From positions 62,001 through 126,000 of the forward strand of contig NZ_WWDL01000003.1 in assembly GCF_009848505.1 (NCBI RefSeq): DNA of 64,000 bases, in the 5' to 3' direction. A model generated the notes under the pieces. It was given only the letters and a program-made list of their open reading frames with translations. It did not search any database and was not told the DNA's origin. Made by a program: the position numbers and the translations under genes. The stretch is from Muricoccus harenae (lineage in GTDB: Bacteria > Pseudomonadota > Alphaproteobacteria > Acetobacterales > Acetobacteraceae). Positions 1 to 64,000 of this stretch are shown in pieces (position 1 is the first letter of the stretch; each line of letters starts with the position of its first letter).

Positions 1-1153
1 GTCCGAGCAGGTGCCGGGCGGTGATGACGCGCATGATCTCGTTGGTGCCCTCAAGGATGCGGTGGACGCGGAGGTCGCGAACGATCTTCTCCACGCCGTA
101 GTCGTGCAGGTAGCCGTAGCCGCCAAGGAGCTGGAGGGCTTCGTCCGCGACGCGGTGGCCGGTGTCGGTCGCGAAGCGCTTGGCCATGGCGCAGAAAGGT
201 CCGGCATCGGGGGATTTCGCATCCAGCTTCGCGCAGGCGCGCCAGAGGAGGGAGCGGGCGGCTTCCAACTCGGTCGCCATGTCGGCGAGACGGAATTGCG
301 TGGCCTGGAAATCCGCGATGGGCTTGCCGAAGGCGCGGCGCTCGCGCGTGTAGTCGAGGGCGATGTCGAGGGCGCGCTGGGCGCCGCCGAGGGAGCAGGC
401 GGCGATGTTCAGCCGGCCGCCGTCCAACCCAGCCATGGCCATGCGGAAGCCCTGGCCTTCCTCACCGAGCAGGGCGTCGGCGGTGACGCGGGCGTCCTGG
501 AAATCCATGGCGCGAGTGGGCTGGGCGTTCCAGCCCATCTTCTTCTCATTCGCGCCGAAGGAGAGACCCGGCGTGTCCTTCGGGATGAGGAGGGCGGAGA
601 TGCCATCGGGCCCCTCCCCGCCTGTACGGACCATGGTGAGGTAGAGGTCGGAGGTGCCGGCGCCGGAGATGAACTGCTTGGAGCCGTTGAGGACATAGCC
701 CTCGTTGTCGCGGGCGGCGCGGGTGCGCAGCGCGGCGGCGTCGCTGCCCGATCCCGGCTCGGTCAGGCAGTAGGAGGCGATGCGTTCCATGGTGACGAGG
801 GAGGGCAGGTGCTCGGCGCGCTGGGCGTCCGTGCCCCAGCGGTCGATCATCCAGGCGACCATGTTGTGGATGGATAGAAAGGCGCTGGTCGTGGGGCAGC
901 CGGTGGCCAGGGCTTCGAAGACCACCGCCGCATCCAGGCGGGTGAGGCCGGCGCCGCCCGATTCCTCGCGGACATAGAGGGCGGCCATGCCGAGGGCGGC
1001 GGCCTGGCGCATCTCCTCCACCGGGAAGTGGCGGGCGGCGTCCCATTCCAGCGCCTTCGGGGCCAGGACATCCCGGGCGAAGTCCTGGGCGGTTTCGCGC
1101 AGGGCCTTCGTGTCCTCCGGCAGGTCGAAGGCGCTGGGAGTGTCGAGCGGCAT
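1..1153 (-). CDS. Acyl-CoA dehydrogenase, isobutyryl-CoA type (C-terminus off the window edge)
   Basis: Flavoprotein that oxidises a short or branched acyl-CoA to the enoyl-CoA and passes electrons to ETF. About 384 residues are visible, starting MPLDTPSAFDLPEDTKALRE. The acyl-CoA dehydrogenase pattern is clear: a YCLTEPGSGSD substrate/FAD loop near residue 125, an FGKPIADFQ segment near 285, and the C-terminal LEGTNEIMR motif, whose Glu is the usual catalytic base. The overall wording resembles isobutyryl-CoA dehydrogenase of valine breakdown, but the exact substrate is inferred. The stop codon lies beyond position 1. The ATG at 1153-1151 is chosen because the conserved N-terminus begins there. 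Confidence 0.9.
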   Translation of the reverse strand, partial: MPLDTPSAFDLPEDTKALRETAQDFARDVLAPKALEWDAARHFPVEEMRQAAALGMAALYVREESGGAGLTRLDAAVVFEALATGCPTTSAFLSIHNMVAWMIDRWGTDAQRAEHLPSLVTMERIASYCLTEPGSGSDAAALRTRAARDNEGYVLNGSKQFISGAGTSDLYLTMVRTGGEGPDGISALLIPKDTPGLSFGANEKKMGWNAQPTRAMDFQDARVTADALLGEEGQGFRMAMAGLDGGRLNIAACSLGGAQRALDIALDYTRERRAFGKPIADFQATQFRLADMATELEAARSLLWRACAKLDAKSPDAGPFCAMAKRFATDTGHRVADEALQLLGGYGYLHDYGVEKIVRDLRVHRILEGTNEIMRVITARHLLG

Positions 1154-1235
1154 GGCGGTTCCTCGGTGCACTTCGCGGGACAGGTACTGGCGCCCCCGGC
1201 TTGTCCGGAGCCTAGCGGGCCTCCATTGGAAGGGC

Positions 1236-1832
1236 ATGTCCCTTCTTGACCGGTTCCGGCTTTCCCTGGCCGCCCGCCTGCTTCCCGCTTTGCTGCTGGT
1301 TCTGCCAGCCCTCCCCGCCCGCGCGGCGGGACCGCTGACGGATGAGACGGCAGCGGCGATGGGCAGCTTCCTGCAGATCTGCGCGCGGGTGCTGACGGGT
1401 GGCGACAGCGCGGCGGCGGCGCGGGAGGCGGGGTTCACCGCGGTGCCCGCGGCACGCGCCGCGCCGCTGCTGCATGGTGCGACGGGGCAGGTGATGGTGG
1501 CGCGCGGGGGTTCGGTTCAGGGAATCGTGCTGATCCTCACCTCGCGCCCCCTCGCCTGCTCGATGCGGCTGCAACGGATGGATGTGGAAACGGCGGAGGC
1601 GCTGTTCGTGCGGCTGGCCGAAGGCGTCGCGCGGCCGGGGCTGACGGTGACGCGCGCCTTCGACGGCACGGTGCCGGCGCCGGGCGCGGGGGTGGCGCGG
1701 CAGATCACCTATCGCCTGTCCACCGGGGTGGCGGGGCGGCCGGATTTCGCCATGGCCTTCACGGGGGATGCGGATCCGGCAGCGGGGACGCAGGGGGTGC
1801 TGACCTTCGGGACCACGGCGCCGCGCCGGTAG
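1236..1832 (+). CDS. Secreted hypothetical protein
   Basis: I do not recognise this family. The protein of 198 residues begins with a clear Sec signal peptide (basic MSLLDRFRLSLAAR, a leucine-rich core, and a cleavage site near ALPARAAGP at about residue 32), so the mature part should be periplasmic. The rest is Ala/Gly-rich with no motif I can name. It contains a single Cys about 20 residues into the mature part and another further on. ATG 1236 is chosen because it opens the signal peptide; the frame is open further upstream, but that part runs back into the divergent acyl-CoA dehydrogenase gene. Confidence 0.65.
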   Translation: MSLLDRFRLSLAARLLPALLLVLPALPARAAGPLTDETAAAMGSFLQICARVLTGGDSAAAAREAGFTAVPAARAAPLLHGATGQVMVARGGSVQGIVLILTSRPLACSMRLQRMDVETAEALFVRLAEGVARPGLTVTRAFDGTVPAPGAGVARQITYRLSTGVAGRPDFAMAFTGDADPAAGTQGVLTFGTTAPRR

Positions 1833-2011
1833 AACATCTTTCCGGGAGAGCCGGGTGATGATGGCCCGGTTCAAAGGCCAGGCGCCGCGGATGCCAAGAT
1901 GATCCTGCCGGTTTTGCCGCCCGGCACCGGGTCCGCCATGCTGGCGGCACGGGGGGAGGTGCGCGAATCCGTCCAGCGCGCCGCCTGACGATATCGAGAA
2001 TGGAGCCAAGA

Positions 2012-2758
2012 ATGAGCACGAAAGCCCGCAAGACCGCGCTGATCACCGGCGCAGGGCGTAACATCGGCCGCGCCGTTGCCCTTGGGCTCGCCAAGGATGG
2101 GTTCGACGTCGTCATCAACGGATCGACGGATCGTGCCGCGGCGGAGTCGGTGGCGGCGGAGGCGCGCGGCTTTGGCGGGCAGGCGCTGGTCCTCATGGGC
2201 GATGTCGGGCGGCGGGACGAATGTGCCCGCATCGCATCCGAGGCGCTGGCCGCCTTCGGCACGGTGGAGGTGCTGGTGAACAACGCCGCGCTGCGTCCGC
2301 AGAAGCCCTTCCTGGAAATCCAGCCCGAGGATTGGAGCCGGGTGATGGCGGTGGACCTGGAGGCGGCCGTGTGGCTGTCGCAGGCGCTGCTGCCGGGTAT
2401 GGCCGGGCAAGGCTGGGGCCGCATCGTGAACTTCACCGGCATGAACGCCATCCATGGCTATGCCGGCCGCGCGCCGGTTTCCGTAGCGAAGCACGGGCTC
2501 TGGGGCCTGACCAAGGCGCTGGCAAAGGAATTCGCGCCGAAGGGCGTGACGGTGAACGCCATTTCCCCGGGGCCGATCGCCGCAGATGACGACAAGCCCG
2601 GCGTCGAGACGCATCGCCACAGCTATGTCTCGAAGGTTCCGGCTGGGCGGATGGGCACGCCGGCCGAGGTCGCGGCCGTGGTGCGAATGCTGGTGAGCGA
2701 TGGCGGCGCCTATGTGACCGGCCAGATGCTCCAGGTGAACGGCGGCGCTGAGACCTGA
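2012..2758 (+). CDS. Short-chain dehydrogenase/reductase with altered catalytic motif
   Basis: A Rossmann-fold NAD(P)-dependent SDR of 248 residues. The cofactor motif TGAGRNIGRAVALGL is at residues 14-28, the NNAALRPQ segment follows near residue 88, and the C-terminus has the usual VTGQMLQVNGG ending. The classical YxxxK active site reads VSVAK, so the catalytic tyrosine is replaced by valine while the lysine is kept. The start at 2012 has a GGAG Shine-Dalgarno 7 bases upstream; an in-frame ATG at 2000 is less well placed. It stands alone, ends against a convergent TctC gene, and its substrate is unknown. Confidence 0.85.
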   Translation: MSTKARKTALITGAGRNIGRAVALGLAKDGFDVVINGSTDRAAAESVAAEARGFGGQALVLMGDVGRRDECARIASEALAAFGTVEVLVNNAALRPQKPFLEIQPEDWSRVMAVDLEAAVWLSQALLPGMAGQGWGRIVNFTGMNAIHGYAGRAPVSVAKHGLWGLTKALAKEFAPKGVTVNAISPGPIAADDDKPGVETHRHSYVSKVPAGRMGTPAEVAAVVRMLVSDGGAYVTGQMLQVNGGAET

Positions 2759-2787
2759 CGCCGGCACGCGCCACGGGTTGACGGCAC

Positions 2788-2811
2788 CCTCCCCGCCGCC
2801 GCGCGGGGAGG
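2788..2811. terminator. Bidirectional stem-loop between convergent genes
   Basis: CCTCCCCGC and GCGGGGAGG form a perfect 9-bp stem with a 6-base loop, sitting between the stops of the SDR (+) and the TctC receptor (-). There is no T-tract, so termination is inferred from position and stem strength. Confidence 0.5.
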
Positions 2812-2817
2812 CACGGC

Positions 2818-3807
2818 TCAGTTCGCGGCGGGTGCGGAGGTTTCCAGCAGGGGCTTCCAGCGGGCGATCTCGGCGCGCCAGAAGGCCTGCGCGCCCGCCG
2901 GGGTCGTACGCTCGCCGCTGGCGGGGATGCTGCCGAGCTCGACCATACGCCGCTGCACGTTCTCGTCCCGCAGCGTTGCCAGCAGCGCGCGGTTTAGCCG
3001 CTCGATTACCGGGCGCGGCGTTCCGGCGGAAGCGAAGAGCATGTTCCAGCCGGACATGCGCATTTCCGGCAGGCCGGCCTCCGCCGTGGTCGGCACATCG
3101 GGCAGCGCGGCGGCACGCGCGGGGGTGGTGATCGCATAGCCGCGGACCGCGCCGGCCCGGATCTGCTCGGCGTTATTGGTCGTCTGGTCGCAGCCCATGT
3201 CGAGGGTTCCGGCCATCAGGTCGTTCATCACCAGCGCATTGCCGCGATAGGGCACCAGCGTCACCGGCGTGCCGATCGAGGCGAGCAGCAACAGGCTGCA
3301 AAGATGACTGGTGGAGCCCACGCCGGCATTGCCCAGGTTCAGGCGCATCCCCTCGCGGCGGACCGTCGCCGCGAGTTCCACCAGGTTCGCCGCAGGAAAG
3401 CCGCGGCGCGCGATGATGGACATCGGCACCTCGTTCACCATGCCGATCGCCTCGAGCGCCAGCGGATCGAAGCTGAGGTTACGGAGGAGGGTGGGGATCG
3501 TCGCCTGGGCGAGGCTGCCGAAGAGGAAAGTATAGCCATCGGGGCGGGCGGCGGCGACGCGGCCCTGGCCCATCGAGCCGCCGGCGCCGCCCAGGTTCTC
3601 CACCACCACGGGCTGGCCGAGATCCGCGCCCAGGGCGGGGGCGATGAGGCGGGCGATGACATCGGCCGGGCCGCCGGGCGCGAAGCCGACGGCCATGGTG
3701 ATCGGACGCGTCGGGTAGGAAGGCGGCGTTCCCTGTGCGGCCGCGCCGCTTACGAGGCTGGTGGCCAGCGCGACCCCGAGCAGGCTGCGGCGAGCAATCC
3801 CGAGCAT
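2818..3807 (-). CDS. Tripartite tricarboxylate transporter receptor (TctC/Bug family)
   Basis: Periplasmic solute-binding protein of 329 residues, the usual size for TctC/Bug receptors. It has a signal peptide ending AAAQG near residue 25, then the hallmark YPTRPITMAVGFAPGGPADVIAR segment and the GQPVVVENLGGAGG motif. The family binds carboxylates or other small organic acids. No TctA or TctB membrane subunit is nearby, so this is an orphan receptor, as is common in Acetobacteraceae and Burkholderiales. The ligand cannot be read from the sequence. Confidence 0.9.
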   Translation of the reverse strand: MLGIARRSLLGVALATSLVSGAAAQGTPPSYPTRPITMAVGFAPGGPADVIARLIAPALGADLGQPVVVENLGGAGGSMGQGRVAAARPDGYTFLFGSLAQATIPTLLRNLSFDPLALEAIGMVNEVPMSIIARRGFPAANLVELAATVRREGMRLNLGNAGVGSTSHLCSLLLLASIGTPVTLVPYRGNALVMNDLMAGTLDMGCDQTTNNAEQIRAGAVRGYAITTPARAAALPDVPTTAEAGLPEMRMSGWNMLFASAGTPRPVIERLNRALLATLRDENVQRRMVELGSIPASGERTTPAGAQAFWRAEIARWKPLLETSAPAAN

Positions 3808-3940
3808 TGTTTCCCTCCCGGTCTATTCCCGCGAGGTTCGCAGCATCCACCCTGACTGCAAAGGCCCGCTGAAGAAACGACCGCGCAGTCCGGGTGGCCG
3901 TCGCCACCCCGGCGGAGATCCGGAAGCAGAGCCTCCGGCG

Positions 3941-6900
3941 TCACTCGGCCGCCATGGCCGGAACTGGCGCGTCCAGCCGTGCGGCGATGGCGGCAAGGCG
4001 CGGGCGGGTCTTCTCGATATTGCGCTCCTTGATCGGCCCGAAGCCGCGGATGCCGCCCCAGGCTTCGACCCATTCGGGGATGGTCGCGTGGGTGGTCGTG
4101 TCCAGGCGCTGGAGCATGGCGTCCAGGCCCTGGCGGAACTCGGCGATGAGGGCGCGCTCGGTGCGGCGTTCGGCGGTGCGGCCGAAAGGATCAAGGGCGG
4201 TGCCGCGGAGGATCTTGCCGTGCCGCAGGAGCGACATGGCGCGGAACATCCAGGGGCCGAAGTCGCGCTTCACGGGACGGCCGGTGCCGGAATCGGTGCG
4301 GGAGAGGATGGGTGGGGCGAGGTGCAGGACCTTGCGCCGCGTGCCGGTGAAATGGCGGTCGAGCGAGGCCTGCCAGGCGGGGTCGGATTGGAGGCGGGCG
4401 ACTTCGTACTCGTCCTTATAGGCCATCAGGCGATGGAGCTGGATGGCGACGGCGCGGGCGAGGGTTTCGTCGGTGCGGGCGCGGATCCGCGCGACATAGT
4501 CAGCGTAGTCCTTCGCATAGGCGGCGCTCTGGTAGGCGGTGAGGTCCGCGACGCGGCGGGCGATGAGGGCGTCGAGGGTCTCCGGCGCGCGGGCTTCAGC
4601 GGGGGCTTCGAGGGCGGCGGCACGCCCGAGGGCGAAGGCCTGCTTGTTGCGCTCGATGGCAGTGCCATTCAGCTCCAGCGCGCGCGTGATGGCGGATTCC
4701 GAGAGCGGGAGCAGGCCGCGCTGGAAGGCGAGGCCGAGCAGGAAGACGTTGAGGAATATGGCGTCGCCGAGGGTTTCCTCGACGCGATGCGCGGCGGGGA
4801 AGGCGATGACGTCGCGCGAGACGGCGCGGAGGTTGTCGAGGATGGCGCCAGCATCGGCGCGCGGGGTTCCGAGGAGGAAGCCGGCGGTGGCGGCGAGCTC
4901 GGCGTTGACGACGGTGGCCGTCCGGTCGGGCGAGAGAAGCGGGCGGACGGCGAGGCCATGCGCGCCGATGGCGTCGGCGGCGATGAGCAGATCGGCCTGG
5001 CCGGCGCCGATGCGGGGACCTGCCAGGGTTTCCGGCGCGGCGCCCTCCGCGCCGATGCGGAGCTGGGCCTGCACGCCACCGCCCTTCTGGGCGAGGCCGA
5101 GCTGATCCATGGTCCGGACGGGGCGGCCGTCGATATGCGCGGCCATAGCGAGGATGGCGGAAAGAGCCGTGACGCCCTGGCCGCCGATGCCGGCGAGGAC
5201 GATGTTCCAGGCTTCGCCGCGCAATGCGGGCGGCACGGGCTCGGGGAGGTTCGCGGGTGCCGCGGCCGCTTCGGGATGGGCGGCGACCTCCGCGCCTTCG
5301 AGGCTGACGAAGGAGGGGCAGAAGCCCTTGAGGCAGGAGAAGTCCTGGTTGCAGGCGCTCTGGTCGATGGTGCGCTTCTGGCCGAATTCCGTCTGCACGG
5401 GCTGCACGGCGAGGCAGTTGGATTGCACGCCGCAATCGCCGCAATCCTCGCAGACGCGTGGGTTGATGACGACGCGCCGCGTGGCGGCGGGGGCGGTGCC
5501 GCGCTTGCGGTGGCGGCGGCGTTCGGTGGCGCATTCCTGATCGTAGATCAGGACGGTCACGCCCTTGGTTTCGCGCAGCTGCTTTTGCACGGCATCGAGT
5601 TGGTCGCGATGGTGGAAGGCGACGGCCTTCGGCACCATCGGGTCGTGCTGGTGGCGCGTGGGATCGTCGGAGACGACGGCGATGGCGGCGACACCCTCCG
5701 CCTCCATCTGCGCCGCGATGCGCGATACCGTCATCTCCGCTTCTGGCGTCTGGCCGCCAGTCATGGCGACGGCGCCGTTCACCAGGATCTTGTAGGTGAT
5801 GTTGGCCTTGGCCGCGATTGCCGCGCGGATCGCGAGGCTGCCGGAATGCGAATAGGTGCCGTCGCCGAGATTGGCGAAGACGTGGGGAGATTCCACGAAG
5901 TGCATCTGGCCGAGCCAGGGCGCGCCCTCCCCGCCCATTTGGGTGAACACCTCGGTGGAGCGGTCCATCCAGGTGGCCATGTAGTGGCAGCCGATGCCCG
6001 CCATGGCGCGGGAGCCCTCGGGCACCTTGGTGGAGGTGTTGTGCGGGCAGCCCGGGCAGAACCAGGGCTGGCGGAGGGTGATAGGCGGGCGGGCAGCCGC
6101 CGCCAGCGCCGCAAGCGTGGCGAGGCGGGCGGCCATGGACTCGGGGCGGGGCTCGGGCGGCAGGCGGGCGTCGAGGGCGCGGGCGACGGCGGCGGCGTCC
6201 AGCTCCGTCAGTTCGGATAGGAGGGGAGCGCCGTCCGCGTTGCGCTTGCCAGTGATGCGGGGGGCGTTCGGCTGGCCGTAGAGTGCATCGCGCAGCTGGG
6301 CCTCGAGGAAGCTGCGGCGATCCTCGACGACGAGGATTTCCTCCAGCCCATCGGTGAAGGCGCGGGCACCGACGGCATCGAGCGGCCAGGCAAGGCCGAC
6401 CTTCCAGATGCGGATGCCGAGCAGGCGGGCGGCGGTGTCATCCAGGCCGAGGTCGAGCATGGCTTGGCGCAGGGTGGCATAGGCCTTGCCGCGAGCGGCG
6501 ATGCCGAAGCGGGCACGCGGGGAATCCAGCACGACCCGGTCCAGGCCGTTCGCCCGCGCGAAGGCGATCGCGGCCGGGAGGCGCGTCAGGCGCAGGCGGC
6601 GCTCCTGGGCGAGCACGACGTCGCGCAGGCGGATATGGCGCCCGTCCTCGCCTTCAAAATGTCCTTCCGGGATGACGGGGGTCCAGGCGGGATCGATGCG
6701 GAAGGTGGCGCTGGCATCCATGGTGTCGGCGACGCATTTCATCCCGGCCCAAGTGCCAGCGAAGCGCGAGAGGGCGAGGCCCTTCAGGCCGAATTCGAGG
6801 ATGTCGCCGACGCCGGAGGGATCGAGGAAGGGGATTTCCAGATCCATGAAGGCGTGGTCCGAGGCATTGGCCACGGTGGAGGATTTGGCGGAGGGGTCAT

Positions 6901-7345
6901 CGCCGGCGAGGGCGAGCACGCCGCCAAGGGGCGAGGTGCCGGCCATGTTGGCATGGCGCAGGGCGTCGCCGCTGCGGTCCACGCCCGGGCCCTTGCCGTA
7001 CCAGATGGCGAAGACGCCGTCCTTCTTGCCGTCATTGAACAGGCTGGCCTGCTGGCTGCCCCAGGCGGCGGTGGCGGCGAGATCCTCGTTCAGCCCGGGC
7101 AGGAAGACGACGCCGGCCTCGAGCAGGCGCTTGGATTGCTTCTGCAGTTCCTTGTCATAGGTGCCGAGCGGGCTGCCGCGGTAGCCGGTGACGAAGCCCG
7201 CGGTGTCATGACCGGCGGCGCGGTCGAGGGCACGCTGTTCCAGCGGCAGGCGGACCAGGGCCTGCACGCCCGTCATCAGCACGGGTTCTGCGCTGGTTTC
7301 CCAACGGTCCTCCAGCCTCAGTGACGTCCGTTGCACGCTTCCCAT
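3941..7345 (-). CDS. Indolepyruvate ferredoxin oxidoreductase, fused alpha-beta-gamma type
   Basis: A single 1134-residue chain that decarboxylates 2-oxoacids such as indolepyruvate or phenylpyruvate to the acyl-CoA, reducing ferredoxin, in aromatic amino-acid breakdown. An N-terminal pyrimidine-binding region (to about 400) is followed by CPGCPHN at 430-436 and a thiamine-diphosphate segment with GDGTYSHSG near 494. A Cys-rich stretch (about 632-676) comes next, and from about 713 a gamma-type domain beginning NIVLAGIGGQG. The fused order fits the large proteobacterial form. The ATG at 7345 has AAGGAG 6 bases upstream, better than the upstream start. It is divergent from an Lrp regulator, which probably controls it. 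Confidence 0.92.
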   Translation of the reverse strand: MGSVQRTSLRLEDRWETSAEPVLMTGVQALVRLPLEQRALDRAAGHDTAGFVTGYRGSPLGTYDKELQKQSKRLLEAGVVFLPGLNEDLAATAAWGSQQASLFNDGKKDGVFAIWYGKGPGVDRSGDALRHANMAGTSPLGGVLALAGDDPSAKSSTVANASDHAFMDLEIPFLDPSGVGDILEFGLKGLALSRFAGTWAGMKCVADTMDASATFRIDPAWTPVIPEGHFEGEDGRHIRLRDVVLAQERRLRLTRLPAAIAFARANGLDRVVLDSPRARFGIAARGKAYATLRQAMLDLGLDDTAARLLGIRIWKVGLAWPLDAVGARAFTDGLEEILVVEDRRSFLEAQLRDALYGQPNAPRITGKRNADGAPLLSELTELDAAAVARALDARLPPEPRPESMAARLATLAALAAAARPPITLRQPWFCPGCPHNTSTKVPEGSRAMAGIGCHYMATWMDRSTEVFTQMGGEGAPWLGQMHFVESPHVFANLGDGTYSHSGSLAIRAAIAAKANITYKILVNGAVAMTGGQTPEAEMTVSRIAAQMEAEGVAAIAVVSDDPTRHQHDPMVPKAVAFHHRDQLDAVQKQLRETKGVTVLIYDQECATERRRHRKRGTAPAATRRVVINPRVCEDCGDCGVQSNCLAVQPVQTEFGQKRTIDQSACNQDFSCLKGFCPSFVSLEGAEVAAHPEAAAAPANLPEPVPPALRGEAWNIVLAGIGGQGVTALSAILAMAAHIDGRPVRTMDQLGLAQKGGGVQAQLRIGAEGAAPETLAGPRIGAGQADLLIAADAIGAHGLAVRPLLSPDRTATVVNAELAATAGFLLGTPRADAGAILDNLRAVSRDVIAFPAAHRVEETLGDAIFLNVFLLGLAFQRGLLPLSESAITRALELNGTAIERNKQAFALGRAAALEAPAEARAPETLDALIARRVADLTAYQSAAYAKDYADYVARIRARTDETLARAVAIQLHRLMAYKDEYEVARLQSDPAWQASLDRHFTGTRRKVLHLAPPILSRTDSGTGRPVKRDFGPWMFRAMSLLRHGKILRGTALDPFGRTAERRTERALIAEFRQGLDAMLQRLDTTTHATIPEWVEAWGGIRGFGPIKERNIEKTRPRLAAIAARLDAPVPAMAAE

Positions 7346-7491
7346 CGACGGCTCCTTGAGCGCCTTCTGTCCGGGGCTCGTTCTCGGTCTTGATATGGGA
7401 GAGGATGGACCGGATTTCGCGGCGGTTTCCTTCCGTTTTCTATTGTGCACCGCCGAAGAGACGGAAGATGCTTCTGCCAGAAGGGGGAAAC

Positions 7492-7944
7492 ATGGACGCC
7501 ACGGACCGGCGCATCCTGCGCGCGCTTTCGCGGCGTGGGCGGCTTTCGAATACGGAGCTGGCGGAGGAGGTGGGGCTTTCCCCCTCCCCCTGCTGGACGC
7601 GGGTGCGGCGGCTGGAGGCGGCGGGGGTGATCAAGGGCTATGCCGCGCTGCTGGACCAGGCGGCGCTTGGGCTGCCGGACACCGTGTTCCTGGAAGTGAT
7701 GATGGAGAAGCATGACGAGGCGGCGCTCCGCCGCTTCGAGGAGGCAGTGCACCAGATCCCCGAGATCCTGGAATGCCACCTGGTAACCGGGGAATACGAC
7801 TACATCATCAAGGCGGCGGTGGGCGGCACGGCGGGGTACGAGAGCCTGCTGCGCGAGAAGATCTACCGGCTGCCGGGGGTGCGGCACACGCGAAGCGCCT
7901 TCACCCTGCGTTGCCTGAAGCGGGAGATCTCGGCGGTGCCATAG
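7492..7944 (+). CDS. Lrp/AsnC family transcriptional regulator
   Basis: A 150-residue feast/famine regulator. The N-terminal winged helix (MDATDRRILRALSRRGRLSN, then ELAEEVGLSPSPCWTRVRRLE) binds DNA, and the RAM effector domain follows from about residue 65, containing the typical GEYDYIIKA segment. The start at 7492 has AAGGGGG just upstream and matches the family start. It is transcribed divergently from the indolepyruvate oxidoreductase with a 146-base gap, an arrangement that suggests local control by an amino acid or its oxoacid. The effector is not readable from the sequence. Confidence 0.93.
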   Translation: MDATDRRILRALSRRGRLSNTELAEEVGLSPSPCWTRVRRLEAAGVIKGYAALLDQAALGLPDTVFLEVMMEKHDEAALRRFEEAVHQIPEILECHLVTGEYDYIIKAAVGGTAGYESLLREKIYRLPGVRHTRSAFTLRCLKREISAVP

Positions 7945-7953
7945 GGTGGCGCC

Positions 7954-10900
7954 TCAGAGCAGGTCGATGCTGGAGACTGTGTAGTGGGAGAGATCAGGGA
8001 GCGGCTGGAGCTCGCCGATGGCCATGGCCATGTCCCGGTAGGAGACCGCGCCGCTCACCAGCAGCGCCGTCGAATGCGCCAGTTCTGCGGGTGATGCGTC
8101 CCGTTCAAAGGCGGCACGATAATGGCCGGCGGTCCAGGCTTCTTCGCTGAAGCCGGCGTAGAGCGCCTCGTGCATCTCGGTGTTCATCAACGTCTCATAG
8201 AGAAGAGCGAGCGCGCCGGGCTGCGTCACCGCGGATTTCCAGATCAGCAGGCTCGCGGCATCCGGCGTGGTGTCGAGCATGGCGTCATAGGCGCGGACCA
8301 CGGCGGCCGCAGCAAGGTCGGGAACCCAGACGCCGGTCGGGCGGCTGGCTTCGAAGGCCGTGACGGATTCCGGGACCTGGGCGAGGCAACTGGCGATATA
8401 GCCCAGCCCGAAGCCGTGGGGCATGATCGCCGTCAGATAGGCCAGGGCCTCGGGTGCCGGAGCCTGGCCAATCAGGCTTGTGTAGACGGCGCTCACTTGC
8501 GCCGCCGGTGCCAGGCCCGCCAGCCGGGCCTGCGCCTCCGACGTGGAGAGGAACATCTCGGCCATGGCTTCCAGCGGGATGCCGCTGTTGAGCATGCTGA
8601 CAAAGGTCGCGACATGCCATCCCCCGGGGCTGAAGCCGATTGTCGCCTCATAGAGGCGGGTCAGGACAGAGGCGGGGGATGCGCCATCCAGTTCCAGGCG
8701 GCCATCAGCCAGGGTGAGGCTTTCCACCGGCCTCATCCGGACGGTCGAACCATCGAGCCAGTGGAGGACCATCCCGTCCGGCGCCACATCGATCCGCGCG
8801 AGCTCCGCAGCCGAGCGGGTCGTTACGGCCTGACCGCCCGCCGAGACCGCCGTTTCGGCCAGGGATTGCCCCGGGCGCAGGATCTGGCCCGCAGGCTGGG
8901 TTGATGCATAGGTGGTGGCCTGCGCGTGGCCTGCCCCGTTGGGGCCCTGGCCGATTTCCGCCTGCGCCTCGCCGAGCGAGTGCATGATTTCGATCCGGGA
9001 CGCCCTGCCCTGGTCCAGCAACTGCGTACTCCAGCTGAGTTCGGCCGTGGTTGCCGGGCGCTCCAGCGCATGCCGGTAAGCGCTCGCCACGAATTCGGCA
9101 TTGGACTGTCCGCCGTGCCGGGCCTGGAAGAGGTCGGTGGCGGCGAGGTAGTGGTAGATTCCGCCCAGGGTCACCGCGCCGATGTCGAGCAGCAGGGACC
9201 AGCGCGCCAGCGCCGCAGCGTCGGGTGCCGAGTCGAGCACGGCGTCATAGGCGCGCACGATGCTGCGCTGGGTCAGGTTCATCATCCAGACGCCCGAGGG
9301 GTTCTGCTGGTCGCTGAAGGCCGCGGCTTCCGGCGTGTCGATCAGCATGGCGGCAAGCTCCGCAAGGGAGGCTCCGCTATTGGCGGCCCCGGTGAGCCAG
9401 TCCAGCGCTCCTTGCGGAGGCGAATAGCCGATGACGGATTTATAAATCAGCTGGATTTGCTGCTGCAGGGACAAGCCGCTGGCACGCGAGGCCCAGGTTT
9501 TCATGTCCAGCAGCGAGGCGGTCACGGCGAGCATTGGCACGCCCTGCTCCAGTAGCGTTGCCGTATGAGCCACCGACTCGTCGGCGGGGTTGGCGCCCTG
9601 GAGCGCCTGATAGGCGCGCAGCGCCCGTGCGGCGGCGGAGGCACCTCCGAACATGAGCTGGCCATCCGGGAAGGCGATGGTCGTCGCACCGCTGAGCAGC
9701 GCGCTGCTGCCGTCGTGCCAGGTGACGAGAAGCCCGTTCGCCGTGAAGCCAATGCTTGCCAGTTCGGCGGAGGAGCGCGTGAAGACGGCATCGCCAGTAA
9801 CGGACATGGCGCCCCAGCTATCCTTCATGCCAGGCATCAGGACGGGCGGCGCATGCGGCGGCTGGGAGGGCGGCGAGCTCGGTGGGCTCACCTGGCCGTC
9901 CAGGACCACGACCGGAAGGGACGACACGAAGAGGCCGTTATAGGCCGGATCAGCACTGCTCAGCGTGAAGGAGATGGCGGCGAGATCGGTTCCTTCCAAA
10001 ACGCCGTCATCCACGGCGGTGACGATGATGGCCCGGGCGGAGTTCCAGTCCTCTACCGTGAAGACAATGCTGCGAGACGGTGCAGCACCGCTGCCGCCGA
10101 GGGACAGGAGGAGGTCGGCCCCGCCAGACAGGGTCAGGGTGACAGATGCCTCCGGGCGGCGCGCCAGCGCGACGGTCAGGCTGTCGCCCGCGCCGCCTTC
10201 GGCGACGGAGGTGGAGCCGCCCGTCTGCACCAGGGCGAGGCCGGGTGGTGGGCTGGGAGGCGGCGGCGGGGGTGGCGGCGTGTCGTTGTCATGGACAGCG
10301 ACGTTCAAGCCGACGCCGGTCAGTGAGGCGAAAGCCGGGTCGGCGCTGGTGACGGTGAAGGTGATCCGCGCGATCTCCGTTCCCTCGGCCAGGGCATCAT
10401 CCAAGGCTGCCACGATGACGCTGCGCGCAGTGTTCCAATCCTGCGGCTGGATCGTGAAGGTGAGGGTCTTGCCGAAGCTGGCGCCGACGATGCCGCCGCG
10501 GGCGAGGAGCAGGTCTGTGCCTGCGCTCAGGGTGATGGTGACGGCGGCCGTGGGCATGCGGGACAGGCTGAAGGTGAAGCCTTCATTCGCGCCGCCCTCC
10601 GCCACGGCGGTTGTGCTTCCGGTGTGGGTGATGACGACCTGCGCCGCGGGCGGGGGGGGAGGCGGCGTGGATGCAGGCGGCGACGCCGGGGGGGATTCCG
10701 GGGGGGATTCCGGGGGTGATTCGGGCGGCGAAGGCGGAGGAGGAGGTGGCGGCGATTCTGGCGGCGATTCTGGCGGCGACGCCGGGGGCGAGGCGGGTGG
10801 CGAAGCTGGTGGGGAAGCGGGCGGCCCGTCTTCGTCCGTCGCGTTCACCACGGTGACGCCGATGGTGAAGGCGGCCTCGTTCAGGCCGTCGGAGACGGCG

Positions 10901-11448
10901 ATCATCACTTCGCGCACCGTGCCGCCCTGCCGCAGCAGGTCCACGCCCTCTCGCAGCTTCAGCGTGGTGCCGACGATTTCGAATTCGGCGGAATCCGGCC
11001 AGAGAACGCGGTACTCGAGATTGCCCTGCGGGCTGTCGGGATCTTCGGCGAGCAGGCTGCCGACGGCACCGCCGATATCCGTCTCGAGCACCGCGCCGCC
11101 GGTGGAGAAGCGAAGGCCCGAGGGGGCGGTGTCGTCCAGGCCGCGAAGGGTGACGGACCAGTCGCCCTCCACCGTCTGCCATGTGCCGCCCGAGAGGACG
11201 GTCAGGTCGAAGGAGAGGACAGGATCCGCGCCGGGCGCATAGGCCTCACGGTCCAGCGCCCCCATGGGAGTGATGAGGATCTTGCCCGATGAATCGAGCC
11301 GTGCCTGGAACAGGCCGGCAGCCGAGCCGGTTAGGCCGACATCGGTGACTCCGGCGGCGCCGGACAGGGAGAGAGTGGCGGACCAGTCGCTGGCCCGCCC
11401 ATTCTCCAGGATGGTAGCGGGCATCGTGCCCGCGGCCATGATGGCCAT
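7954..11448 (-). CDS. Large multidomain protein with Calx-beta-like modules, Pro-rich linkers and a duplicated DUF4214-like region
   Basis: A 1164-residue protein, probably exported. Residues 106-206 look like a cadherin/Ig-type module. Residues 209-263 are a linker built from PPAS/PPES units. Two Calx-beta-like modules (about 265-386 and 399-512) share AVAEGG...DWN.AR..IV.A.DD..LEGT, and are separated by a second Pro-rich stretch. From about 550 to the end there is a duplicated helical unit (TRSSAELASIGF versus TRSAAELARIDV; LIYKSVIGYSP versus RLYEATIGFSP) resembling DUF4214. There is no Sec signal. The C-terminus ends SIDLL, which would fit type I secretion, but no secretion genes are nearby. 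The domain calls are by eye. Confidence 0.8.
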   Translation of the reverse strand: MAIMAAGTMPATILENGRASDWSATLSLSGAAGVTDVGLTGSAAGLFQARLDSSGKILITPMGALDREAYAPGADPVLSFDLTVLSGGTWQTVEGDWSVTLRGLDDTAPSGLRFSTGGAVLETDIGGAVGSLLAEDPDSPQGNLEYRVLWPDSAEFEIVGTTLKLREGVDLLRQGGTVREVMIAVSDGLNEAAFTIGVTVVNATDEDGPPASPPASPPASPPASPPESPPESPPPPPPPSPPESPPESPPESPPASPPASTPPPPPPAAQVVITHTGSTTAVAEGGANEGFTFSLSRMPTAAVTITLSAGTDLLLARGGIVGASFGKTLTFTIQPQDWNTARSVIVAALDDALAEGTEIARITFTVTSADPAFASLTGVGLNVAVHDNDTPPPPPPPPSPPPGLALVQTGGSTSVAEGGAGDSLTVALARRPEASVTLTLSGGADLLLSLGGSGAAPSRSIVFTVEDWNSARAIIVTAVDDGVLEGTDLAAISFTLSSADPAYNGLFVSSLPVVVLDGQVSPPSSPPSQPPHAPPVLMPGMKDSWGAMSVTGDAVFTRSSAELASIGFTANGLLVTWHDGSSALLSGATTIAFPDGQLMFGGASAAARALRAYQALQGANPADESVAHTATLLEQGVPMLAVTASLLDMKTWASRASGLSLQQQIQLIYKSVIGYSPPQGALDWLTGAANSGASLAELAAMLIDTPEAAAFSDQQNPSGVWMMNLTQRSIVRAYDAVLDSAPDAAALARWSLLLDIGAVTLGGIYHYLAATDLFQARHGGQSNAEFVASAYRHALERPATTAELSWSTQLLDQGRASRIEIMHSLGEAQAEIGQGPNGAGHAQATTYASTQPAGQILRPGQSLAETAVSAGGQAVTTRSAAELARIDVAPDGMVLHWLDGSTVRMRPVESLTLADGRLELDGASPASVLTRLYEATIGFSPGGWHVATFVSMLNSGIPLEAMAEMFLSTSEAQARLAGLAPAAQVSAVYTSLIGQAPAPEALAYLTAIMPHGFGLGYIASCLAQVPESVTAFEASRPTGVWVPDLAAAAVVRAYDAMLDTTPDAASLLIWKSAVTQPGALALLYETLMNTEMHEALYAGFSEEAWTAGHYRAAFERDASPAELAHSTALLVSGAVSYRDMAMAIGELQPLPDLSHYTVSSIDLL
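10660..10824 (-). repeat. Tandem repeats encoding the (PPxS)n linker
   Basis: Degenerate 12-bp units read on the minus strand as PPAS or PPES, about 13 copies with a poly-Pro interruption. They lie in frame inside the large repeat protein and form an extended spacer between the first module and the Calx-beta-like modules. Copy number may vary between strains by slippage (inference). Confidence 0.8.
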
Positions 11449-11527
11449 CGGTGGTTCCGCTCACGTCGTTTTGACGAGGACGGAAGGTCCACGGAGGGGT
11501 GAAGGCCGGCTTAACGCGCCGGCAGGG

Positions 11528-11543
11528 CGCCCCTTTCGGGGCG
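11528..11543 (-). terminator. Short stem-loop after the 120-residue hypothetical gene
   Basis: CGCCCC-TTTC-GGGGCG forms a perfect 6-bp stem directly downstream of the minus-strand stop at 11552 and upstream of the next minus-strand start. It is short and lacks a clean T-tract, so the call is tentative. Confidence 0.35.
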
Positions 11544-11551
11544 GCGCTGAA

Positions 11552-11914
11552 TCAGGCGGCGGCGGCGCCCGGAAGCTGGGCGTCCATTGCGGCGCGCATG
11601 GCGCGAGCCCAGCGCGGGGCGGCGCCGAGCAGGCCGTCGAGCACGCGGATCGGCAGCATCTCGGCGAATTCCAGCGCGGTCAGCGCGCGGGGATCCCAGG
11701 AGGCTGCGAGGGTGTCGACGAAATGCTCGCCGGTGTGGTGGCGCTGGACGCGGTCCTCGTTGACCAGCATGCGGATGCGGCGCGCGGCGGTGATGATCCG
11801 CGCGGCGGCTTCGTGGCGCAGGCGTTCGGCGAGGTTGTCGTTCGCGATCTCTGCCAGGACCGCGAGCGCGGGATCCTGCTGTCTCATGTGCTCCGGTCCC
11901 GTCTGGTCGGGCAT
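11552..11914 (-). CDS. Conserved-looking hypothetical protein, 120 residues
   Basis: I do not recognise it. It is a predicted soluble, largely helical protein beginning MPDQTGPEHMRQQDPALAVLAEIANDN, rich in Ala, Arg and Leu, with no signal peptide or membrane segment. The ATG at 11914 follows a purine-rich GGAAGGAAAG, which supports this strand over the open plus-strand frames overlapping it. It is flanked by the large repeat protein (same strand) and the divergent SCO1-like gene 132 bases away. No function can be assigned from context. Confidence 0.6.
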   Translation of the reverse strand: MPDQTGPEHMRQQDPALAVLAEIANDNLAERLRHEAAARIITAARRIRMLVNEDRVQRHHTGEHFVDTLAASWDPRALTALEFAEMLPIRVLDGLLGAAPRWARAMRAAMDAQLPGAAAA

Positions 11915-12046
11915 CGGCTTTCCTTCCTTCTGTGGCCTGGCTTTCCGGCGGTGGGCGGGGATTTCCGGCTGGCGGATGCGGAACGACAGGGTTGCAAACG
12001 CGTCTACCCCGTCCCCCGTTGCAGTTGATGCGCTATATGGCGAGCC

Positions 12047-12700
12047 ATGACCCGCGCCATCCGCATCGCCGTGCTTGTCCTCATCCTTGCCCTCGGGGCT
12101 GTATGGGGAGCGGCCTTCTTGGCCCGTCGCCCTGGCGAGGGGGTGGGGGCATCCTTCGCGCGGCTGCTGGGCAATGCGCCGGCGCCCAGTGCGGGCGGAG
12201 TGGCGACGGGGATGGGGGTCGCGATCGGCGGGCCGTTCACCCTGGTGGACCAGGATGGGCGGACGGTGACGCAGGACGACCTACGCGGAAAGCTGGCGCT
12301 GGTGTTCTTCGGCTTCACCTTCTGCCCGGATGTCTGCCCGACGGAACTTCAGGCGATCGGCCAGGCGATGGACCTGTTGGGACCGCAGGCGGCGCAGGTG
12401 CGGCCGGTCTTCATCACCGTGGACCCGGCGCGGGACACGCCAGCGAAGATGAAGGAGTATGTGGGGCTGTTCCATCCCTCCATCACCGGGCTGACGGGAA
12501 CGCCGGAGCAGGTGTCAGCCGCCGCGCGGGCCTGGCGGGTCTACTACAACAAGGTGACCCCGCCCGGTTCCTCGGACTACCTGATGGACCACTCGTCCTA
12601 CACCTACCTGATGGGACGCGACGGGTCGCTGCGGGCCTTGTTCCGGCCGGGGATCACGCCGGAGGAGATGGTGACGGCGATTCGGGCAAATCTGGGCTAG
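12047..12700 (+). CDS. SCO1/SenC family copper-binding protein
   Basis: A membrane-anchored thioredoxin-fold protein of 217 residues that delivers copper to, or reduces thiols of, the CuA site of cytochrome c oxidase. An N-terminal membrane anchor spans about residues 5-25. The CPDVCP motif places copper-ligand cysteines at 93 and 97, and the third ligand is His182 in MDHSSYTYL, so the full site is present. Length matches the family. No oxidase genes are in the window, so it acts here as a stand-alone assembly factor. Confidence 0.93.
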   Translation: MTRAIRIAVLVLILALGAVWGAAFLARRPGEGVGASFARLLGNAPAPSAGGVATGMGVAIGGPFTLVDQDGRTVTQDDLRGKLALVFFGFTFCPDVCPTELQAIGQAMDLLGPQAAQVRPVFITVDPARDTPAKMKEYVGLFHPSITGLTGTPEQVSAAARAWRVYYNKVTPPGSSDYLMDHSSYTYLMGRDGSLRALFRPGITPEEMVTAIRANLG

Positions 12701-12743
12701 CGGCGCGAGTCCCCTTCCGGACGCGGCTCGTCTGAAGGCGGGG

Positions 12744-12770
12744 GCGGGATCGCGGTATGCGCGATCCCGC
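12744..12770. terminator. Bidirectional stem-loop between SCO1-like gene and lipoprotein gene
   Basis: GCGGGATCGC and GCGATCCCGC form a perfect 10-bp stem with a 7-base loop, between convergent gene ends at 12700 and 12817. There is no T-tract. Confidence 0.5.
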
Positions 12771-12816
12771 TGCTGCGCCTGCGGCCGGGCTCGGTGCCCG
12801 CGGCCGGTGCGGCCGG

Positions 12817-13158
12817 CTATCGCGCCGTGCCGCCGAGGGTGCCGGCGGTGCCGGACGGAGTCGGGGTTGTCGGGGCGCCGCCACGGCCATCCAGCCGCAT
12901 GCCGGTCGAGCCGCCGGTGGTGACGGTGCCCTGGGTGGTGGGGGTCATCGGGGCGCCGACGCGGTCCCGCTCAAAGACGCCCGGCGTGCTGCCCGTGGTC
13001 ACGGCGCCCGAACCGGCGCTCGGCAGCGGTGCGCCGCGATCGCGCTCGGACCGGAGGCCCGGCGCGGGATCCGGCGTGCGGTCAGGGGTGCAGGCGGGGA
13101 GCAGACCAAGGCTGGTGACCAGAAGAGCGCCGAACAGTACCGGGCGAGCCGTCATCAT
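12817..13158 (-). CDS. Small lipoprotein, Gly/Thr/Pro-rich
   Basis: A protein of 113 residues. The N-terminal MMTARPVLFGALLVTSLGLLPAC is a lipoprotein signal with an LPAC lipobox, so Cys at about position 23 should be lipidated and the protein anchored to a membrane. The remainder is low-complexity, with repeated TTG.ST and GAP.TP-like phrases and several RDR motifs, probably disordered. The ATG at 13158 has AGAGGA nine bases upstream and starts the signal; longer in-frame starts add a non-signal extension. I do not recognise a family. Confidence 0.65.
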   Translation of the reverse strand: MMTARPVLFGALLVTSLGLLPACTPDRTPDPAPGLRSERDRGAPLPSAGSGAVTTGSTPGVFERDRVGAPMTPTTQGTVTTGGSTGMRLDGRGGAPTTPTPSGTAGTLGGTAR

Positions 13159-13336
13159 CTGAACATGTCCTCTCATTGGGCGGCCGCACGACGCGGCAGC
13201 CTGGCGACTAGACACAACATACCAGCGCCGGTAACATTAAGTCTTGTTAATATTCCAAACCGGTCATTTGCGGGGTTCCTTCTAAGCGGCCCAGCCCCGC
13301 GCGCGACACTGTTGCACGGACGGGGGCGAATGCGGC

Positions 13337-14611
13337 ATGGCACGCGCCATGCCCGACGCCCTCCCCTCCCCCGCCCCCATCTCGCTGGCCAAGGACAAGA
13401 TCCGAATCCTGCTGTTGGAAGGCATTTCCGACAGCGCGGTCGCGACCTTGCAGGCCGCCGGCTACACCAACATCCGCCGCGAGAAGAAGGCGCTGGACGA
13501 GGCGACGCTGAAGGAGGCTATCAAAGGCATCCACATGCTCGGCATCCGTTCCCGCACGCGGGTGACGGAGGCGGTGCTGGACGAGGCCGACCGGCTGATG
13601 GCGATCGGCTGCTTCTGCATCGGCACCGACCAGGTGGACCTGGCCGCAGCGCGGAGGCGCGGCATTCCCGTTTTCAACGCACCCTTCTCCAACACGCGGT
13701 CGGTGGCCGAGCTGGTGATGGGGGAGATCGTGATGCTGTTGCGCGGCATTCCCGGGCGCTCCAACAGCGCGCATGTCGGCGTGTGGGACAAATCCGCGGC
13801 GGATAGCCGCGAAGTGCGCGGCAAGACGCTGGGCATTGTCGGCTACGGCAATATCGGCGCGCAGATCTCGGTGCTCGCCGAGGCCTTCGGCATGCGCGTG
13901 ATCTATTATGACACCATCCCGAAGCTGCCGCATGGCAACGCCCTGTCGATGCCGTCCCTGCGGGCGCTGCTGGAAAGCGCCGATGTGGTGACGCTGCACA
14001 TCCCGGAGACCCCGGCGACGCATGGGCTGATCGGGGCGGATGAGATCGCGTTGATGAAGCCGGGCGCGATCCTGATCAACAACGCCCGCGGCGGCGTGCT
14101 GGACCTGGATGCGCTGAAGGCGGCGATGGAATCCGGCCATCTCAGCGGGGCGGCGGTGGATGTGTTCCCCGAGGAGCCGGAGAAGAACACGGATCCCTTC
14201 ACCTCCCCGCTGCAGGGGCTGCGGAACGTGATCCTGACGCCGCATATCGGTGGCAGCACGGCGGAGGCGCAGCTCCGTATCGGCGAGGAGACGGGGCGCA
14301 AGCTGTCCGACTATTCCGATACGGGTGCGACACTGGGCGCGGTGAACTTCCCCGAGGCGGTGCTGCCGGCGCGGGCGCGTGGCGCGCGCTTCCTGCATGT
14401 GCATGGCAACAATCCGGGCACGCTGTCGGCGATCAACGAGGTGTTCACGCGCTATGGCGCGAACATCGCGGGGCAGTACCTGCAGACGGATGCGGAGATC
14501 GGCTACGTCGTGGTCGATGCCGAAGGGCTGCGGGACGCGCAGGCGGTGCTGGAGGAGCTGCGGAAACTGCCCGGCACGGTGCGGGCGCGGCTGCTTTACG
14601 AGCGGGGCTGA
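13337..14611 (+). CDS. serA: D-3-phosphoglycerate dehydrogenase
   Basis: First enzyme of serine synthesis, oxidising 3-phosphoglycerate with NAD+. The 424 residues match the ACT-containing E. coli type: substrate domain from KDKIRILLLEG, NAD-binding GIVGYGNIGAQ near residue 170, NNARGGVLD with the catalytic Arg region, DVFPEEPE, and the catalytic histidine in TPHIGGST. A C-terminal ACT domain (from about 350, HVHGNNPGTLSAINEVF) normally gives serine feedback inhibition. The upstream region 13216-13336 contains an AT-rich island unusual for this genome, likely the promoter. An alternative ATG lies 4 codons in. Confidence 0.95.
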   Translation: MARAMPDALPSPAPISLAKDKIRILLLEGISDSAVATLQAAGYTNIRREKKALDEATLKEAIKGIHMLGIRSRTRVTEAVLDEADRLMAIGCFCIGTDQVDLAAARRRGIPVFNAPFSNTRSVAELVMGEIVMLLRGIPGRSNSAHVGVWDKSAADSREVRGKTLGIVGYGNIGAQISVLAEAFGMRVIYYDTIPKLPHGNALSMPSLRALLESADVVTLHIPETPATHGLIGADEIALMKPGAILINNARGGVLDLDALKAAMESGHLSGAAVDVFPEEPEKNTDPFTSPLQGLRNVILTPHIGGSTAEAQLRIGEETGRKLSDYSDTGATLGAVNFPEAVLPARARGARFLHVHGNNPGTLSAINEVFTRYGANIAGQYLQTDAEIGYVVVDAEGLRDAQAVLEELRKLPGTVRARLLYERG

Positions 14612-14639
14612 GCGGCGCCCGCACCGCAGGATGCTTCAT

Positions 14640-14665
14640 GGCGGCCGGGACGACGCCCGGCCGCC
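14640..14665. terminator. Bidirectional stem-loop between serA and a TctC gene
   Basis: GGCGGCCGGG and CCCGGCCGCC pair perfectly over 10 bp with a 6-base loop, between the convergent stops at 14611 and 14681. There is no T-tract. Confidence 0.55.
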
Positions 14666-14680
14666 ACGGAACGAAGGCAA

Positions 14681-15661
14681 TTAGCCGGCGCGCAGGTTGA
14701 GGCGGCGGATCATCGCGCCGTCTTCCTCGTACTGCTTGCGGGCGGCGACGGTGTAGTCGGCGCTGTTGAGATAGGCCGGCGTCATGTCGAAGCGGTTCAG
14801 CAGCGCGACATGCGCCGGGTCCTCCAGCGCCTCCTTCAGCACACGCTCGAGCACGCTCACCACAGCAGGCTCCATGCCGGCCGGGCCGCCGACGCCGTAG
14901 GGTGAGGTGGAGACGATGTCGATGCCTAGATCCTTCAGCGTCGGCACGTCGGGGAAGCTCTTCGCACGCTCGGCGCCCCAGGTGCAGAGCAGGCGGAACT
15001 TGCCGTCCTTCACCAGCTCACCCCAGGCGCTGGTCTCGGCGCAGACCATGGTGTCGCCGGCGAGCAGGGACTGCATGTTCTCCGATGCGCCGCGGAAGGG
15101 CACATGGGTGAGCTCGATGCCCTCCTTTGCCGCGATCTGCTCCATCGTGATGTGCAGCGAGGTGCCGGCGCCGGGCGTGCCATAGGTGACCTTGCCGGGA
15201 TTGGCCTTGGCATAGGCCAGCAGTCCCTTGAGGTCCTTCCAGGGGGCGTCGGCGCGTACGGCCGTGCCGAAGAGATAGCCGGTGATCTGCGCGATATAGG
15301 TGAAGTCCTTCATCGGGTCGAAGGGCGGGCGCGCGACCATCTGCGGGTATCGGAAGACCGAGATCGGGATCTGGGAAAGGGTGTAGCCGTCAGGGCGCGT
15401 GCCGCCGGCCAGGGTTTGCGCGCCGAGGATGCCGCCGGCGCCGGAGCGGTTCTCGACCACCACGGGCTGGCCGAGGCGCTTGGACATGGCATCGGACAGG
15501 GCCCGCATCAGCACATCCGTGCCGCCGCCCGGGGACCAGGGCACGAGCATGCGGATGGGTTTGTCGGGGTAGCGGGACTGCGCGAGGGCGGGGCGGGCCA
15601 GCAGCGGCAGGCCGGCGGCCAGGCCGAGCGCAGCGCGGCGTGTGACGGGTGGGGTGGGCAT
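14681..15661 (-). CDS. Tripartite tricarboxylate transporter receptor (TctC/Bug family)
   Basis: Second orphan TctC receptor in the window, 326 residues. An RR-containing signal peptide (MPTPPVTRRAALGLAAG...PALAQS) may be Tat- or Sec-type. Mature hallmarks are YPDKPIRMLVPWSPGGGTDVLMRA and GQPVVVENRSGAGG. It lies downstream of the acyl-CoA operon on the same strand but behind two stem-loops, so co-transcription is uncertain. A role in bringing in the organic acid that the operon degrades is possible but not shown. Confidence 0.9.
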   Translation of the reverse strand: MPTPPVTRRAALGLAAGLPLLARPALAQSRYPDKPIRMLVPWSPGGGTDVLMRALSDAMSKRLGQPVVVENRSGAGGILGAQTLAGGTRPDGYTLSQIPISVFRYPQMVARPPFDPMKDFTYIAQITGYLFGTAVRADAPWKDLKGLLAYAKANPGKVTYGTPGAGTSLHITMEQIAAKEGIELTHVPFRGASENMQSLLAGDTMVCAETSAWGELVKDGKFRLLCTWGAERAKSFPDVPTLKDLGIDIVSTSPYGVGGPAGMEPAVVSVLERVLKEALEDPAHVALLNRFDMTPAYLNSADYTVAARKQYEEDGAMIRRLNLRAG

Positions 15662-15703
15662 GAACGCTTCTCCGGATGGCGGCCGTTCGGCCTGTTCTCG
15701 TGG

Positions 15704-15722
15704 TCGGGCCCATTGGGCCCGA
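15704..15722 (-). terminator. Stem-loop upstream of the TctC gene
   Basis: TCGGGCCC and GGGCCCGA pair perfectly with a 3-base loop. It lies in the same gap as the stronger stem at 15732-15759 and may be a second termination element or a leader structure of the TctC mRNA. Confidence 0.35.
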
Positions 15723-15731
15723 GGCCGATGG

Positions 15732-15759
15732 AGCCGCCCGGCGCGATGGCCGGGCGGCT
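15732..15759 (-). terminator. Strong stem-loop at the end of the acyl-CoA operon
   Basis: AGCCGCCCGGC and GCCGGGCGGCT form a perfect 11-bp stem with a 6-base loop immediately after the minus-strand stop at 15766. There is no T-tract. Confidence 0.55.
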
Positions 15760-15765
15760 GGATGA

Positions 15766-16905
15766 TCAGACCTCTTCGACCAGCCCGCCGGCTTCCATGA
15801 CGGCGCGCAGGTGATGGTCGGTGTCGCCGAACATCAGCTCGGCGGTGGTGAGGCGCTTGAAGTAGTGGCCGGCCTTGTATTCCCAGGTCATGGCGATGCC
15901 GCCATGAAGCTGCACCGCCTCCTGCCCGACGGAGCGGGCAGAGCGGTTCACCTGGGCCTTGGCGGCGGCGATGGCCGGGCGGCGCTCGGCGGCGTCGCTC
16001 TCCTCCGCCATCATGGCGGCGTACATGGCCATGGAGCGGGCCTGCTCCACCGCGACGAGCATGTCGGCGGCGCGGTGCTGCAAGGCCTGGAAGCTGCCGA
16101 TGGCGACGCCGAACTGCTGGCGGGTCTTGAGGTAGTCGACCGTCAGCCGGTGCAGCTCCTCCATTGCGCCGAGGCTGTCGGCGCAGAGGGCGGCGAGGGC
16201 CACGTCCACGACATGGGTAGCCAGCGGCAGGCCGCCATCCACTGCGCCGAGGACGCGGCCGGCGGGGACTCGCACATTGTCGAAGGAGATCTCGGCGACG
16301 CGCTGGCCGTCCTGCGACGGCATGCCGCGGCGGGAGACCCCCTCGGCATTGCCATCCACCAGGAAGAGGGTGATGCCCTTCTCGTCACGGCGCGCGCCGG
16401 AGGTGCGGGCGGTGACGACCAGGAGGTCCGCGGTGTCGCCGCCGAGGACGACGCCCTTCCGGCCATCCAGCACATAGGAGTCGCCGTCGCGCTTCGCGTT
16501 GGTGGTGACATCGTGCAGGTCGTAGCGGGACTGCTTCTCAAGCTGCGCGAATGCCATGGTGAGGGAGCCATCCACGATCTGCGGGATGAACTCCTGGCGC
16601 TGCGCCTCGCTGCCGCCGAGGCGGAGGAAGCCGCCTCCCAGCACCACGGTGGGGAGATAGGGCGCATTGATGAGGCCGCGGCCCAGCGCCTCCATGACGA
16701 TCATGGTTTCCACCGGACCGCCACCGATGCCGCCTTCCTCCTCGGAGAAGGGGATGGCGAGTAGGCCGAGCTCGGCGATGCTGCTCCACAGCGCCTTGTC
16801 GTCCGGCGCGGCGCCATGCGCGCCGGGGTCACGCGCATTGTCCGCCACGAAGCGGTCGATGCTTTCCTTGAGGAGCCGCTGCTCCTCGGTCAGGTCGAAA
16901 TCCAC
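15766..16905 (-). CDS. Acyl-CoA dehydrogenase family protein, second subunit-like
   Basis: A 379-residue acyl-CoA dehydrogenase-fold protein ([20 protein letters not shown]), last gene of the ligase-thiolase-dehydrogenase operon. The C-terminal region keeps the family pattern ([22 protein letters not shown]), but the position of the usual Y-E-G-T catalytic Glu reads [10 protein letters not shown], without a Glu. Paired genes of this kind in actinobacterial sterol catabolism make heterotetrameric enzymes in which the two subunits share one active site; its partner would be the upstream gene, 12 bases away. The substrate is unknown. Confidence 0.88.
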
Positions 16906-16917
16906 GCTGCGTTCCCC

Positions 16918-18120
16918 TCAGAGACCCAGGAAGGCCTTGGCGATGATGTTGCGTTGGATCTCGTTCGAGCCGCCGTAGATCGAGACCTTGCGGTAATTGA
17001 AGTAGAGCGGCGCGGCGGCGTCGGCCCAGGCCGGGGCGACGGCGGGCTCGTTCCAGCCTTCCGGCTGGTCGTGCTCCGGCGCCGGGATCGCATAGGGACC
17101 CGCGACTTCCAGCAGCAATTCGGTGGTGGCCTGCTGCAGCTCCGATCCCTTGATCTTCAGGATGGAGGAAGCGGGGTCGGGCTTGTCGGAATCGCGGTGG
17201 CGCTGGTTGGCGACGACGCGCATCTGGGTGATTTCCAGCGCCTTCAGCCCGACCTCGATCTCGGCCACGCGGCGGCGGAAATCGGGGTCGTCCCACAGCA
17301 TGCCGTCACCGGACTCGGTCTCGCGCGCCAGGCGCTTGGCGCGGGCGAGCCGCTGCTTGGAGAGGCCGATGCGGGCGATGCCGGTGCGCTCGTTGGCCAG
17401 GAGGAACTTGGCGTAGTCCCAGCCCTTGTTCTCCTCGCCGACGAGGTTCTCGGCGGGCACTTCCACATCATCGAAGAAGACTTCGTTCACCTCATGCCCG
17501 CCATCGATGGTGATGACGGGGCGGACGGTGATGCCGGGGGACTTCATGTCGATCAGCAGGAAGGAGATGCCGCGCTGCTTCTTCGCCTCACGGTCCGTGC
17601 GGACGAGGCAGAAGATCCAGTCTGCGTGCTGGCCGAGCGTCGTCCAGGCTTTCTGGCCGGAGACGATGTACTTGCCGTCCTTCTTGTCCGCGCGGGTCTT
17701 CAGCGAGGCGAGGTCGGAGCCGGCGCCGGGCTCGGAGAAGCCCTGGCACCACCAGATGTCAAGATTGGCGGTGGCGGGAAGGAACTTCTTCTTCTGCTCC
17801 TCGGAGCCGAAGGCGGCGATGACGGGGCCAACCATGAAGACGTTGAACTGCAGCGGCAGCGGCACGGCGGCACGCTGCATCTCTTCCGTGAAGATGTAGC
17901 GCTGGACGGGGGTCCAGTCCTTGCCGCCCCAGGCCACCGGCCAGTTGGGGGTCGCCAGCCCGGCGGCATTCAGGATGCGCTGGGAGGTGACGATGTCCTC
18001 CTTCTCCAGGTGCCGGCCCTCGGCGACCTTGCGGCGGATCTCGGCGGGAATCTTCTCGCGGAAGAAGCGGCGGAGGTCGTCGCGGAAGGCGATCTCCTCA
18101 GGGGTGAAGCGGAGTTCCAT
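16918..18120 (-). CDS. Acyl-CoA dehydrogenase family protein, first subunit-like
   Basis: A 400-residue acyl-CoA dehydrogenase homologue ([20 protein letters not shown]). FAD/substrate motifs are present, including [14 protein letters not shown] near residue 135. The C-terminus reads [21 protein letters not shown]; where medium-chain enzymes have Y-E-G-T, this has Y-G-G-S, so the standard Glu base is absent at that position. ATG 18120 has a good AGGAGG Shine-Dalgarno. It lies 11 bases after the thiolase gene and 12 before its paralogue, so these are very likely co-translated partners. Confidence 0.9.
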
Positions 18121-18131
18121 GGGCTTCCTCC

Positions 18132-19310
18132 TCAGGCGATCTCGATCAGTCCGGCGGCGCCCTGGCCACCGGCCACGCACATCGTCACCACGGCGTATTT
18201 CGCGCCACGGCGGCGGCCCTCCAGCACGGCATGGCCGACGAGACGCGCGCCGCTCATGCCGAACGGATGGCCGATGGAGATGGCGCCGCCATTGACGTTC
18301 ACCTTGGCGGGATCGATGCCGAGTGTGTCGCGGCAATAGATGGATTGAGAGGCGAAGGCCTCGTTCAGCTCCCACAGGTCGATGTCTTCTACCTTCAGCC
18401 CGTGGCGGGCGAGGAGGCGGGGAACGGCGAAGACGGGGCCGATACCCATCTCCTCCGGCTCGCAGCCGGCCGTGGCGAAGCCGCGGAAGATCGCCAGTGG
18501 GGCCAAGCCGCGGCGGGCAGCTTCCTCCGCGGACATCAGCACGCTGGCGCTGGCGCCGTCCGAGAGCTGGCTGGCGTTGCCGGCTGTGACGAACTTGCCT
18601 TCCTTCACCGGCTTCAGCTTGGACAGGCCCTCCATGGAGGTGTCGGGGCGGTTGCCCTCGTCCTTGGAGAGGGTGACCGTCTCCTGACGCGTCTCGCCGC
18701 TCGCCTTGTCGGTGACGTTCATCACTGTGGTGAAGGGCACGATCTCGTCGTCGAAGCGCCGGCCCTGCTGGGCGGCGGCGGTGCGGCGCTGGCTTTCGAG
18801 GGAGAACTCGTCCTGCGCCTCGCGGGAGATGCCGTAGCGGGCGGCGACCAGATCAGCGGTGTCGATCATGGTGTCGTAGATGCTGGGCTTGTTCTGCTCG
18901 AGCCAGGCGTTGCGGTAGTGGTTCCGGTTCACCGTGGGCTGGACGAGGCTGATGGATTCCACGCCGCCGGCGATGGCGACGGGCATCTTGTCGACGATGA
19001 TGCGCTTTGCCGCATGGGCGATGGCCTCGAGGCCCGAGGCGCAGAAGCGGCTGACGGTGACGCCGGCGGAGGTGACGGGGATGCCGGCGCGGATGGCGGC
19101 ATGGCGCGCGACATTGCCGCCGGTCGCGCCCTCGGGATAGCCGCAGCCGAAGACCACCTCTTCCACCGCCTCAGGCTCCAGCTTCGCGCGGTCCATCACG
19201 GCGCCGATGGCATGGGCGGCCATGTCGGCGCCGTGGGTGGCGTTGAGGGCGCCGCGATGCGCCTTGCCGATCGGCGTGCGCGCAGTGGAGACGATGACGG
19301 CTTCGGTCAT
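18132..19310 (-). CDS. Acetyl-CoA acyltransferase (thiolase)
   Basis: A 392-residue thiolase that cleaves 3-oxoacyl-CoA with CoA, or runs the reverse condensation. All catalytic residues are visible: the nucleophile Cys in [14 protein letters not shown] near residue 90, His in [10 protein letters not shown], and the second Cys in [11 protein letters not shown] at the C-terminus. Its start overlaps the stop of the upstream ligase gene by 4 bases, so the two are translationally coupled. Together with the dehydrogenases it suggests a beta-oxidation-type pathway; no enoyl-CoA hydratase or hydroxyacyl-CoA dehydrogenase is in the cluster. Confidence 0.94.
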
Positions 19311-20974
19311 GGGGCGGAGCCCTCCTGAGGGGTGCCGGCGGCGCGGGCGCGCTCCTCGGCGACCAATGTGCTGGCCATGAGCTTGCCAGCCGGGGAACGG
19401 GGAAGGGTTTCGCGCAGCTCCAGCGCCGCCGGCATCTCGTGCCGGCCGATGCGGTCGCGCAGGAAGGTCTTCAGCGCATCCAGGGTGAGTTCGGGCGCGC
19501 CGGGGCGGAGGGTGACGAATGCCTTGGCAGACTGGCCGCGATAGGGATCGGGGATGCCGATGACGATTGCCTCGGTAACATCGGGGTGCTCGTAGATCGC
19601 GCCCTCGATCGCGGCGGGATACACGTTGAAGCCACCTGAGATGATCATGTTCTTGCGGCGGTCCATGAGGAAGAACATGCCGTCCCTTTCCATGCGGCCG
19701 ATATCGCCGGTGAGGAACCAGCCATCGCGGAAAGCGGCCTCGGTCTCGGCGGGCTGGTTCCAGTAGCCGGCGAAGACGGTGGGGCCACGGATGGCAAGCT
19801 CCCCGGCCTCGCCGGGCGGCAGCGCGCGGGTGGGATCGTTGAGGGCGACGATGCGCAGGTCCATGCCGGGCAGCGGCAGGCCGATGATGCCAGGGCGCGG
19901 GGTGGCGGCGACTGGGACACGGGTGCCGGCGGGACCGGTTTCCGTCATGCCCCAGCCGATGCGCAGGCGCTGGCCGAGCAGTGCTTCCACTCGTGCCGCC
20001 ACGTCGAAGGGCAGCGGAGCGCCGCCGGAGATGCAGGAGCGCAGCGAGGACAGGTCGTAATCCGCGGCGGCCGGATGGTTCAGCAGCGCGATCCAAAGGG
20101 TGGGCACGCCGGAAAGGATGGTGACGCGGCGGGTCGCGATATCCTGCAGCGTCGTTTCCGCATCGAAGCGCGGGCGGAGCAGGACTTCATTGCCCTCGGC
20201 CAGGTGACGCAGCAGGACGGTGGTAAGGGCATAGATGTGGAAGAGCGGCAGCACGGCAAGGACGCGCTGCTCGCCCTCGACGAGGACGCCGCCGTCATGC
20301 CAGTTGCGATAGATGCTGACGGCGGCGGTGAGGTTGCCATGGGTGAGCATGGCGCCCTTGGGCATGCCGGTCGTGCCGCCGGTATATTGCAGCAGTGCGA
20401 CGTCTTCGGGCGAGACGGCGGGCCAACTTGCCGGCGGGTCGGTGGCGAGGCCGGAAAGGGATTGGGTGCGGGGATCCCCCTGCCCTGCCTCACCGCCCCA
20501 ATGCGCGTCCTCGCCGAGGAGGATGCGCTCGGCGGCGCCGTCCTCCAGCAGGTCGAGGGCCGTGGGCAGGATGCCGGGAAGGTCGGTCGTGATGACGGTG
20601 CGAGCGCCGCTGTCGGCCAGCTTGTGGCGCAGGACGCGCTTCGCATCGAGCGGGCTGAGATGCACCACCCGTGCCCCGATCCGCGCCAGGGCGAGGAAGG
20701 AGACGGGGTGCCAGGGCGTGTTGGGCAGCAGCAGGCCGACGGGCTCGCCGGGGGTGATGCCGAGGCGCAGCAGGCCGGCGGCGATGCGGTCCACCGTCGC
20801 GCCCAGGGTGGCATAGGTGACCTGCCGGCCGCGGTATTCGAGGGCGGGGCGATCCGCCCAACGGACGGCGCTGGCATCGAGCAGCGCGCCAAGCGTGCCG
20901 ATGGCGAGCGGCGCGTCCCAGCGGCAGCCTTCAGGGTAGGAGGCGATCCAGGGGCGGGTGGCGTCGGTGCTCAT
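19307..20974 (-). CDS. AMP-dependent acyl-CoA synthetase/ligase
   Basis: A 555-residue adenylate-forming enzyme that activates a carboxylic acid to its CoA thioester. Motifs run in order: the P-loop YTGGTTGMPKGAMLTHGN, the adenine site GWGMTETGP, the hinge TGDIGRMERDG, KNMIISGGFNVYP, and the C-terminal lysine in PRSPAGKLM. It is the first gene of the operon, so it probably commits an external acid to the pathway encoded downstream. The start at 20974 has only a weak Shine-Dalgarno; an in-frame start further upstream, at 21058, adds a non-conserved basic stretch. Confidence 0.92.
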   Translation of the reverse strand: MSTDATRPWIASYPEGCRWDAPLAIGTLGALLDASAVRWADRPALEYRGRQVTYATLGATVDRIAAGLLRLGITPGEPVGLLLPNTPWHPVSFLALARIGARVVHLSPLDAKRVLRHKLADSGARTVITTDLPGILPTALDLLEDGAAERILLGEDAHWGGEAGQGDPRTQSLSGLATDPPASWPAVSPEDVALLQYTGGTTGMPKGAMLTHGNLTAAVSIYRNWHDGGVLVEGEQRVLAVLPLFHIYALTTVLLRHLAEGNEVLLRPRFDAETTLQDIATRRVTILSGVPTLWIALLNHPAAADYDLSSLRSCISGGAPLPFDVAARVEALLGQRLRIGWGMTETGPAGTRVPVAATPRPGIIGLPLPGMDLRIVALNDPTRALPPGEAGELAIRGPTVFAGYWNQPAETEAAFRDGWFLTGDIGRMERDGMFFLMDRRKNMIISGGFNVYPAAIEGAIYEHPDVTEAIVIGIPDPYRGQSAKAFVTLRPGAPELTLDALKTFLRDRIGRHEMPAALELRETLPRSPAGKLMASTLVAEERARAAGTPQEGSAP

Positions 20975-21108
20975 GCCGCGTCCGGCCCAGCTGTGCAGAC
21001 CACGGGCGGGCGCCTGCCGCCGATGGGCCCTGCCTTGCCAGCCGCTGTTGGTGCCCATGCCTTGGGCTGGGTCATCGCGTCTCCCGGGGCGGCGATTCTC
21101 GCTGTCAT

Positions 21109-21125
21109 TTTCCGCATTGCGGAAA
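21109..21125. promoter_or_regulatory. Palindromic operator, likely IclR-type
   Basis: TTTCCGCATTGCGGAAA is a perfect 7-bp inverted repeat around an ATT centre, between the divergent IclR and acyl-CoA ligase genes. The TTCCGC/GCGGAA pattern resembles sites assigned to several proteobacterial IclR regulators (from memory). It probably mediates control of both transcripts. Confidence 0.65.
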
Positions 21126-21186
21126 TATGTTCTGCCGTCTCAGGACCGATATCGACCAGCGGCCGCGCAGGGTCAAGACACGGCCG

Positions 21187-22011
21187 ATGGGGATGGAAAT
21201 GCGCAAGCGTCAACCGGCGGAGCCCGCCGGAAGCCAATCCGAGGCCGAGGCGGACCGGCAGTTCGTGGCCGCGATCGCGCGGGGCTTCGACATCCTGCAT
21301 GCCTTCCGCGCCGAGGACCCGATTCTGGGGAACCAGGAGCTGGCGGAGCGGACTGGCCTGCCGCGCGCAACCGTCTCCCGCCTCACCTATACGCTCACGC
21401 GGCTGGGCTACCTGATCTACCTGCCGCGCTTCGCGAAGTACCAGCTCGGGCTTGGCGCAGTGCCGCTGGGGCGGCTTGCGCTGGCCAATATGGCGGTGCG
21501 GGGGATCGCGGCGCCGCTGATGCGGCAGCTGGCGGAGGAGACGAATGCCTCGGTCTCGCTCGGCAAGCGGGACGGGCTTTCCATGCTGTATATCGAGCAC
21601 GTCTCGCCGCGCACCGCGGTGGCGCTGCAGCTGGAGGTGGGATCGCGCGTGCCGATCGGCGTAACGGCGATGGGGCGCGCCTATTACGCGGCGGTGGATA
21701 AGGTGGAGCGCGCGGGCATCGATGTCGAACTGGCGGCGCGGATGCCCGAGGACTGGCCACGAATCCGGGACGGTCTGCTCGAGGCGGTGGAAATGCAGGG
21801 ACGCCTGGGCTTCACGGCGTCGCTCGGCGACTGGAACGACACGGTGCATGCTGCTGGCGCCGCGATCGCGCTGCCGGGCGGCGAGGTGGTCGCCTTCAAC
21901 TGCGGTGCGCCGGCCTTCATGCTCGACCGCGAGCGGCTGCTGGGAGAGCTTGGGCCCCGACTGAGTGCGGTGGCGCGCCGGATCGAGGTGATGGCGCGCG
22001 GGCGGCCCTGA
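21187..22011 (+). CDS. IclR family transcriptional regulator
   Basis: A 274-residue regulator with an N-terminal winged helix (ILGNQELAERTGLPRATVSRLTYTL, about residues 40-65) and a C-terminal effector domain containing the family's GVTAMGRAYYAA segment. Several starts are possible: ATG at 21187, 21193 and 21199, or 21127. The last would begin inside or beside the palindrome at 21109-21125, so a downstream start is preferred. It is divergent from the ligase-thiolase-dehydrogenase operon and probably controls it in response to an aromatic or organic acid or its CoA ester (inference from family habits). Confidence 0.92.
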   Translation: MGMEMRKRQPAEPAGSQSEAEADRQFVAAIARGFDILHAFRAEDPILGNQELAERTGLPRATVSRLTYTLTRLGYLIYLPRFAKYQLGLGAVPLGRLALANMAVRGIAAPLMRQLAEETNASVSLGKRDGLSMLYIEHVSPRTAVALQLEVGSRVPIGVTAMGRAYYAAVDKVERAGIDVELAARMPEDWPRIRDGLLEAVEMQGRLGFTASLGDWNDTVHAAGAAIALPGGEVVAFNCGAPAFMLDRERLLGELGPRLSAVARRIEVMARGRP

Positions 22012-22012
22012 G

Positions 22013-22037
22013 GCGGTTTCACCCTGTGTGAAGCCGC
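22013..22037 (+). terminator. Stem-loop after the IclR gene
   Basis: GCGGTTTCAC and GTGAAGCCGC pair over 10 bp with one G-T wobble and a 5-base loop, starting at the IclR stop codon. There is no T-tract, and the next gene begins about 35 bases later. Confidence 0.4.
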
Positions 22038-22072
22038 TTGACCGGGTGCCGGCGGCAACGAACACTTCCCGC

Positions 22073-23365
22073 ATGGCTTCCCATGCGCCGCGGCCGCTGC
22101 CGCCCAGCCTCTATGCCGAGACCGCCGCGCCGGCGCCGCCGACGCCGCCCCTGCGGGGCGCTTCGGTGGCGGATGTGGTCGTCGTCGGAGCGGGATTCAC
22201 CGGACTTTCGACGGCGCTGCACCTAGCGGAGCGCGGCGTCTCCACCATCGTGCTGGAGGCGAATGAGCCGGGCTGGGGCGCCTCGGGCCGCAATGGCGGG
22301 CAGGTGAATCCCGGGTTGAAGTTCAGCCCTGATGCGGTGGAGGCGCGTTTCGGGGAGGATCTCGGGCGGCGGATGGTGGCTTTCAGCCATGCGGCGCCGG
22401 ATTATGTCTTCGAGCTGATCCGCCGGCACCAGATCCGCTGCGAGGCGCGGCAGGGCGGCACGCTGCGTGTGGCGACGGGCGCGCGGGCGGCGGAAGAGTT
22501 GCGGCGACTGCATCGCGTCTGCGCGGAGCGCGGCATGCCGGTGGCGCTGCTGGAGGGCGATGCGCTGCGGCAGGCGACGGGAACGGACTTCTATCCGCTG
22601 GGGCTGCTGGATCTGCGCGGCGGCGACGTGAATCCGCTGGGCTATGCGCGCGGGCTGGCACGGGCGGCAATGGCGCATGGTGCGCGCATCCATGGCGGCA
22701 CGCCCGCGACGGCGCTGCGGCGGGAAGGCGACGGGTGGCGCGTGGAGACGCCGGGCGGGAGCGTGCGCGCGGCGCAGGTGCTGCTGGCGACGAACGGCTA
22801 TACGGATTCTCTCTGGCCCGGCCTGGCGCGGAGCCTGGTGCCGGTGTTCAGCGCGATCCGCGCGACGGAGCCGCTGCCGAAGGAGATCGCCGAAGCAATC
22901 GTGCCCTTCCGTGGCTCGGTCTTCGAGACGGGCCGCATCACCGTTTATTACCGCGTGGACGAAGGCGGGCGGCTGCTGATGGGCGGGCGCGGGCCGCAGG
23001 GCGAGCTGCGCTCGGTCGATGCGCTGGATTACCTGGTGCAGCATACGGAGCGGCTGTGGCCGCAGCTCCGCGGGGCGCGCTGGGCGCAGGCTTGGAACGG
23101 GCAGCTGGCGGTGACGCCCGATCACTACCCGCATGTGCATGTGCTGGCGCCGGGGCTGTTCAGCTGCCTCGGCTATAACGGGCGCGGCGTGGCCATGGCG
23201 AGCCATATGGGGCGCATCCTGGCGGCGCGTATTGCGGAAGGCGAGGATGCTGATTTCGACATGCCCATCCTGCCGATGAAGCCGATGCCGATGCACCGGT
23301 TCTGGCGGCTGGGCGTCTGGGCGGAGGTCTGGCGCGGGCGGATGCTGGACCGGATGGGGCTGTAG
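22073..23365 (+). CDS. FAD-dependent oxidoreductase, DAO family
   Basis: A 430-residue flavoprotein of the glycine/D-amino-acid oxidase fold. The dinucleotide motif VVVVGAGFTGLSTALHLAERG sits at about residues 34-54, followed by LEANEPGWGASGRNGGQVNPG, typical of gamma-glutamylputrescine oxidase and related amine oxidases. The C-terminal FSCLGYNGRGVAMASHMG completes the FAD site. It faces, tail to tail, an XRE-cupin regulator of the PuuR type, so an amine or amino-acid substrate is plausible but unproven. ATG 22073 is preferred over the upstream GTG at 22028, which lies in the stem-loop. Confidence 0.88.
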   Translation: MASHAPRPLPPSLYAETAAPAPPTPPLRGASVADVVVVGAGFTGLSTALHLAERGVSTIVLEANEPGWGASGRNGGQVNPGLKFSPDAVEARFGEDLGRRMVAFSHAAPDYVFELIRRHQIRCEARQGGTLRVATGARAAEELRRLHRVCAERGMPVALLEGDALRQATGTDFYPLGLLDLRGGDVNPLGYARGLARAAMAHGARIHGGTPATALRREGDGWRVETPGGSVRAAQVLLATNGYTDSLWPGLARSLVPVFSAIRATEPLPKEIAEAIVPFRGSVFETGRITVYYRVDEGGRLLMGGRGPQGELRSVDALDYLVQHTERLWPQLRGARWAQAWNGQLAVTPDHYPHVHVLAPGLFSCLGYNGRGVAMASHMGRILAARIAEGEDADFDMPILPMKPMPMHRFWRLGVWAEVWRGRMLDRMGL

Positions 23366-23371
23366 CGCCGC

Positions 23372-23980
23372 TCAGTAGAGCGGCGGGGTGACGGCCCAGA
23401 GGACGACGCAGCGCAGCGGGCCAGGATTGGCGAAGCGGTGCGGCAGGGTGCTGAGGAAGCGGAAGGAATCGCCCGCCTGGAGCAGGGCGGAGACGCCATC
23501 CACCTCCAGCTGCAGCACGCCTTCGGTCACCGTGCCGGCATCCTCACCCGCGTGCTGGTAGGGGGCCTCGCCGGAAGAGCCACCGGGCTCCACCGTGATG
23601 AGCATCAGCTCGATCTTCCCCTCCCCGTCCGGGCTCAGCAACTCCTTGGTGATGCCCTTGGCGGAAAGGTCCAGCACGCGGCGCTGCGGGCGGCGCTGCA
23701 CCCAGGCGGGGCCTTGTGGCGCGGCACCGGAGTCGCTGAAGAACCAGCCGATCGGCACGGCGAAGATCTCGGCCAGCTTCTGCAGGGAGCGGATGGAGGG
23801 CGAGGACAGGCCGCGCTCGATCTGGCTCAGCATGCCGACGGACAGGCCGCTGCGCGCGGAAAGCTCCTGCAGGGTCCATTCGCGGCGCTGGCGCATGGCG
23901 CGCATCCGCTGGCCCAGCACGGGCGCCGCGTCCGTCGCGGTGGTCGGGATGGGAGTATCGGGCATCGATGCGGCCACCAT
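23372..23980 (-). CDS. XRE family regulator with cupin sensor domain
   Basis: A 202-residue two-domain regulator. The helix-turn-helix (LGQRMRAMRQRREWTLQELSARSGLSVGMLSQIERGLSSPSI, about residues 22-64) is followed by a C-terminal cupin (from about 115) that usually binds a small ligand. The architecture matches PuuR-like regulators of amine or amino-acid use. Its start codon overlaps the left arm of an inverted repeat shared with the divergent hyuA operon, suggesting autoregulation plus control of hyuAB. An alternative ATG at 23965 would leave the whole repeat upstream. Confidence 0.92.
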   Translation of the reverse strand: MVAASMPDTPIPTTATDAAPVLGQRMRAMRQRREWTLQELSARSGLSVGMLSQIERGLSSPSIRSLQKLAEIFAVPIGWFFSDSGAAPQGPAWVQRRPQRRVLDLSAKGITKELLSPDGEGKIELMLITVEPGGSSGEAPYQHAGEDAGTVTEGVLQLEVDGVSALLQAGDSFRFLSTLPHRFANPGPLRCVVLWAVTPPLY

Positions 23981-24008
23981 TGAAAAAATCGCCGGGGTAT
24001 TTTCAATG
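23978..24008. promoter_or_regulatory. Inverted-repeat operator between XRE-cupin gene and hyuA operon
   Basis: CATTGAAAA (23978-23986) and TTTTCAATG (24000-24008) are perfect 9-bp arms with a 13-base spacer, 22 bp centre to centre, i.e. two helical turns. It is AT-rich against a GC-rich background and placed between divergent genes, so it is a strong candidate for the regulator's own operator. Confidence 0.7.
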
Positions 24009-24067
24009 TGGTTGCAGAGACCCGGCGTGGCGCTAAGCTACCCTCAGGCAGGTTCGGAAAGCAAAGC

Positions 24068-26083
24068 ATGCGCGTTGGGATCGAGGTCGGCGGCACCTTC
24101 ACGGATCTGGTGGCGGTGGACCAGGGCGAGGTGCGCGTCGTGAAAGTGCCCTCCACCCCGCGCAGCCCGGATATCGGGGCGTTCAATGCGCTGGGCGCCG
24201 CGGGGATTGAAGCGGCGGCGGTGACGGACCTGGTGCATGGCTCCACCGTGGCCACGAATGCCATCCTGGAGCGGCGTGGCGCGGCGATCGCCTTCGTGGC
24301 GACCAAGGGATTCCGCGACATCCTGTTCATGCAGCGGCATGACCGCCGCAGCATCTACGACCTGCATTACGCCAAGCCCGCCCCGCCGGTGCGCCGGCGC
24401 GACTGCTTCGAGGTGGCCGAGCGGATCGGGCCGGACGGGACGGTGATTGCGGCGCTCGACGAGGCGGCGGTGACGCGGGACCTGCTGCCGGCGCTCGCCG
24501 CGGGCGGGTACCAGGCCGTGGCGCTCTGCCTGCTGTCCGCCTATGCCTCCCCGGCGCACGAGATGCGGCTGAAGCAGATGATCGCCGCCGCCCTGCCCGG
24601 CCTGCGCATCGCCGCGAGCCATGAGGTGGCGCCGGAGTTCCGCGAGTTCGAGCGCGCTTCGACCACCTCCCTCTCCGCCTATGTGCAGCCGGTGATCGAC
24701 GGCTATCTTGACCGCTTCGAGGCGACGCTGGCGGGCGCTGGCTTCACCGGGCATTTCAGCGTCATGCAGTCCAATGGCGGGCGCATGCCGGCCACGGCAA
24801 TGCGGAGCAACGCCATCAGCGCGCTGCTGAGTGGGCCGGCGGCGGGCGTCGTCGGCGCAATCCGGCAGGCGGCGCGCTCGGAGCGCGGCAATCTCATCAC
24901 CTTCGACATGGGCGGCACCTCCACCGATGTGGCGCTGGTGCAGGATGGCGAGGCGGCGCTGGCGCCGGAGACGGAGGTGGACGGGCTGCCGATCCGCACG
25001 CCGGTGCTGGACATCGTGACGGTGGGCGCCGGCGGCGGCAGCCTGATCTGGATCGATGATGGCGGGATGCTGCGGGTGGGGCCGCGCAGCGCGGGGGCGG
25101 AGCCGGGGCCGGCCTGCTACGGGCGCGGCGGCACCATGCCGACGGTGACGGATGCGCATGTCGTGCGCGGCACGATTCGGCCGGATGCCTTCCTGGGCGG
25201 CGGCATGTCGCTGGATGCCGATGCGGCGCATCGCGCCTTCGCGGATGTGGCGAAGCGGTTGGGCACGGATGTGCGTGGCGCGGCCGCGGCGGCGATCCGG
25301 CTGGCGGTGGCGAATATCGTGCGCGCAATCCAGCTGGTCTCGACCGAGCGCGGGCGCGATCCCCGCGATTATGCGCTGCTGCCCTTCGGCGGCGCGGGGC
25401 CGCTTCTGGCAGCCGAGATTGCGGAGGAGCTGGGCATTCGGGAAATCCTGGTGCCGCCAAATCCGGGCGTGATCTCGGCACTGGGGCTGCTTTCGGCGGA
25501 TTACGTGAAGCTGCGCGGGATCACCCGGCGCATGGGGCTCGATGCGGAGACGCCTTCGGTCATCGCGGCGGATTGCGCGCGGCTGCGCGAGGCGACGGAG
25601 GCGGAATTCGCGGCGCTGGGGCTGACCGGGCCGCTGGAGCACCGGCTGGAGCTGGACATGCGCTTCGTCGGCCAGGCCTTCGAAATCCCCGTGGCCGTGG
25701 ATCCGGCGGAACTGCCGAGGCTGGGGGCGGCGGATCTGGCCGAACGCTTTGCGGAGGCCCATCGGCGCGTCTACCTGCATGGCGGCGAGCCAGGGCGGAA
25801 GGTGGAGCTGGTAGGGATGCGCTTCGGTGTGCGCCGCCGTCTGGATGCGCTGCCGGAGGTGCGGGAGCGCGCCGCGGGGCTGGCGCGGCCGGAGAGTGCC
25901 GAGGTGGTGACGGGCGGCGCCACGGTGCAGGCTCGGCTGGTGGATGCTGCGATGCTCGACCTGAACGAGGTGGTGGTCGGGCCAGCGCTCATCGAAGGCT
26001 ATTCATCGACAAGCTGGGTGCCGCCGGGATGGCGGGGGGCACGGGATGGTGCCGGCAACATGCTGCTGCGGAAGGAGGGCTGA
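24068..26083 (+). CDS. hyuA: Hydantoinase/oxoprolinase subunit A
   Basis: A 671-residue subunit of an ATP-dependent amidohydrolase of the N-methylhydantoinase/5-oxoprolinase/acetone carboxylase superfamily. It opens with MRVGIEVGGTFTDLVAVD, the first phosphate-binding motif of an ASKHA-type ATPase; the second, DMGGTSTDVALV, is at about residue 280. Length is normal for a stand-alone A subunit. The next gene, 3 bases on, is the B subunit. The family acts on cyclic amides, but the substrate varies widely and cannot be fixed here. A GGAAAG lies upstream of ATG 24068. Confidence 0.93.
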   Translation: MRVGIEVGGTFTDLVAVDQGEVRVVKVPSTPRSPDIGAFNALGAAGIEAAAVTDLVHGSTVATNAILERRGAAIAFVATKGFRDILFMQRHDRRSIYDLHYAKPAPPVRRRDCFEVAERIGPDGTVIAALDEAAVTRDLLPALAAGGYQAVALCLLSAYASPAHEMRLKQMIAAALPGLRIAASHEVAPEFREFERASTTSLSAYVQPVIDGYLDRFEATLAGAGFTGHFSVMQSNGGRMPATAMRSNAISALLSGPAAGVVGAIRQAARSERGNLITFDMGGTSTDVALVQDGEAALAPETEVDGLPIRTPVLDIVTVGAGGGSLIWIDDGGMLRVGPRSAGAEPGPACYGRGGTMPTVTDAHVVRGTIRPDAFLGGGMSLDADAAHRAFADVAKRLGTDVRGAAAAAIRLAVANIVRAIQLVSTERGRDPRDYALLPFGGAGPLLAAEIAEELGIREILVPPNPGVISALGLLSADYVKLRGITRRMGLDAETPSVIAADCARLREATEAEFAALGLTGPLEHRLELDMRFVGQAFEIPVAVDPAELPRLGAADLAERFAEAHRRVYLHGGEPGRKVELVGMRFGVRRRLDALPEVRERAAGLARPESAEVVTGGATVQARLVDAAMLDLNEVVVGPALIEGYSSTSWVPPGWRGARDGAGNMLLRKEG

Positions 26084-26086
26084 GCT

Positions 26087-27739
26087 ATGCAACTCGATCC
26101 CGTCGAATACGCGATTCTCAGCCAGTCCGTGATTGCGGCGGCGCGCGAAATGGGCGTGAAGCTCGTCCGCTCCGCCTATTCCACCATCCTGCGCGAGGCA
26201 CGGGACGGCTCGGCGGCGCTGCTGGATGCGCGGGGCGGCACGGTGGCGCAGGCGGAGCTGATCCCGATGCAGCTCGGCAGCATTGGGCGGGTGTTCCAGC
26301 CCTGCGCCGCGATGTTCCCGCCGGAGACGCTGGAGGAAGGGGACTTCCTCGTCATCAACGACCCGTATTCGGGCGGGCAGCATCTGCAGGATGTGTTTTT
26401 CTTCCACCCGATCTTCCATGAGGGAGAGGTGATTGGCTTCGGTGCCTCCGTCGCGCATCACCTGGATATCGGCGGCGGCAGCCCGGGGCTGAATGCCGGG
26501 GCACGGGACCTTTATGCGGAAGGGCTGATCATCCCGCCGATGAAGGTGAACATGGCGAGGGACTGGCACGGCGGCGGCTTCGAGCGGCTGCTGCGCGCCA
26601 ATGTGCGCGTGCCGCAGCAGACCATGGGCGATTTCGACGCGCAGATCGCGGCCAACAACATCGGCGTGCTGCGCATCCAGGAGCTGGCGCGGCGCTATGG
26701 CGTCGAGAAGGTGCGCGCCACCATGGCGGGGCTGCAGGATTATTCCGAGCGGCGAATGCGCGCGGCAATCGCCGAGGTGCCGGACGGCACCTATTGGGGC
26801 GAGGCGATGCTGGATGATGACGGGATGGGCAGCGGGCCGCTGCCGGTGCGCGCGGCCGTCACCGTCTCGGGCGATTCCATCACGGTGGATTTCGAGGGCA
26901 CGGCGCCGCAGGTGGGGAGCAACCTGAATGCGCCCTTCGCCTCCGTGATCTCCGCGACCGTCTCCTGCCTGAAGGCGGCGCTGACCAGCCCTGACATTCC
27001 CTTCAACGACGGCGCGCTGCGGCCGATCGCAGTGAAGGCGCCGAAGGGCACGCTGCTGAACCCGAACCATCCGGCGCCGGTACGGGCGCGGATGATTTCG
27101 GTTTCGCGCGCCTGGAACGCGGTAATGCAGGCAATCTCCCAGGCTGTGCCGGAGAAGGTGATCGCGCAGGGCTATGACACCACCACGGCCTTCTGCCTCT
27201 CCTGGCTCGGGCCGGCGGGATGGTCCGTCTATCTGGAGGTGTATGGCGGCGGCTATGGCGCGGGCATCGGGAATGATGGTTGCGACGCGGTGGATAACCC
27301 GCTCTCCAACTGCTCCAACACGCCGGTTGAGGCGATGGACCAGGATTTCAGCTTCTTCCGCGTGGTGGATTACGCGCTGCGCCCGGATAGCTGCGGCATC
27401 GGCGCGCGGCGCGGCGGGGCGGGATTCAGTCGGAGCTACAGGATCCTCGTGGATGGGCCGATCGTGTCGCATTACAGCGACCGCTTCACCGGGCGCTCCT
27501 CGGGCATCTTCGGGGGTGGGCCAGGCGCCAGCGGAAGCTGCCAGGTGCTTCGTGACGGCGAGGTGATCAACCTGCGCAGCAAGGATGCCTTCAACCTGAA
27601 GGCGGGCGATCTGATCACGATCAATCTGGGTGGCGGCGGCGGCTATGGCGTGCCGTCGGAGCGTTCGGCCGCACTTATCGAGCGCGACCTCGAGGATGGG
27701 ATCATCACGAAGGAACTGGCCGAGAACTGGGCGAAGTAG
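26087..27739 (+). CDS. hyuB: Hydantoinase/oxoprolinase subunit B
   Basis: A 550-residue partner of HyuA (MQLDPVEYAILSQSVIAAAREMG). Family features include the VINDPYSGGQHLQDVFFF segment near residue 95, the Gly-rich YGGGYGAG region and the C-terminal ITINLGGGGGYG. It begins 3 bases after hyuA, so the two subunits are made together. The A+B split form is typical of N-methylhydantoinase-like enzymes, whereas eukaryotic 5-oxoprolinase is fused. Confidence 0.93.
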   Translation: MQLDPVEYAILSQSVIAAAREMGVKLVRSAYSTILREARDGSAALLDARGGTVAQAELIPMQLGSIGRVFQPCAAMFPPETLEEGDFLVINDPYSGGQHLQDVFFFHPIFHEGEVIGFGASVAHHLDIGGGSPGLNAGARDLYAEGLIIPPMKVNMARDWHGGGFERLLRANVRVPQQTMGDFDAQIAANNIGVLRIQELARRYGVEKVRATMAGLQDYSERRMRAAIAEVPDGTYWGEAMLDDDGMGSGPLPVRAAVTVSGDSITVDFEGTAPQVGSNLNAPFASVISATVSCLKAALTSPDIPFNDGALRPIAVKAPKGTLLNPNHPAPVRARMISVSRAWNAVMQAISQAVPEKVIAQGYDTTTAFCLSWLGPAGWSVYLEVYGGGYGAGIGNDGCDAVDNPLSNCSNTPVEAMDQDFSFFRVVDYALRPDSCGIGARRGGAGFSRSYRILVDGPIVSHYSDRFTGRSSGIFGGGPGASGSCQVLRDGEVINLRSKDAFNLKAGDLITINLGGGGGYGVPSERSAALIERDLEDGIITKELAENWAK

Positions 27740-27767
27740 CCCGCGTCACAACCCGAACAGGCGAGGC

Positions 27768-29360
27768 ATGAGCATGAACCGCAGAGAGTTCCTCCAGGCG
27801 AGCGCGGCGGGTGCCGCGGCCGTCGCGGCGCCTTCGATCACCCGGGCGCAGGGCGCGCGGGTGTTCAAGTTCAAGCCGAATGCCGATGCCACCATCCTGG
27901 ACCCGGTGTTCAGCACCGCCTTCTCCACGCGTTACCTGGCGCTGATGAGCTACGACACGCTCTACGGGCTGGATGACGCGCTGAACCCGCATCCGCAGAT
28001 GGTGGCGGGGCATGTGGTGGAGAATGACGGGAAGCTCTGGCGCCTGACGCTGCGGGACGGGCTGCGCTTCCATGACGGCGAGCCGGTGCTGGCGAAGGAT
28101 GTGGTCGCCAGCATCAGGCGCTGGGGCCGGGTGGATGTGATGGGCCAGCTCCTGATGGCCGTGACGGACGATCTTTCGGCCACCTCGGACAAGGAGGTGG
28201 TGTTCCGCCTCAAGCGCCCCTTCCCGCTTCTGCCGAATGCCCTGGGCAAGAGCACGAGCTACATTCCCGTCATCATGCCCGAGCGGCTGATCGCGGCCGA
28301 TCCCACCAAGCAGGTGACGGAGGTGGTGGGCAGCGGTCCGTTCCGCTATCTGGCGAATGAGCGGGTGAATGGGGCGCGCTCGGTCTGGGAGCGCTTCGCG
28401 GGCTATGTGCCGCGGCCGGATGGGGTGCCGCAATTCACTTCCGGGCCGAAGCATGTGCATCTGGACCGGGTGGAATGGACGATCATCCCGGATGCGCCCA
28501 CCGCCGCGGCGGCGGTGATGAGCGGCGAGATCGACTGGTACGAAGATGTGCTGCTGGACCTGGTGCCAGTTCTGCGGCGGGATCGAAACGTGGTGCTGGG
28601 CAGCTACAACCCGGCCGGCAATATGGGCATCCTGCGGTTGAACCACCTGCAGCCGCCCTTCGACAATCCGGCAATCCGCCGCGCGCTGCTCGGCGCAATC
28701 GACCAGTCCGAGATCATGACCGCCGTGGCGGGCACGGACAAGTCGCTGTGGGATACCGGGGTGGGCGTGTTCTGTCCCGACTCGCCGATGGCCTCCGATG
28801 CCGGGATGGCCGCGCTGAACGGCCCGCGGGACTATGCGAAAGCGAAGCGGGACCTCGCGGCGGCGGGCTACAAGGGCGAGAAGATCGGCTTTCTCAGCGC
28901 CTCCAACTTCTACACCATGAGCCAGCAGGTGGATGTGGCGGCGGACCATATGCGCCGCGCGGGGATGAACGTGGACGTTATCCCGGTGGATTTCGGCGTG
29001 TGGCTGCAACGCCGCGCCAGCCGTGCGCCGCTGGACCAGGGCGGGTGGAGCTGCACCACGACGCTGCTGCCGGGATTGGACCTGTGGGATCCGACCTCGC
29101 ATCTGGCGTTGCGCGGCAACGGGCTGAACGCTTGGCCGGGCTGGCCGACGAGCCCCCAGTTGGAGAGCCTGCGCGACCAGTGGGTGGACGCATCCGACGT
29201 GCCGGCGCGGAAGGCCCTCGCGCGGCGCATCCAGGAGCAGGCCTTCCAGGACGTGGCCTATGTGCCCACTGGCCGCTGGCGGGATCTCACGGCCTATCGG
29301 CGCAACGTCACGGGCATGCTCTCGGGGATGCCGTTGTTCTACAACCTGAAGAAGGGCTGA
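27768..29360 (+). CDS. Peptide/nickel-type ABC transporter substrate-binding protein
   Basis: A 530-residue periplasmic receptor of the DppA/OppA class (SBP_bac_5). The N-terminus MSMNRREFLQASAAGAAAVAAPSITRAQG has a twin-arginine-like RREFLQ motif and an AxA-type cleavage site. The mature protein follows the class pattern, e.g. TLRDGLRFHDGEPVLAKDVVASIRRW near residue 95. It is the third gene of the hyuAB operon, 28 bases after hyuB, and is followed by a strong terminator, so the permease and ATPase must be elsewhere. It probably captures the hydantoinase substrate or a related amide (inference). Confidence 0.92.
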   Translation: MSMNRREFLQASAAGAAAVAAPSITRAQGARVFKFKPNADATILDPVFSTAFSTRYLALMSYDTLYGLDDALNPHPQMVAGHVVENDGKLWRLTLRDGLRFHDGEPVLAKDVVASIRRWGRVDVMGQLLMAVTDDLSATSDKEVVFRLKRPFPLLPNALGKSTSYIPVIMPERLIAADPTKQVTEVVGSGPFRYLANERVNGARSVWERFAGYVPRPDGVPQFTSGPKHVHLDRVEWTIIPDAPTAAAAVMSGEIDWYEDVLLDLVPVLRRDRNVVLGSYNPAGNMGILRLNHLQPPFDNPAIRRALLGAIDQSEIMTAVAGTDKSLWDTGVGVFCPDSPMASDAGMAALNGPRDYAKAKRDLAAAGYKGEKIGFLSASNFYTMSQQVDVAADHMRRAGMNVDVIPVDFGVWLQRRASRAPLDQGGWSCTTTLLPGLDLWDPTSHLALRGNGLNAWPGWPTSPQLESLRDQWVDASDVPARKALARRIQEQAFQDVAYVPTGRWRDLTAYRRNVTGMLSGMPLFYNLKKG

Positions 29361-29371
29361 CGCCCGAATGG

Positions 29372-29411
29372 AAAGGGGCGCGGATGCCGGGTGGCATCCG
29401 CGCCCCTTTTT
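29372..29411. terminator. Rho-independent terminator of the hyuAB operon
   Basis: A perfect 17-bp stem (AAAGGGGCGCGGATGCC and its complement) with a 4-base loop ends in five T residues. The A-run on the left arm makes it work on the minus strand too, where it closes degP. Confidence 0.9.
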
Positions 29412-29451
29412 CATGTCCGGCGCCCCGAGCCGGGGCGCCGGAAAGCGGCCG

Positions 29452-30993
<1,542 letters not shown>

Positions 30994-31224
30994 TGGCGGT
31001 TTCCCTTCGGGCTTCAAGTGACAGGCTTCATACGGAACGGGGCGCGGGCCTGGGGCCCCAGGCTCGGACCGGAAGCGTCGGATGCGCAGATTGGACCATT
31101 CCGCCCGGCGCGAAAGGGTCTGCCTGTTACAAAGGGCGACAGGGGTCATCACGGGTGGGTGCGAATGTAGCAACTGCCCGCCCCCGGATTGCCGGGAACG
31201 GGCCGCTGGAAGGCGCCGGACGGA

Positions 31225-32100
31225 TCAGGGCGTGACCGTCGGAAGCTCGCGGAAGTAGCGGAAGAACTCGCTGTCCGGCGAGAGGAGGAGTCGGCTATCG
31301 CCGCCCTCGGAGAAGGCCTCGCGATAGGCCTGCATGCTGCGCCAGAACCGGAAGAAATCCGGATCCTTCTCGAAGGCCGCCGCGGAGATGGCGATGGCCT
31401 CCTGCTCGCCCTGGCCGCGCAGGATGTCGGCGTTGGAGGTGGCCTCGGCGAGGAGCACGGTCCGGTCGCGGTCGGCGGCGGCGCGGATGCGGGCCCCCTG
31501 CTCGGCACCCTCGGCGCGGGCCTCGCGGGCCACGCGCTCACGCTCGGACTGCATCCGCGAGAGCACCGCCTGGGTGTTCTCCTCCGGCAGGTCGGCGCGG
31601 CGGATGCGGACATCCTCCACATCGACGCCGAAGCGCTTGGCCTCCCGATTCACCTGGTCCCGGATCTCGTTCATGATCCGCAGGCGGTCGACGGACAGCA
31701 CGTTGAGCAGCGCCTCGTTGCCGAGCACGCGGCGCAGGGCGGAGGAGACGATCGAGGCAAGGCGGCCCCGGATGCCATTCTCGGCCACGCCCGCGGTCTG
31801 GAAGTAGAGCAGCGGATCGGTGATGCGGTAGCGGGTGAAGCTGTCCACGATCAGCCGGCGCTGGTCGCCCAGGATGACCTCCTCGCCCGACGCCTCGAAA
31901 TCAAGGAGGCGGCGGTCCAGGGCGATGACGCTCTGGATGAAGGGGATCTTCGCGTGGAGCCCGGGCTCGCGGATGACGCGGATCGGCTGGCCGAACTGCG
32001 TGATCAGCACCTGCTGCGTCTGCTGCACGGTGAAAAGCGAGGACGCGGCCGTGACGAGCAGGACCGCCACCGCGATGGCGGCAATGGTGAGGCGGTTCAT
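31225..32100 (-). CDS. hflC: HflC, protease FtsH modulator
   Basis: A 291-residue SPFH/Band-7 protein with one N-terminal membrane segment (about residues 5-25) and the bulk in the periplasm. With HflK it forms the cage that regulates FtsH. The SPFH domain (VQQTQQVLITQFGQPIRV...) is followed by a long Glu/Arg/Ala-rich helical region with an REARAEGAEQGARIRAAADR stretch. It overlaps the end of hflK by 4 bases (ATGA), so the two are co-translated. Confidence 0.95.
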   Translation of the reverse strand: MNRLTIAAIAVAVLLVTAASSLFTVQQTQQVLITQFGQPIRVIREPGLHAKIPFIQSVIALDRRLLDFEASGEEVILGDQRRLIVDSFTRYRITDPLLYFQTAGVAENGIRGRLASIVSSALRRVLGNEALLNVLSVDRLRIMNEIRDQVNREAKRFGVDVEDVRIRRADLPEENTQAVLSRMQSERERVAREARAEGAEQGARIRAAADRDRTVLLAEATSNADILRGQGEQEAIAISAAAFEKDPDFFRFWRSMQAYREAFSEGGDSRLLLSPDSEFFRYFRELPTVTP

Positions 32101-33311
32101 CGGGCGATCCCCTGCGCAGGACGCGGCGGCTGGGTGACGGCGGCGCCGGCGGCCGGCGGCACGGGATTACGGGCGGGCTGCTGCTGTTGTTGCGGCTGCT
32201 GCGCCCGGCCGGAGTCGAGGTTCAACAGGGGCACGAGGCCCTGCAGCCGGTCATCCACAATGATCTTCGGGTTGCGGCGGAGGATTTCCTCCATCGTTTC
32301 CAGATAGATGCGGCGCATCGTGACGTCCTTGGCCACCTGGTAGGAGGAAAGGACGGAGATGAAGCGCTGCGCCTCGCCTTTTGCGCGGGCGATCTGGCTG
32401 TCCCTCTGGCCCTGGGCTTCTTGCACCATCCGCTCGGCCTCGCCGCGTGCGCGCGGGATGATGTCGTTGCGGTAGGATTCGGCCTCGTTGCGGGCGCGCT
32501 CGCGGTCCGCATTGGCGCGCTGGACGTCGCGGAAGGCCTCGATGACGGCGTTCGGCGGATCCACCTTCTGCAGCTGGACCTGGGTGATCTCCACGCCCGC
32601 CTTGTACTGGTCGAGGATCGCCTGGGTGCCGAGGCGGACTGCCTGCTCGATCTGCGCGCGCGCTTCGGTGAGGGCGGGCTGGATCGCGGTGCGGCCGATC
32701 ACCTCGCGCATCATGCTCTCGGCGGCGGACTTCACGGTAACCTCCGGGTTACGCGTGTTGAACAGGTATTCGCCGGCATCGCGAATGCGCCAGAACACGG
32801 CGAAGTCGATGTCGATGATGTTCTCGTCGCCGGTCAGCATCATGCTTTCCTCCAGCACGTCGCGGCTGGGGGTGGGGCGCTGCTGGATGGCGCCCGAATC
32901 GACGGCGCTGCGGAAGCCGACATCAACGCGGTTGATGCGGGTGACGCGCGGCGTCGTCACGCTCTCGACCGGCCAGGGGATGCGGTAGTTCAGGCCGGGG
33001 GGCGTGGTGCGCTCGAAGGCGCCGAAGCGCATGACCACGCCCTGCTCGTCCGGCTGCACGCGGTAGAAGCCCGAGGCGCCCCAGGCGGCGATGGCGAGGA
33101 CGGCCAGGATGGCGATCCCCTTGCCGCTGCCGCCGCGCGGAAGGAAGCGGCGCACGGCGTCCTGCGCTTGGCGAATTGCATCTTCGATATCGGGGCCACG
33201 GCCACCGCCGCCGCCTCCACCGGGCGGCGGCACGCCCCAGGGGCCCTGCGGACGGTTATTGCCGCCGGGCGATCCCCAAGGGCTCGGTCCGCCGCTGTTG
33301 TTCCACGGCAT
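32097..33311 (-). CDS. hflK: HflK, protease FtsH modulator
   Basis: A 404-residue partner of HflC. The N-terminal 45 residues are Gly/Pro/Asn-rich and cytoplasmic, followed by a membrane segment at about 62-80, then the SPFH domain (RVQPDEQGVVMRFGAFERTTPPGLNYRIPWP). The C-terminal tail is Gln- and Pro-rich with a Q5 run. The ATG at 33311 is preceded by GGGGAGAG; an upstream in-frame start would add an unconserved 38-residue leader. It is divergent from mrp with a 151-base gap. Confidence 0.94.
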   Translation of the reverse strand: MPWNNSGGPSPWGSPGGNNRPQGPWGVPPPGGGGGGGRGPDIEDAIRQAQDAVRRFLPRGGSGKGIAILAVLAIAAWGASGFYRVQPDEQGVVMRFGAFERTTPPGLNYRIPWPVESVTTPRVTRINRVDVGFRSAVDSGAIQQRPTPSRDVLEESMMLTGDENIIDIDFAVFWRIRDAGEYLFNTRNPEVTVKSAAESMMREVIGRTAIQPALTEARAQIEQAVRLGTQAILDQYKAGVEITQVQLQKVDPPNAVIEAFRDVQRANADRERARNEAESYRNDIIPRARGEAERMVQEAQGQRDSQIARAKGEAQRFISVLSSYQVAKDVTMRRIYLETMEEILRRNPKIIVDDRLQGLVPLLNLDSGRAQQPQQQQQPARNPVPPAAGAAVTQPPRPAQGIAR

Positions 33312-33462
33312 GGGCCGTTCACTCTCCCCTAATAAAGGCGCGGCCCCGCCCGCTTGCGCGGGGTGGGGGCCACCCATATGGCGTTCGCAGCCCTCTTCCC
33401 CTTGAAGAGGGAAAAGGCCGGGCACGTGCCCATGTTGGCCGAGTGGCAGGGGTTTTCAAGCG

Positions 33463-34593
33463 ATGGTGAGCGGTCTGGAGGCGTCGGTGCGCGATGCGCT
33501 GGCGAGGTTGCGTGATCCTGGCACGGGTCGCGACCTTGTGTCGGCGGGAATGTTGGGCGGTGTCACGGTGCGGGACGGGATGGTCCAGGTGGAGATCGCG
33601 GTGCCTCGCGAGCGGGCCCGGGAGATGGAGCCGCTGCGCGCTCAGGCCGAGGCTGCGGCGCGCGCGGTGCCCGGCGTGATCTCGGCCACGGCCGTGCTGA
33701 CGGCGCATCGGGCGGCACCTCCGGGCCCGGCGGCGGGGGGCGCACCCCCCCCTTCCCCGGGCGGCCATGCGCAGGGGGAGCGGCCGCGTGCCGCGATGCT
33801 GTTGCAGGAGGTGGGGGCGGTGATCGCCGTGGCCTCCGGCAAGGGAGGCGTGGGCAAGTCCACCACCGCGGTGAACCTGGCGGTGGCGCTGGCGCAGAAG
33901 GGGCTGCGTGTGGGGCTGCTGGATGCCGATGTGTACGGCCCTTCCCTACCGCAGATGCTCGGTACGCATGAGAAGCCGCAGGCGCAGAATAATCGGATCA
34001 TCCCGATCTCACGCTGGGGGCTGAAGGCGATGTCGATCGGCTTCCTGGTGGACCAGGAGACGCCGATGGTCTGGCGCGGGCCGATGGTAATGGGCGCGCT
34101 GGAGCAGATGATGTCCCAGGTGGAATGGGGCGCGCTGGACGTGATGGTGGTGGACATGCCGCCGGGCACCGGGGACACGCAGCTGACCATGTCGCAGCGC
34201 GTGGCGCTGCGCGGGGCGGTTATCGTCTCCACGCCGCAGGACGTGGCGCTGCTGGATGCGCGGCGCGGCATCCGCATGTTCGAGAAGGTGAATGTGCCAG
34301 TGCTCGGGCTGGTGGAGAACATGAGCTACTTCTGCTGCCCGAACTGCAACCACCGCACCGAGGTGTTCGGCCATGGCGGCGCGAAGGCCGAGGCGGCGCG
34401 GCTGGGAGTGGAGTTCCTGGGCGAGCTGCCGCTGACGCTGGCGATCCGCGAGCATTCCGATGCGGGGCGGCCGGTGGTGCTGGCGGCGCCGGACTCAGGC
34501 GAGGCGGCGGCCTACCGGGCGATCGCGGACCGGGTCTGGGAGAAGGCGAGTGGGCAGGCCACGGCGGGCGGGCCGCGGATCGTGGTGGAGTGA
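33463..34593 (+). CDS. mrp: Mrp/NBP35 family Fe-S cluster carrier ATPase
   Basis: A 376-residue P-loop ATPase that carries iron-sulfur clusters to target proteins. An N-terminal MIP18-like (DUF59) domain covers about 1-85, then a Pro/Ala/Gly linker, then the deviant Walker A GKGGVGKST from residue 126. Further on is VVDMPPGTGDTQLT, and the cluster-binding motif CCPNC is at residues 291-295, so all functional elements are intact. It is a single gene ending in a stem-loop, divergent from hflK. Confidence 0.94.
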   Translation: MVSGLEASVRDALARLRDPGTGRDLVSAGMLGGVTVRDGMVQVEIAVPRERAREMEPLRAQAEAAARAVPGVISATAVLTAHRAAPPGPAAGGAPPPSPGGHAQGERPRAAMLLQEVGAVIAVASGKGGVGKSTTAVNLAVALAQKGLRVGLLDADVYGPSLPQMLGTHEKPQAQNNRIIPISRWGLKAMSIGFLVDQETPMVWRGPMVMGALEQMMSQVEWGALDVMVVDMPPGTGDTQLTMSQRVALRGAVIVSTPQDVALLDARRGIRMFEKVNVPVLGLVENMSYFCCPNCNHRTEVFGHGGAKAEAARLGVEFLGELPLTLAIREHSDAGRPVVLAAPDSGEAAAYRAIADRVWEKASGQATAGGPRIVVE

Positions 34594-34600
34594 GGGAATG

Positions 34601-34621
34601 GGCCGGGGGATGACCCCGGCC
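34601..34621. terminator. Stem-loop between mrp and the ribokinase gene
   Basis: GGCCGGGG and CCCCGGCC form an 8-bp perfect stem with a GATGA loop, between convergent stops at 34593 and 34626. A pyrimidine-rich TTCATCATTTC follows on the plus strand. Confidence 0.55.
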
Positions 34622-34625
34622 TTCA

Positions 34626-35504
34626 TCATTTCAGCAGCGCATCCGTCTCGGCGGCCGACGGCATCGAATCCGCCGCCCCCGGGTGCGATACGGCGATGGA
34701 CGCGGCAGCGGCCGCGCGGCGCATGGCGGCGTCCAGCGGGGCGCCGCGCGACAGGGCGGCGGCCAGTACGCCGCACCAGCAATCCCCGGCGCCGGTGGTG
34801 TCGGCCACCCGGGCCGGGATGGCCTCGACGCGCCATTGGGCGCTGCCGGTAGCCGCCTCGGCGCCGCGCTCCCCGAGTGTGACGGCGACGGCGATGCCCA
34901 AGGCCGCGTGCAGGGCCCCGGCCGTGGCGGCGCAGCCGAGGCGGGCAGCGAGCCAGGCGGCCTCGTGCTCATTCGTGATCAGCAGGTGCAGGGCGCGCAA
35001 CACCTCCGGCTCCATTGGACCGGCGGGGGCGAGGTTGAGGATGGGGCGGGCCCCCTCGCCCCGGGCACGGCGGATGAGGGCCGCGATCTCGCCGGGCGGC
35101 GTTTCCATCTGCATCAGCAGGATGGTGCCGGGCGCCAGGGGCGGCACCTGGGCAGCGCGGGCCAGGGCATTGGCGCCGGGGGAGACGGCGATCTGGTTGC
35201 GGCCCTCCGCATCCACGCAGATGCAGGCTGCGCCGGTGGGCGCTTCGGTTTCGAGCACGGCGGAGAGGTCGACCCCGGCGTTGCGCAGGGCAGAGAGGGC
35301 GATGGCGGCCATGGGGTCGCGGCCAACGGCGCCGATGAAGCGCACCGGGGCGCCGTCCCGCGCAGCGGCGACGGCCTGGTTGGCGCCCTTGCCCCCCGGC
35401 ACGGCGCGCCAGGCACCGCCGAGCACAGTGTGGCCGGGGGCGGGAAGCTCGGGCACGGGGAAGGTCAGGTCGGCATTGACGGAGCCAAAGACGGTGACGG
35501 TCAT
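34626..35504 (-). CDS. Ribokinase-type carbohydrate kinase (PfkB family)
   Basis: A 292-residue sugar kinase. The N-terminal signature VFGSVNADLTFPVPELPAPGHTV with GGKGANQAVAAARDG, and the C-terminal DTTGAGDCWCGVLAAAL holding the anion hole and catalytic Asp, place it with ribokinases. It probably phosphorylates ribose or a related pentose or nucleoside sugar. The start at 35504 is chosen because the beta-strand MTVTVFGS begins there. It lies on the same strand as an SDR gene 63 bases upstream; no ribose transporter is present. Confidence 0.88.
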   Translation of the reverse strand: MTVTVFGSVNADLTFPVPELPAPGHTVLGGAWRAVPGGKGANQAVAAARDGAPVRFIGAVGRDPMAAIALSALRNAGVDLSAVLETEAPTGAACICVDAEGRNQIAVSPGANALARAAQVPPLAPGTILLMQMETPPGEIAALIRRARGEGARPILNLAPAGPMEPEVLRALHLLITNEHEAAWLAARLGCAATAGALHAALGIAVAVTLGERGAEAATGSAQWRVEAIPARVADTTGAGDCWCGVLAAALSRGAPLDAAMRRAAAAASIAVSHPGAADSMPSAAETDALLK

Positions 35505-35567
35505 GCCCGCTGCATTCGGGTGGGGCGGCTCCGGTGGCAAGGGGCCCTTCCCTCCATGGCCGGCCGG

Positions 35568-36329
35568 TTAGGCCTGCTTCGGCTGTCCGTTGGAGGCCAT
35601 CAGCCCGCCATCTACCGGCAAGTTCACGCCGTTGACGAAACGGGCATCGTTGCTGGCGAGGAAGGCGATGACGTCGGCGACCTCCGCCGGCTCCGCGCCG
35701 CGCCCGAGGGGGATGCGGTCGGCGAAGCGCGCCATCAGTGCCTTGTCGGCCTTCATGTCCCTGGTGAGGTCGGTGAAGGTGAGCGAGGGGTTCACGGCGT
35801 TCACCCGCACGCCCTGCGGGCCCAGCTCCAGCGCCAGGGAGCGGGTGAGGTTGGACACGGCGCCCTTGGCGGCGTTGTAGAAGCTCATGTTCCAGTCGCC
35901 ACCGAGGCCGGAGACGGAGGAGACGTTGACGATGGAGCCCTTGCTCTCCAGCAGGTGCGGCAGGGCGGCGCGGGTGCAGAAGAGCACGCCGTCCACATCC
36001 GTCGCCATCACGGCGCGCCAATCCTCGATCGAGGCTTCCAGGAAGGCGCCTGTGGGGGCGGCGCCGGCATTGTTCACGAGGATGTCGATTTGGCCGAAGC
36101 GGGTGATGGTGTCGGCCACCATCATTTCCACCGCCGCCTGTTCGGAGACATCGGCGATGGAGACCAGGGTGCGGTCCTGCGGCAGGTTGGCAGCGACGCG
36201 GACGAGCTTCCGCTCGGTGCGGCCGACCAGCACCACCGAGGCGCCCTCCCGCGAGAGGCGGCGGGCGGTTGCCTCGCCGATGCCCGAGCCCGCGCCGGTG
36301 ACGATCGCCACCTTCTCCTCGAACCGCAT
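35568..36329 (-). CDS. SDR family oxidoreductase
   Basis: A classical 253-residue short-chain dehydrogenase (MRFEEKVAIVTGAGSGIGEATARRL). The cofactor motif TGAGSGIG is at 11-18, NNAGAAPTG near 87, the catalytic Ser region VNVSSVSGLGG near 140, and an intact YNAAK supplies Tyr and Lys. It ends with FVNGVNLPVDGGLMASNG. It most resembles glucose-1-dehydrogenase or 3-oxoacyl reductase types, and the substrate is not determined. Unlike the SDR at 2012-2758, the active site here is complete. Confidence 0.88.
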   Translation of the reverse strand: MRFEEKVAIVTGAGSGIGEATARRLSREGASVVLVGRTERKLVRVAANLPQDRTLVSIADVSEQAAVEMMVADTITRFGQIDILVNNAGAAPTGAFLEASIEDWRAVMATDVDGVLFCTRAALPHLLESKGSIVNVSSVSGLGGDWNMSFYNAAKGAVSNLTRSLALELGPQGVRVNAVNPSLTFTDLTRDMKADKALMARFADRIPLGRGAEPAEVADVIAFLASNDARFVNGVNLPVDGGLMASNGQPKQA

Positions 36330-36397
36330 GGCCTTGGCCTCCCGATGCCGTGCCCTGACATCCCTGCAACGCGCGGGGGCGGTTCCGGTATCCGGTG

Positions 36398-36703
36398 CTA
36401 GCGCGCGGTGGAGCGGCCGAGGGCGAAGCCGCCCACCAGGGCGCCGAGGATCACGGCCCAGATATCGCCCAGCACGGCGGCGGCGATGGGGAGGATGACC
36501 AGCACCGTCAGCACGATGATGACGACGCCGAGCCAGGAAGGGCCGCCGCCCCAGGCGCGGGTGGCCAAGCCCTGGCGGATCCGGCCCTTGCCGCCCGGGG
36601 GCCGGCGGGGCGGGGCCTTGCGCGGGCCGGCGCCGGCCCGGGCTGGTGCCTTGGCCATGCCGGGCTTGCCGCCCGCTGGCCGAGGGTTCGGGGGCTTGCT
36701 CAT
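36398..36703 (-). CDS. Small membrane protein with basic proline-rich N-terminus
   Basis: A 101-residue protein I do not recognise. Residues 1-50 are strongly basic and Pro/Gly/Ala-rich (MSKPPNPRPAGGKPGMAKAP), likely disordered and cytoplasmic. Two hydrophobic helices follow (about 57-77 and 80-97, the second with Gly spacing GALVGGFALG), ending GRSTAR. It sits 23 bases after thyX on the same strand and may be co-transcribed. The Shine-Dalgarno is weak, and the open frame continues upstream into thyX, so the start is judged from composition. Confidence 0.6.
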   Translation of the reverse strand: MSKPPNPRPAGGKPGMAKAPARAGAGPRKAPPRRPPGGKGRIRQGLATRAWGGGPSWLGVVIIVLTVLVILPIAAAVLGDIWAVILGALVGGFALGRSTAR

Positions 36704-36726
36704 GGGCGCGGCCGGTTGGGCTTGGA

Positions 36727-37665
36727 TCAGGCCTCGCGGCCGAGCATGGCCATCAGCTCGCGCCATTCGCGCTTGGAGAGGCCGCTGCCGGGCTGGTCCG
36801 GAGGCTGGCCGTCGAGCAGGCCACGCACCACGGAGAGCATCTGGGCCGACAGGGTGACGGCGCCCATGCGGTAATCGCGGAAGGCCTCGTGGACCAGGGG
36901 GACCCAGGCCTTCACCGTGTCGAGCATGGCATCGGCATAGACGCGGATCTCGTACTGGGCATGGGCATCGGCGCGGAGGGAGAGGAAGTTCAGGAGGTTG
37001 TGGAGGTCCGACTTCCAGTACCACTGGGTATAGGCGTTCAGCGTCAGGTTCATGCGGGCGAGTTCGCGGGCCAGGCCGCGACGGGTTTCATCAATGACGC
37101 GGCCATCGGCGTCCTCGTTCAGCATGTCCAGGTAATGGTCGTAGTTGCGGGTGGCGTCCTCGCGCAGCAGGTCGAGCACGCGGGCGGCCTCCTCACCCTG
37201 CAAGACGCTGCCGCGCCCCTGGCGGTTGACAGCCGACTGGGCCGCAAGCTGGTCCCCGGCGGGCAGGTAGAACTCGCGATCCAGGATAGAGTAGCGGGCC
37301 GAGTACTCGTTCACATTCGCCATGCGATGGCGGATCCACTGGCGCGCCACGAAGATGGGCAGCTTCACATGGTACTTGATCTCGCACATCTCGAAGGGCG
37401 TGGAGTGGCGGTGGCGCATGAGGTAGCGGATCAGGCCGCGATCCTCGTTCGCGGCCTTAGTGCCGCGGCCATAGGAGACGCGGGCGGCCTGCACCACGGC
37501 AGCATCGTCGCCCATGTAGTCGACCACGCGGACGAAGCCGTGGTCGAGCACGGGAATGGGGCGGAAGAGGATCTGCTCCAGCCCTGGGGAGACAGGGCGG
37601 CGGGTCTCGTGGCGCTGGGCCTCGGCCTCGGCCAGCTCCAGTCGCTGCGTCTCGGTCAGTTCCAT
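36727..37665 (-). CDS. thyX: Flavin-dependent thymidylate synthase
   Basis: A 312-residue enzyme that methylates dUMP to dTMP with methylene-tetrahydrofolate and FAD/NADPH. The ThyX signature is intact: [15 protein letters not shown] at about residues 112-126, preceded by [10 protein letters not shown]. Downstream, [20 protein letters not shown] supplies further FAD and dUMP contacts. No thyA is in this window, in keeping with ThyX-dependent alphaproteobacteria. It is divergent from the tmRNA gene. Confidence 0.95.
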
Positions 37666-37744
37666 CGGGCCCCCCTTGGTCGCGAGGGGTTTACCGGGGG
37701 CGCGTCGCCAGCGCCACGGGCTAGCAATCGGCCGTCAAATGCCC

Positions 37745-37750
37745 TATATG
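37745..37750 (+). promoter_or_regulatory. Possible -10 box of ssrA
   Basis: TATATG lies a few bases before the start of the tmRNA precursor region. A weak -35-like TAGCAA is 17 bases upstream. Suggestive only. Confidence 0.3.
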
Positions 37751-37756
37751 GGTCGG

Positions 37757-38090
37757 TGCCGCCTTCGGGCGGCTATGGCGATAAACGGCATGTGGAATAA
37801 GCGTTGTGGACCCGGGGGCAGTACCCGGCGCCTCCACCATCCTTCCCCCGGGCTTATCGGTCCGGTGCCCCCTTCCAGGGGCGGGAGCATGGGGGCGAAA
37901 CAGGCTCGACACGCGCGGTAAAGACCTGTCTTTTGCCCGGCATTGTACCGCCGTTATCGGGCTAAATCACAAGTGCCAACGATAATGGTCGCGAGACCAT
38001 GGCGCTCGCTGCCTAGAGATAGGTAAGCGCCGTCCGGGGGGAACGGGGCAACAGAATCCCCCCACCTTGCTTCGCTGCCCCTCTTGCCAT
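37757..38090 (+). ncRNA. ssrA: Transfer-messenger RNA, circularly permuted (two-piece) alphaproteobacterial type
   Basis: Rescues stalled ribosomes and tags the nascent protein for proteolysis. The gene order is permuted. The acceptor piece comes first and ends with a T-arm (CCGGG...CCCGG) and GCCTCC-A-CCA at 37830-37839. After a 51-base spacer the coding piece starts with GGGGGC (37891), which pairs with GCCTCC. The tag reading frame at 37975-38016 encodes ANDNGRETMALAA and a TAG stop inside a hairpin (GGCGCT 38001 with AGCGCC 38026). An H-type pseudoknot follows: GGGGGG 38036 with CCCCCC 38058, and GGGGCA 38045 with TGCCCC 38076. The outer ends are approximate. Confidence 0.92.
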
Positions 38091-38184
38091 GTCTTGGCTC
38101 GCTCCTATGCCGCGCGGGGGGGATGTCATATGTTGCGGCGGATCGAACTCCCGTGACCGGACCAGCCTTGGATAAGATTTGCGC

Positions 38185-38712
38185 ATGAGCGAGCAAGCGC
38201 CGCCCCCCGAAAGCCTGCTGCCTTACGACCGCTGGACCGAGGAGGCCATGCGGAACGTGGCCCTTCGCGCGCTGGAATTCGCGGCAAAGAACGGGCTGCC
38301 AGGGGAGCATCATTTCTACCTCACCTTCCGTACGGACCATCCGGGCACCAAGGTTCCGGGCCATCTGAAGGCCCGCTACCCGCAGGAGATGACCATCGTC
38401 CTGCAGCACCAGTTCTGGGACCTGACGGTGGACCGGACGGAGCAGATGGTCTCCGTCGGCCTGTCCTTCGGAGGGGTGGCGGCTTCGCTGGTGATCCCCT
38501 TCGCGGCGCTGGTGGCCTTCTGGGACCCGCATGTGCGCGTGGGCCTGCGCTTCGGCGAGGTGGTCATGCCGGATGCAGAGGGCGACGAGGTGCCGGAGCC
38601 GGCGGAGCAGGAGGACCCGCCCGCGCCGCCGGAGGCGGCCGGGACTAAGTCCGATGCGCCGGCGCAGGTGGTGAGCCTCGACGCCTTTCGCCGGCGTCCG
38701 ACGCGGGAATAG
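38185..38712 (+). CDS. sspB: SspB, ClpXP adaptor protein (alphaproteobacterial type)
   Basis: A 175-residue adaptor that binds ssrA-tagged proteins and tethers them to ClpX. The folded domain (about 10-125) includes FYLTFRTDHPGTKVPGHLKARYPQEMTIVLQHQFWDL and VSLSFGG-like strands (here VGLSFGGVAASLVIPF). An acidic, Pro/Ala-rich linker of about 40 residues leads to the short basic C-terminal VVSLDAFRRRPTRE, the position of the ClpX-binding tail. It lies about 95 bases after ssrA on the same strand. ATG 38185 is chosen over an in-frame TTG two codons upstream. Confidence 0.93.
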   Translation: MSEQAPPPESLLPYDRWTEEAMRNVALRALEFAAKNGLPGEHHFYLTFRTDHPGTKVPGHLKARYPQEMTIVLQHQFWDLTVDRTEQMVSVGLSFGGVAASLVIPFAALVAFWDPHVRVGLRFGEVVMPDAEGDEVPEPAEQEDPPAPPEAAGTKSDAPAQVVSLDAFRRRPTRE

Positions 38713-38968
38713 GCAGCCGGCGCTCCCTGCCGGCTTGGCGCCTGGCCCGTCGGGCCGGGTGCCCTCTTCGCCGGGCCGGAGCGTGTTTTCATCTGGGTTC
38801 TGCCTGCTGGCGTGCGGCTCTGCGCCGCGCTAACACAGCCCGACAACCCGTTCGTGCGGCCGGAGCCGCGCCCCAAGCCCGCGAGCCCCTGGCCGCTGGA
38901 GAGGGGTCGGCCGGGCCCCGCCTCCCCCGCCTTCCGCCTGGCGGGGCCAGAATCCGGAGAGCGCCCCC

Positions 38969-40708
38969 GTGAGCTCCAATATGCTTGATGCCGTCCAGCC
39001 CCCGATCCCGGTGGGCGCCACCCCTGTCGCGACGCATGACGGCGCCGAGGCCGATGCCGGCACGCCCGTCTCCCAGCGCAGCGCGGGCTTCCTGTTCAGC
39101 CCGATGTTCCCGCTGGCGGAGGACACCACCCCCTATCGCAAGCTCGACATCCAGGGCGTCTCCACCATCGAGGTGGAGGGCAAGCGCATCCTGAAGATCA
39201 AGCCGGAGACGCTGGAGCAGCTCGCCTTCCAGGCCTGCAAGGATGTGTCCCACCTGCTGCGCCCTGGGCATCTGCAGCAGCTTGCCAATATCCTAAAGGA
39301 CCCCGAGGCCTCGGCGAATGACCGCTTCGTGGCGCTGGACCTGCTGAAGAACGCGAATATCGCGGCCGGCGGGAAGCTGCCCATGTGCCAGGACACCGGC
39401 ACCGCCATCGTCTTCGGCAAGAAGGGCCAGCGCGTCTGGGTGGAAGGTGACGAGGAGGAGGCGCTCTCCTACGGCGTCCACCGGACCTATACCGAGACGA
39501 ATCTGCGCTACTCGCAGATGGCACCGCTGACGATGTTCGACGAGGTGAACACCGGCAACAACCTGCCGGTGCAGTTCGACATCTACGCCTCGCCCGGAGA
39601 CTACCACGCCGACGAGTTCAACCTGCAGTTCATCCTCAAGGGCGGCGGCAGCGCGAACAAGACCTTCCTGTTCCAGCAGACGCGCGCCGTGCTGAACAAG
39701 CCGAAGCTGCTCGCCTTCCTGGAGGAGAAGATCAAGACGCTGGGGACGAGCGCCTGCCCGCCCTATCACCTGTCCATCGTGATCGGCGGCACCTCGGCCG
39801 AGACGAACCTCAAGACGGTGAAGATGGCCTCCACCCGCTACTACGACACGCTGCCGGAGAAGGGCAGCAAGGCGGGCCATGCCTTCCGCGACCGGGAGCT
39901 GGAGGCCGAGGTCCATAAGCTGACGCAGAACCTGGGCATCGGCGCGCAGTTCGGCGGCAAGTATTTTTGCCATGACGTGCGGATCATCCGCCTGCCGCGG
40001 CACGGGGCCTCGCTGCCGATCGGCATCGGCGTGTCCTGCTCGGCGGACCGGCAGATCAAGGCGAAGATCACGCCGGAGGGCGTGTTCCTGGAGGAGCTGG
40101 AGCATGATCCGGCGCGCTTCCTGCCGGACCAGACGGAGGGCGTGCCCGAGGGCGGCGAGGTCGTTCGGATCGACCTGAACCGGCCGATGGACGAGATCCG
40201 CGCGGAGCTTTCCAGGCATCCCGTCTCCACCCGCGTGTCGCTGAACGGCACCATCGTGGTGGCGCGCGACATCGCGCATGCGAAGCTCAAGGAGCGGCTG
40301 GATTCCGGCGAAGGCATGCCGGACTACATCAAGAACCACCCGGTCTATTACGCGGGCCCGGCAAAGACGCCGGAGGGGATGCCCACGGGCTCCTTCGGCC
40401 CGACGACGGCGGGGCGCATGGACTCTTATGTGGGCGAGTTCCAGGCGGCTGGCGGATCGCTGGTGATGCTGGCCAAGGGCAACCGCTCCAAGGCGGTGAC
40501 GGAGAGCTGCAAAAAGAACGGCGGCTTCTATCTCGGCTCCGTCGGCGGGCCGGCGGCCCGGCTGGCGCAGGACTGCATCCGCAAGGTCGAGGTGCTGGAG
40601 TATCCGGAACTCGGCATGGAAGCCGTGTGGCGGATCGAGGTGGAGGATTTCCCCGCCTTCATCGTGGTCGACGACAAGGGCAACGACTTCTACGACGGGC
40701 TCGAGTAA
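38969..40708 (+). CDS. fumA: Fumarate hydratase, class I (4Fe-4S)
   Basis: A 579-residue oxygen-sensitive TCA-cycle enzyme interconverting fumarate and malate. The N-terminal alpha-type domain carries PMCQDTGTA and, further on, KYFCHDVRI and GVSCSADRQ, the cysteines for the cluster. The C-terminal beta domain has the swivel segment ([28 protein letters not shown]). The GTG start at 38969 has GGAGAG upstream; an ATG four codons later is possible. An unrelated class II fumarase lies 2.7 kb downstream. A clean stem-loop follows the stop. Confidence 0.94.
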
Positions 40709-40717
40709 GGGCCGCGC

Positions 40718-40743
40718 GCCGTTCCGGTCCTTGCCGGAACGGC
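40718..40743 (+). terminator. Stem-loop after class I fumarase
   Basis: GCCGTTCCGG and CCGGAACGGC pair perfectly over 10 bp with a 6-base loop, 10 bases after the fumA stop. There is no T-tract. Confidence 0.55.
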
Positions 40744-40828
40744 GACCCCTGTTTCCTCTTCTCGCCCCGTCGCCTTTCGCCCAAGCTTCGCGAAGGGCCG
40801 CCGGAATGTGCCGGCGGAAGGTGGGAGC

Positions 40829-41260
40829 ATGTCCATGGTGGAACCGATCAGGATCGGCCAGCTCGAAATCCGGTTCCTGCAGACCAAGGACGAGACCGGC
40901 GGCGCGCTCGACATGTTCGAGCTGATGGTCCCTGCCGACGCCAAGGTGCCCGTGCCGCATTACCATCGGGACTGGGACGAAACCGTCTATGGCATCTCGG
41001 GCGTGCTGACCTGGACGCTGGATGGCGAGACGCGCGAGTCCGGTCCAGGCGAGACCCTCTTCATCCGGCGTGGCGCGGTGCATCACTTCTCCAATCCCCA
41101 TGCCGAGACGGCTCGCGTTCTCTCGGTGCTGACGCCGGGGCTGGTGGGGCCAGCCTATTTCCAGGAACTGGCCTCCATCATCGTGCCGGGATCGCCGCCC
41201 GATCCGGCAAAGGTCCGCGAGGTGATGCTGCGGCACGGCTTGGTCCCGGTGCCTGACTGA
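40829..41260 (+). CDS. Cupin domain protein
   Basis: A 143-residue single-domain cupin. The two metal-binding motifs are readable: HYHRDWDETVYGISGVLTW, which gives two His and a Glu, and later GETLFIRRGAVHHFSNPH with a His. It is thus probably a metal-binding beta-barrel with an enzymatic or sensor role. The start at 40829 has GGTGGGAG just upstream. It stands alone with a terminator on each side, so context does not hint at a substrate. Confidence 0.8.
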   Translation: MSMVEPIRIGQLEIRFLQTKDETGGALDMFELMVPADAKVPVPHYHRDWDETVYGISGVLTWTLDGETRESGPGETLFIRRGAVHHFSNPHAETARVLSVLTPGLVGPAYFQELASIIVPGSPPDPAKVREVMLRHGLVPVPD

Positions 41261-41281
41261 AGGCGGGCCGAGCCTGCCTTT
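41260..41281 (+). terminator. Stem-loop terminator after the cupin gene
   Basis: AAGGCGGGC and GCCTGCCTT pair over 9 positions with one G-T wobble, a CGA loop and a short T-run (TTT), overlapping the stop codon. Confidence 0.55.
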
Positions 41282-41446
41282 CGCCAGACTGGATTCGCTG
41301 ACCCTGCGCCGAGGGGCGAGCGGGTGGATCCGCCCTTCGTCCAGGCACCGGCCGCCCTTCCCGAGCCCGGGATCGCCCCCCTCAGTTGACCACCGGGGCC
41401 GCTCCCTGCCATTTCCCCCGCGGGCGCAGCCGCGCCGCAAGCATGG

Positions 41447-41860
41447 ATGGCAGAGACGGTGCGACGCCTCATCTCCTCCGGTAGCCCCTTCGAGCGGGAG
41501 ATCGGCTATTCGCGCGCCGTGGTGGACGGGGACTTCGTCTTCGTCTCCGGCACCACCGGCTATGACTACGCGACCATGACCATCGCCGACGGCGTCGAGG
41601 CCCAGTGCGAGCAGACGCTGAAGAATATTTCCGCCGCCCTGGCCGAGGCCGGGGCGCGGCTGGAGGATGTGGTCCGGTTGCTGTTCATCGTGCCTGACCG
41701 GGCCGATTGGGAGCCCTGCTGGCCTGTGCTGCGCCGCTATTTCGGCAATATCCGCCCCGCATCCACCCTCATCCATGCCGGGTTGCAGACGCCTACGATG
41801 AAGATCGAGATCGAGGCGACCGCGCGCCTCCGTACCCCTCGCCCTGAAGGAAACGCCTGA
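41447..41860 (+). CDS. RidA family protein (enamine/imine deaminase)
   Basis: A 137-residue YjgF/RidA trimer-forming protein. The typical strands are present (SRAVVDGDFVFVSGTTGYD), then AQCEQTLKNISAALAEAGARLEDVVRLLFIVPD, and the C-terminal PTMKIEIEATARL segment. RidA proteins hydrolyse reactive enamines such as 2-aminoacrylate released by PLP enzymes. The following two genes overlap or touch, and the third is a PLP-dependent D-amino-acid lyase, so it may clear that enzyme's product (inference). Confidence 0.9.
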   Translation: MAETVRRLISSGSPFEREIGYSRAVVDGDFVFVSGTTGYDYATMTIADGVEAQCEQTLKNISAALAEAGARLEDVVRLLFIVPDRADWEPCWPVLRRYFGNIRPASTLIHAGLQTPTMKIEIEATARLRTPRPEGNA

Positions 41861-42264
41861 TGCGCTTCGCCGTGGACCGACTGGACCACCTGGTCATCAC
41901 ATGCCGGGACGTGGAGACGATGGCGAGTTGGTACCAGCGTGTGCTGGGGATGGAGATGGACAGCTTCGGGCCGAAGAACCGCACCGCGCTGCGCTTCGGC
42001 GGGCAGAAGATCAACCTGCGGCCGCAGGAGGCTACGCAGGAGGACTGGTTCACCGGCCTTGGCGCCGCGGCGGGCGGGAACGACCTGTGCTTCATCGTGA
42101 CGGTGATGGCCGAGGACGTGGTTAACCACCTCAAGGAATGCGGCGTGACGATCGAGTTGGGACCGGTGGAGAAGGCGGGGGCGCTGGGGACGATCAACTC
42201 GGTCTATTGCCGCGACCCGGACGGGAACCTGGTGGAAATCTCCTCCTACGGAGAGTTGCGGTGA
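41860..42264 (+). CDS. VOC family protein (glyoxalase/dioxygenase fold)
   Basis: A 134-residue vicinal-oxygen-chelate protein. It starts LDHLVITCRDVETMASWYQRVLGMEM, the hallmark first module with a metal-ligand His, and ends VYCRDPDGNLVEISSYGEL with the ligand Glu. The reaction type (lyase, isomerase or dioxygenase) cannot be told from the fold. Its ATG overlaps the ridA stop by one base (TGATG), and its own stop overlaps the next start (GTGA), so the three genes form a coupled set. Confidence 0.85.
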   Translation: MRFAVDRLDHLVITCRDVETMASWYQRVLGMEMDSFGPKNRTALRFGGQKINLRPQEATQEDWFTGLGAAAGGNDLCFIVTVMAEDVVNHLKECGVTIELGPVEKAGALGTINSVYCRDPDGNLVEISSYGELR

Positions 42265-43385
42265 GCCTCGCCACGCTCGACACGCCCCGGCTACTGCTGG
42301 ACCGGACGCGGCTGGAGGCCAATGCCGCGCGGCTGCGCGAGCGGGCGGCGGCGCTGGGGGTGGTGTTCCGACCGCATTTCAAGACGGCGAAGTCGGTGGA
42401 GGTCGCGCTGCTTTCCCATGGCGGGGCGGCAGGGCCGGCCACGGTTTCCACCATGAAGGAGGCGGAGGTGCTGGCGGCGGCGGGCGCATCCCGCGACCTG
42501 CTGCTGGCGGCCACGATGATCCCTGCCCGGCTGCCGCGCGCCGAGGCGCTGCTGCGGGAGCATGGCGGGCGTCTGCTGCTGGTGGTGGACAGCCCGGAGA
42601 TGGCGGGGCTGCTGGATGCCGCCGCCTCGGCGCCGAGCGAGGTGCTGGTGGAGGTGGACAGCGGTGAGCATCGCGCCGGCGTACCGCCGGAGAAGGCGCT
42701 TGCGGTCGCGCGGGCCATCCATGGCTCGCGGAACCTGCGGCTGGCTGGCGTAATGACCCATGGCGGCCATTCCTACGGGACGGATGACCCCGCGCGCATC
42801 GCCGATATCGCGGAGGATGAGCGGGTGGCGGCCGTTTCGGCGGCCGAGGCGATCCGGGCGGCGGGAATGCCGGTGGAGGTGGTTTCCGTGGGCTCCACCC
42901 CGACCCTGCTGCATGCGCGGCACCTGGATGGGGTGACGGATGTGCGCGCGGGCGTGTCCCTGTTCTGGGACCTGGCGCAGATGTCGCGCGGAATGTGCGG
43001 CTGGGATGACCTGGCACTTTCGGTGCTGTCCACCGTGATCGGGCACAGCCCGGCGGCCGGCGCGCTGATCCTGGATGCGGGGGCGCTGGCGCTGTCCAAG
43101 GACATCACGGCCAATGCTTTCGCGCCAGGCACGGCCTACGGCACGCTGGCGGATGCGGAGACGGGGGCGGCGCTGCCGCTGCATGTCACCATCGTGCATC
43201 AGGAACACGGGACGGTGCCCGTGCCGGATGAATCCTGGTTCGCCCGCTTTCCGGTGGGGTCGCGGGTGCGGGTCTATCCGAACCATGCCTGCCTCACGGC
43301 TGCGGGTGGCTATGGGGCCTATGAGGTGCTGGATAGGGCGGGGGAGCCGGTTGGGCGCTGGTCGCGTATCGATGGGTGGCATTGA
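42261..43385 (+). CDS. D-threonine aldolase / D-serine dehydratase-like PLP enzyme
   Basis: A 374-residue fold-III PLP enzyme of the alanine-racemase N-terminal type. The cofactor lysine is in RPHFKTAKS near residue 40. The C-terminal metal site PNHACLTAAGGY matches the zinc-binding His/Cys of eukaryotic-type D-serine dehydratase and D-threonine aldolase. It probably cleaves or dehydrates a D-hydroxy-amino acid. The GTG start at 42261 overlaps the VOC gene stop. No racemase or transporter is beside it. Confidence 0.88.
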   Translation: MSLATLDTPRLLLDRTRLEANAARLRERAAALGVVFRPHFKTAKSVEVALLSHGGAAGPATVSTMKEAEVLAAAGASRDLLLAATMIPARLPRAEALLREHGGRLLLVVDSPEMAGLLDAAASAPSEVLVEVDSGEHRAGVPPEKALAVARAIHGSRNLRLAGVMTHGGHSYGTDDPARIADIAEDERVAAVSAAEAIRAAGMPVEVVSVGSTPTLLHARHLDGVTDVRAGVSLFWDLAQMSRGMCGWDDLALSVLSTVIGHSPAAGALILDAGALALSKDITANAFAPGTAYGTLADAETGAALPLHVTIVHQEHGTVPVPDESWFARFPVGSRVRVYPNHACLTAAGGYGAYEVLDRAGEPVGRWSRIDGWH

Positions 43386-43437
43386 ACCGGCCTTCCGGGG
43401 CTAGGCACGGTTCGGCCGGCTGTCCAACTTGCCGGCC

Positions 43438-44859
43438 ATGACGGAATCCGCGCAGCCCCGCACCGAAACCGACTCCCTCGGCACGATCGAGATCGCGGCC
43501 GATCGGCTTTGGGGGCCGCAGACCGAGCGGGCCCGGCGATTGTTCCGGATCGGGTCGGAGCGGTTTCCGCCGCCGCTGATCCGGGCCGTGGGCCTGCAGA
43601 AGCAGGCGGCCGCCGAGGCCAACAAGGCGCTGGGGGAGCTTCCCGCCGAGATTGCCGATCCGATTATCGCCGCCGCGCGGGAGATCGCGGCGAACGGGCG
43701 GGATGCCGATTTCCCCCTCCCCGTCTGGCAGACCGGCTCAGGCACCCAGACGAACATGAATGCGAACGAGGTGATCTCGAACCGCGCCAACCAGATGCTG
43801 GGGCAGGCGCTGGGGTCGCGGAAGCCGGTGCATCCGAACGACCATGTGAACCGGGGGCAATCCTCCAACGACAGCTTCCCGGCAGTGATGCATGTGGCAG
43901 CGGCCGAGGCGGTTTCGGGCCGGCTCGTGCCGGCTCTGGAAGTGCTGCGGGCCAGCCTGGAGCGGCGGGCGGAGGAGTGGTCCGGCATCGTCAAGCTGGG
44001 ACGGACGCATCTGATGGATGCGGTGCCCGTCACGCTCGGGCAGGAATTCGCGGCCTGGGCGCTGCAGGTGGAATATGGCATCGCGCGGCTGAAGGCGGCG
44101 TTGCCGGACCTGCTGCGACTGCCCCAGGGCGGGACGGCGGCCGGGACCGGGCTGAACACCCATCTCGACTTCGCACGCATCTTCGCCGAGCGGATGGCGG
44201 CACTCACCGGCCTGCCCTTCGTCGCGCACCCCAATCCCTTCGAGGGGATGATGGCGCATGACGCCTTCGTGGCCCTTCAGGGGGCGATGAACACGGTCGC
44301 CGTGTCGCTGAACAAGATCGCCAATGACGTGCGGCTGCTGGGTTCCGGACCGCGCGCGGGGTTCTCCGAGTTGGTGGTGCCGGCGGATGGGCTTTCCTCC
44401 TCCATCATGCCTGGCAAGACCAATCCGACGCAGTCGGAGGCGCTGACCATGGTCTGCGCCCAGGTGATGGGGAACACGACGACCGTCACGTTCGCCGGCG
44501 CGCAGGGGCATCTGGAGCTGAACGTCTTCAAGCCCGTGATCATCCAGGCCGTGCTGCAATCCGCCATGTTGCTGGCCGATGCCGCCGAGAGCTTCGCCCA
44601 CAACATGGTCGACAAGCTGGAGCCTAACCACGCGCGCATCGCCGAGAACCTGGCGAAGTCGCTGATGCTGGTGACGGCGCTGAACCCTAGAATCGGCTAC
44701 GACAAGGCCGTTCAGATCGGGAAGAAGGCGCTGGCCGAGAACCTCACCCTGCGCGACGCGGCCGAGCAGCTGGGCCATGTGAAGCCCGAGGATTTCGACC
44801 GCTGGGTGCGGCCAGAGGAGATGACGCGCCCCGGCGCAACGCTTGCCGGGGGCGGATGA
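43438..44859 (+). CDS. fumC: Fumarate hydratase, class II
   Basis: A 473-residue, iron-free, oxygen-stable fumarase of the aspartase/fumarase superfamily. Visible signatures are SGTQTNMNANEVISNRAN, the KLGRTHLMDAVPVTLGQEF segment and the signature loop SSSIMPGKTNPTQSEALTMVC. Length is standard. It is non-homologous to the class I enzyme at 38969-40708, so the organism can keep this TCA step running with or without iron-sulfur clusters. Its stop overlaps the ribbon-helix-helix gene start by 4 bases. Confidence 0.95.
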   Translation: MTESAQPRTETDSLGTIEIAADRLWGPQTERARRLFRIGSERFPPPLIRAVGLQKQAAAEANKALGELPAEIADPIIAAAREIAANGRDADFPLPVWQTGSGTQTNMNANEVISNRANQMLGQALGSRKPVHPNDHVNRGQSSNDSFPAVMHVAAAEAVSGRLVPALEVLRASLERRAEEWSGIVKLGRTHLMDAVPVTLGQEFAAWALQVEYGIARLKAALPDLLRLPQGGTAAGTGLNTHLDFARIFAERMAALTGLPFVAHPNPFEGMMAHDAFVALQGAMNTVAVSLNKIANDVRLLGSGPRAGFSELVVPADGLSSSIMPGKTNPTQSEALTMVCAQVMGNTTTVTFAGAQGHLELNVFKPVIIQAVLQSAMLLADAAESFAHNMVDKLEPNHARIAENLAKSLMLVTALNPRIGYDKAVQIGKKALAENLTLRDAAEQLGHVKPEDFDRWVRPEEMTRPGATLAGGG

Positions 44860-45077
44860 CCGGACATCTGGTCAAGCGGTCCTTCACCCTCGCCGGGCAC
44901 CGCACATCCGTGGCGCTGGAACCGGAATTCTGGGCGGTGCTGGATGCGGAAGCGGCACGGCGGGGGGAGCCCCTGCTGCGCCTGATCGCCACCACCGACG
45001 CCGCCCGGGACGACCCTGCCCTTCCCCTTGCCTCGGCCCTCCGCGTGCTGGCGCTGCGGGTCGTGGGGCGGGGATAG
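44856..45077 (+). CDS. Ribbon-helix-helix domain protein
   Basis: A 73-residue protein of the RHH_4 type: LVKRSFTLAGHRTSVALEPEFWAVLDAEAARRGEPLLRLI forms the DNA-binding ribbon and two helices. Such small dimers are often transcription factors or antitoxin-like, but no toxin is here. It overlaps fumC by ATGA, so it should be made from the fumC transcript. I recall RHH genes near fumC and sspB in other alphaproteobacteria, which makes the placement conserved rather than accidental; the target is unknown. Confidence 0.8.
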   Translation: MTGHLVKRSFTLAGHRTSVALEPEFWAVLDAEAARRGEPLLRLIATTDAARDDPALPLASALRVLALRVVGRG

Positions 45078-45112
45078 GTCGGGCCGGACCGATGTGGCGA
45101 TCGTCGCCTTGC

Positions 45113-47947
45113 TCAGCGCTCCGCACGCCAGCGCAGCCAGCCTGAGAGGTCCGGAACGCGGCGAGGGTCACTGGCGGGGCCGGTGAGGCGGATGCCGACA
45201 TCAGGGATGGGGTCGGCGGGCTTCTGGGTCGCCGTCAGGTCGAGCGCGGAACGGGCGACATCGACCTCACCGCGCAGGGTCAGGGCGACGCCCTCGCCGC
45301 GGGCGGTGCCTTCGGTGAGTGTGGCGCGGCCGGCGGCCAATGTGGCACGGAGCGCCAGCGCCTCGAAGCCGGTTTCGCCCTGCTGCAGGGCAGCCCGAAG
45401 GGCGGCGGCGTCGCCCGCGGTTGCAGCGCGGCCGGCCGCGGCGGCGTCCAGGCCGACAAGAGCACCGCGGCGGGCGCTGAGCGTGACCTCTCCGGCAAGG
45501 GTAGCGATGAGGGTGGCGGGGCTGCTGCCGGTGGCCGTCAGTCTGGCGTCCAGATCGGCCTCGCCGGAGACAAGGTCGAGCGGCAGGCCGAGGACCGGGC
45601 CGGTGACGGTGGCGTTGCGGAGATTGGCGGTGACGGCCAGGCGCGGCGTGTCGGCGGAGGCATCGAGCGTGACGTTGCCGCGCAGGGCTCCATTGTCGAG
45701 CGCGGCCTCGATCTCCTCCAGGGACAGGGTTCCGGCGGTGAGGCGCAGGCGGGTGCGCAGATCGTTCAGCGGCGGCAGGCCGGCGGGCTCGATCCGGGTG
45801 GCGGAGAGGGCCAGCTCGGCATCGGCGGCGTGCAGGGCGGCGATCGGCAGCGGGTCGCGGCTGCGCCAGCCGATGGTGGGCAGGGCCAGGGTTTCCGTGG
45901 CGATGCGGCCGGTGAGGCGCGGGCGGGCATCGAGGGAAAGGGCGAGCTGGCCACTGGCGCGCAGGGAGCCGGCTACCAGGTCGAAGCGGTCCGCGGTGAA
46001 GCCCTGGGGACCGGCGGAAAGGCTGGTGACAAGGGAGAGCGAGCCCTGGTCGATCCACTCGGCGGCGGCGATGCCGAAGGCGTCGGAGAGCAGGCGCGGG
46101 GCACCGGGGTGGCGCAGGGTAAGATTGCCGTTGCCGCGGCGGCCGGGCAGGTCGAGCGTGCCGGTGGCCTCGAGCCGGGCCTCGCCGATTTCGGCACTGG
46201 TCTGCAGGGTCAGGGCCTCGGGGGCGCCGTTGGCAGTGGCGCGGAAGGTCAGCGGCTCATTGGCCAGGCGGGTGCCGTCGGGCCAGCTTCCGGGAAGCAG
46301 GGCGGACAAGGCGCGGGAATTGGGGGCGGAAAGCTCCAGCACCGCATCGGAAAGACGCGGGGCGGTGCCGAGCAGGGCCGTGCCGGAGGCGGAGAGATCG
46401 GCACCGCCGAGCTGGCCGGCGAGGCGCCGCAGGGTGAGCCGGCCGTTTTCCAGCGCGGCATCGAGGGAGGCGCGTTCAAGGGTCGCGCCACGCCAGCGGG
46501 CGCGTTCGGCGGCGAGGCGGAGATTGGCGTCGAGGCTGCCGAGCAGGCGGCTGGCGGCAGGCCAGTCCAGGCCGGGGCGAAGCCAGCCTTCGAGGTCCAG
46601 CGTATCCACCGTGAGGCCGAGGCCGAGGGCAGGACGGGCGCCGAAGCGCATCACCCCCGCGCCGGAGACGCGGGTGCCGTCCAGCGTAGCGGAGAGTTCA
46701 GGGACGGCGATGGAGCCGGGCTCGAGAACCAGGCGGGCACGCCCTTCCCCCTCGCGGAAGCGCGCCGGGGCGAGCCAGTCGGCGCCGAAGCCGAGCGCAT
46801 CCACCGTGCCGCGCAGATCGGTGCCGGAGAAGCGGAGGGCAGCTTCCAAGCGGTCTCCAGCGGTGGCGCCATTCAGCTCCACACTGGTGTTGCCGGGCAG
46901 CAGGGCGGAGACATCGGAAAGGGTGAGGCGCTCGGCATCACGCGAGACGGCGGCGCGCAGCCGGCGGAGGGGGATGCCACGGAAGCTGGCGGCCTCCGCC
47001 GAAAGGTCCAGGCCCAGGGGCATGCCGGCGCGGCGGGTGCGCAGGGCCGCAAGCCAGGGATCAAGGTCCAGGCGGCTGGCGACCAGTGCGGCATCGAGGC
47101 GCGGAACCGGGGAAAGGCGGAGCGTGAGGGCGCCGCGGGCCGGGCTGCCGCCGATGTCGATGGTCAGCTCGTCGGCGGCCAGGAGATCGGCGGCGACGGT
47201 CATGCGGCCGCGCGCCCGGAAGGGGCCGGGCGGGCCCGGCACCAGCAGGGAGAGGTCGGGGCCCGAGGCCTCCACGCTTCCCTCCACCGTGCCGTCGGGC
47301 GTCAGCACGCCGCGGGCAGCGACCGAGGCATTGCCCATGGCGAGGGTGAGGTCGACCGGGGTGTAGCCGTCATAGCCCGGGCGGCCGAGGCTGGTCTCGA
47401 AGCGCCATTCCAGCCCGCCCCAGGCGAAGCGGCCGTCGGCGCGCAAGCCCTGGAGGATGTCGCCCGCCGTCAGCCGGGCCTGGACCGCTTCGAGCCGGAC
47501 GCCGCCGATGATGATGCGGCTGTCCACCAGCTCGGCCGAGAAGCCGGACAGCTCATAGGGAAGGAAGGCGGCATCCGAGGGCGGCCAGGGGAGGCGCAGC
47601 TCGGCACCGACGATGGCGACCTCGCGCGGGGCGATGCGGCCGAGCAGCAGGGCGCCGCCATCCAGCCGCAAGCGAAGGGAGCTGGCGGAGAAGGCGAGAT
47701 TGTTGCCGCCCGGCGTGCTGGGCGGGCCGAGGGTGACGCCCTCGGCCTCCACCACCGGATGGGGCAGGAGGCGGAGGCGCACTGGCCCATGCAGCGTGAC
47801 GGTGCGGCCGATACGGGCCGAGGCGATCTCGGCGAGCTGGTCACGGCGCCCCGTCCAGTCAGTGAAGAGCGGGGCGACCCAGAGGGCGGCGAGCAGCAGG
47901 AGGAGGAGCGCGGCCAGGGATGCGCCGCCCAGTAGGAGGCGGCGCAT
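45113..47947 (-). CDS. AsmA family protein
   Basis: A 944-residue membrane-anchored periplasmic protein. After a short N-terminal membrane helix (MRRLLLGGASLAALLLLLLAALWVAPLFTDW) comes the AsmA N-domain (ASARIGRTVTLHGPVRLRLLPHPVVEAEGVTLG) with the LPHP region. A very long beta-rich, Leu/Ala-rich body and a C-terminal AsmA-2-like region follow (GEVTLSARRGALVGLDAA...GVALTLRGEVDVARSALDLTATQKP). AsmA-like proteins are linked to lipid transport to the outer membrane and its assembly. ATG 47947 has a GGAAGG upstream. It is convergent with the RHH gene. Confidence 0.9.
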   Translation of the reverse strand: MRRLLLGGASLAALLLLLLAALWVAPLFTDWTGRRDQLAEIASARIGRTVTLHGPVRLRLLPHPVVEAEGVTLGPPSTPGGNNLAFSASSLRLRLDGGALLLGRIAPREVAIVGAELRLPWPPSDAAFLPYELSGFSAELVDSRIIIGGVRLEAVQARLTAGDILQGLRADGRFAWGGLEWRFETSLGRPGYDGYTPVDLTLAMGNASVAARGVLTPDGTVEGSVEASGPDLSLLVPGPPGPFRARGRMTVAADLLAADELTIDIGGSPARGALTLRLSPVPRLDAALVASRLDLDPWLAALRTRRAGMPLGLDLSAEAASFRGIPLRRLRAAVSRDAERLTLSDVSALLPGNTSVELNGATAGDRLEAALRFSGTDLRGTVDALGFGADWLAPARFREGEGRARLVLEPGSIAVPELSATLDGTRVSGAGVMRFGARPALGLGLTVDTLDLEGWLRPGLDWPAASRLLGSLDANLRLAAERARWRGATLERASLDAALENGRLTLRRLAGQLGGADLSASGTALLGTAPRLSDAVLELSAPNSRALSALLPGSWPDGTRLANEPLTFRATANGAPEALTLQTSAEIGEARLEATGTLDLPGRRGNGNLTLRHPGAPRLLSDAFGIAAAEWIDQGSLSLVTSLSAGPQGFTADRFDLVAGSLRASGQLALSLDARPRLTGRIATETLALPTIGWRSRDPLPIAALHAADAELALSATRIEPAGLPPLNDLRTRLRLTAGTLSLEEIEAALDNGALRGNVTLDASADTPRLAVTANLRNATVTGPVLGLPLDLVSGEADLDARLTATGSSPATLIATLAGEVTLSARRGALVGLDAAAAGRAATAGDAAALRAALQQGETGFEALALRATLAAGRATLTEGTARGEGVALTLRGEVDVARSALDLTATQKPADPIPDVGIRLTGPASDPRRVPDLSGWLRWRAER

Positions 47948-48179
47948 GTCAGCCTTCCATCCCGGGGGTGGCGCGGCCATGGCTGTTGCAGCCCGGCGCC
48001 GTTCCGCTCATGCCCCCAGTTCCGAACAAGACACCTCCGCCGCGTGGAATTCCCGCTGGAACCCCTCGATTCTCGCGGTCGGACCATGCTTGAGGTGAAG
48101 GCGTGCGGCAAGGAAGCGCGGCGCTTCCGGCGGGCGTGGAATCCAGGCATAGGCTGGATCGACTCGGGGGACAGCCGGT

Positions 48180-48950
48180 TTGGGTTTCTGGGGCAAGATC
48201 ATTGGCGGCGCGGTGGGCTTCGCGATGGGCGGGCCTGTGGGCGCGATGTTGGGCAGCGCTCTCGGCCATGCGGCCGATGAGGGCACGCTGGGGCGTGCGC
48301 TGCCGGGCATGGACGGCGCGCGGGTCGCGGCAATGCTGGGCACGCGCGAGAGCCTTTTCGCCGTTTCGGTGGTGGTGCTCTCGGCAAAGATGGCGAAATG
48401 CGACGGGCCGGTGAAGCGGGCGGAGATTGATGCCTTCAAGCGCGCCTTCCGCATCCCGCCCGAAAATATGAGCGAGGTCGCGCAGCTTTTTGATCGGGCG
48501 CGCGAGAATGCGGAGGGGGCGGAACCCTTCGCCCAGCGGCTGGGCGTGGCCTTCGCGGACCAGAAGACTGTGCTGGAGGATGTGCTCGGGGCCCTGTTCC
48601 GGATCGCCGAGGCCGATGGGCCGGTGAACCGGGCCGAGATCGCCTTCCTCGGCCTGGTGCATGCGCGGCTGGGGCTGGATGCGGGCGCCTGGGAGCGGGC
48701 GCGGCAGGGGCGCCCTGCGGGCACGGGAATGCTCGTGCCGGAGGGGCCGGATCCCTATGCGGTGCTGGGCCTGTCGCGGAAGTCCACCGACCAGGAGATC
48801 CGCGATACCTGGAAGCGGCTGGTGCGGGAGAACCACCCGGACAGCATGACGGCACGGGGGATGCCGGCTGATTTGATTCGCCGGGCGACGGGGAAGGTGG
48901 CCGACATCAATGCCGCCTGGGACCGGATCAAGCGGGAGCGAGGGATCTGA
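48180..48950 (+). CDS. TerB-DnaJ protein (DjlA-like co-chaperone)
   Basis: A 256-residue protein with three parts. The first is a Gly-rich hydrophobic N-terminus (MGFWGKIIGGAVGFAMGGPVGAMLGSALGH), probably membrane-associated. The second is a TerB-like helical domain (about 60-165). The third is a C-terminal J domain (about 190-255: PYAVLGLSRKSTDQEIRDTWKRLVRENHPDSM) with an intact HPD, so it should stimulate a DnaK-type ATPase. The start appears to be a TTG at 48180 with GGGGGA upstream; an ATG start is not available without losing the Gly-rich segment. Confidence 0.85.
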   Translation: MGFWGKIIGGAVGFAMGGPVGAMLGSALGHAADEGTLGRALPGMDGARVAAMLGTRESLFAVSVVVLSAKMAKCDGPVKRAEIDAFKRAFRIPPENMSEVAQLFDRARENAEGAEPFAQRLGVAFADQKTVLEDVLGALFRIAEADGPVNRAEIAFLGLVHARLGLDAGAWERARQGRPAGTGMLVPEGPDPYAVLGLSRKSTDQEIRDTWKRLVRENHPDSMTARGMPADLIRRATGKVADINAAWDRIKRERGI

Positions 48951-49053
48951 TGGCGCGCGCGCGGCCCTGGCGGAACGCGGGGGTGGCCGCCGCATGACAG
49001 CCCGGCGAGGCCCCCTGCCCCGCCGGCCCGCCGCACGGCGCGGAGGGAGTTCC

Positions 49054-49788
49054 GTGCTGCCGCTGGTGCCGCAGGATTCCGGGCTGGCCATTACGGAGCT
49101 TCCCAGCCCGAACCAGGACGAGCGGCCACCGGACGTGCCGGTGGACATGCTGATCCTGCACTACACGGATATGGAGACGGGGGCGGCCGCGATCGAGCGG
49201 CTGCGCGACCCGGTGGCGCGCGTCTCCTCCCATTACGTGGTGGAGGAGGATGGGCAGGTGTTCCGGCTGGTCCCGGAGGAGCGGCGGGCCTTCCATGCGG
49301 GGATTTCCCACTGGCGCGGGCATGAGCTGCTCAACGGGCGCAGCATCGGGGTCGAGGTGGTGAATCCCGGCCATTCCTGTGGGTACCGGCCCTTCCCCGC
49401 GCTGCAGATGGCGGCGCTGGCGGATCTCTGCCTCGGCATCCTGGCGCGGCACCCCATCCCGGCGCGCAACGTGCTGGCGCATAGCGATGTCGCGCCGGAC
49501 CGGAAGCGCGATCCGGGGGAATTGTTCGATTGGCAGGGGCTGGCCTCGCTCGGCATCGGGCTTTGGCCGGACGGGGTGGATGGGGGGGACCTGTCCACCG
49601 TTCCGGGCGGGATGGTGCGCGCGGCGGAGTTGCTGCGGCGGATCGGCTATCCGGTGGATCCCACACGGCCGGATGTGGCGCTGGTGGCCTTCCAGCGGCA
49701 TTGGCGGCAGGAGGAATGGGGCGGGCGGGCCGATGCCGGGACGCTGGCACGGCTGGAGTCCGTGGCGGCGCTGGCCGAGGCCGGGTGA
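49054..49788 (+). CDS. N-acetylmuramoyl-L-alanine amidase (AmiD-like)
   Basis: A 244-residue zinc amidase that cuts the lactyl-peptide bond in peptidoglycan fragments. The amidase_2 domain has ILHYTDMETGAAAIERL with the first zinc His, SSHYVVEEDG, and LAHSDVAPDRKRDPGELFDW with the remaining zinc ligands and catalytic Lys. A C-terminal peptidoglycan-binding-like domain follows (about 180-235). GTG 49054 has GGAGGGAG upstream and begins at the conserved region; an ATG at 48994 would add a 20-residue basic stretch. No signal peptide is seen with either start. Confidence 0.85.
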   Translation: MLPLVPQDSGLAITELPSPNQDERPPDVPVDMLILHYTDMETGAAAIERLRDPVARVSSHYVVEEDGQVFRLVPEERRAFHAGISHWRGHELLNGRSIGVEVVNPGHSCGYRPFPALQMAALADLCLGILARHPIPARNVLAHSDVAPDRKRDPGELFDWQGLASLGIGLWPDGVDGGDLSTVPGGMVRAAELLRRIGYPVDPTRPDVALVAFQRHWRQEEWGGRADAGTLARLESVAALAEAG

Positions 49789-49943
49789 GCGGCGTTCCAC
49801 AGGCGGCGGCGGCCTTCCGCTACGCGGCGCGGACAGGCATGCTGAAACGGGGCGCCGGCGAAGCATAAGCCACTGCTTCCAGCCGAATCTTTGCCCAGAT
49901 CCATCCCTTTCATGGCGCTGCCGGAGCGGGACAGAATTGGGGT

Positions 49944-50897
49944 ATGACACAGCCATCCCATTTCCGTCGTTCCCTTCTTCTGGCCTCGGCCGGACTTCTC
50001 GCGGCGCCGGCGACGCTACGTGCCGCGCCGCCCACCCTGCGAGTGGGCAACCAGAAAGGCGGGCTGCGCTCGCTGCTGGAGGCTTCGGGCGCCGATGCAG
50101 GCCTTCCCTACCGGATCGAGTGGAGCGAATGGCCCGCCGCGGCGCCTTTGCTCGAAGCGCTTTCGGCGAATGCGCTGGATGTGGGGACGATGGGGGATCT
50201 GGCCTTCCTGACGGTCTTCGCCTCCGGCGCGCCGCTGCGGGCCTATGCGGCGACGCGGGCCGAGCCGCGATCCCAGGCAATTCTGGTGCGTGGGGATTCA
50301 CCGTATCGCAGCCTCGCGGATCTGCGCGGGAAGAAGGTGGCCGGCAATCGCGGCGGATGGGGGCAGTTCCTGGTGCGCGCGGCGCTCAAGCGCGAGGGGC
50401 TGGCGCCGGATTCGGTCGAGCATGTGTTTCTCGGCCCGGCCGATGCCTCCCTGGCCTTCCGCTCGGGAACGCTCGATGCCTGGGCGATCTGGGAGCCCTA
50501 TGTCTCCATCGAGGTGGAGCGCTTCGGGGCCCGGGTGCTGGTGGACGGCACCGGCCTCACCCCGACGATCAGCTTCCTCGCAGCGCATGAGAAGGCGTTG
50601 CGGGACCGCCGGCCGCAGCTGGCGGACCTGCTGCTGAGGCAGCAGCGTGGCTGGGCCTGGGCGGGCCGGCACATTCCCGAATATGCCGCGGCCAATGCGC
50701 GGCTGACCCGGCTGCCGGAGGATGCGGTCCGGCGCGCCTTCGGCAATCAGCGCACCAGGGCCATCGCCCTCGATGCGGCGGTGGTGGAAGAATTGCAGGA
50801 TGCCGCTGACAAGGCGGTGGAGTTCGGGCTGCTCCGGCAGAGGCTTGACGTGAGGGGGGCGCTGGACACTGAGTTCCAGCTTGAGGGGCAGGGGTGA
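49944..50897 (+). CDS. ABC-type substrate-binding protein, NMT1/SsuA-like
   Basis: A 317-residue periplasmic receptor. The signal peptide MTQPSHFRRSLLLASAGLLAAPATLRAAPP precedes the mature LRVGNQKGGLRSLLEASG. Typical nitrate/sulfonate/taurine-type segments are present: EWPAAAPLLEALSANALDVGTMGDLAFL and GTLDAWAIWEPYVSIE. It probably binds an aliphatic sulfonate or related anion, by similarity. No permease or ATPase is adjacent, and the next gene is rnpB behind a stem-loop, so it is another orphan receptor. Confidence 0.88.
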   Translation: MTQPSHFRRSLLLASAGLLAAPATLRAAPPTLRVGNQKGGLRSLLEASGADAGLPYRIEWSEWPAAAPLLEALSANALDVGTMGDLAFLTVFASGAPLRAYAATRAEPRSQAILVRGDSPYRSLADLRGKKVAGNRGGWGQFLVRAALKREGLAPDSVEHVFLGPADASLAFRSGTLDAWAIWEPYVSIEVERFGARVLVDGTGLTPTISFLAAHEKALRDRRPQLADLLLRQQRGWAWAGRHIPEYAAANARLTRLPEDAVRRAFGNQRTRAIALDAAVVEELQDAADKAVEFGLLRQRLDVRGALDTEFQLEGQG

Positions 50898-50963
50898 CTT
50901 ATTAACTTATGCTGTCACGCACCTGTCAACTCCCCGCCTGAATCGGGGTTTGGGGCGCAAGAC

Positions 50964-50996
50964 GGCCCGGGGATGCTTGGCAAGGCATACCGGGCC
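50964..50996 (+). terminator. Stem-loop between the receptor gene and rnpB
   Basis: GGCCCGGGGATGC pairs with GCATACCGGGCC except for a single-base bulge, leaving an 8-base loop. It probably separates the orphan receptor transcript from rnpB. Confidence 0.45.
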
Positions 50997-51004
50997 ACCG
51001 CTGC

Positions 51005-51033
51005 TTGACCGGTGCGGGGCCGAGTCGCATATC
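51005..51033 (+). promoter_or_regulatory. Promoter of rnpB
   Basis: A -35 TTGACC at 51005-51010 and a -10 CATATC at 51028-51033 are separated by 17 bases and place the start at about 51040-51041, exactly where the P1 helix of RNase P RNA begins. Confidence 0.6.
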
Positions 51034-51040
51034 CCGCGTA

Positions 51041-51436
51041 CCAGACGGCCGGGCGACCGCTGCCAGTCCCGCAAGGGGCGGTGGAGGAAAGTCCGGGCTC
51101 CACGGGAAGACGGTGCCGGTTAACGACCGGCGGGGGCGACCCCAGGGACAGTGCCACAGAGAAGAGACCGCCCGAGCCGCCGAAAGGCGCCAAGGGCAAG
51201 GGTGAAACGGTGGGGTAAGAGCCCACCGCGCCCCTGGCGACAGGGGCGGCACGGCAAACCCCACCGGGAGCAAGGCCGAATAGGGATGGCCGGAGAGGAT
51301 TCGCGAGGATCCGTCGCCAGGGGCTTCCCGCCCCGCCATCCGGGTTGGCCGCGAGAAGTCCCTGGCAACAGGGACTCCAGAGGAATGGTCGCCTGGTCCG
51401 CAAGGGCCGACAGAACCCGGCTTACAGGCCGTCTGG
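51041..51436 (+). ncRNA. rnpB: RNase P RNA
   Basis: Catalytic RNA of the bacterial A type that removes tRNA 5' leaders. The ends CCAGACGGCC and GGCCGTCTGG close the P1 helix. Conserved cores are readable: GGAGGAAAGTCCGGGCTCC near 51081, AGGGTGAAACGGTGGGGTAAG near 51198, the AGAGGAATGG segment near 51379, and ACAGAACCCGGCTTACAGG near 51410. It has its own promoter and is followed by two T-runs. It lies just upstream of the dcw cluster. Confidence 0.97.
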
Positions 51437-51456
51437 TATTTTTTTCCCCTTTTTTC
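51437..51456 (+). terminator. T-rich terminator of rnpB
   Basis: Two T-runs of 7 and 6 bases follow the closing arm of P1, separating rnpB from the dcw operon. Confidence 0.7.
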
Positions 51457-51473
51457 TTAAGAATGCCCAGTAA

Positions 51474-51491
51474 CCGACTGATATCAGTCGG
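51474..51491. promoter_or_regulatory. Perfect 18-bp palindrome upstream of mraZ
   Basis: CCGACTGATATCAGTCGG is fully self-complementary with no spacer, placed between the rnpB terminator and the mraZ promoter region. It is likely a protein-binding site; the factor is unknown. Confidence 0.5.
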
Positions 51492-51545
51492 ATTGCGGAG
51501 CGTTGCAGTCAAGCAACACTTAGCAATGCACGCGCAATCGCGCTT

Positions 51546-51573
51546 GTTGACCCAGTTCGACCCATGTTATCCC
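51546..51573 (+). promoter_or_regulatory. Possible promoter of the dcw operon
   Basis: A -35-like TTGACC at 51546-51551 and a weak -10-like TATCCC at 51568-51573 are 16 bases apart. They overlap the CCCA repeats at 51551-51594, which would fit repression by MraZ. Confidence 0.4.
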
Positions 51574-51594
51574 ACGTCATCCCGCAAGGGCCCG
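51551..51594 (-). promoter_or_regulatory. MraZ-box array (10-bp-spaced repeats)
   Basis: CCCA, CCCA, CCCA, CCCG and CCCG begin at 51551, 51561, 51571, 51581 and 51591, an exact 10-bp period. On the minus strand they read TGGG/CGGG, the core of MraZ-binding repeats known from dcw promoters. Autoregulation of the operon is the likely role. Confidence 0.7.
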
Positions 51595-51634
51595 GACCTG
51601 AGGGGGGCGAGGGGCAGGCGGGATGGTCGGGTGA

Positions 51635-51662
51635 GCCGGCGAGGTCGGGGGGCCTCGCCGGC
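51635..51662 (+). promoter_or_regulatory. Hairpin in the mraZ mRNA leader
   Basis: GCCGGCGAGG and CCTCGCCGGC pair perfectly over 10 bp with an 8-base loop, 62 bases before the mraZ start. No T-run follows, so it is a leader structure rather than a clear terminator. Confidence 0.45.
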
Positions 51663-51723
51663 CGCTTGATCCGGGAAATCCAACGTCGCCCGGTGCGACC
51701 GCGAGGGGGCGGACGTCCAGCGG

Positions 51724-52191
51724 ATGACCCATTTCATGGGCACCTTCACCGGGAAGCTGGACCGTAAGGGGCGGGTATCCGTCCCGGCCGCCTTCCGCGG
51801 TGCCCTAGAGCGCCTGGGCACGCTGGAGTTGGTCCTTCGCCTTTCCCATCGCGATCCCTGCGTCGAGGCCTGGCCGCTTCCGGCCTTCGAGAAGATGGCT
51901 GGGGGGCTCGACCAACTCGACGTCTTCTCCGACGCCCATGACGACCTTTCGATGAGCCTCTTCGCCGATGCCTTCCCGATGAAGCCGGATGGCGAGGGCC
52001 GTGTGGTGCTGCCGCAGGAGCTAATCGACCATGCCGGGCTCAGCGAGGCGGTGACCTTCATGGGTCTGCGCACCTCCTTCCAGATCTGGGAGCCCGAGGC
52101 GGCCCGCAAGCGCATCGAGGCTGCCCGCCAGCGCGCCCGCGAGCGCGGGCTGACGGTTCCCTCCCCCATTCCGGCCGGGGGGCGCGCATGA
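51724..52191 (+). CDS. mraZ: Division/cell-wall cluster transcriptional regulator MraZ
   Basis: A 155-residue AbrB/SpoVT-fold regulator with two copies of its DNA-contacting motif: [14 protein letters not shown] near residues 12-25 and [18 protein letters not shown] near 88-105. The C-terminal Arg-rich helix ([16 protein letters not shown]) is typical. It is the first gene of the dcw cluster and its own binding repeats lie upstream. Its stop overlaps rsmH by ATGA. Confidence 0.96.
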
Positions 52192-53168
52192 GCGCCGCCT
52201 CCCCCTCCCCTTCCGTGCAGCCCGATCCTACCGAGGGCGGCCATGTGCCGGTGATGCTGGCCGAGGTGCTGGAGACGCTCGCCCCGCGCGACGGCGCCAC
52301 CTATCTCGACGGCACCTTCGGCGGCGGCGGCTACAGCGCGGCCATCCTCTCATGCGCCGATTGCACCCTCTATGCGGTGGACCGCGACCCGGATGCGATC
52401 GCGCGCGGCGCTGCGCTGGTGGCCCGTTTCCCCGGCCGGCTGCACCTGGTGGAGGGGCGCTTCGGCGACATGCTCTCGCTGATGGCCGCCCGCGGGATCG
52501 AAGCGCTGGATGGGGTTGTGCTCGACCTTGGCGTCTCCTCCTACCAGATCGACCAGGCGGAGCGGGGCTTCTCGCTTCGGGCCGACGGGCCGCTGGACAT
52601 GCGGATGGAGAAGTCCGGGCCCAGCGCGGCGGAGTTGGTGAACACCCTGCCGGAGCGCGAGCTGGCCGACCTGCTCTGGGAACTGGGCGAGGAGCGGCAT
52701 TCGCGACGCATCGCGCGCAAGATCGTCGCCGCGCGCGGCGATGCGCCTTTCGAGACGACGCTGCAGCTGGCGCAGGCCATCCACATGGTGATGCCGCGCG
52801 ATCCCTCGGGCATGGACAGCGCCACGCGCTCCTTCCAGGCGCTGCGGCTGAAGGTGAATGACGAGCTCGGCGAAGTGGAGCGCGGGCTGGAGGCGGCCAT
52901 GCGCCTGCTGGCGCCCGGCGGGCGCCTCGTCGTTGTCTCCTTCCACTCCCTTGAGGACCGGATCGTGAAGCGCTTCATGCGTGACGCGGCAGGCCGGAAA
53001 CCTGGGGCTTCCCGCCACGATCCAGCATCGCTGGCGAATGCCACGCAAACGGCGGAATTCCGCCTGCTGACCACCACCGCTCTGCGTCCTTCCATGGCAG
53101 AGTCTACGACGAATCCACGCGCGCGGTCGGCCCGACTGCGCGCCATCGAGAGGCGTGCCGCCGCATGA
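52188..53168 (+). CDS. rsmH: 16S rRNA (cytosine-1402-N4)-methyltransferase
   Basis: A 326-residue SAM-dependent methyltransferase (MraW) acting on the decoding centre. It begins with [15 protein letters not shown], then the SAM site [12 protein letters not shown] and the [34 protein letters not shown] signature, and the later [16 protein letters not shown]. Length is standard. Coupled to mraZ upstream and to ftsL downstream by 4-base overlaps. Confidence 0.97.
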
Positions 53169-54079
53169 TCCGCCCGCTCACCTTCCTCTCGCTCGTGGCT
53201 GCGGCCGGGGCTGGCCTTCACCTCTATTCGGTGAAGCACGAGGTTTCGCAGCTGGAGAAGACGCTGCGCGAGACGGTGCGGCAGACCGAGCAGGCGCGGG
53301 AGCGCACGGCGGTGCTGCGCGCCGAATGGGCGTTGCTGAACGAGCCCGAGCGGCTGCGCGCCGCCGCGACGCGCAACCTGCCGCTGGAGGTGATGCAGAC
53401 GAGCCAGTTCGTGCGGGCCGCCGAGCTGGAGCGCCGCCTGCCGGCCGCCGTGGCCTTCGCCGGGGCGCCGAGCCTCTTCGCGCCGCCGCCTGCCGAGCAT
53501 TCCGGTGAGCAGCCGGCAGCGGTCGCCGTGGCTTCCGCGGCGGGTGCGGGCGGCGTGGCGACGGATGCTGCCGCGGCCGCGCTGACGGCACGGGCGGCGC
53601 AGGCGGCCGCTGCCGCGGCGGCACATACCCCAGCGGTCGCGTCCACGGCACAGGCGGCGCCGGCTGCCCCTGCCGCGGCGCCGCGCGCCACGGTGCAGGT
53701 GGCAGCGGCGCGGACCGCCCCGCCGCCCGCCGAGCGCGCCGCGCCGGCGCGGGTGGCGGCCGCATCGGCCCCGCAGGTTGCGGCGCTCCGCCCGCCCGAG
53801 CCGCGCGAAGTGCCGCGCTCCCTCCCCCGCGCCCCCATCGCCCAGGCCCGGGCCGCGGAGCGCGATGCGGCACCCGAGGCCGATCGCGAGATCAACATCG
53901 CGAACCGGTCGCAGCCGGCTGCCCTGCTGCGCACGGCAATGCATGTGCGGCCCTCCGTGCCGCCGCCGCGCGTGCCGGAACTGCCGGCCGCAACGGGCTC
54001 GATGCTCGGTGGGATCGGGCGCCCGCTGCTGGCGCCGCCTGTGCCGGTGGCGAGCGCCAGCGCCGCGACCTTGCGCTGA
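53165..54079 (+). CDS. ftsL: Cell division protein FtsL with long Ala/Pro-rich extension
   Basis: A bitopic division protein of the FtsQLB complex, identified by position and shape. A short N-terminus and membrane helix (about 4-20, [17 protein letters not shown]) are followed by a coiled coil (about 25-60, [38 protein letters not shown]). The typical FtsL ends near residue 100-120, but this one runs to 304, residues about 95-304 being mostly Ala/Pro/Val repeats, predicted periplasmic and disordered. ftsI starts 8 bases later. Confidence 0.85.
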
Positions 54080-54087
54080 GGGCCTGA

Positions 54088-56157
54088 ATGAACGACCCCG
54101 CCGCCCCCGATCCGAACGCCTCCATCGCCTATCACCTGCGCAAGCCGGTGCGCGCCTCGCGTCTGTCCGATCCGCGTTCGGCGCGGATGGGGCAGCCCGA
54201 CCTCGCGCGGCGCGCGGTGCTGGAGAAGAGCCGAGGTCGGCTGGTGCTGGCCGCCGCCGGCTTCGGCCTGCTGTTCGGGGCGGTGGCGCTGAAGCTGACC
54301 ATCGCGACGGTGCTGGACCCGCGCGAGCCGCGCCGCATGGCGCGCGACACGGGTTCCGCCCCGACTCCCGAGCCGGTGACGGGACGCGCCGCGATCACCG
54401 ACCGCAATGGGGAGATCCTGGCGGTCTCGCTTCCGGTGACGGCACTCTATGCCAATCCGCGGCAGATCGAGAATCCGGTGGAGGTCGCGGCGCGTCTGTC
54501 GCGCGTGCTGCCGCAGCTCGACAAGGACCGCCTGGTGGGGCGGCTTTCGGGGGAGCGGCAGTTCTCCTACCTCGCGCGCGCCCTGACGCCGCGCGAGAAG
54601 CAGGCGGTGAACGACCTCGGCATCGCCGGGCTGCATTTCGAGGAGGCCGAGCGGCGCTACTACCCGCAGGGGCGGGCTGCGGTGCATGTGCTCGGCAATG
54701 TGGACGTGGACGGCTCCGGCCTCTCGGGCATGGAGCGCTACCATGACGAGCGGCTGCGGGCGCGTCCGCAGGAGCCGCTCCGGACATCTGTCGACATCCG
54801 CGTGCAGCTCGCGCTGCGCGATGCGGTGGCGAAGGCTATCGCCGACTACACCGGCATCGGCGGCGCGGGGGTGGTGCTGGACATCAACACGGGCGAGGTG
54901 CTCGCCATGGTGTCCCTGCCCGATTACGACGCGGGCGACATCGGCGGCGCGACGCCGGAGCAGCGCTTCAACCGGGTGACGGTGGGCATCTACGAGCCGG
55001 GTTCGACCTTCAAGCTGCTGACGGCTGCCGCGGCGCTGGATTTCGGCACGGCCAGTGTGAACACGAGCAGCTTCAACGCCGCCTCGCCGATCCGCTATGG
55101 GCGCTTCACGATCAGCGACTTCAAGGGCAAGAACCGCTGGCTGAGCTTCCCGGAGGTGCTGGCCTATTCGTCCAACCTCGGCGCTGCGCATATGGCGCAG
55201 GGCTTCGGGCCGCAGCGCCAGCGCGAGTTCATGCAGCGCATGGGCATGACCTCCCGCCAGGGGATCGAGATCACCGAGACGGCGCTGCCGCTGGTGCCGC
55301 CGGCCAATGGCTGGCGCGACATCAACATGATGACCATCTCCTTCGGTCACGGCATCTCGGTGACGCCGCTGCATGTGGTGACCGGCGTCGCGGCGATTGC
55401 CAATGGCGGCATCCTGCGCCAGCCGACGCTGCTGGCGCAGCGGCCGGGCACGGTGCGCGAGGGCACGCGCGTGATCAGCGAGCGCACCTCCGAAACCATG
55501 CGGCGGCTGATGCGGCTGGTGGTGACCGATGGCTCGGCCAAGGGCGCGGATGTTCCGGGCTATTTCGTCGGCGGCAAGACGGGCACGGCGCAGAAGACCG
55601 GGCCGCGCGGCGGCTATCTGGCGAACAAGCGCATCGCGGCCTTCGTAGGCGCCTTCCCGATGAACGCACCGCGCTACGCGGTCTATGTGATGGTGGACGA
55701 GCCGAACCCGAATGCCCGGTCGCATGGCTATGCGACGGCAGGCTGGGTGGCGGCGCCGGCGGCGGGCTCGGTGATCGCGCGCATCGCGCCGGTTCTGGGG
55801 ATGGTGCCGGAGAACCCGCAGGCGCCGGAGATCGTGCAGGCGGTCAGCATTCCGCTGCAGCCCGGGCGCGGGGCGCCGCGCCCGGCAGCCTCGGCCGGGG
55901 CGGCCGCGCGGCCGGGGGCGGCTTCCACCCCGCCGGCGGTGCCGGGACGCCCGGCGACGACGCCGGCCATGGCGCCACGCCAGGCGGCCCCACCGATGTC
56001 GCCCGCCACCCCGCTGCTCGCACCTCCCGTGCCGCTGCGGGTGACAGAAGTGATGCGGGAACAGGCGGTGAGCCGGGTCCGCTTCTCCATGGCGGCGCAA
56101 GCGGCGACGCTCGACCCGCCCCTTCCCTCCCCCACGCCAAGCCATGAGGCTCGATGA
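54088..56157 (+). CDS. ftsI: Septal peptidoglycan transpeptidase FtsI (PBP3)
   Basis: A class B penicillin-binding protein of 689 residues that crosslinks septal peptidoglycan with FtsW. The membrane helix is at about 50-68. A dimerisation domain beginning GRAAITDRNGEILAVSLPVTALYANP comes before the transpeptidase domain. The three active-site motifs are Ser306-x-x-Lys309 (GSTFKLL), SSN at 361-363 and KTG at 497-499. The last about 100 residues are Ala/Pro-rich with no PASTA domain, longer than usual. The stop lies 14 bases inside murE. Confidence 0.96.
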   Translation: MNDPAAPDPNASIAYHLRKPVRASRLSDPRSARMGQPDLARRAVLEKSRGRLVLAAAGFGLLFGAVALKLTIATVLDPREPRRMARDTGSAPTPEPVTGRAAITDRNGEILAVSLPVTALYANPRQIENPVEVAARLSRVLPQLDKDRLVGRLSGERQFSYLARALTPREKQAVNDLGIAGLHFEEAERRYYPQGRAAVHVLGNVDVDGSGLSGMERYHDERLRARPQEPLRTSVDIRVQLALRDAVAKAIADYTGIGGAGVVLDINTGEVLAMVSLPDYDAGDIGGATPEQRFNRVTVGIYEPGSTFKLLTAAAALDFGTASVNTSSFNAASPIRYGRFTISDFKGKNRWLSFPEVLAYSSNLGAAHMAQGFGPQRQREFMQRMGMTSRQGIEITETALPLVPPANGWRDINMMTISFGHGISVTPLHVVTGVAAIANGGILRQPTLLAQRPGTVREGTRVISERTSETMRRLMRLVVTDGSAKGADVPGYFVGGKTGTAQKTGPRGGYLANKRIAAFVGAFPMNAPRYAVYVMVDEPNPNARSHGYATAGWVAAPAAGSVIARIAPVLGMVPENPQAPEIVQAVSIPLQPGRGAPRPAASAGAAARPGAASTPPAVPGRPATTPAMAPRQAAPPMSPATPLLAPPVPLRVTEVMREQAVSRVRFSMAAQAATLDPPLPSPTPSHEAR

Positions 56158-57619
56158 GCTGATGGCCCGGCTGGATCCGATCGCGCCCGCTTCCCTCGGG
56201 CGCTTCGACTTCCAGCCTGAGATCACGGGGCTGACGGCGGATAGCCGGCTGGTGATGCCCGGTGCGCTTTTCGCGGCGCTACCGGGCGCGCGCACGGATG
56301 GGCGGGCGCATATCGAGGAGGCTGTGCAGCGCGGTGCGGCGGCGATCCTCGCGCCGGAAGGCACGGAATGGCCGCCGGGCGTGCCGCCGCGGCCGCTGGT
56401 GATGGCGGCGGATCCGCGGCGCGCCTTGGCGCAGATGGCAGCGCGTTTCCACGGCGCGCAGCCGGGGACCGTGGTGGCGGTGACCGGCACCAATGGCAAG
56501 ACGAGCACGGCCGAGTTCCTTCGCCAGATCTGGGCCGATGCGGGATCCCGCGCCGCCTCCGTGGGGACGCTGGGGCTGGTGGCGGATGGCTTTCCGCCCG
56601 GGCCTTCGCTGACGACGCCGGACCCGGTCTCGTTGCATGCGACGCTGGCCGCAGTGGCGCGGGCCGGGGTGACGCATGCTGCGATGGAGGCTTCGTCCCA
56701 CGGGCTGGAGCAGCGGCGGCTGGACGGGGTTGCGCTGGCGGCAGCCGGCTTCTCGAACCTGACGCGGGACCATCTGGATTATCACGGCACCATCGAGGTC
56801 TATCGGGCGGCGAAGCTGCGGCTGCTCGACACGCTGCTGGAGCCCGGGCGGCCGGCGGTGGCCAATGCCGATATGGATGGTGCGACGCTGGCGGCGATCC
56901 GCGGCATTGCGGCGTCCCGACGACTGCGGCTGCTCACCGTAGGCGAGGCCGGGGCCGATGTGCGGCTGCTGCGCCATGCGCCCCTGGCAGACGGCCAGGA
57001 GATCGAGCTTTCCCTCTTCGGCCGACGCGAGACAGTGCGGTTGCCGCTGGTCGGGCGCTACCAGGCGGACAACGTGCTGTTGGCGGCAGCCTTGGCGGTA
57101 ACGACCGGCATGGCGGCGGACCGGGTGGTGCGGGCGCTGCCGCATCTGGCCGGCGTGCGCGGACGGATGGAGCTGGCGGCGCGGCTGCCGAACGGGGCCG
57201 CTGTCTACGTGGATTTCGCGCATACGGCGGATGCGCTGGAGCGGCTGCTGAGTGCCTTGCGGCCACATGCCGCGAGGCTGCATGTGGTGTTCGGCGCCGG
57301 CGGGGATCGTGACCCGGGCAAGCGGCCGCTGATGGGAGCGGCTTGCGCCGCGCTGGCCGACCGGGTGGTGGTGACGGACGACAATCCCCGCGGGGAGGAC
57401 CCGGCGGCAATCCGGGCGGCGGTGCTGGCCGGCTGCCCCGGCGGGACCGAGATCGGTGGGCGCGAAGCGGCTATTGCCGAGGCGATGGCGGCGCTGGGGC
57501 CGGGCGACGTGCTGGCGGTGGCCGGCAAGGGGCATGAGAGCGGGCAGACGATTGGCGGCGTGACTTATCCTTTCGATGATGTGGCGGTGGTGCGGCGGCT
57601 GGCGGGCTTCACGCCATGA
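56144..57619 (+). CDS. murE: UDP-MurNAc-L-Ala-D-Glu--meso-DAP ligase
   Basis: A 491-residue cytoplasmic Mur ligase that adds the third peptide residue. The ATP site GTNGKTS starts at residue 115, and the DNPR motif at 413-416 marks meso-diaminopimelate specificity, as expected for a Gram-negative wall. The N-terminal UDP-binding part contains GLTADSRLVMPGALFAAL. It starts 14 bases inside ftsI; an in-frame ATG six codons later is also possible. The ATGA overlap with murF couples translation. Confidence 0.96.
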   Translation: MRLDELMARLDPIAPASLGRFDFQPEITGLTADSRLVMPGALFAALPGARTDGRAHIEEAVQRGAAAILAPEGTEWPPGVPPRPLVMAADPRRALAQMAARFHGAQPGTVVAVTGTNGKTSTAEFLRQIWADAGSRAASVGTLGLVADGFPPGPSLTTPDPVSLHATLAAVARAGVTHAAMEASSHGLEQRRLDGVALAAAGFSNLTRDHLDYHGTIEVYRAAKLRLLDTLLEPGRPAVANADMDGATLAAIRGIAASRRLRLLTVGEAGADVRLLRHAPLADGQEIELSLFGRRETVRLPLVGRYQADNVLLAAALAVTTGMAADRVVRALPHLAGVRGRMELAARLPNGAAVYVDFAHTADALERLLSALRPHAARLHVVFGAGGDRDPGKRPLMGAACAALADRVVVTDDNPRGEDPAAIRAAVLAGCPGGTEIGGREAAIAEAMAALGPGDVLAVAGKGHESGQTIGGVTYPFDDVAVVRRLAGFTP

Positions 57620-59010
57620 GCGCCGTGCTGTGGGAAGCGGCGTCGCTGCGTGCGGCGACGGGCGGGGCGGTGCGCGAAGGCGTGTCCGTCTCGGGTGTTT
57701 CGATCGACAGCCGGGGCGTCGGGCCGGGCGAGCTGTTCGTGGCCCTGCGCGATGCGCGCGACGGGCATGACTTCGTGGGCGATGCGCTGGCGCGCGGGGC
57801 CGGTTGCGCGATGGTGGATCGCGACGTGCCGGGGCTGGGCGCCGATGCGCCCCTGCTGCACGTGGGCGATACGCTGGCCGGGCTGACTGCGTTGGGCGCG
57901 GCAGGGCGGGCGCGGTCCGCCGCGCGCTTCGTTGCGGTAACAGGCAGTGTGGGCAAGACCAGCACGAAGGAGATGCTGGCGGCGGGGCTTTCGGCATGCG
58001 GCGCCGTGCATGCGGCGACGGCCAGCTACAACAATCATTGGGGCGTGCCCCTCACCCTGGCACGGATGCCGCTGGGCGCCGCCTTCGGCGTGATCGAGAT
58101 CGGGATGAACACCCGGGGCGAGATCGCGCCGCTGTCGCGCTTGGCGCGGCCGCATGTGGCGGTGGTGACCACCATCGCCCCGGCGCATCTCGGGCGGCTG
58201 GGCTCGCTGGAGATCATCGCCGAGGAGAAGGCGGACATCGTCGCCGGGCTGGAGCCGGGCGGGGTGGCGGTGCTGCCGGCCGAGGGGCCGCAGGCCGGGT
58301 TGCTGCGGCGGCGGGCGGAGGAAGCCGGGGTTCGCGTAATCACCTTCGGCGAAGGCGCCGGGGTGGATGCGCGGCTGGCGGGCTGGGAGGGCGGCGCGGA
58401 TCGCCAGTCCTTCCGCGTCGTGCTCGGTGGAAGCGAGATTGCCGTGTCGCTCGGCGTGCCGGGGCGGCACATGGCGATGAATGCCGTCGCGGCCTTGGCG
58501 GCGGCGCAGGCGCTTGGGGCTGATCGCGCGCGCTTCGCGGACGGGCTGGCAGGCTTCGCCGCGCTGGCCGGGCGGGGCGCGCGCGTCCCGGTGCCGGTGC
58601 CGGGCGGCACGGCGCTGCTGCTCGATGAATCCTACAATGCGAATACGACCTCCATGCGTGCGGCCCTTGCCGTCCTGGCGGCTCAGAAGGGAATGCGGCG
58701 GATCGCCGTGATGGGGGATATGCTGGAACTCGGAGACGAGGGCGTCGCGATGCATGCGGCGCTGGCGGAGGATGCGGCGGCGAGCGCCGATCTGGTTTTC
58801 ACCTGCGGGCCACAGATGGCGGCGCTGCATGATGCGCTGCCTGCGGCGCGGCGCGGCGCGCATGCAGCGGACAGTGCGGCGCTGGCGCCGATCGTGGCCG
58901 ATGCGCTGCGAGCCGGGGATGCGGTGCTGGTGAAGGGCTCGCTCGGCAGCCGCATGGCGGTGGTGGTGCGGGCGATCAAGGCGAGCGGCGCGCAGGGAGC
59001 GGCGGCATGA
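57616..59010 (+). CDS. murF: UDP-MurNAc-tripeptide--D-Ala-D-Ala ligase
   Basis: A 464-residue Mur ligase that completes the pentapeptide. Motifs are [27 protein letters not shown], the ATP site [14 protein letters not shown] near residue 110, [15 protein letters not shown], and the C-terminal [17 protein letters not shown]. Standard length. Overlaps both neighbours by 4 bases. Confidence 0.96.
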
Positions 59011-60092
59011 TCCCCGCGCTCCTCGCCGGGCCGGGCGACCCGATCATCTTCAACCTGCTGCGCTACGTGACCTTCCGCGCGGGCGCTGCCTGCATGACGG
59101 CGCTGTTTCTCTCCATGATGTTCGGCCCGATGGTGATCCGCTGGCTGCGCGGCTTCCAGCGCGGCGGGCAGCCGATCCGCGAGGACGGGCCGGCGCGGCA
59201 CCTGGTGGAGAAGAAGGGCACGCCCACCATGGGCGGGGTGCTGATCCTGCTGGCGCTCACCGTTTCCACCCTGCTCTGGGCGGATCTGCGCAACCCGCTG
59301 GTCTGGTCGGTGCTGCTGGTGACGCTGGGCTTCGGCGCGCTGGGCTTCGCCGATGACTGGCTGAAGGTGACGAAGCGGAACACCAAGGGCGTGTCCGCAC
59401 GCGGCAAGCTGGTGGTGCAATTCGGGCTGGGGCTCATCGTGGCCTTCGCCATCCTGTGGTTCCTGCCACCGGGGTTGAATGACAGCCTGACCTTGCCGGT
59501 CTTCAAGGAGCTGCTGATTCCCTTCGGCTTCTTCTTCCCCGTCGTGGGGATGCTGGTGATGGTCGGCGCCTCCAACGCCGTGAACCTGACGGATGGGCTG
59601 GACGGGCTGGCCATCGTACCGGTGATGATTGCGGCGGGCGTCTTCGCGCTGATCGCCTATCTGGTCGGCAACCGCGTCTTCGCGGATTACCTGCAGCTGC
59701 ATTTCGTGCCGGGCACAGGCGAGTTGGCGGTGTTCTGCTCGGCGCTGATCGGAGCGGGCCTCGGCTTCCTGTGGTTCAATGCGCCGCCAGCGGCGGTGTT
59801 CATGGGCGACACGGGCAGCCTGGCGCTGGGTGGGGCGCTCGGCGCGGTGGCGGTGGCGACCAAGCATGAGGTGGTGCTGGCGATCGTCGGCGGGGTCTTC
59901 GTGGTGGAGACGCTCTCGGTCGTGATCCAGGTCTTCTGGTACAAGCGCACCGGGCGGCGGGTGTTCCTGATGGCGCCGCTGCATCATCATTTCGAGAAGA
60001 AGGGCTGGGCGGAGGCGACCATCGTGATCCGGTTCTGGATCATCTCGATGATCCTGGCGCTGGTCGGCCTTTCGACGCTGAAGATCCGGTGA
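59007..60092 (+). CDS. mraY: Phospho-MurNAc-pentapeptide transferase
   Basis: A 361-residue polytopic membrane enzyme that makes lipid I from UDP-MurNAc-pentapeptide and undecaprenyl phosphate. About ten hydrophobic helices are visible. Signature loops are [11 protein letters not shown], the metal-binding [23 protein letters not shown] and the C-terminal [13 protein letters not shown]. The start is coupled by ATGA to murF, and the stop by GTGA to murD. Confidence 0.97.
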
Positions 60093-61444
60093 GCGGGATG
60101 CGCCCCTTCGCCGGATCGCGCATCGCGGTGCTCGGCCTGGCGCGGGCCGGCCTGCCGGCCGCGCAGCGCCTGCGCGAATGGGGCGCGGCGGTGACCGTGT
60201 GGGATGATGGGGAGTCTGCGCGGGAGCTGGCCATGGGCGTGGGGCTGCATGTGGAGCGGCCCCAAAACTTCGACATGCTGATGATCTCGCCGGGCATCCC
60301 GCATCTAGGACCGCGCGCGCATCCGTTGGCGCTGCGTGCCGCCGAGATCGGCGCGCCGATCCTCTGCGATGTGGAGTTCCTTTACCGGGCGGTGCGGGCG
60401 GCGGGCAGCCGCGCGCGCTTCGTCGGCATCACCGGGACGAACGGGAAGTCCACCACCACGGCGCTGCTCGATCACATCGCCCGCGCCGCGGGGATGGTGG
60501 TGGCGACTGGAGGCAATCTCGGCCCGCCGGCCCTGGACATGCCGCTTCTGCCGGATGACGGCGCCTATATCCTCGAGATGTCCTCCTATTCGGCGGAGCG
60601 GCTGGGCACGGCGCGCTTCGAACTGGGCGCCCTCCTGAATCTTTCGCCGGATCACCTGGACCGGCATGGCGACATGGCCGGCTATGCGGCGGCCAAGGCG
60701 CGCGTGCTGAAGGGCAATGACCTCGCGGTGCTCGGCATGGATGATGCGGAGACGCGCGCGGTGGCGGCGGCGCATGTGGGGCAGATGGTTCCGGTCTCCG
60801 GGCTCTCGCCGCAGCCGGGCGGCATCTGGGCCGAGGGATCGCTGCTGCGCGGCGATGTGGGGGTGATCGCGGACCTGTCGCAGGCGGCGGCGCTGCCGGG
60901 CATCCACAACGCGCAAAATGCGGCGGCCGCGGCGGCACTGGCCTTTGGCCTCGGGATCGCGCGCGAGGTCGTGGCCGCGGCGCTGCTGACCTATCCCGGC
61001 CTGCCGCACCGGCAGGAGCGGGTGGGCGCGGTGCGCGGCATCGCCTTCCTGAATGACAGCAAGGCGACGAATGCGGATAGCACCGCCTATGCGCTGGCCT
61101 GCCACGACCGGGTGGTGTGGATCGCGGGCGGGGTGCCGAAGGCGGGCGGGATCGCGCCGCTGGCGCCGCATTTCCCCCGCGTGGCCCAGGCGCTGCTGAT
61201 CGGGCAGGCGGCTGAGGAATTCGCCGCGACCCTCGCGGACCATGGCGTGCCGCATCGGATTGTCGGCACGCTGGAAGCCGCGGTGCCGGCCGCGCTGGAA
61301 GCGGCGCGGCGGACCGGGAGCGCGGCGGTGCTGCTGTCACCCGCCTGCGCCTCCTTCGACCAGTTCACCAGCTTCGAGGCGCGGGGCGATGCCTTTCGCG
61401 ACCTTGTCGCCAATCTCGCCAACCGTGAAGCGGAGGCCGTCTGA
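60089..61444 (+). CDS. murD: UDP-MurNAc-L-alanine--D-glutamate ligase
   Basis: A 451-residue Mur ligase adding D-glutamate. It has an N-terminal Rossmann-like [17 protein letters not shown], the ATP site [15 protein letters not shown] near residue 115, [25 protein letters not shown], and [16 protein letters not shown]. Two starts are possible: the GTG at 60089 overlapping mraY, or the ATG at 60098. Confidence 0.96.
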
Positions 61445-62598
61445 TGGCCCTGTCGCGCGCCGATACCTCCACCCTGGGCCGCTGGTGGTGGAGCGTGGAT
61501 CGCTGGACCCTGGCCGCGCTGCTGACGCTGGTCTTCTTCGGCTATGTCATGGTGCTGGCGGCGGCGCCGGCGGTGGCGGAGCGCATCGGCGCCTCCTCCC
61601 GCAACATGTTCTTCGTCAAACAGGTGCTGTTCCTGGCTGGCGCCTCGGCGGTGATGGCGGGCGTGTCGCTGCTCAGCCCGAAGGGAGTGCGGCGGCTGGC
61701 GCTGCTGGGATTCTTCGGCGCGCTGCTGCTGACGGCGGCGACGCTGGTGATCGGCGCCGAGGTGAAGGGCGCGCGGCGCTGGCTGAACCTGCCGCTGATG
61801 GGATCGCTGCAGCCGAGCGAGTTCCTCAAGCCCTGCTTCGCCATCGTCGCGGCCTGGCTGATCTCGCAGGCGAAGCTTGCGGGGCGGAAAGCCTGGATAG
61901 GCTGGGGGCTGGCGCTGGGTGCCTATGCGGTGGTGGCGCTACTTCTGCAGCGGCAGCCGGATATCGGCATGCTGCTGGTGGTTTCCGCGGTGTTCTTCTC
62001 GCAGGTCTTCGTGGCGGGCATCAACATGGCGGTGGTCTTCGCCCTGGGCGGGCTGGGCGTGGGCGGGCTTTTCTCCGCCTATTTCCTGTTCCACCACGTG
62101 CAGAGCCGCATCGACCGCTTCCTCAACCCGGAGGCGGGCAACAACTACCAGGTGGATGTCGCGCTCGAGGCCTTCGGGGCTGGCGGGATGATGGGAGTCG
62201 GCCCTGGCGAGGGGCGCATGAAGAACGTGCTGCCCGATGCCCATGCCGACTTCGTCTTCGCGGTGGTGGGCGAGGAGTTCGGGCTGCTGATCTGCCTGCT
62301 CATCCTTGGGTTGTTCACCTTCGTGGTGGTGCGCGGGCTGATGCGGCTACTGGCTGAGACCGACCTGTTCGTGATCCTGGCTGCGACCGGGCTGCTGACG
62401 CAGTTCGGGCTGCAGGCCTTCGTCAACATGGCCTCCTCCCTGCACCTCATCCCGACCAAGGGGATGACGCTGCCTTTCGTCTCCTATGGCGGCTCCTCGG
62501 TGATCGCCATCGCGCTCGGCATGGGCTTCCTGCTGGCGCTGACGCGACGGCGGTTGACGCGGGGCGAGGAAGGGGCAGCCCAGGGAGGGTTCCAGTGA
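61444..62598 (+). CDS. ftsW: Septal peptidoglycan polymerase FtsW
   Basis: A 384-residue SEDS glycosyltransferase with about ten membrane helices that polymerises lipid II at the septum with FtsI. Signature stretches include GARRWLNLPLMGSLQPSEFLKP, the AGGMMGVGPGEGRMKNVLPDAHADFVFAVVGEEFG loop, and the C-terminal HLIPTKGMTLPFVSYGGSSVIA. It begins one base inside the murD stop (TGATG). Confidence 0.96.
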   Translation: MALSRADTSTLGRWWWSVDRWTLAALLTLVFFGYVMVLAAAPAVAERIGASSRNMFFVKQVLFLAGASAVMAGVSLLSPKGVRRLALLGFFGALLLTAATLVIGAEVKGARRWLNLPLMGSLQPSEFLKPCFAIVAAWLISQAKLAGRKAWIGWGLALGAYAVVALLLQRQPDIGMLLVVSAVFFSQVFVAGINMAVVFALGGLGVGGLFSAYFLFHHVQSRIDRFLNPEAGNNYQVDVALEAFGAGGMMGVGPGEGRMKNVLPDAHADFVFAVVGEEFGLLICLLILGLFTFVVVRGLMRLLAETDLFVILAATGLLTQFGLQAFVNMASSLHLIPTKGMTLPFVSYGGSSVIAIALGMGFLLALTRRRLTRGEEGAAQGGFQ

Positions 62599-63749
62599 GG
62601 GGGCCCGGCGTGAGGCCGGTCGTCATCGCCGCGGGCGGCACGGGAGGGCATTTCTTCCCAGCCGAGGCACTGGCGGCGGCGCTGATCAAGCGCGGCGAGC
62701 GGATCGCGCTGATGACCGATGCACGCTCCTCGGCCTATGCGAGCCCGGTCTTCGCCAATGCGGAGCGCTTCGTGCTGAAGGGCTCGGGGCTGGCGGGGCA
62801 TGGGATGCTGGGTGCCGCGCGCGGCGCGCTGGCGCTGGCGCGCGGAACCTGGGAGGCGCGGCGTCTGCTGCTGGACCTCAACCCTTCCGCGGTGGTGGGC
62901 TTTGGTGGCTATCCGTCGGTGCCGCCGGTCGTGGCTGCTCGCTTCCTGCCGGCTTCCCGCCGGCCGACGGTGGTGCTGCACGAGCAGAATGCGGTGCTGG
63001 GCCGGGCCAATCGCGGCATGGCGCGCGGCGCGGACCTTCTCGCACTGTGCTTCGAGGGCACGCGGCGCGTGCCGCCGGAGGCGAAGGCCGAGGTGCTGGG
63101 AAATCCGGTACGCCCGGCCATCGTTGCGCTGCACGGCCAGGGCTATGTGGCGCCGGCCGATGTGATGCGCGTTTTCGTGCTCGGCGGATCGCTGGGCGCG
63201 CGGATCTTCTCGGATGTGGTGCCGGCGGCCATCACGGCGCTGCCGCCGGCGATCCGGCGGCGGATCGCGGTGGTGCAGCAGTGCCGGGAGGAGGATCTCG
63301 ACCGGACGCGCACGGCCTATGCCGCCGCGGGCGTGCGGGCGGAGCTGGCGCCTTTCTTCGCGGATGTCGCGACGCATTACGCCAATGCGCATCTGGTGAT
63401 CGCGCGGGCCGGCGCATCGACGGTCGCGGAGATCGCCTGCGCAGGCCGGCCGAGCATTCTGGTGCCGCTTCCGCAAGCCATCGACGACCATCAGAGTGAG
63501 AACGCCCGTTCCCTTTCGGCCGCCGGAGCGGCGGAATTGATGTCCCAGACGAACTTCTCGGCGGAATCCCTTGCCACAGCGCTGAAAAATCGTCTTCTCG
63601 CGCCGGAAACCCTGGACGAAGCAGCCCGTGCTGCGGCATCCCTGGGACGACCGGACGCGGCCGAGAGGCTGGCGGATCGGGTTCTCTCACTGGTCGACCT
63701 GGCATCGCCGCGCGGCGGGGCCGAACCGCCCCTCGGGAAAGCTGCCTGA
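62595..63749 (+). CDS. murG: Undecaprenyldiphospho-muramoylpentapeptide GlcNAc transferase
   Basis: A 384-residue GT-B glycosyltransferase that makes lipid II from lipid I on the inner membrane. It shows [45 protein letters not shown], and the UDP-GlcNAc site [41 protein letters not shown] 62595 overlaps ftsW; a second GTG at 62610 is possible. Confidence 0.96.
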
Positions 63750-63750
63750 C

Positions 63751-64000
63751 ATGCGCGCCCTGCCGCTCAATATTGGACCTATCCACTTCGTCGGCATCGG
63801 CGGCATCGGCATGTCCGGCATTGCGGAGGTGCTGCACAACCTCGGCTACCAGGTGCAGGGAAGTGATATCGCGGAGGGCTACAACGTCACCCGGTTGCGG
63901 GAGGCGGGGATCGCCGTGTCCATTGGGCATGACGCGGAGAACCTGGGCGCGGCGCAGGTTGTGGTGATCTCCTCCGCTGTGAAGCGCGACAATCCCGAGG
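63751..64000 (+). CDS. murC: UDP-N-acetylmuramate--L-alanine ligase (C-terminus off the window edge)
   Basis: The first 83 residues of the Mur ligase that starts the peptide stem. The N-terminal Rossmann motif [30 protein letters not shown] is diagnostic, followed by [19 protein letters not shown]. The start is one base after the murG stop, and the gene continues beyond 64000. Confidence 0.95.

Follow-up and report, generated by a model that had tools for sequence, protein, structure and literature searches.

In Muricoccus harenae (Alphaproteobacteria, Acetobacteraceae), the gene of a tmRNA (ssrA) lies immediately upstream of sspB, the gene of an adaptor expected to grip the tag that this RNA encodes. 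The question raised by such a locus is whether tag and reader form a coupled unit, co-expressed and co-evolving, as suggested by the original prediction, or are linked in some looser way. The locus is carried by a stretch of 64,000 nucleotides of contig NZ_WWDL01000003.1, the whole of which is called here the window. The reading preferred, with a probability of about 85%, is that of an ordinary trans-translation locus made of linked partner genes rather than an obligate operon, and co-evolving at one tag-SspB position.

The two genes in the window

The ssrA gene of the window is an alphaproteobacterial permuted tmRNA gene (Table 1). Indeed, its match to the Rfam model alpha_tmRNA (RF01849) lies far above the gathering score of 50 and covers the full model (1-355) in a scan of the window, the permuted tmRNA model RF04321 matches positions 37777-38016, and ARAGORN calls a permuted tmRNA on the same strand with the tag ANDNGRETMALAA. 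The order of the parts is the permuted one, the acceptor piece with its CCA standing before the coding piece, and the tag frame ends with Ala-Ala. As read by eye, the CCA ends at 37839 and the coding piece begins with GGGGGCG near 37891, these first bases being able to pair with CGCCTCC in the acceptor piece. The product is predicted to be processed into two pieces and charged with alanine. The start first given for the locus, 37757, falls within the RNA match, whose first position is 37718, and the distance to sspB, first put at about 95 bases, is 118 nt from the end of the RF01849 match to the sspB ATG or 77 nt from the looser end called by ARAGORN. Some 13 kb downstream from ssrA, the window also encodes a class A RNase P RNA (51041-51440, + strand; RF00010, 295.6 bits).

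The next ORF encodes an SspB of the alphaproteobacterial type, which reaches 146.4 bits against PF04386 for a cut-off of 27 and is the single SspB match in the 5.3 Mb draft genome of the strain. Its AlphaFold model (mean pLDDT 85.8) has Caulobacter and Agrobacterium SspB chains as best PDB matches, and its closest named relatives by sequence belong to Roseomonas and Pararoseomonas (81-86% identity). Against the NCBIfam equivalog NF008764 (enterobacterial ClpXP protease specificity-enhancing factor), the protein reaches 22.1 bits for a cut-off of 191 and is therefore not filed under this entry. A permuted tmRNA gene directly upstream of sspB, the starting point of the original prediction, is thus borne out by ARAGORN, RF01849, RF04321, and PF04386. 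The C-terminus of SspB is conserved as a VVSLDAFRKK-like end, which we take to be the ClpX-binding tail; partly on the strength of established tmRNA and SspB knowledge, the window SspB would bind both the ssrA tag and ClpX. The pair is flanked by a divergent thyX gene and by a fumarase gene. In NCBIfam, the product of the latter scores best against class I fumarate hydratase entries without reaching their equivalog cut-offs, and it exceeds those of TIGR00722 and TIGR00723.

Table 1. Features of the ssrA-sspB locus, in window coordinates
Feature	Position	Strand	Evidence
thyX, divergent upstream neighbour	36727..37665	-	PF02511; TIGR02170, 206.8 bits
ssrA, circularly permuted (two-piece) tmRNA gene	37718..38066	+	RF01849, 224.7 bits; ARAGORN tmRNA* 37747-38107
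Acceptor-side (3') piece, encoded CCA at end	37777..37839	+	Sequence reading; RF04321 match start 37777; exact 5' end predicted
Coding (5') tmRNA piece	37891..38066	+	Sequence reading; end from RF01849; processing ends predicted
Tag reading frame ANDNGRETMALAA (codons 37975-38013) and TAG stop (38014-38016)	37975..38016	+	ARAGORN; sequence
Weak candidate sspB promoter, TTGCCA-16 nt-TATGCC	38084..38111	+	Putative, read by eye; none found here by consensus scan
sspB, alphaproteobacterial type, 175 aa	38185..38712	+	PF04386, 9.2e-43; predicted fold matches Caulobacter SspB 2qas
Class I fumarase, downstream neighbour	38969..40708	+	PF05681 and PF05683; NCBIfam

Gene order in relatives and transcription of sspB

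The ssrA-sspB neighbourhood is old, with the tmRNA gene upstream of sspB across the class. In a sample of 100 Acetobacteraceae genomes, SspB is detected in 96 and tmRNA in 97; all 96 SspB-bearing genomes, that of the window included, also have a tmRNA, and 82 carry both on one contig. In 80 of these 82, the tmRNA gene precedes sspB on one strand at a distance of at most 5.4 kb, and of at most 300 bp in 58, the distance being that separating the RNA match from the Pfam match; the pair is unlinked in the other two (G062, G095). In the class sample of 289 genomes, SspB is found in 253 and tmRNA in 266. Among the best 150 of the 253 SspB matches and the best 150 of the 266 tmRNA matches, on which the class linkage counts rest, 106 genomes have both, 98 of them on one contig; in 96 of these 98, the genes follow each other head to tail at 8 kb or less (79 at 300 bp or less), and the two other pairs are unlinked (G140, G363). 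The 14 family and eight class genomes in which the genes fall on different contigs are uninformative on linkage. A set of 80 named Acetobacteraceae loci overlaps the family sample in some of its genomes; here ARAGORN places a tmRNA upstream of sspB and in the same orientation in 70, and finds none in the other ten, a few of which lack the full upstream sequence. The order is beyond chance because it recurs in nearly all relatives carrying both genes on one contig, close relatives included. The original prediction would have been refuted by a lack of linkage among close relatives, which is not what they show. The linkage proposed at the outset is thereby supported class-wide, and the locus is an ordinary alphaproteobacterial trans-translation locus. 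No class-wide ssrA-sspB linkage is reported in the titles and abstract openings, mostly outside subscription papers, of the literature on SspB with ssrA or tmRNA and on permuted tmRNA. The gene order may be mentioned by Lessner et al. (2007).

Such an order may have been inherited neutrally, inside a larger conserved block made of thyX, ssrA, sspB, and fumarase, and in the absence of any functional coupling. This explanation deserves to be kept in mind as a minority reading: thyX-like ORFs lie near sspB in at least 57 of the 80 named loci and 57 of 149 class loci, and fumarase-like ORFs in at least 58 of 80 and 45 of 149 (minimum counts, with flanks of 1.5-4 kb), whereas ssrA adjoins sspB more often than these outer neighbours do (70/80 named loci), although the counts are not strictly comparable.

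Linkage is also compatible with a single transcription unit, in which the sspB mRNA would come mainly from read-through from the ssrA promoter and be cut off at the tmRNA 3' end. Besides the conserved order and strand, two features speak for it. On the one hand, the only terminator-like site found at 37600-39050 of the window lies after sspB (38766), none being found between the two genes. On the other hand, the tmRNA 3' hairpin and the start of sspB are at most 50 nt apart in 11 of 109 measured loci (family plus class, some genomes being counted twice), and only 4 nt apart in one of them. Transcription of sspB in these short-gap loci seems to require read-through or else a promoter that extends into ssrA. 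A consensus promoter scan of 37600-39050 found no sigma-70 site, and the 38020-38200 segment folds less stably than its shuffles (z +2.17). The weak candidate promoter of Table 1 shares TCCTATGCC with loci L227 and L228. A leaderless start of sspB, suggested by a TAAGAT placed six bases ahead of the ATG, is not retained, because this element is not strictly conserved in L132 and L226-L228.

Against a single unit stands a promoter-like motif that sspB possesses in many relatives. When identical upstream regions are counted once, leaving 65 distinct Acetobacteraceae regions, CTA[AT]G occurs 18-55 nt before the sspB ATG in 23, and in 22 of these 23, hence 22 of the 65, it is accompanied by TT at -22/-21, a spacing that resembles that of -35 and -10 boxes. 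In 200 dinucleotide shuffles, at most six regions have CTA[AT]G and at most two have it with TT; CTA[AT]G was selected after a k-mer scan, the TT standing outside this selection. The motif is present in seven loci in which 0.56-1.7 kb separate the two genes (L008, L017, L135, L144-L147) and in L013, from a genome in which ssrA and sspB are unlinked; it goes with sspB because it is kept where other genes intervene and in this unlinked case. It is also carried by one of the 11 short-gap loci (L152). The window belongs to the 42 regions without CTA[AT]G at the usual distance. The motif may act as a promoter, judging from its sequence and placement.

Unrelated genes are moreover tolerated between ssrA and sspB, and the inserts of long-gap loci differ by lineage: a TetR-family regulator gene in R. 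rosea (L132), of the same genus as the window, a methyladenine glycosylase gene in L142 (both by Pfam), and similar glycosylase ORFs in L143-L148, these and the other inserts being named by eye. A strong terminator and a separate promoter between the genes had been put forward as evidence against coupling; no terminator was found in the window, whereas an own promoter-like motif is present in the family. A simple co-transcribed ssrA-sspB unit thus appears weakened in relatives, and read-through as the main source of sspB mRNA is rather unlikely. Linked partners remain the preferred description of ssrA and sspB, an obligate operon not being supported across the family.

Charge covariation between tag and adaptor

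The tags mostly keep ANDN, whereas their middle and tail vary. The original prediction drew attention to the GRETM middle; the window's tag is also found in close relatives, so that this middle is not peculiar, and across the family the middle varies widely. The charge of tag residues at positions 5, 6, 7, and 8 was scanned against the charge of SspB columns. In a discovery set of 158 pairs of ANDN tag and SspB, the residue following ANDN (position 5) is anti-correlated with SspB residue 97 (r -0.43, max-statistic p 0.0043 over 56 columns, by trait simulation on the SspB tree), and the value is the same when residue 97 is left out of the tree (n=157, r -0.43, max-statistic p 0.006). This pair was fixed before turning to a hold-out of 88 additional loci, of which 69 yielded a tag and 65 combined an ANDN tag with SspB. 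Among 31 hold-out representatives below 75% identity, 30 of which share less than 85% identity with the discovery set as well, r reaches -0.71 and the eight pairs with both residues charged are all opposite (plain permutation). On a tree built without residue 97, r is -0.67 (n=40) and 0 of 3000 simulations are as extreme, under a fitted rate that hit its upper bound and hence a null close to plain permutation.

In the combined set, the correlation is -0.50 (n=195, 0/3000 tree simulations as extreme), the next column reaching -0.16. It includes 20 pairs of acidic tag and basic SspB, six of the reverse, and a single same-sign pair (L098), so that 26 of the 27 pairs with both residues charged are opposite. 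By a hand count on family labels, opposite pairs are spread over 19 families, seven of which add to those having such pairs in the discovery set, and the same-sign pair belongs to one. An uncharged residue 97 faces 15 of 35 acidic and five of 12 basic tags; conversely, in 21 pairs residue 97 is charged and the tag residue is not. The window itself is neutral, with Gly5 in the tag and Gly97 in SspB. In the SspB model, residue 97 lies in the turn joining strand 88-95 to strand 98-105. This turn has a weak alignment (E about 0.1) to the FGG turn of E. coli SspB; a physical contact between it and tag residue 5 is plausible.

A phylogenetic accident is an improbable source of this correlation: related species do share both states, the tree is that of the SspB gene and not of the species, the hold-out rate lies at its bound, and several families (e.g. 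f66, f67) are common to hold-out and discovery set, most hold-out loci coming from the same class sample, but opposite pairs occur in 19 family groups against one same-sign group, the swap is seen in both directions, and the pair was replicated in the hold-out, far ahead of the next best column. The co-evolution proposed between tag and adaptor is therefore supported, at one residue pair and by charge complementarity. Tag-5/SspB-97 covariation is unreported in the titles and abstract openings, mostly outside subscription papers, of the literature on SspB with ssrA or tmRNA.

None of tag positions 6, 7, and 8 had an opposite-charge SspB partner that remained significant after correction. The pair of tag position 7 and SspB 76, good in plain permutation (with p-values that may have been distorted by an invariant column giving undefined values), was rejected on the tree (p 0.25); the best column for this position, SspB 84, reached 0.058 on the tree. 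Tag position 8 shows a same-sign correlation with SspB 127 (p 0.042, uncorrected for the four positions). For the aspartate of AND, tested against 62 SspB columns with one sequence per lineage, the smallest p is 0.0075 and none survives.

The AND motif is kept in 102 of the 110 SspB-bearing class loci with a called tag, a set that retains two tags that look mis-called (L377, L386); 39 of the 149 class loci yielded no ARAGORN tag. By comparison, AND is kept in four of 12 SspB-less genomes that are at least 90% complete (p 5e-6 vs the SspB-bearing class loci), and in eight of 19 SspB-less tags at any completeness, 20 such genomes with a tmRNA match having been taken and one (G156) having yielded no tag. 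Small SspB-bearing genomes keep AND in 16 of 26 cases, a difference from the 12 SspB-less genomes of at least 90% completeness that is not significant (p 0.16). SspB-less genomes thus tend to lose the AND motif, with genome reduction as a confounding alternative.

Other tag variants were encountered. Altered heads (AKRD, AKSD, ANES, ANNK, ADDN, AEDN) occur in genomes without an SspB match (L174, L175, L178-L180, L189, L190), among which the tmRNAs of G181 and G372 are called one-piece. Long or odd ARAGORN tags of 15-31 residues are found where an SspB match is present (L200, L203, L204, L212, L219-L222, L224; in the class, L107, L126, L345, L383), and in many of them an internal A-N-x-N is retained close to the C-terminus, which would fit a roughly fixed distance from the SspB site to the ClpX end. 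In L104 (G234; 1344-1790 of the oriented locus), the tag ANDNAQFVAANDNFVVEGDIAIAA has the AND motif twice.

Proposed working of the locus and comparison with known systems

In the proposed mechanism, the two-piece tmRNA from ssrA would add its tag to stalled proteins, the adaptor from the neighbouring sspB would grip the AND-containing first half of this tag, and SspB would deliver the tagged protein to ClpXP, which would read the LAA end. Read-through from ssrA would be possible at short gaps, whereas in many Acetobacteraceae sspB has its own promoter-like motif; tag position 5 and SspB residue 97 tend to opposite charges. Tag binding in the window species and a functional benefit of linkage are likewise suggested partly by established tmRNA and SspB knowledge. 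Charge-matched classes of tag and SspB (acidic 5-basic 97, basic-acidic, neutral-neutral) could moreover be set by a single contact, tight linkage keeping matched alleles together on interspecies exchange, a proposal that is speculative and on balance doubtful.

The locus itself is standard, and the charge swap is its new and testable part. The comparison gives a testable rule for tag-adaptor matching, namely one charge pair, which, if true, could help to explain the variable middle of the tags and could aid the design of tag-adaptor pairs without cross-talk. It also indicates that a tmRNA gene and an adaptor gene can remain neighbours throughout a bacterial class, seemingly in the absence of an obligate operon.

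Among the closest known systems is that of Caulobacter crescentus. Its two-piece tmRNA belongs to the same RNA family, RF01849 matching the control genome of Caulobacter vibrioides, and its SspB (2qas/2qaz) to the same adaptor family and fold, 2qas having a TM-score by target of 0.91 and 46% identity to the window SspB. The Caulobacter tag presumably differs from that of the window in its middle and end. Escherichia coli SspB, used as a control, belongs to the same Pfam family and has the same fold as the window SspB (1ox9, TM-score by target 0.63); among the matches listed, the non-alphaproteobacterial SspB chains have about 21-25% identity to the window SspB. The E. coli tmRNA is, as we take it, one-piece and not beside sspB. 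The E. coli tag AANDENYALAA (PMC8138137) contains AND, as does the window tag. In Sinorhizobium meliloti (CP090106.1), the window stretch matches in two pieces, on one strand and in the same order, the second reaching a gene annotated "SspB family protein", whereas the annotated neighbours on both sides differ from those of the window. A 12-residue tag of S. meliloti is reported to have been detected by mass spectrometry (PMC10117765).
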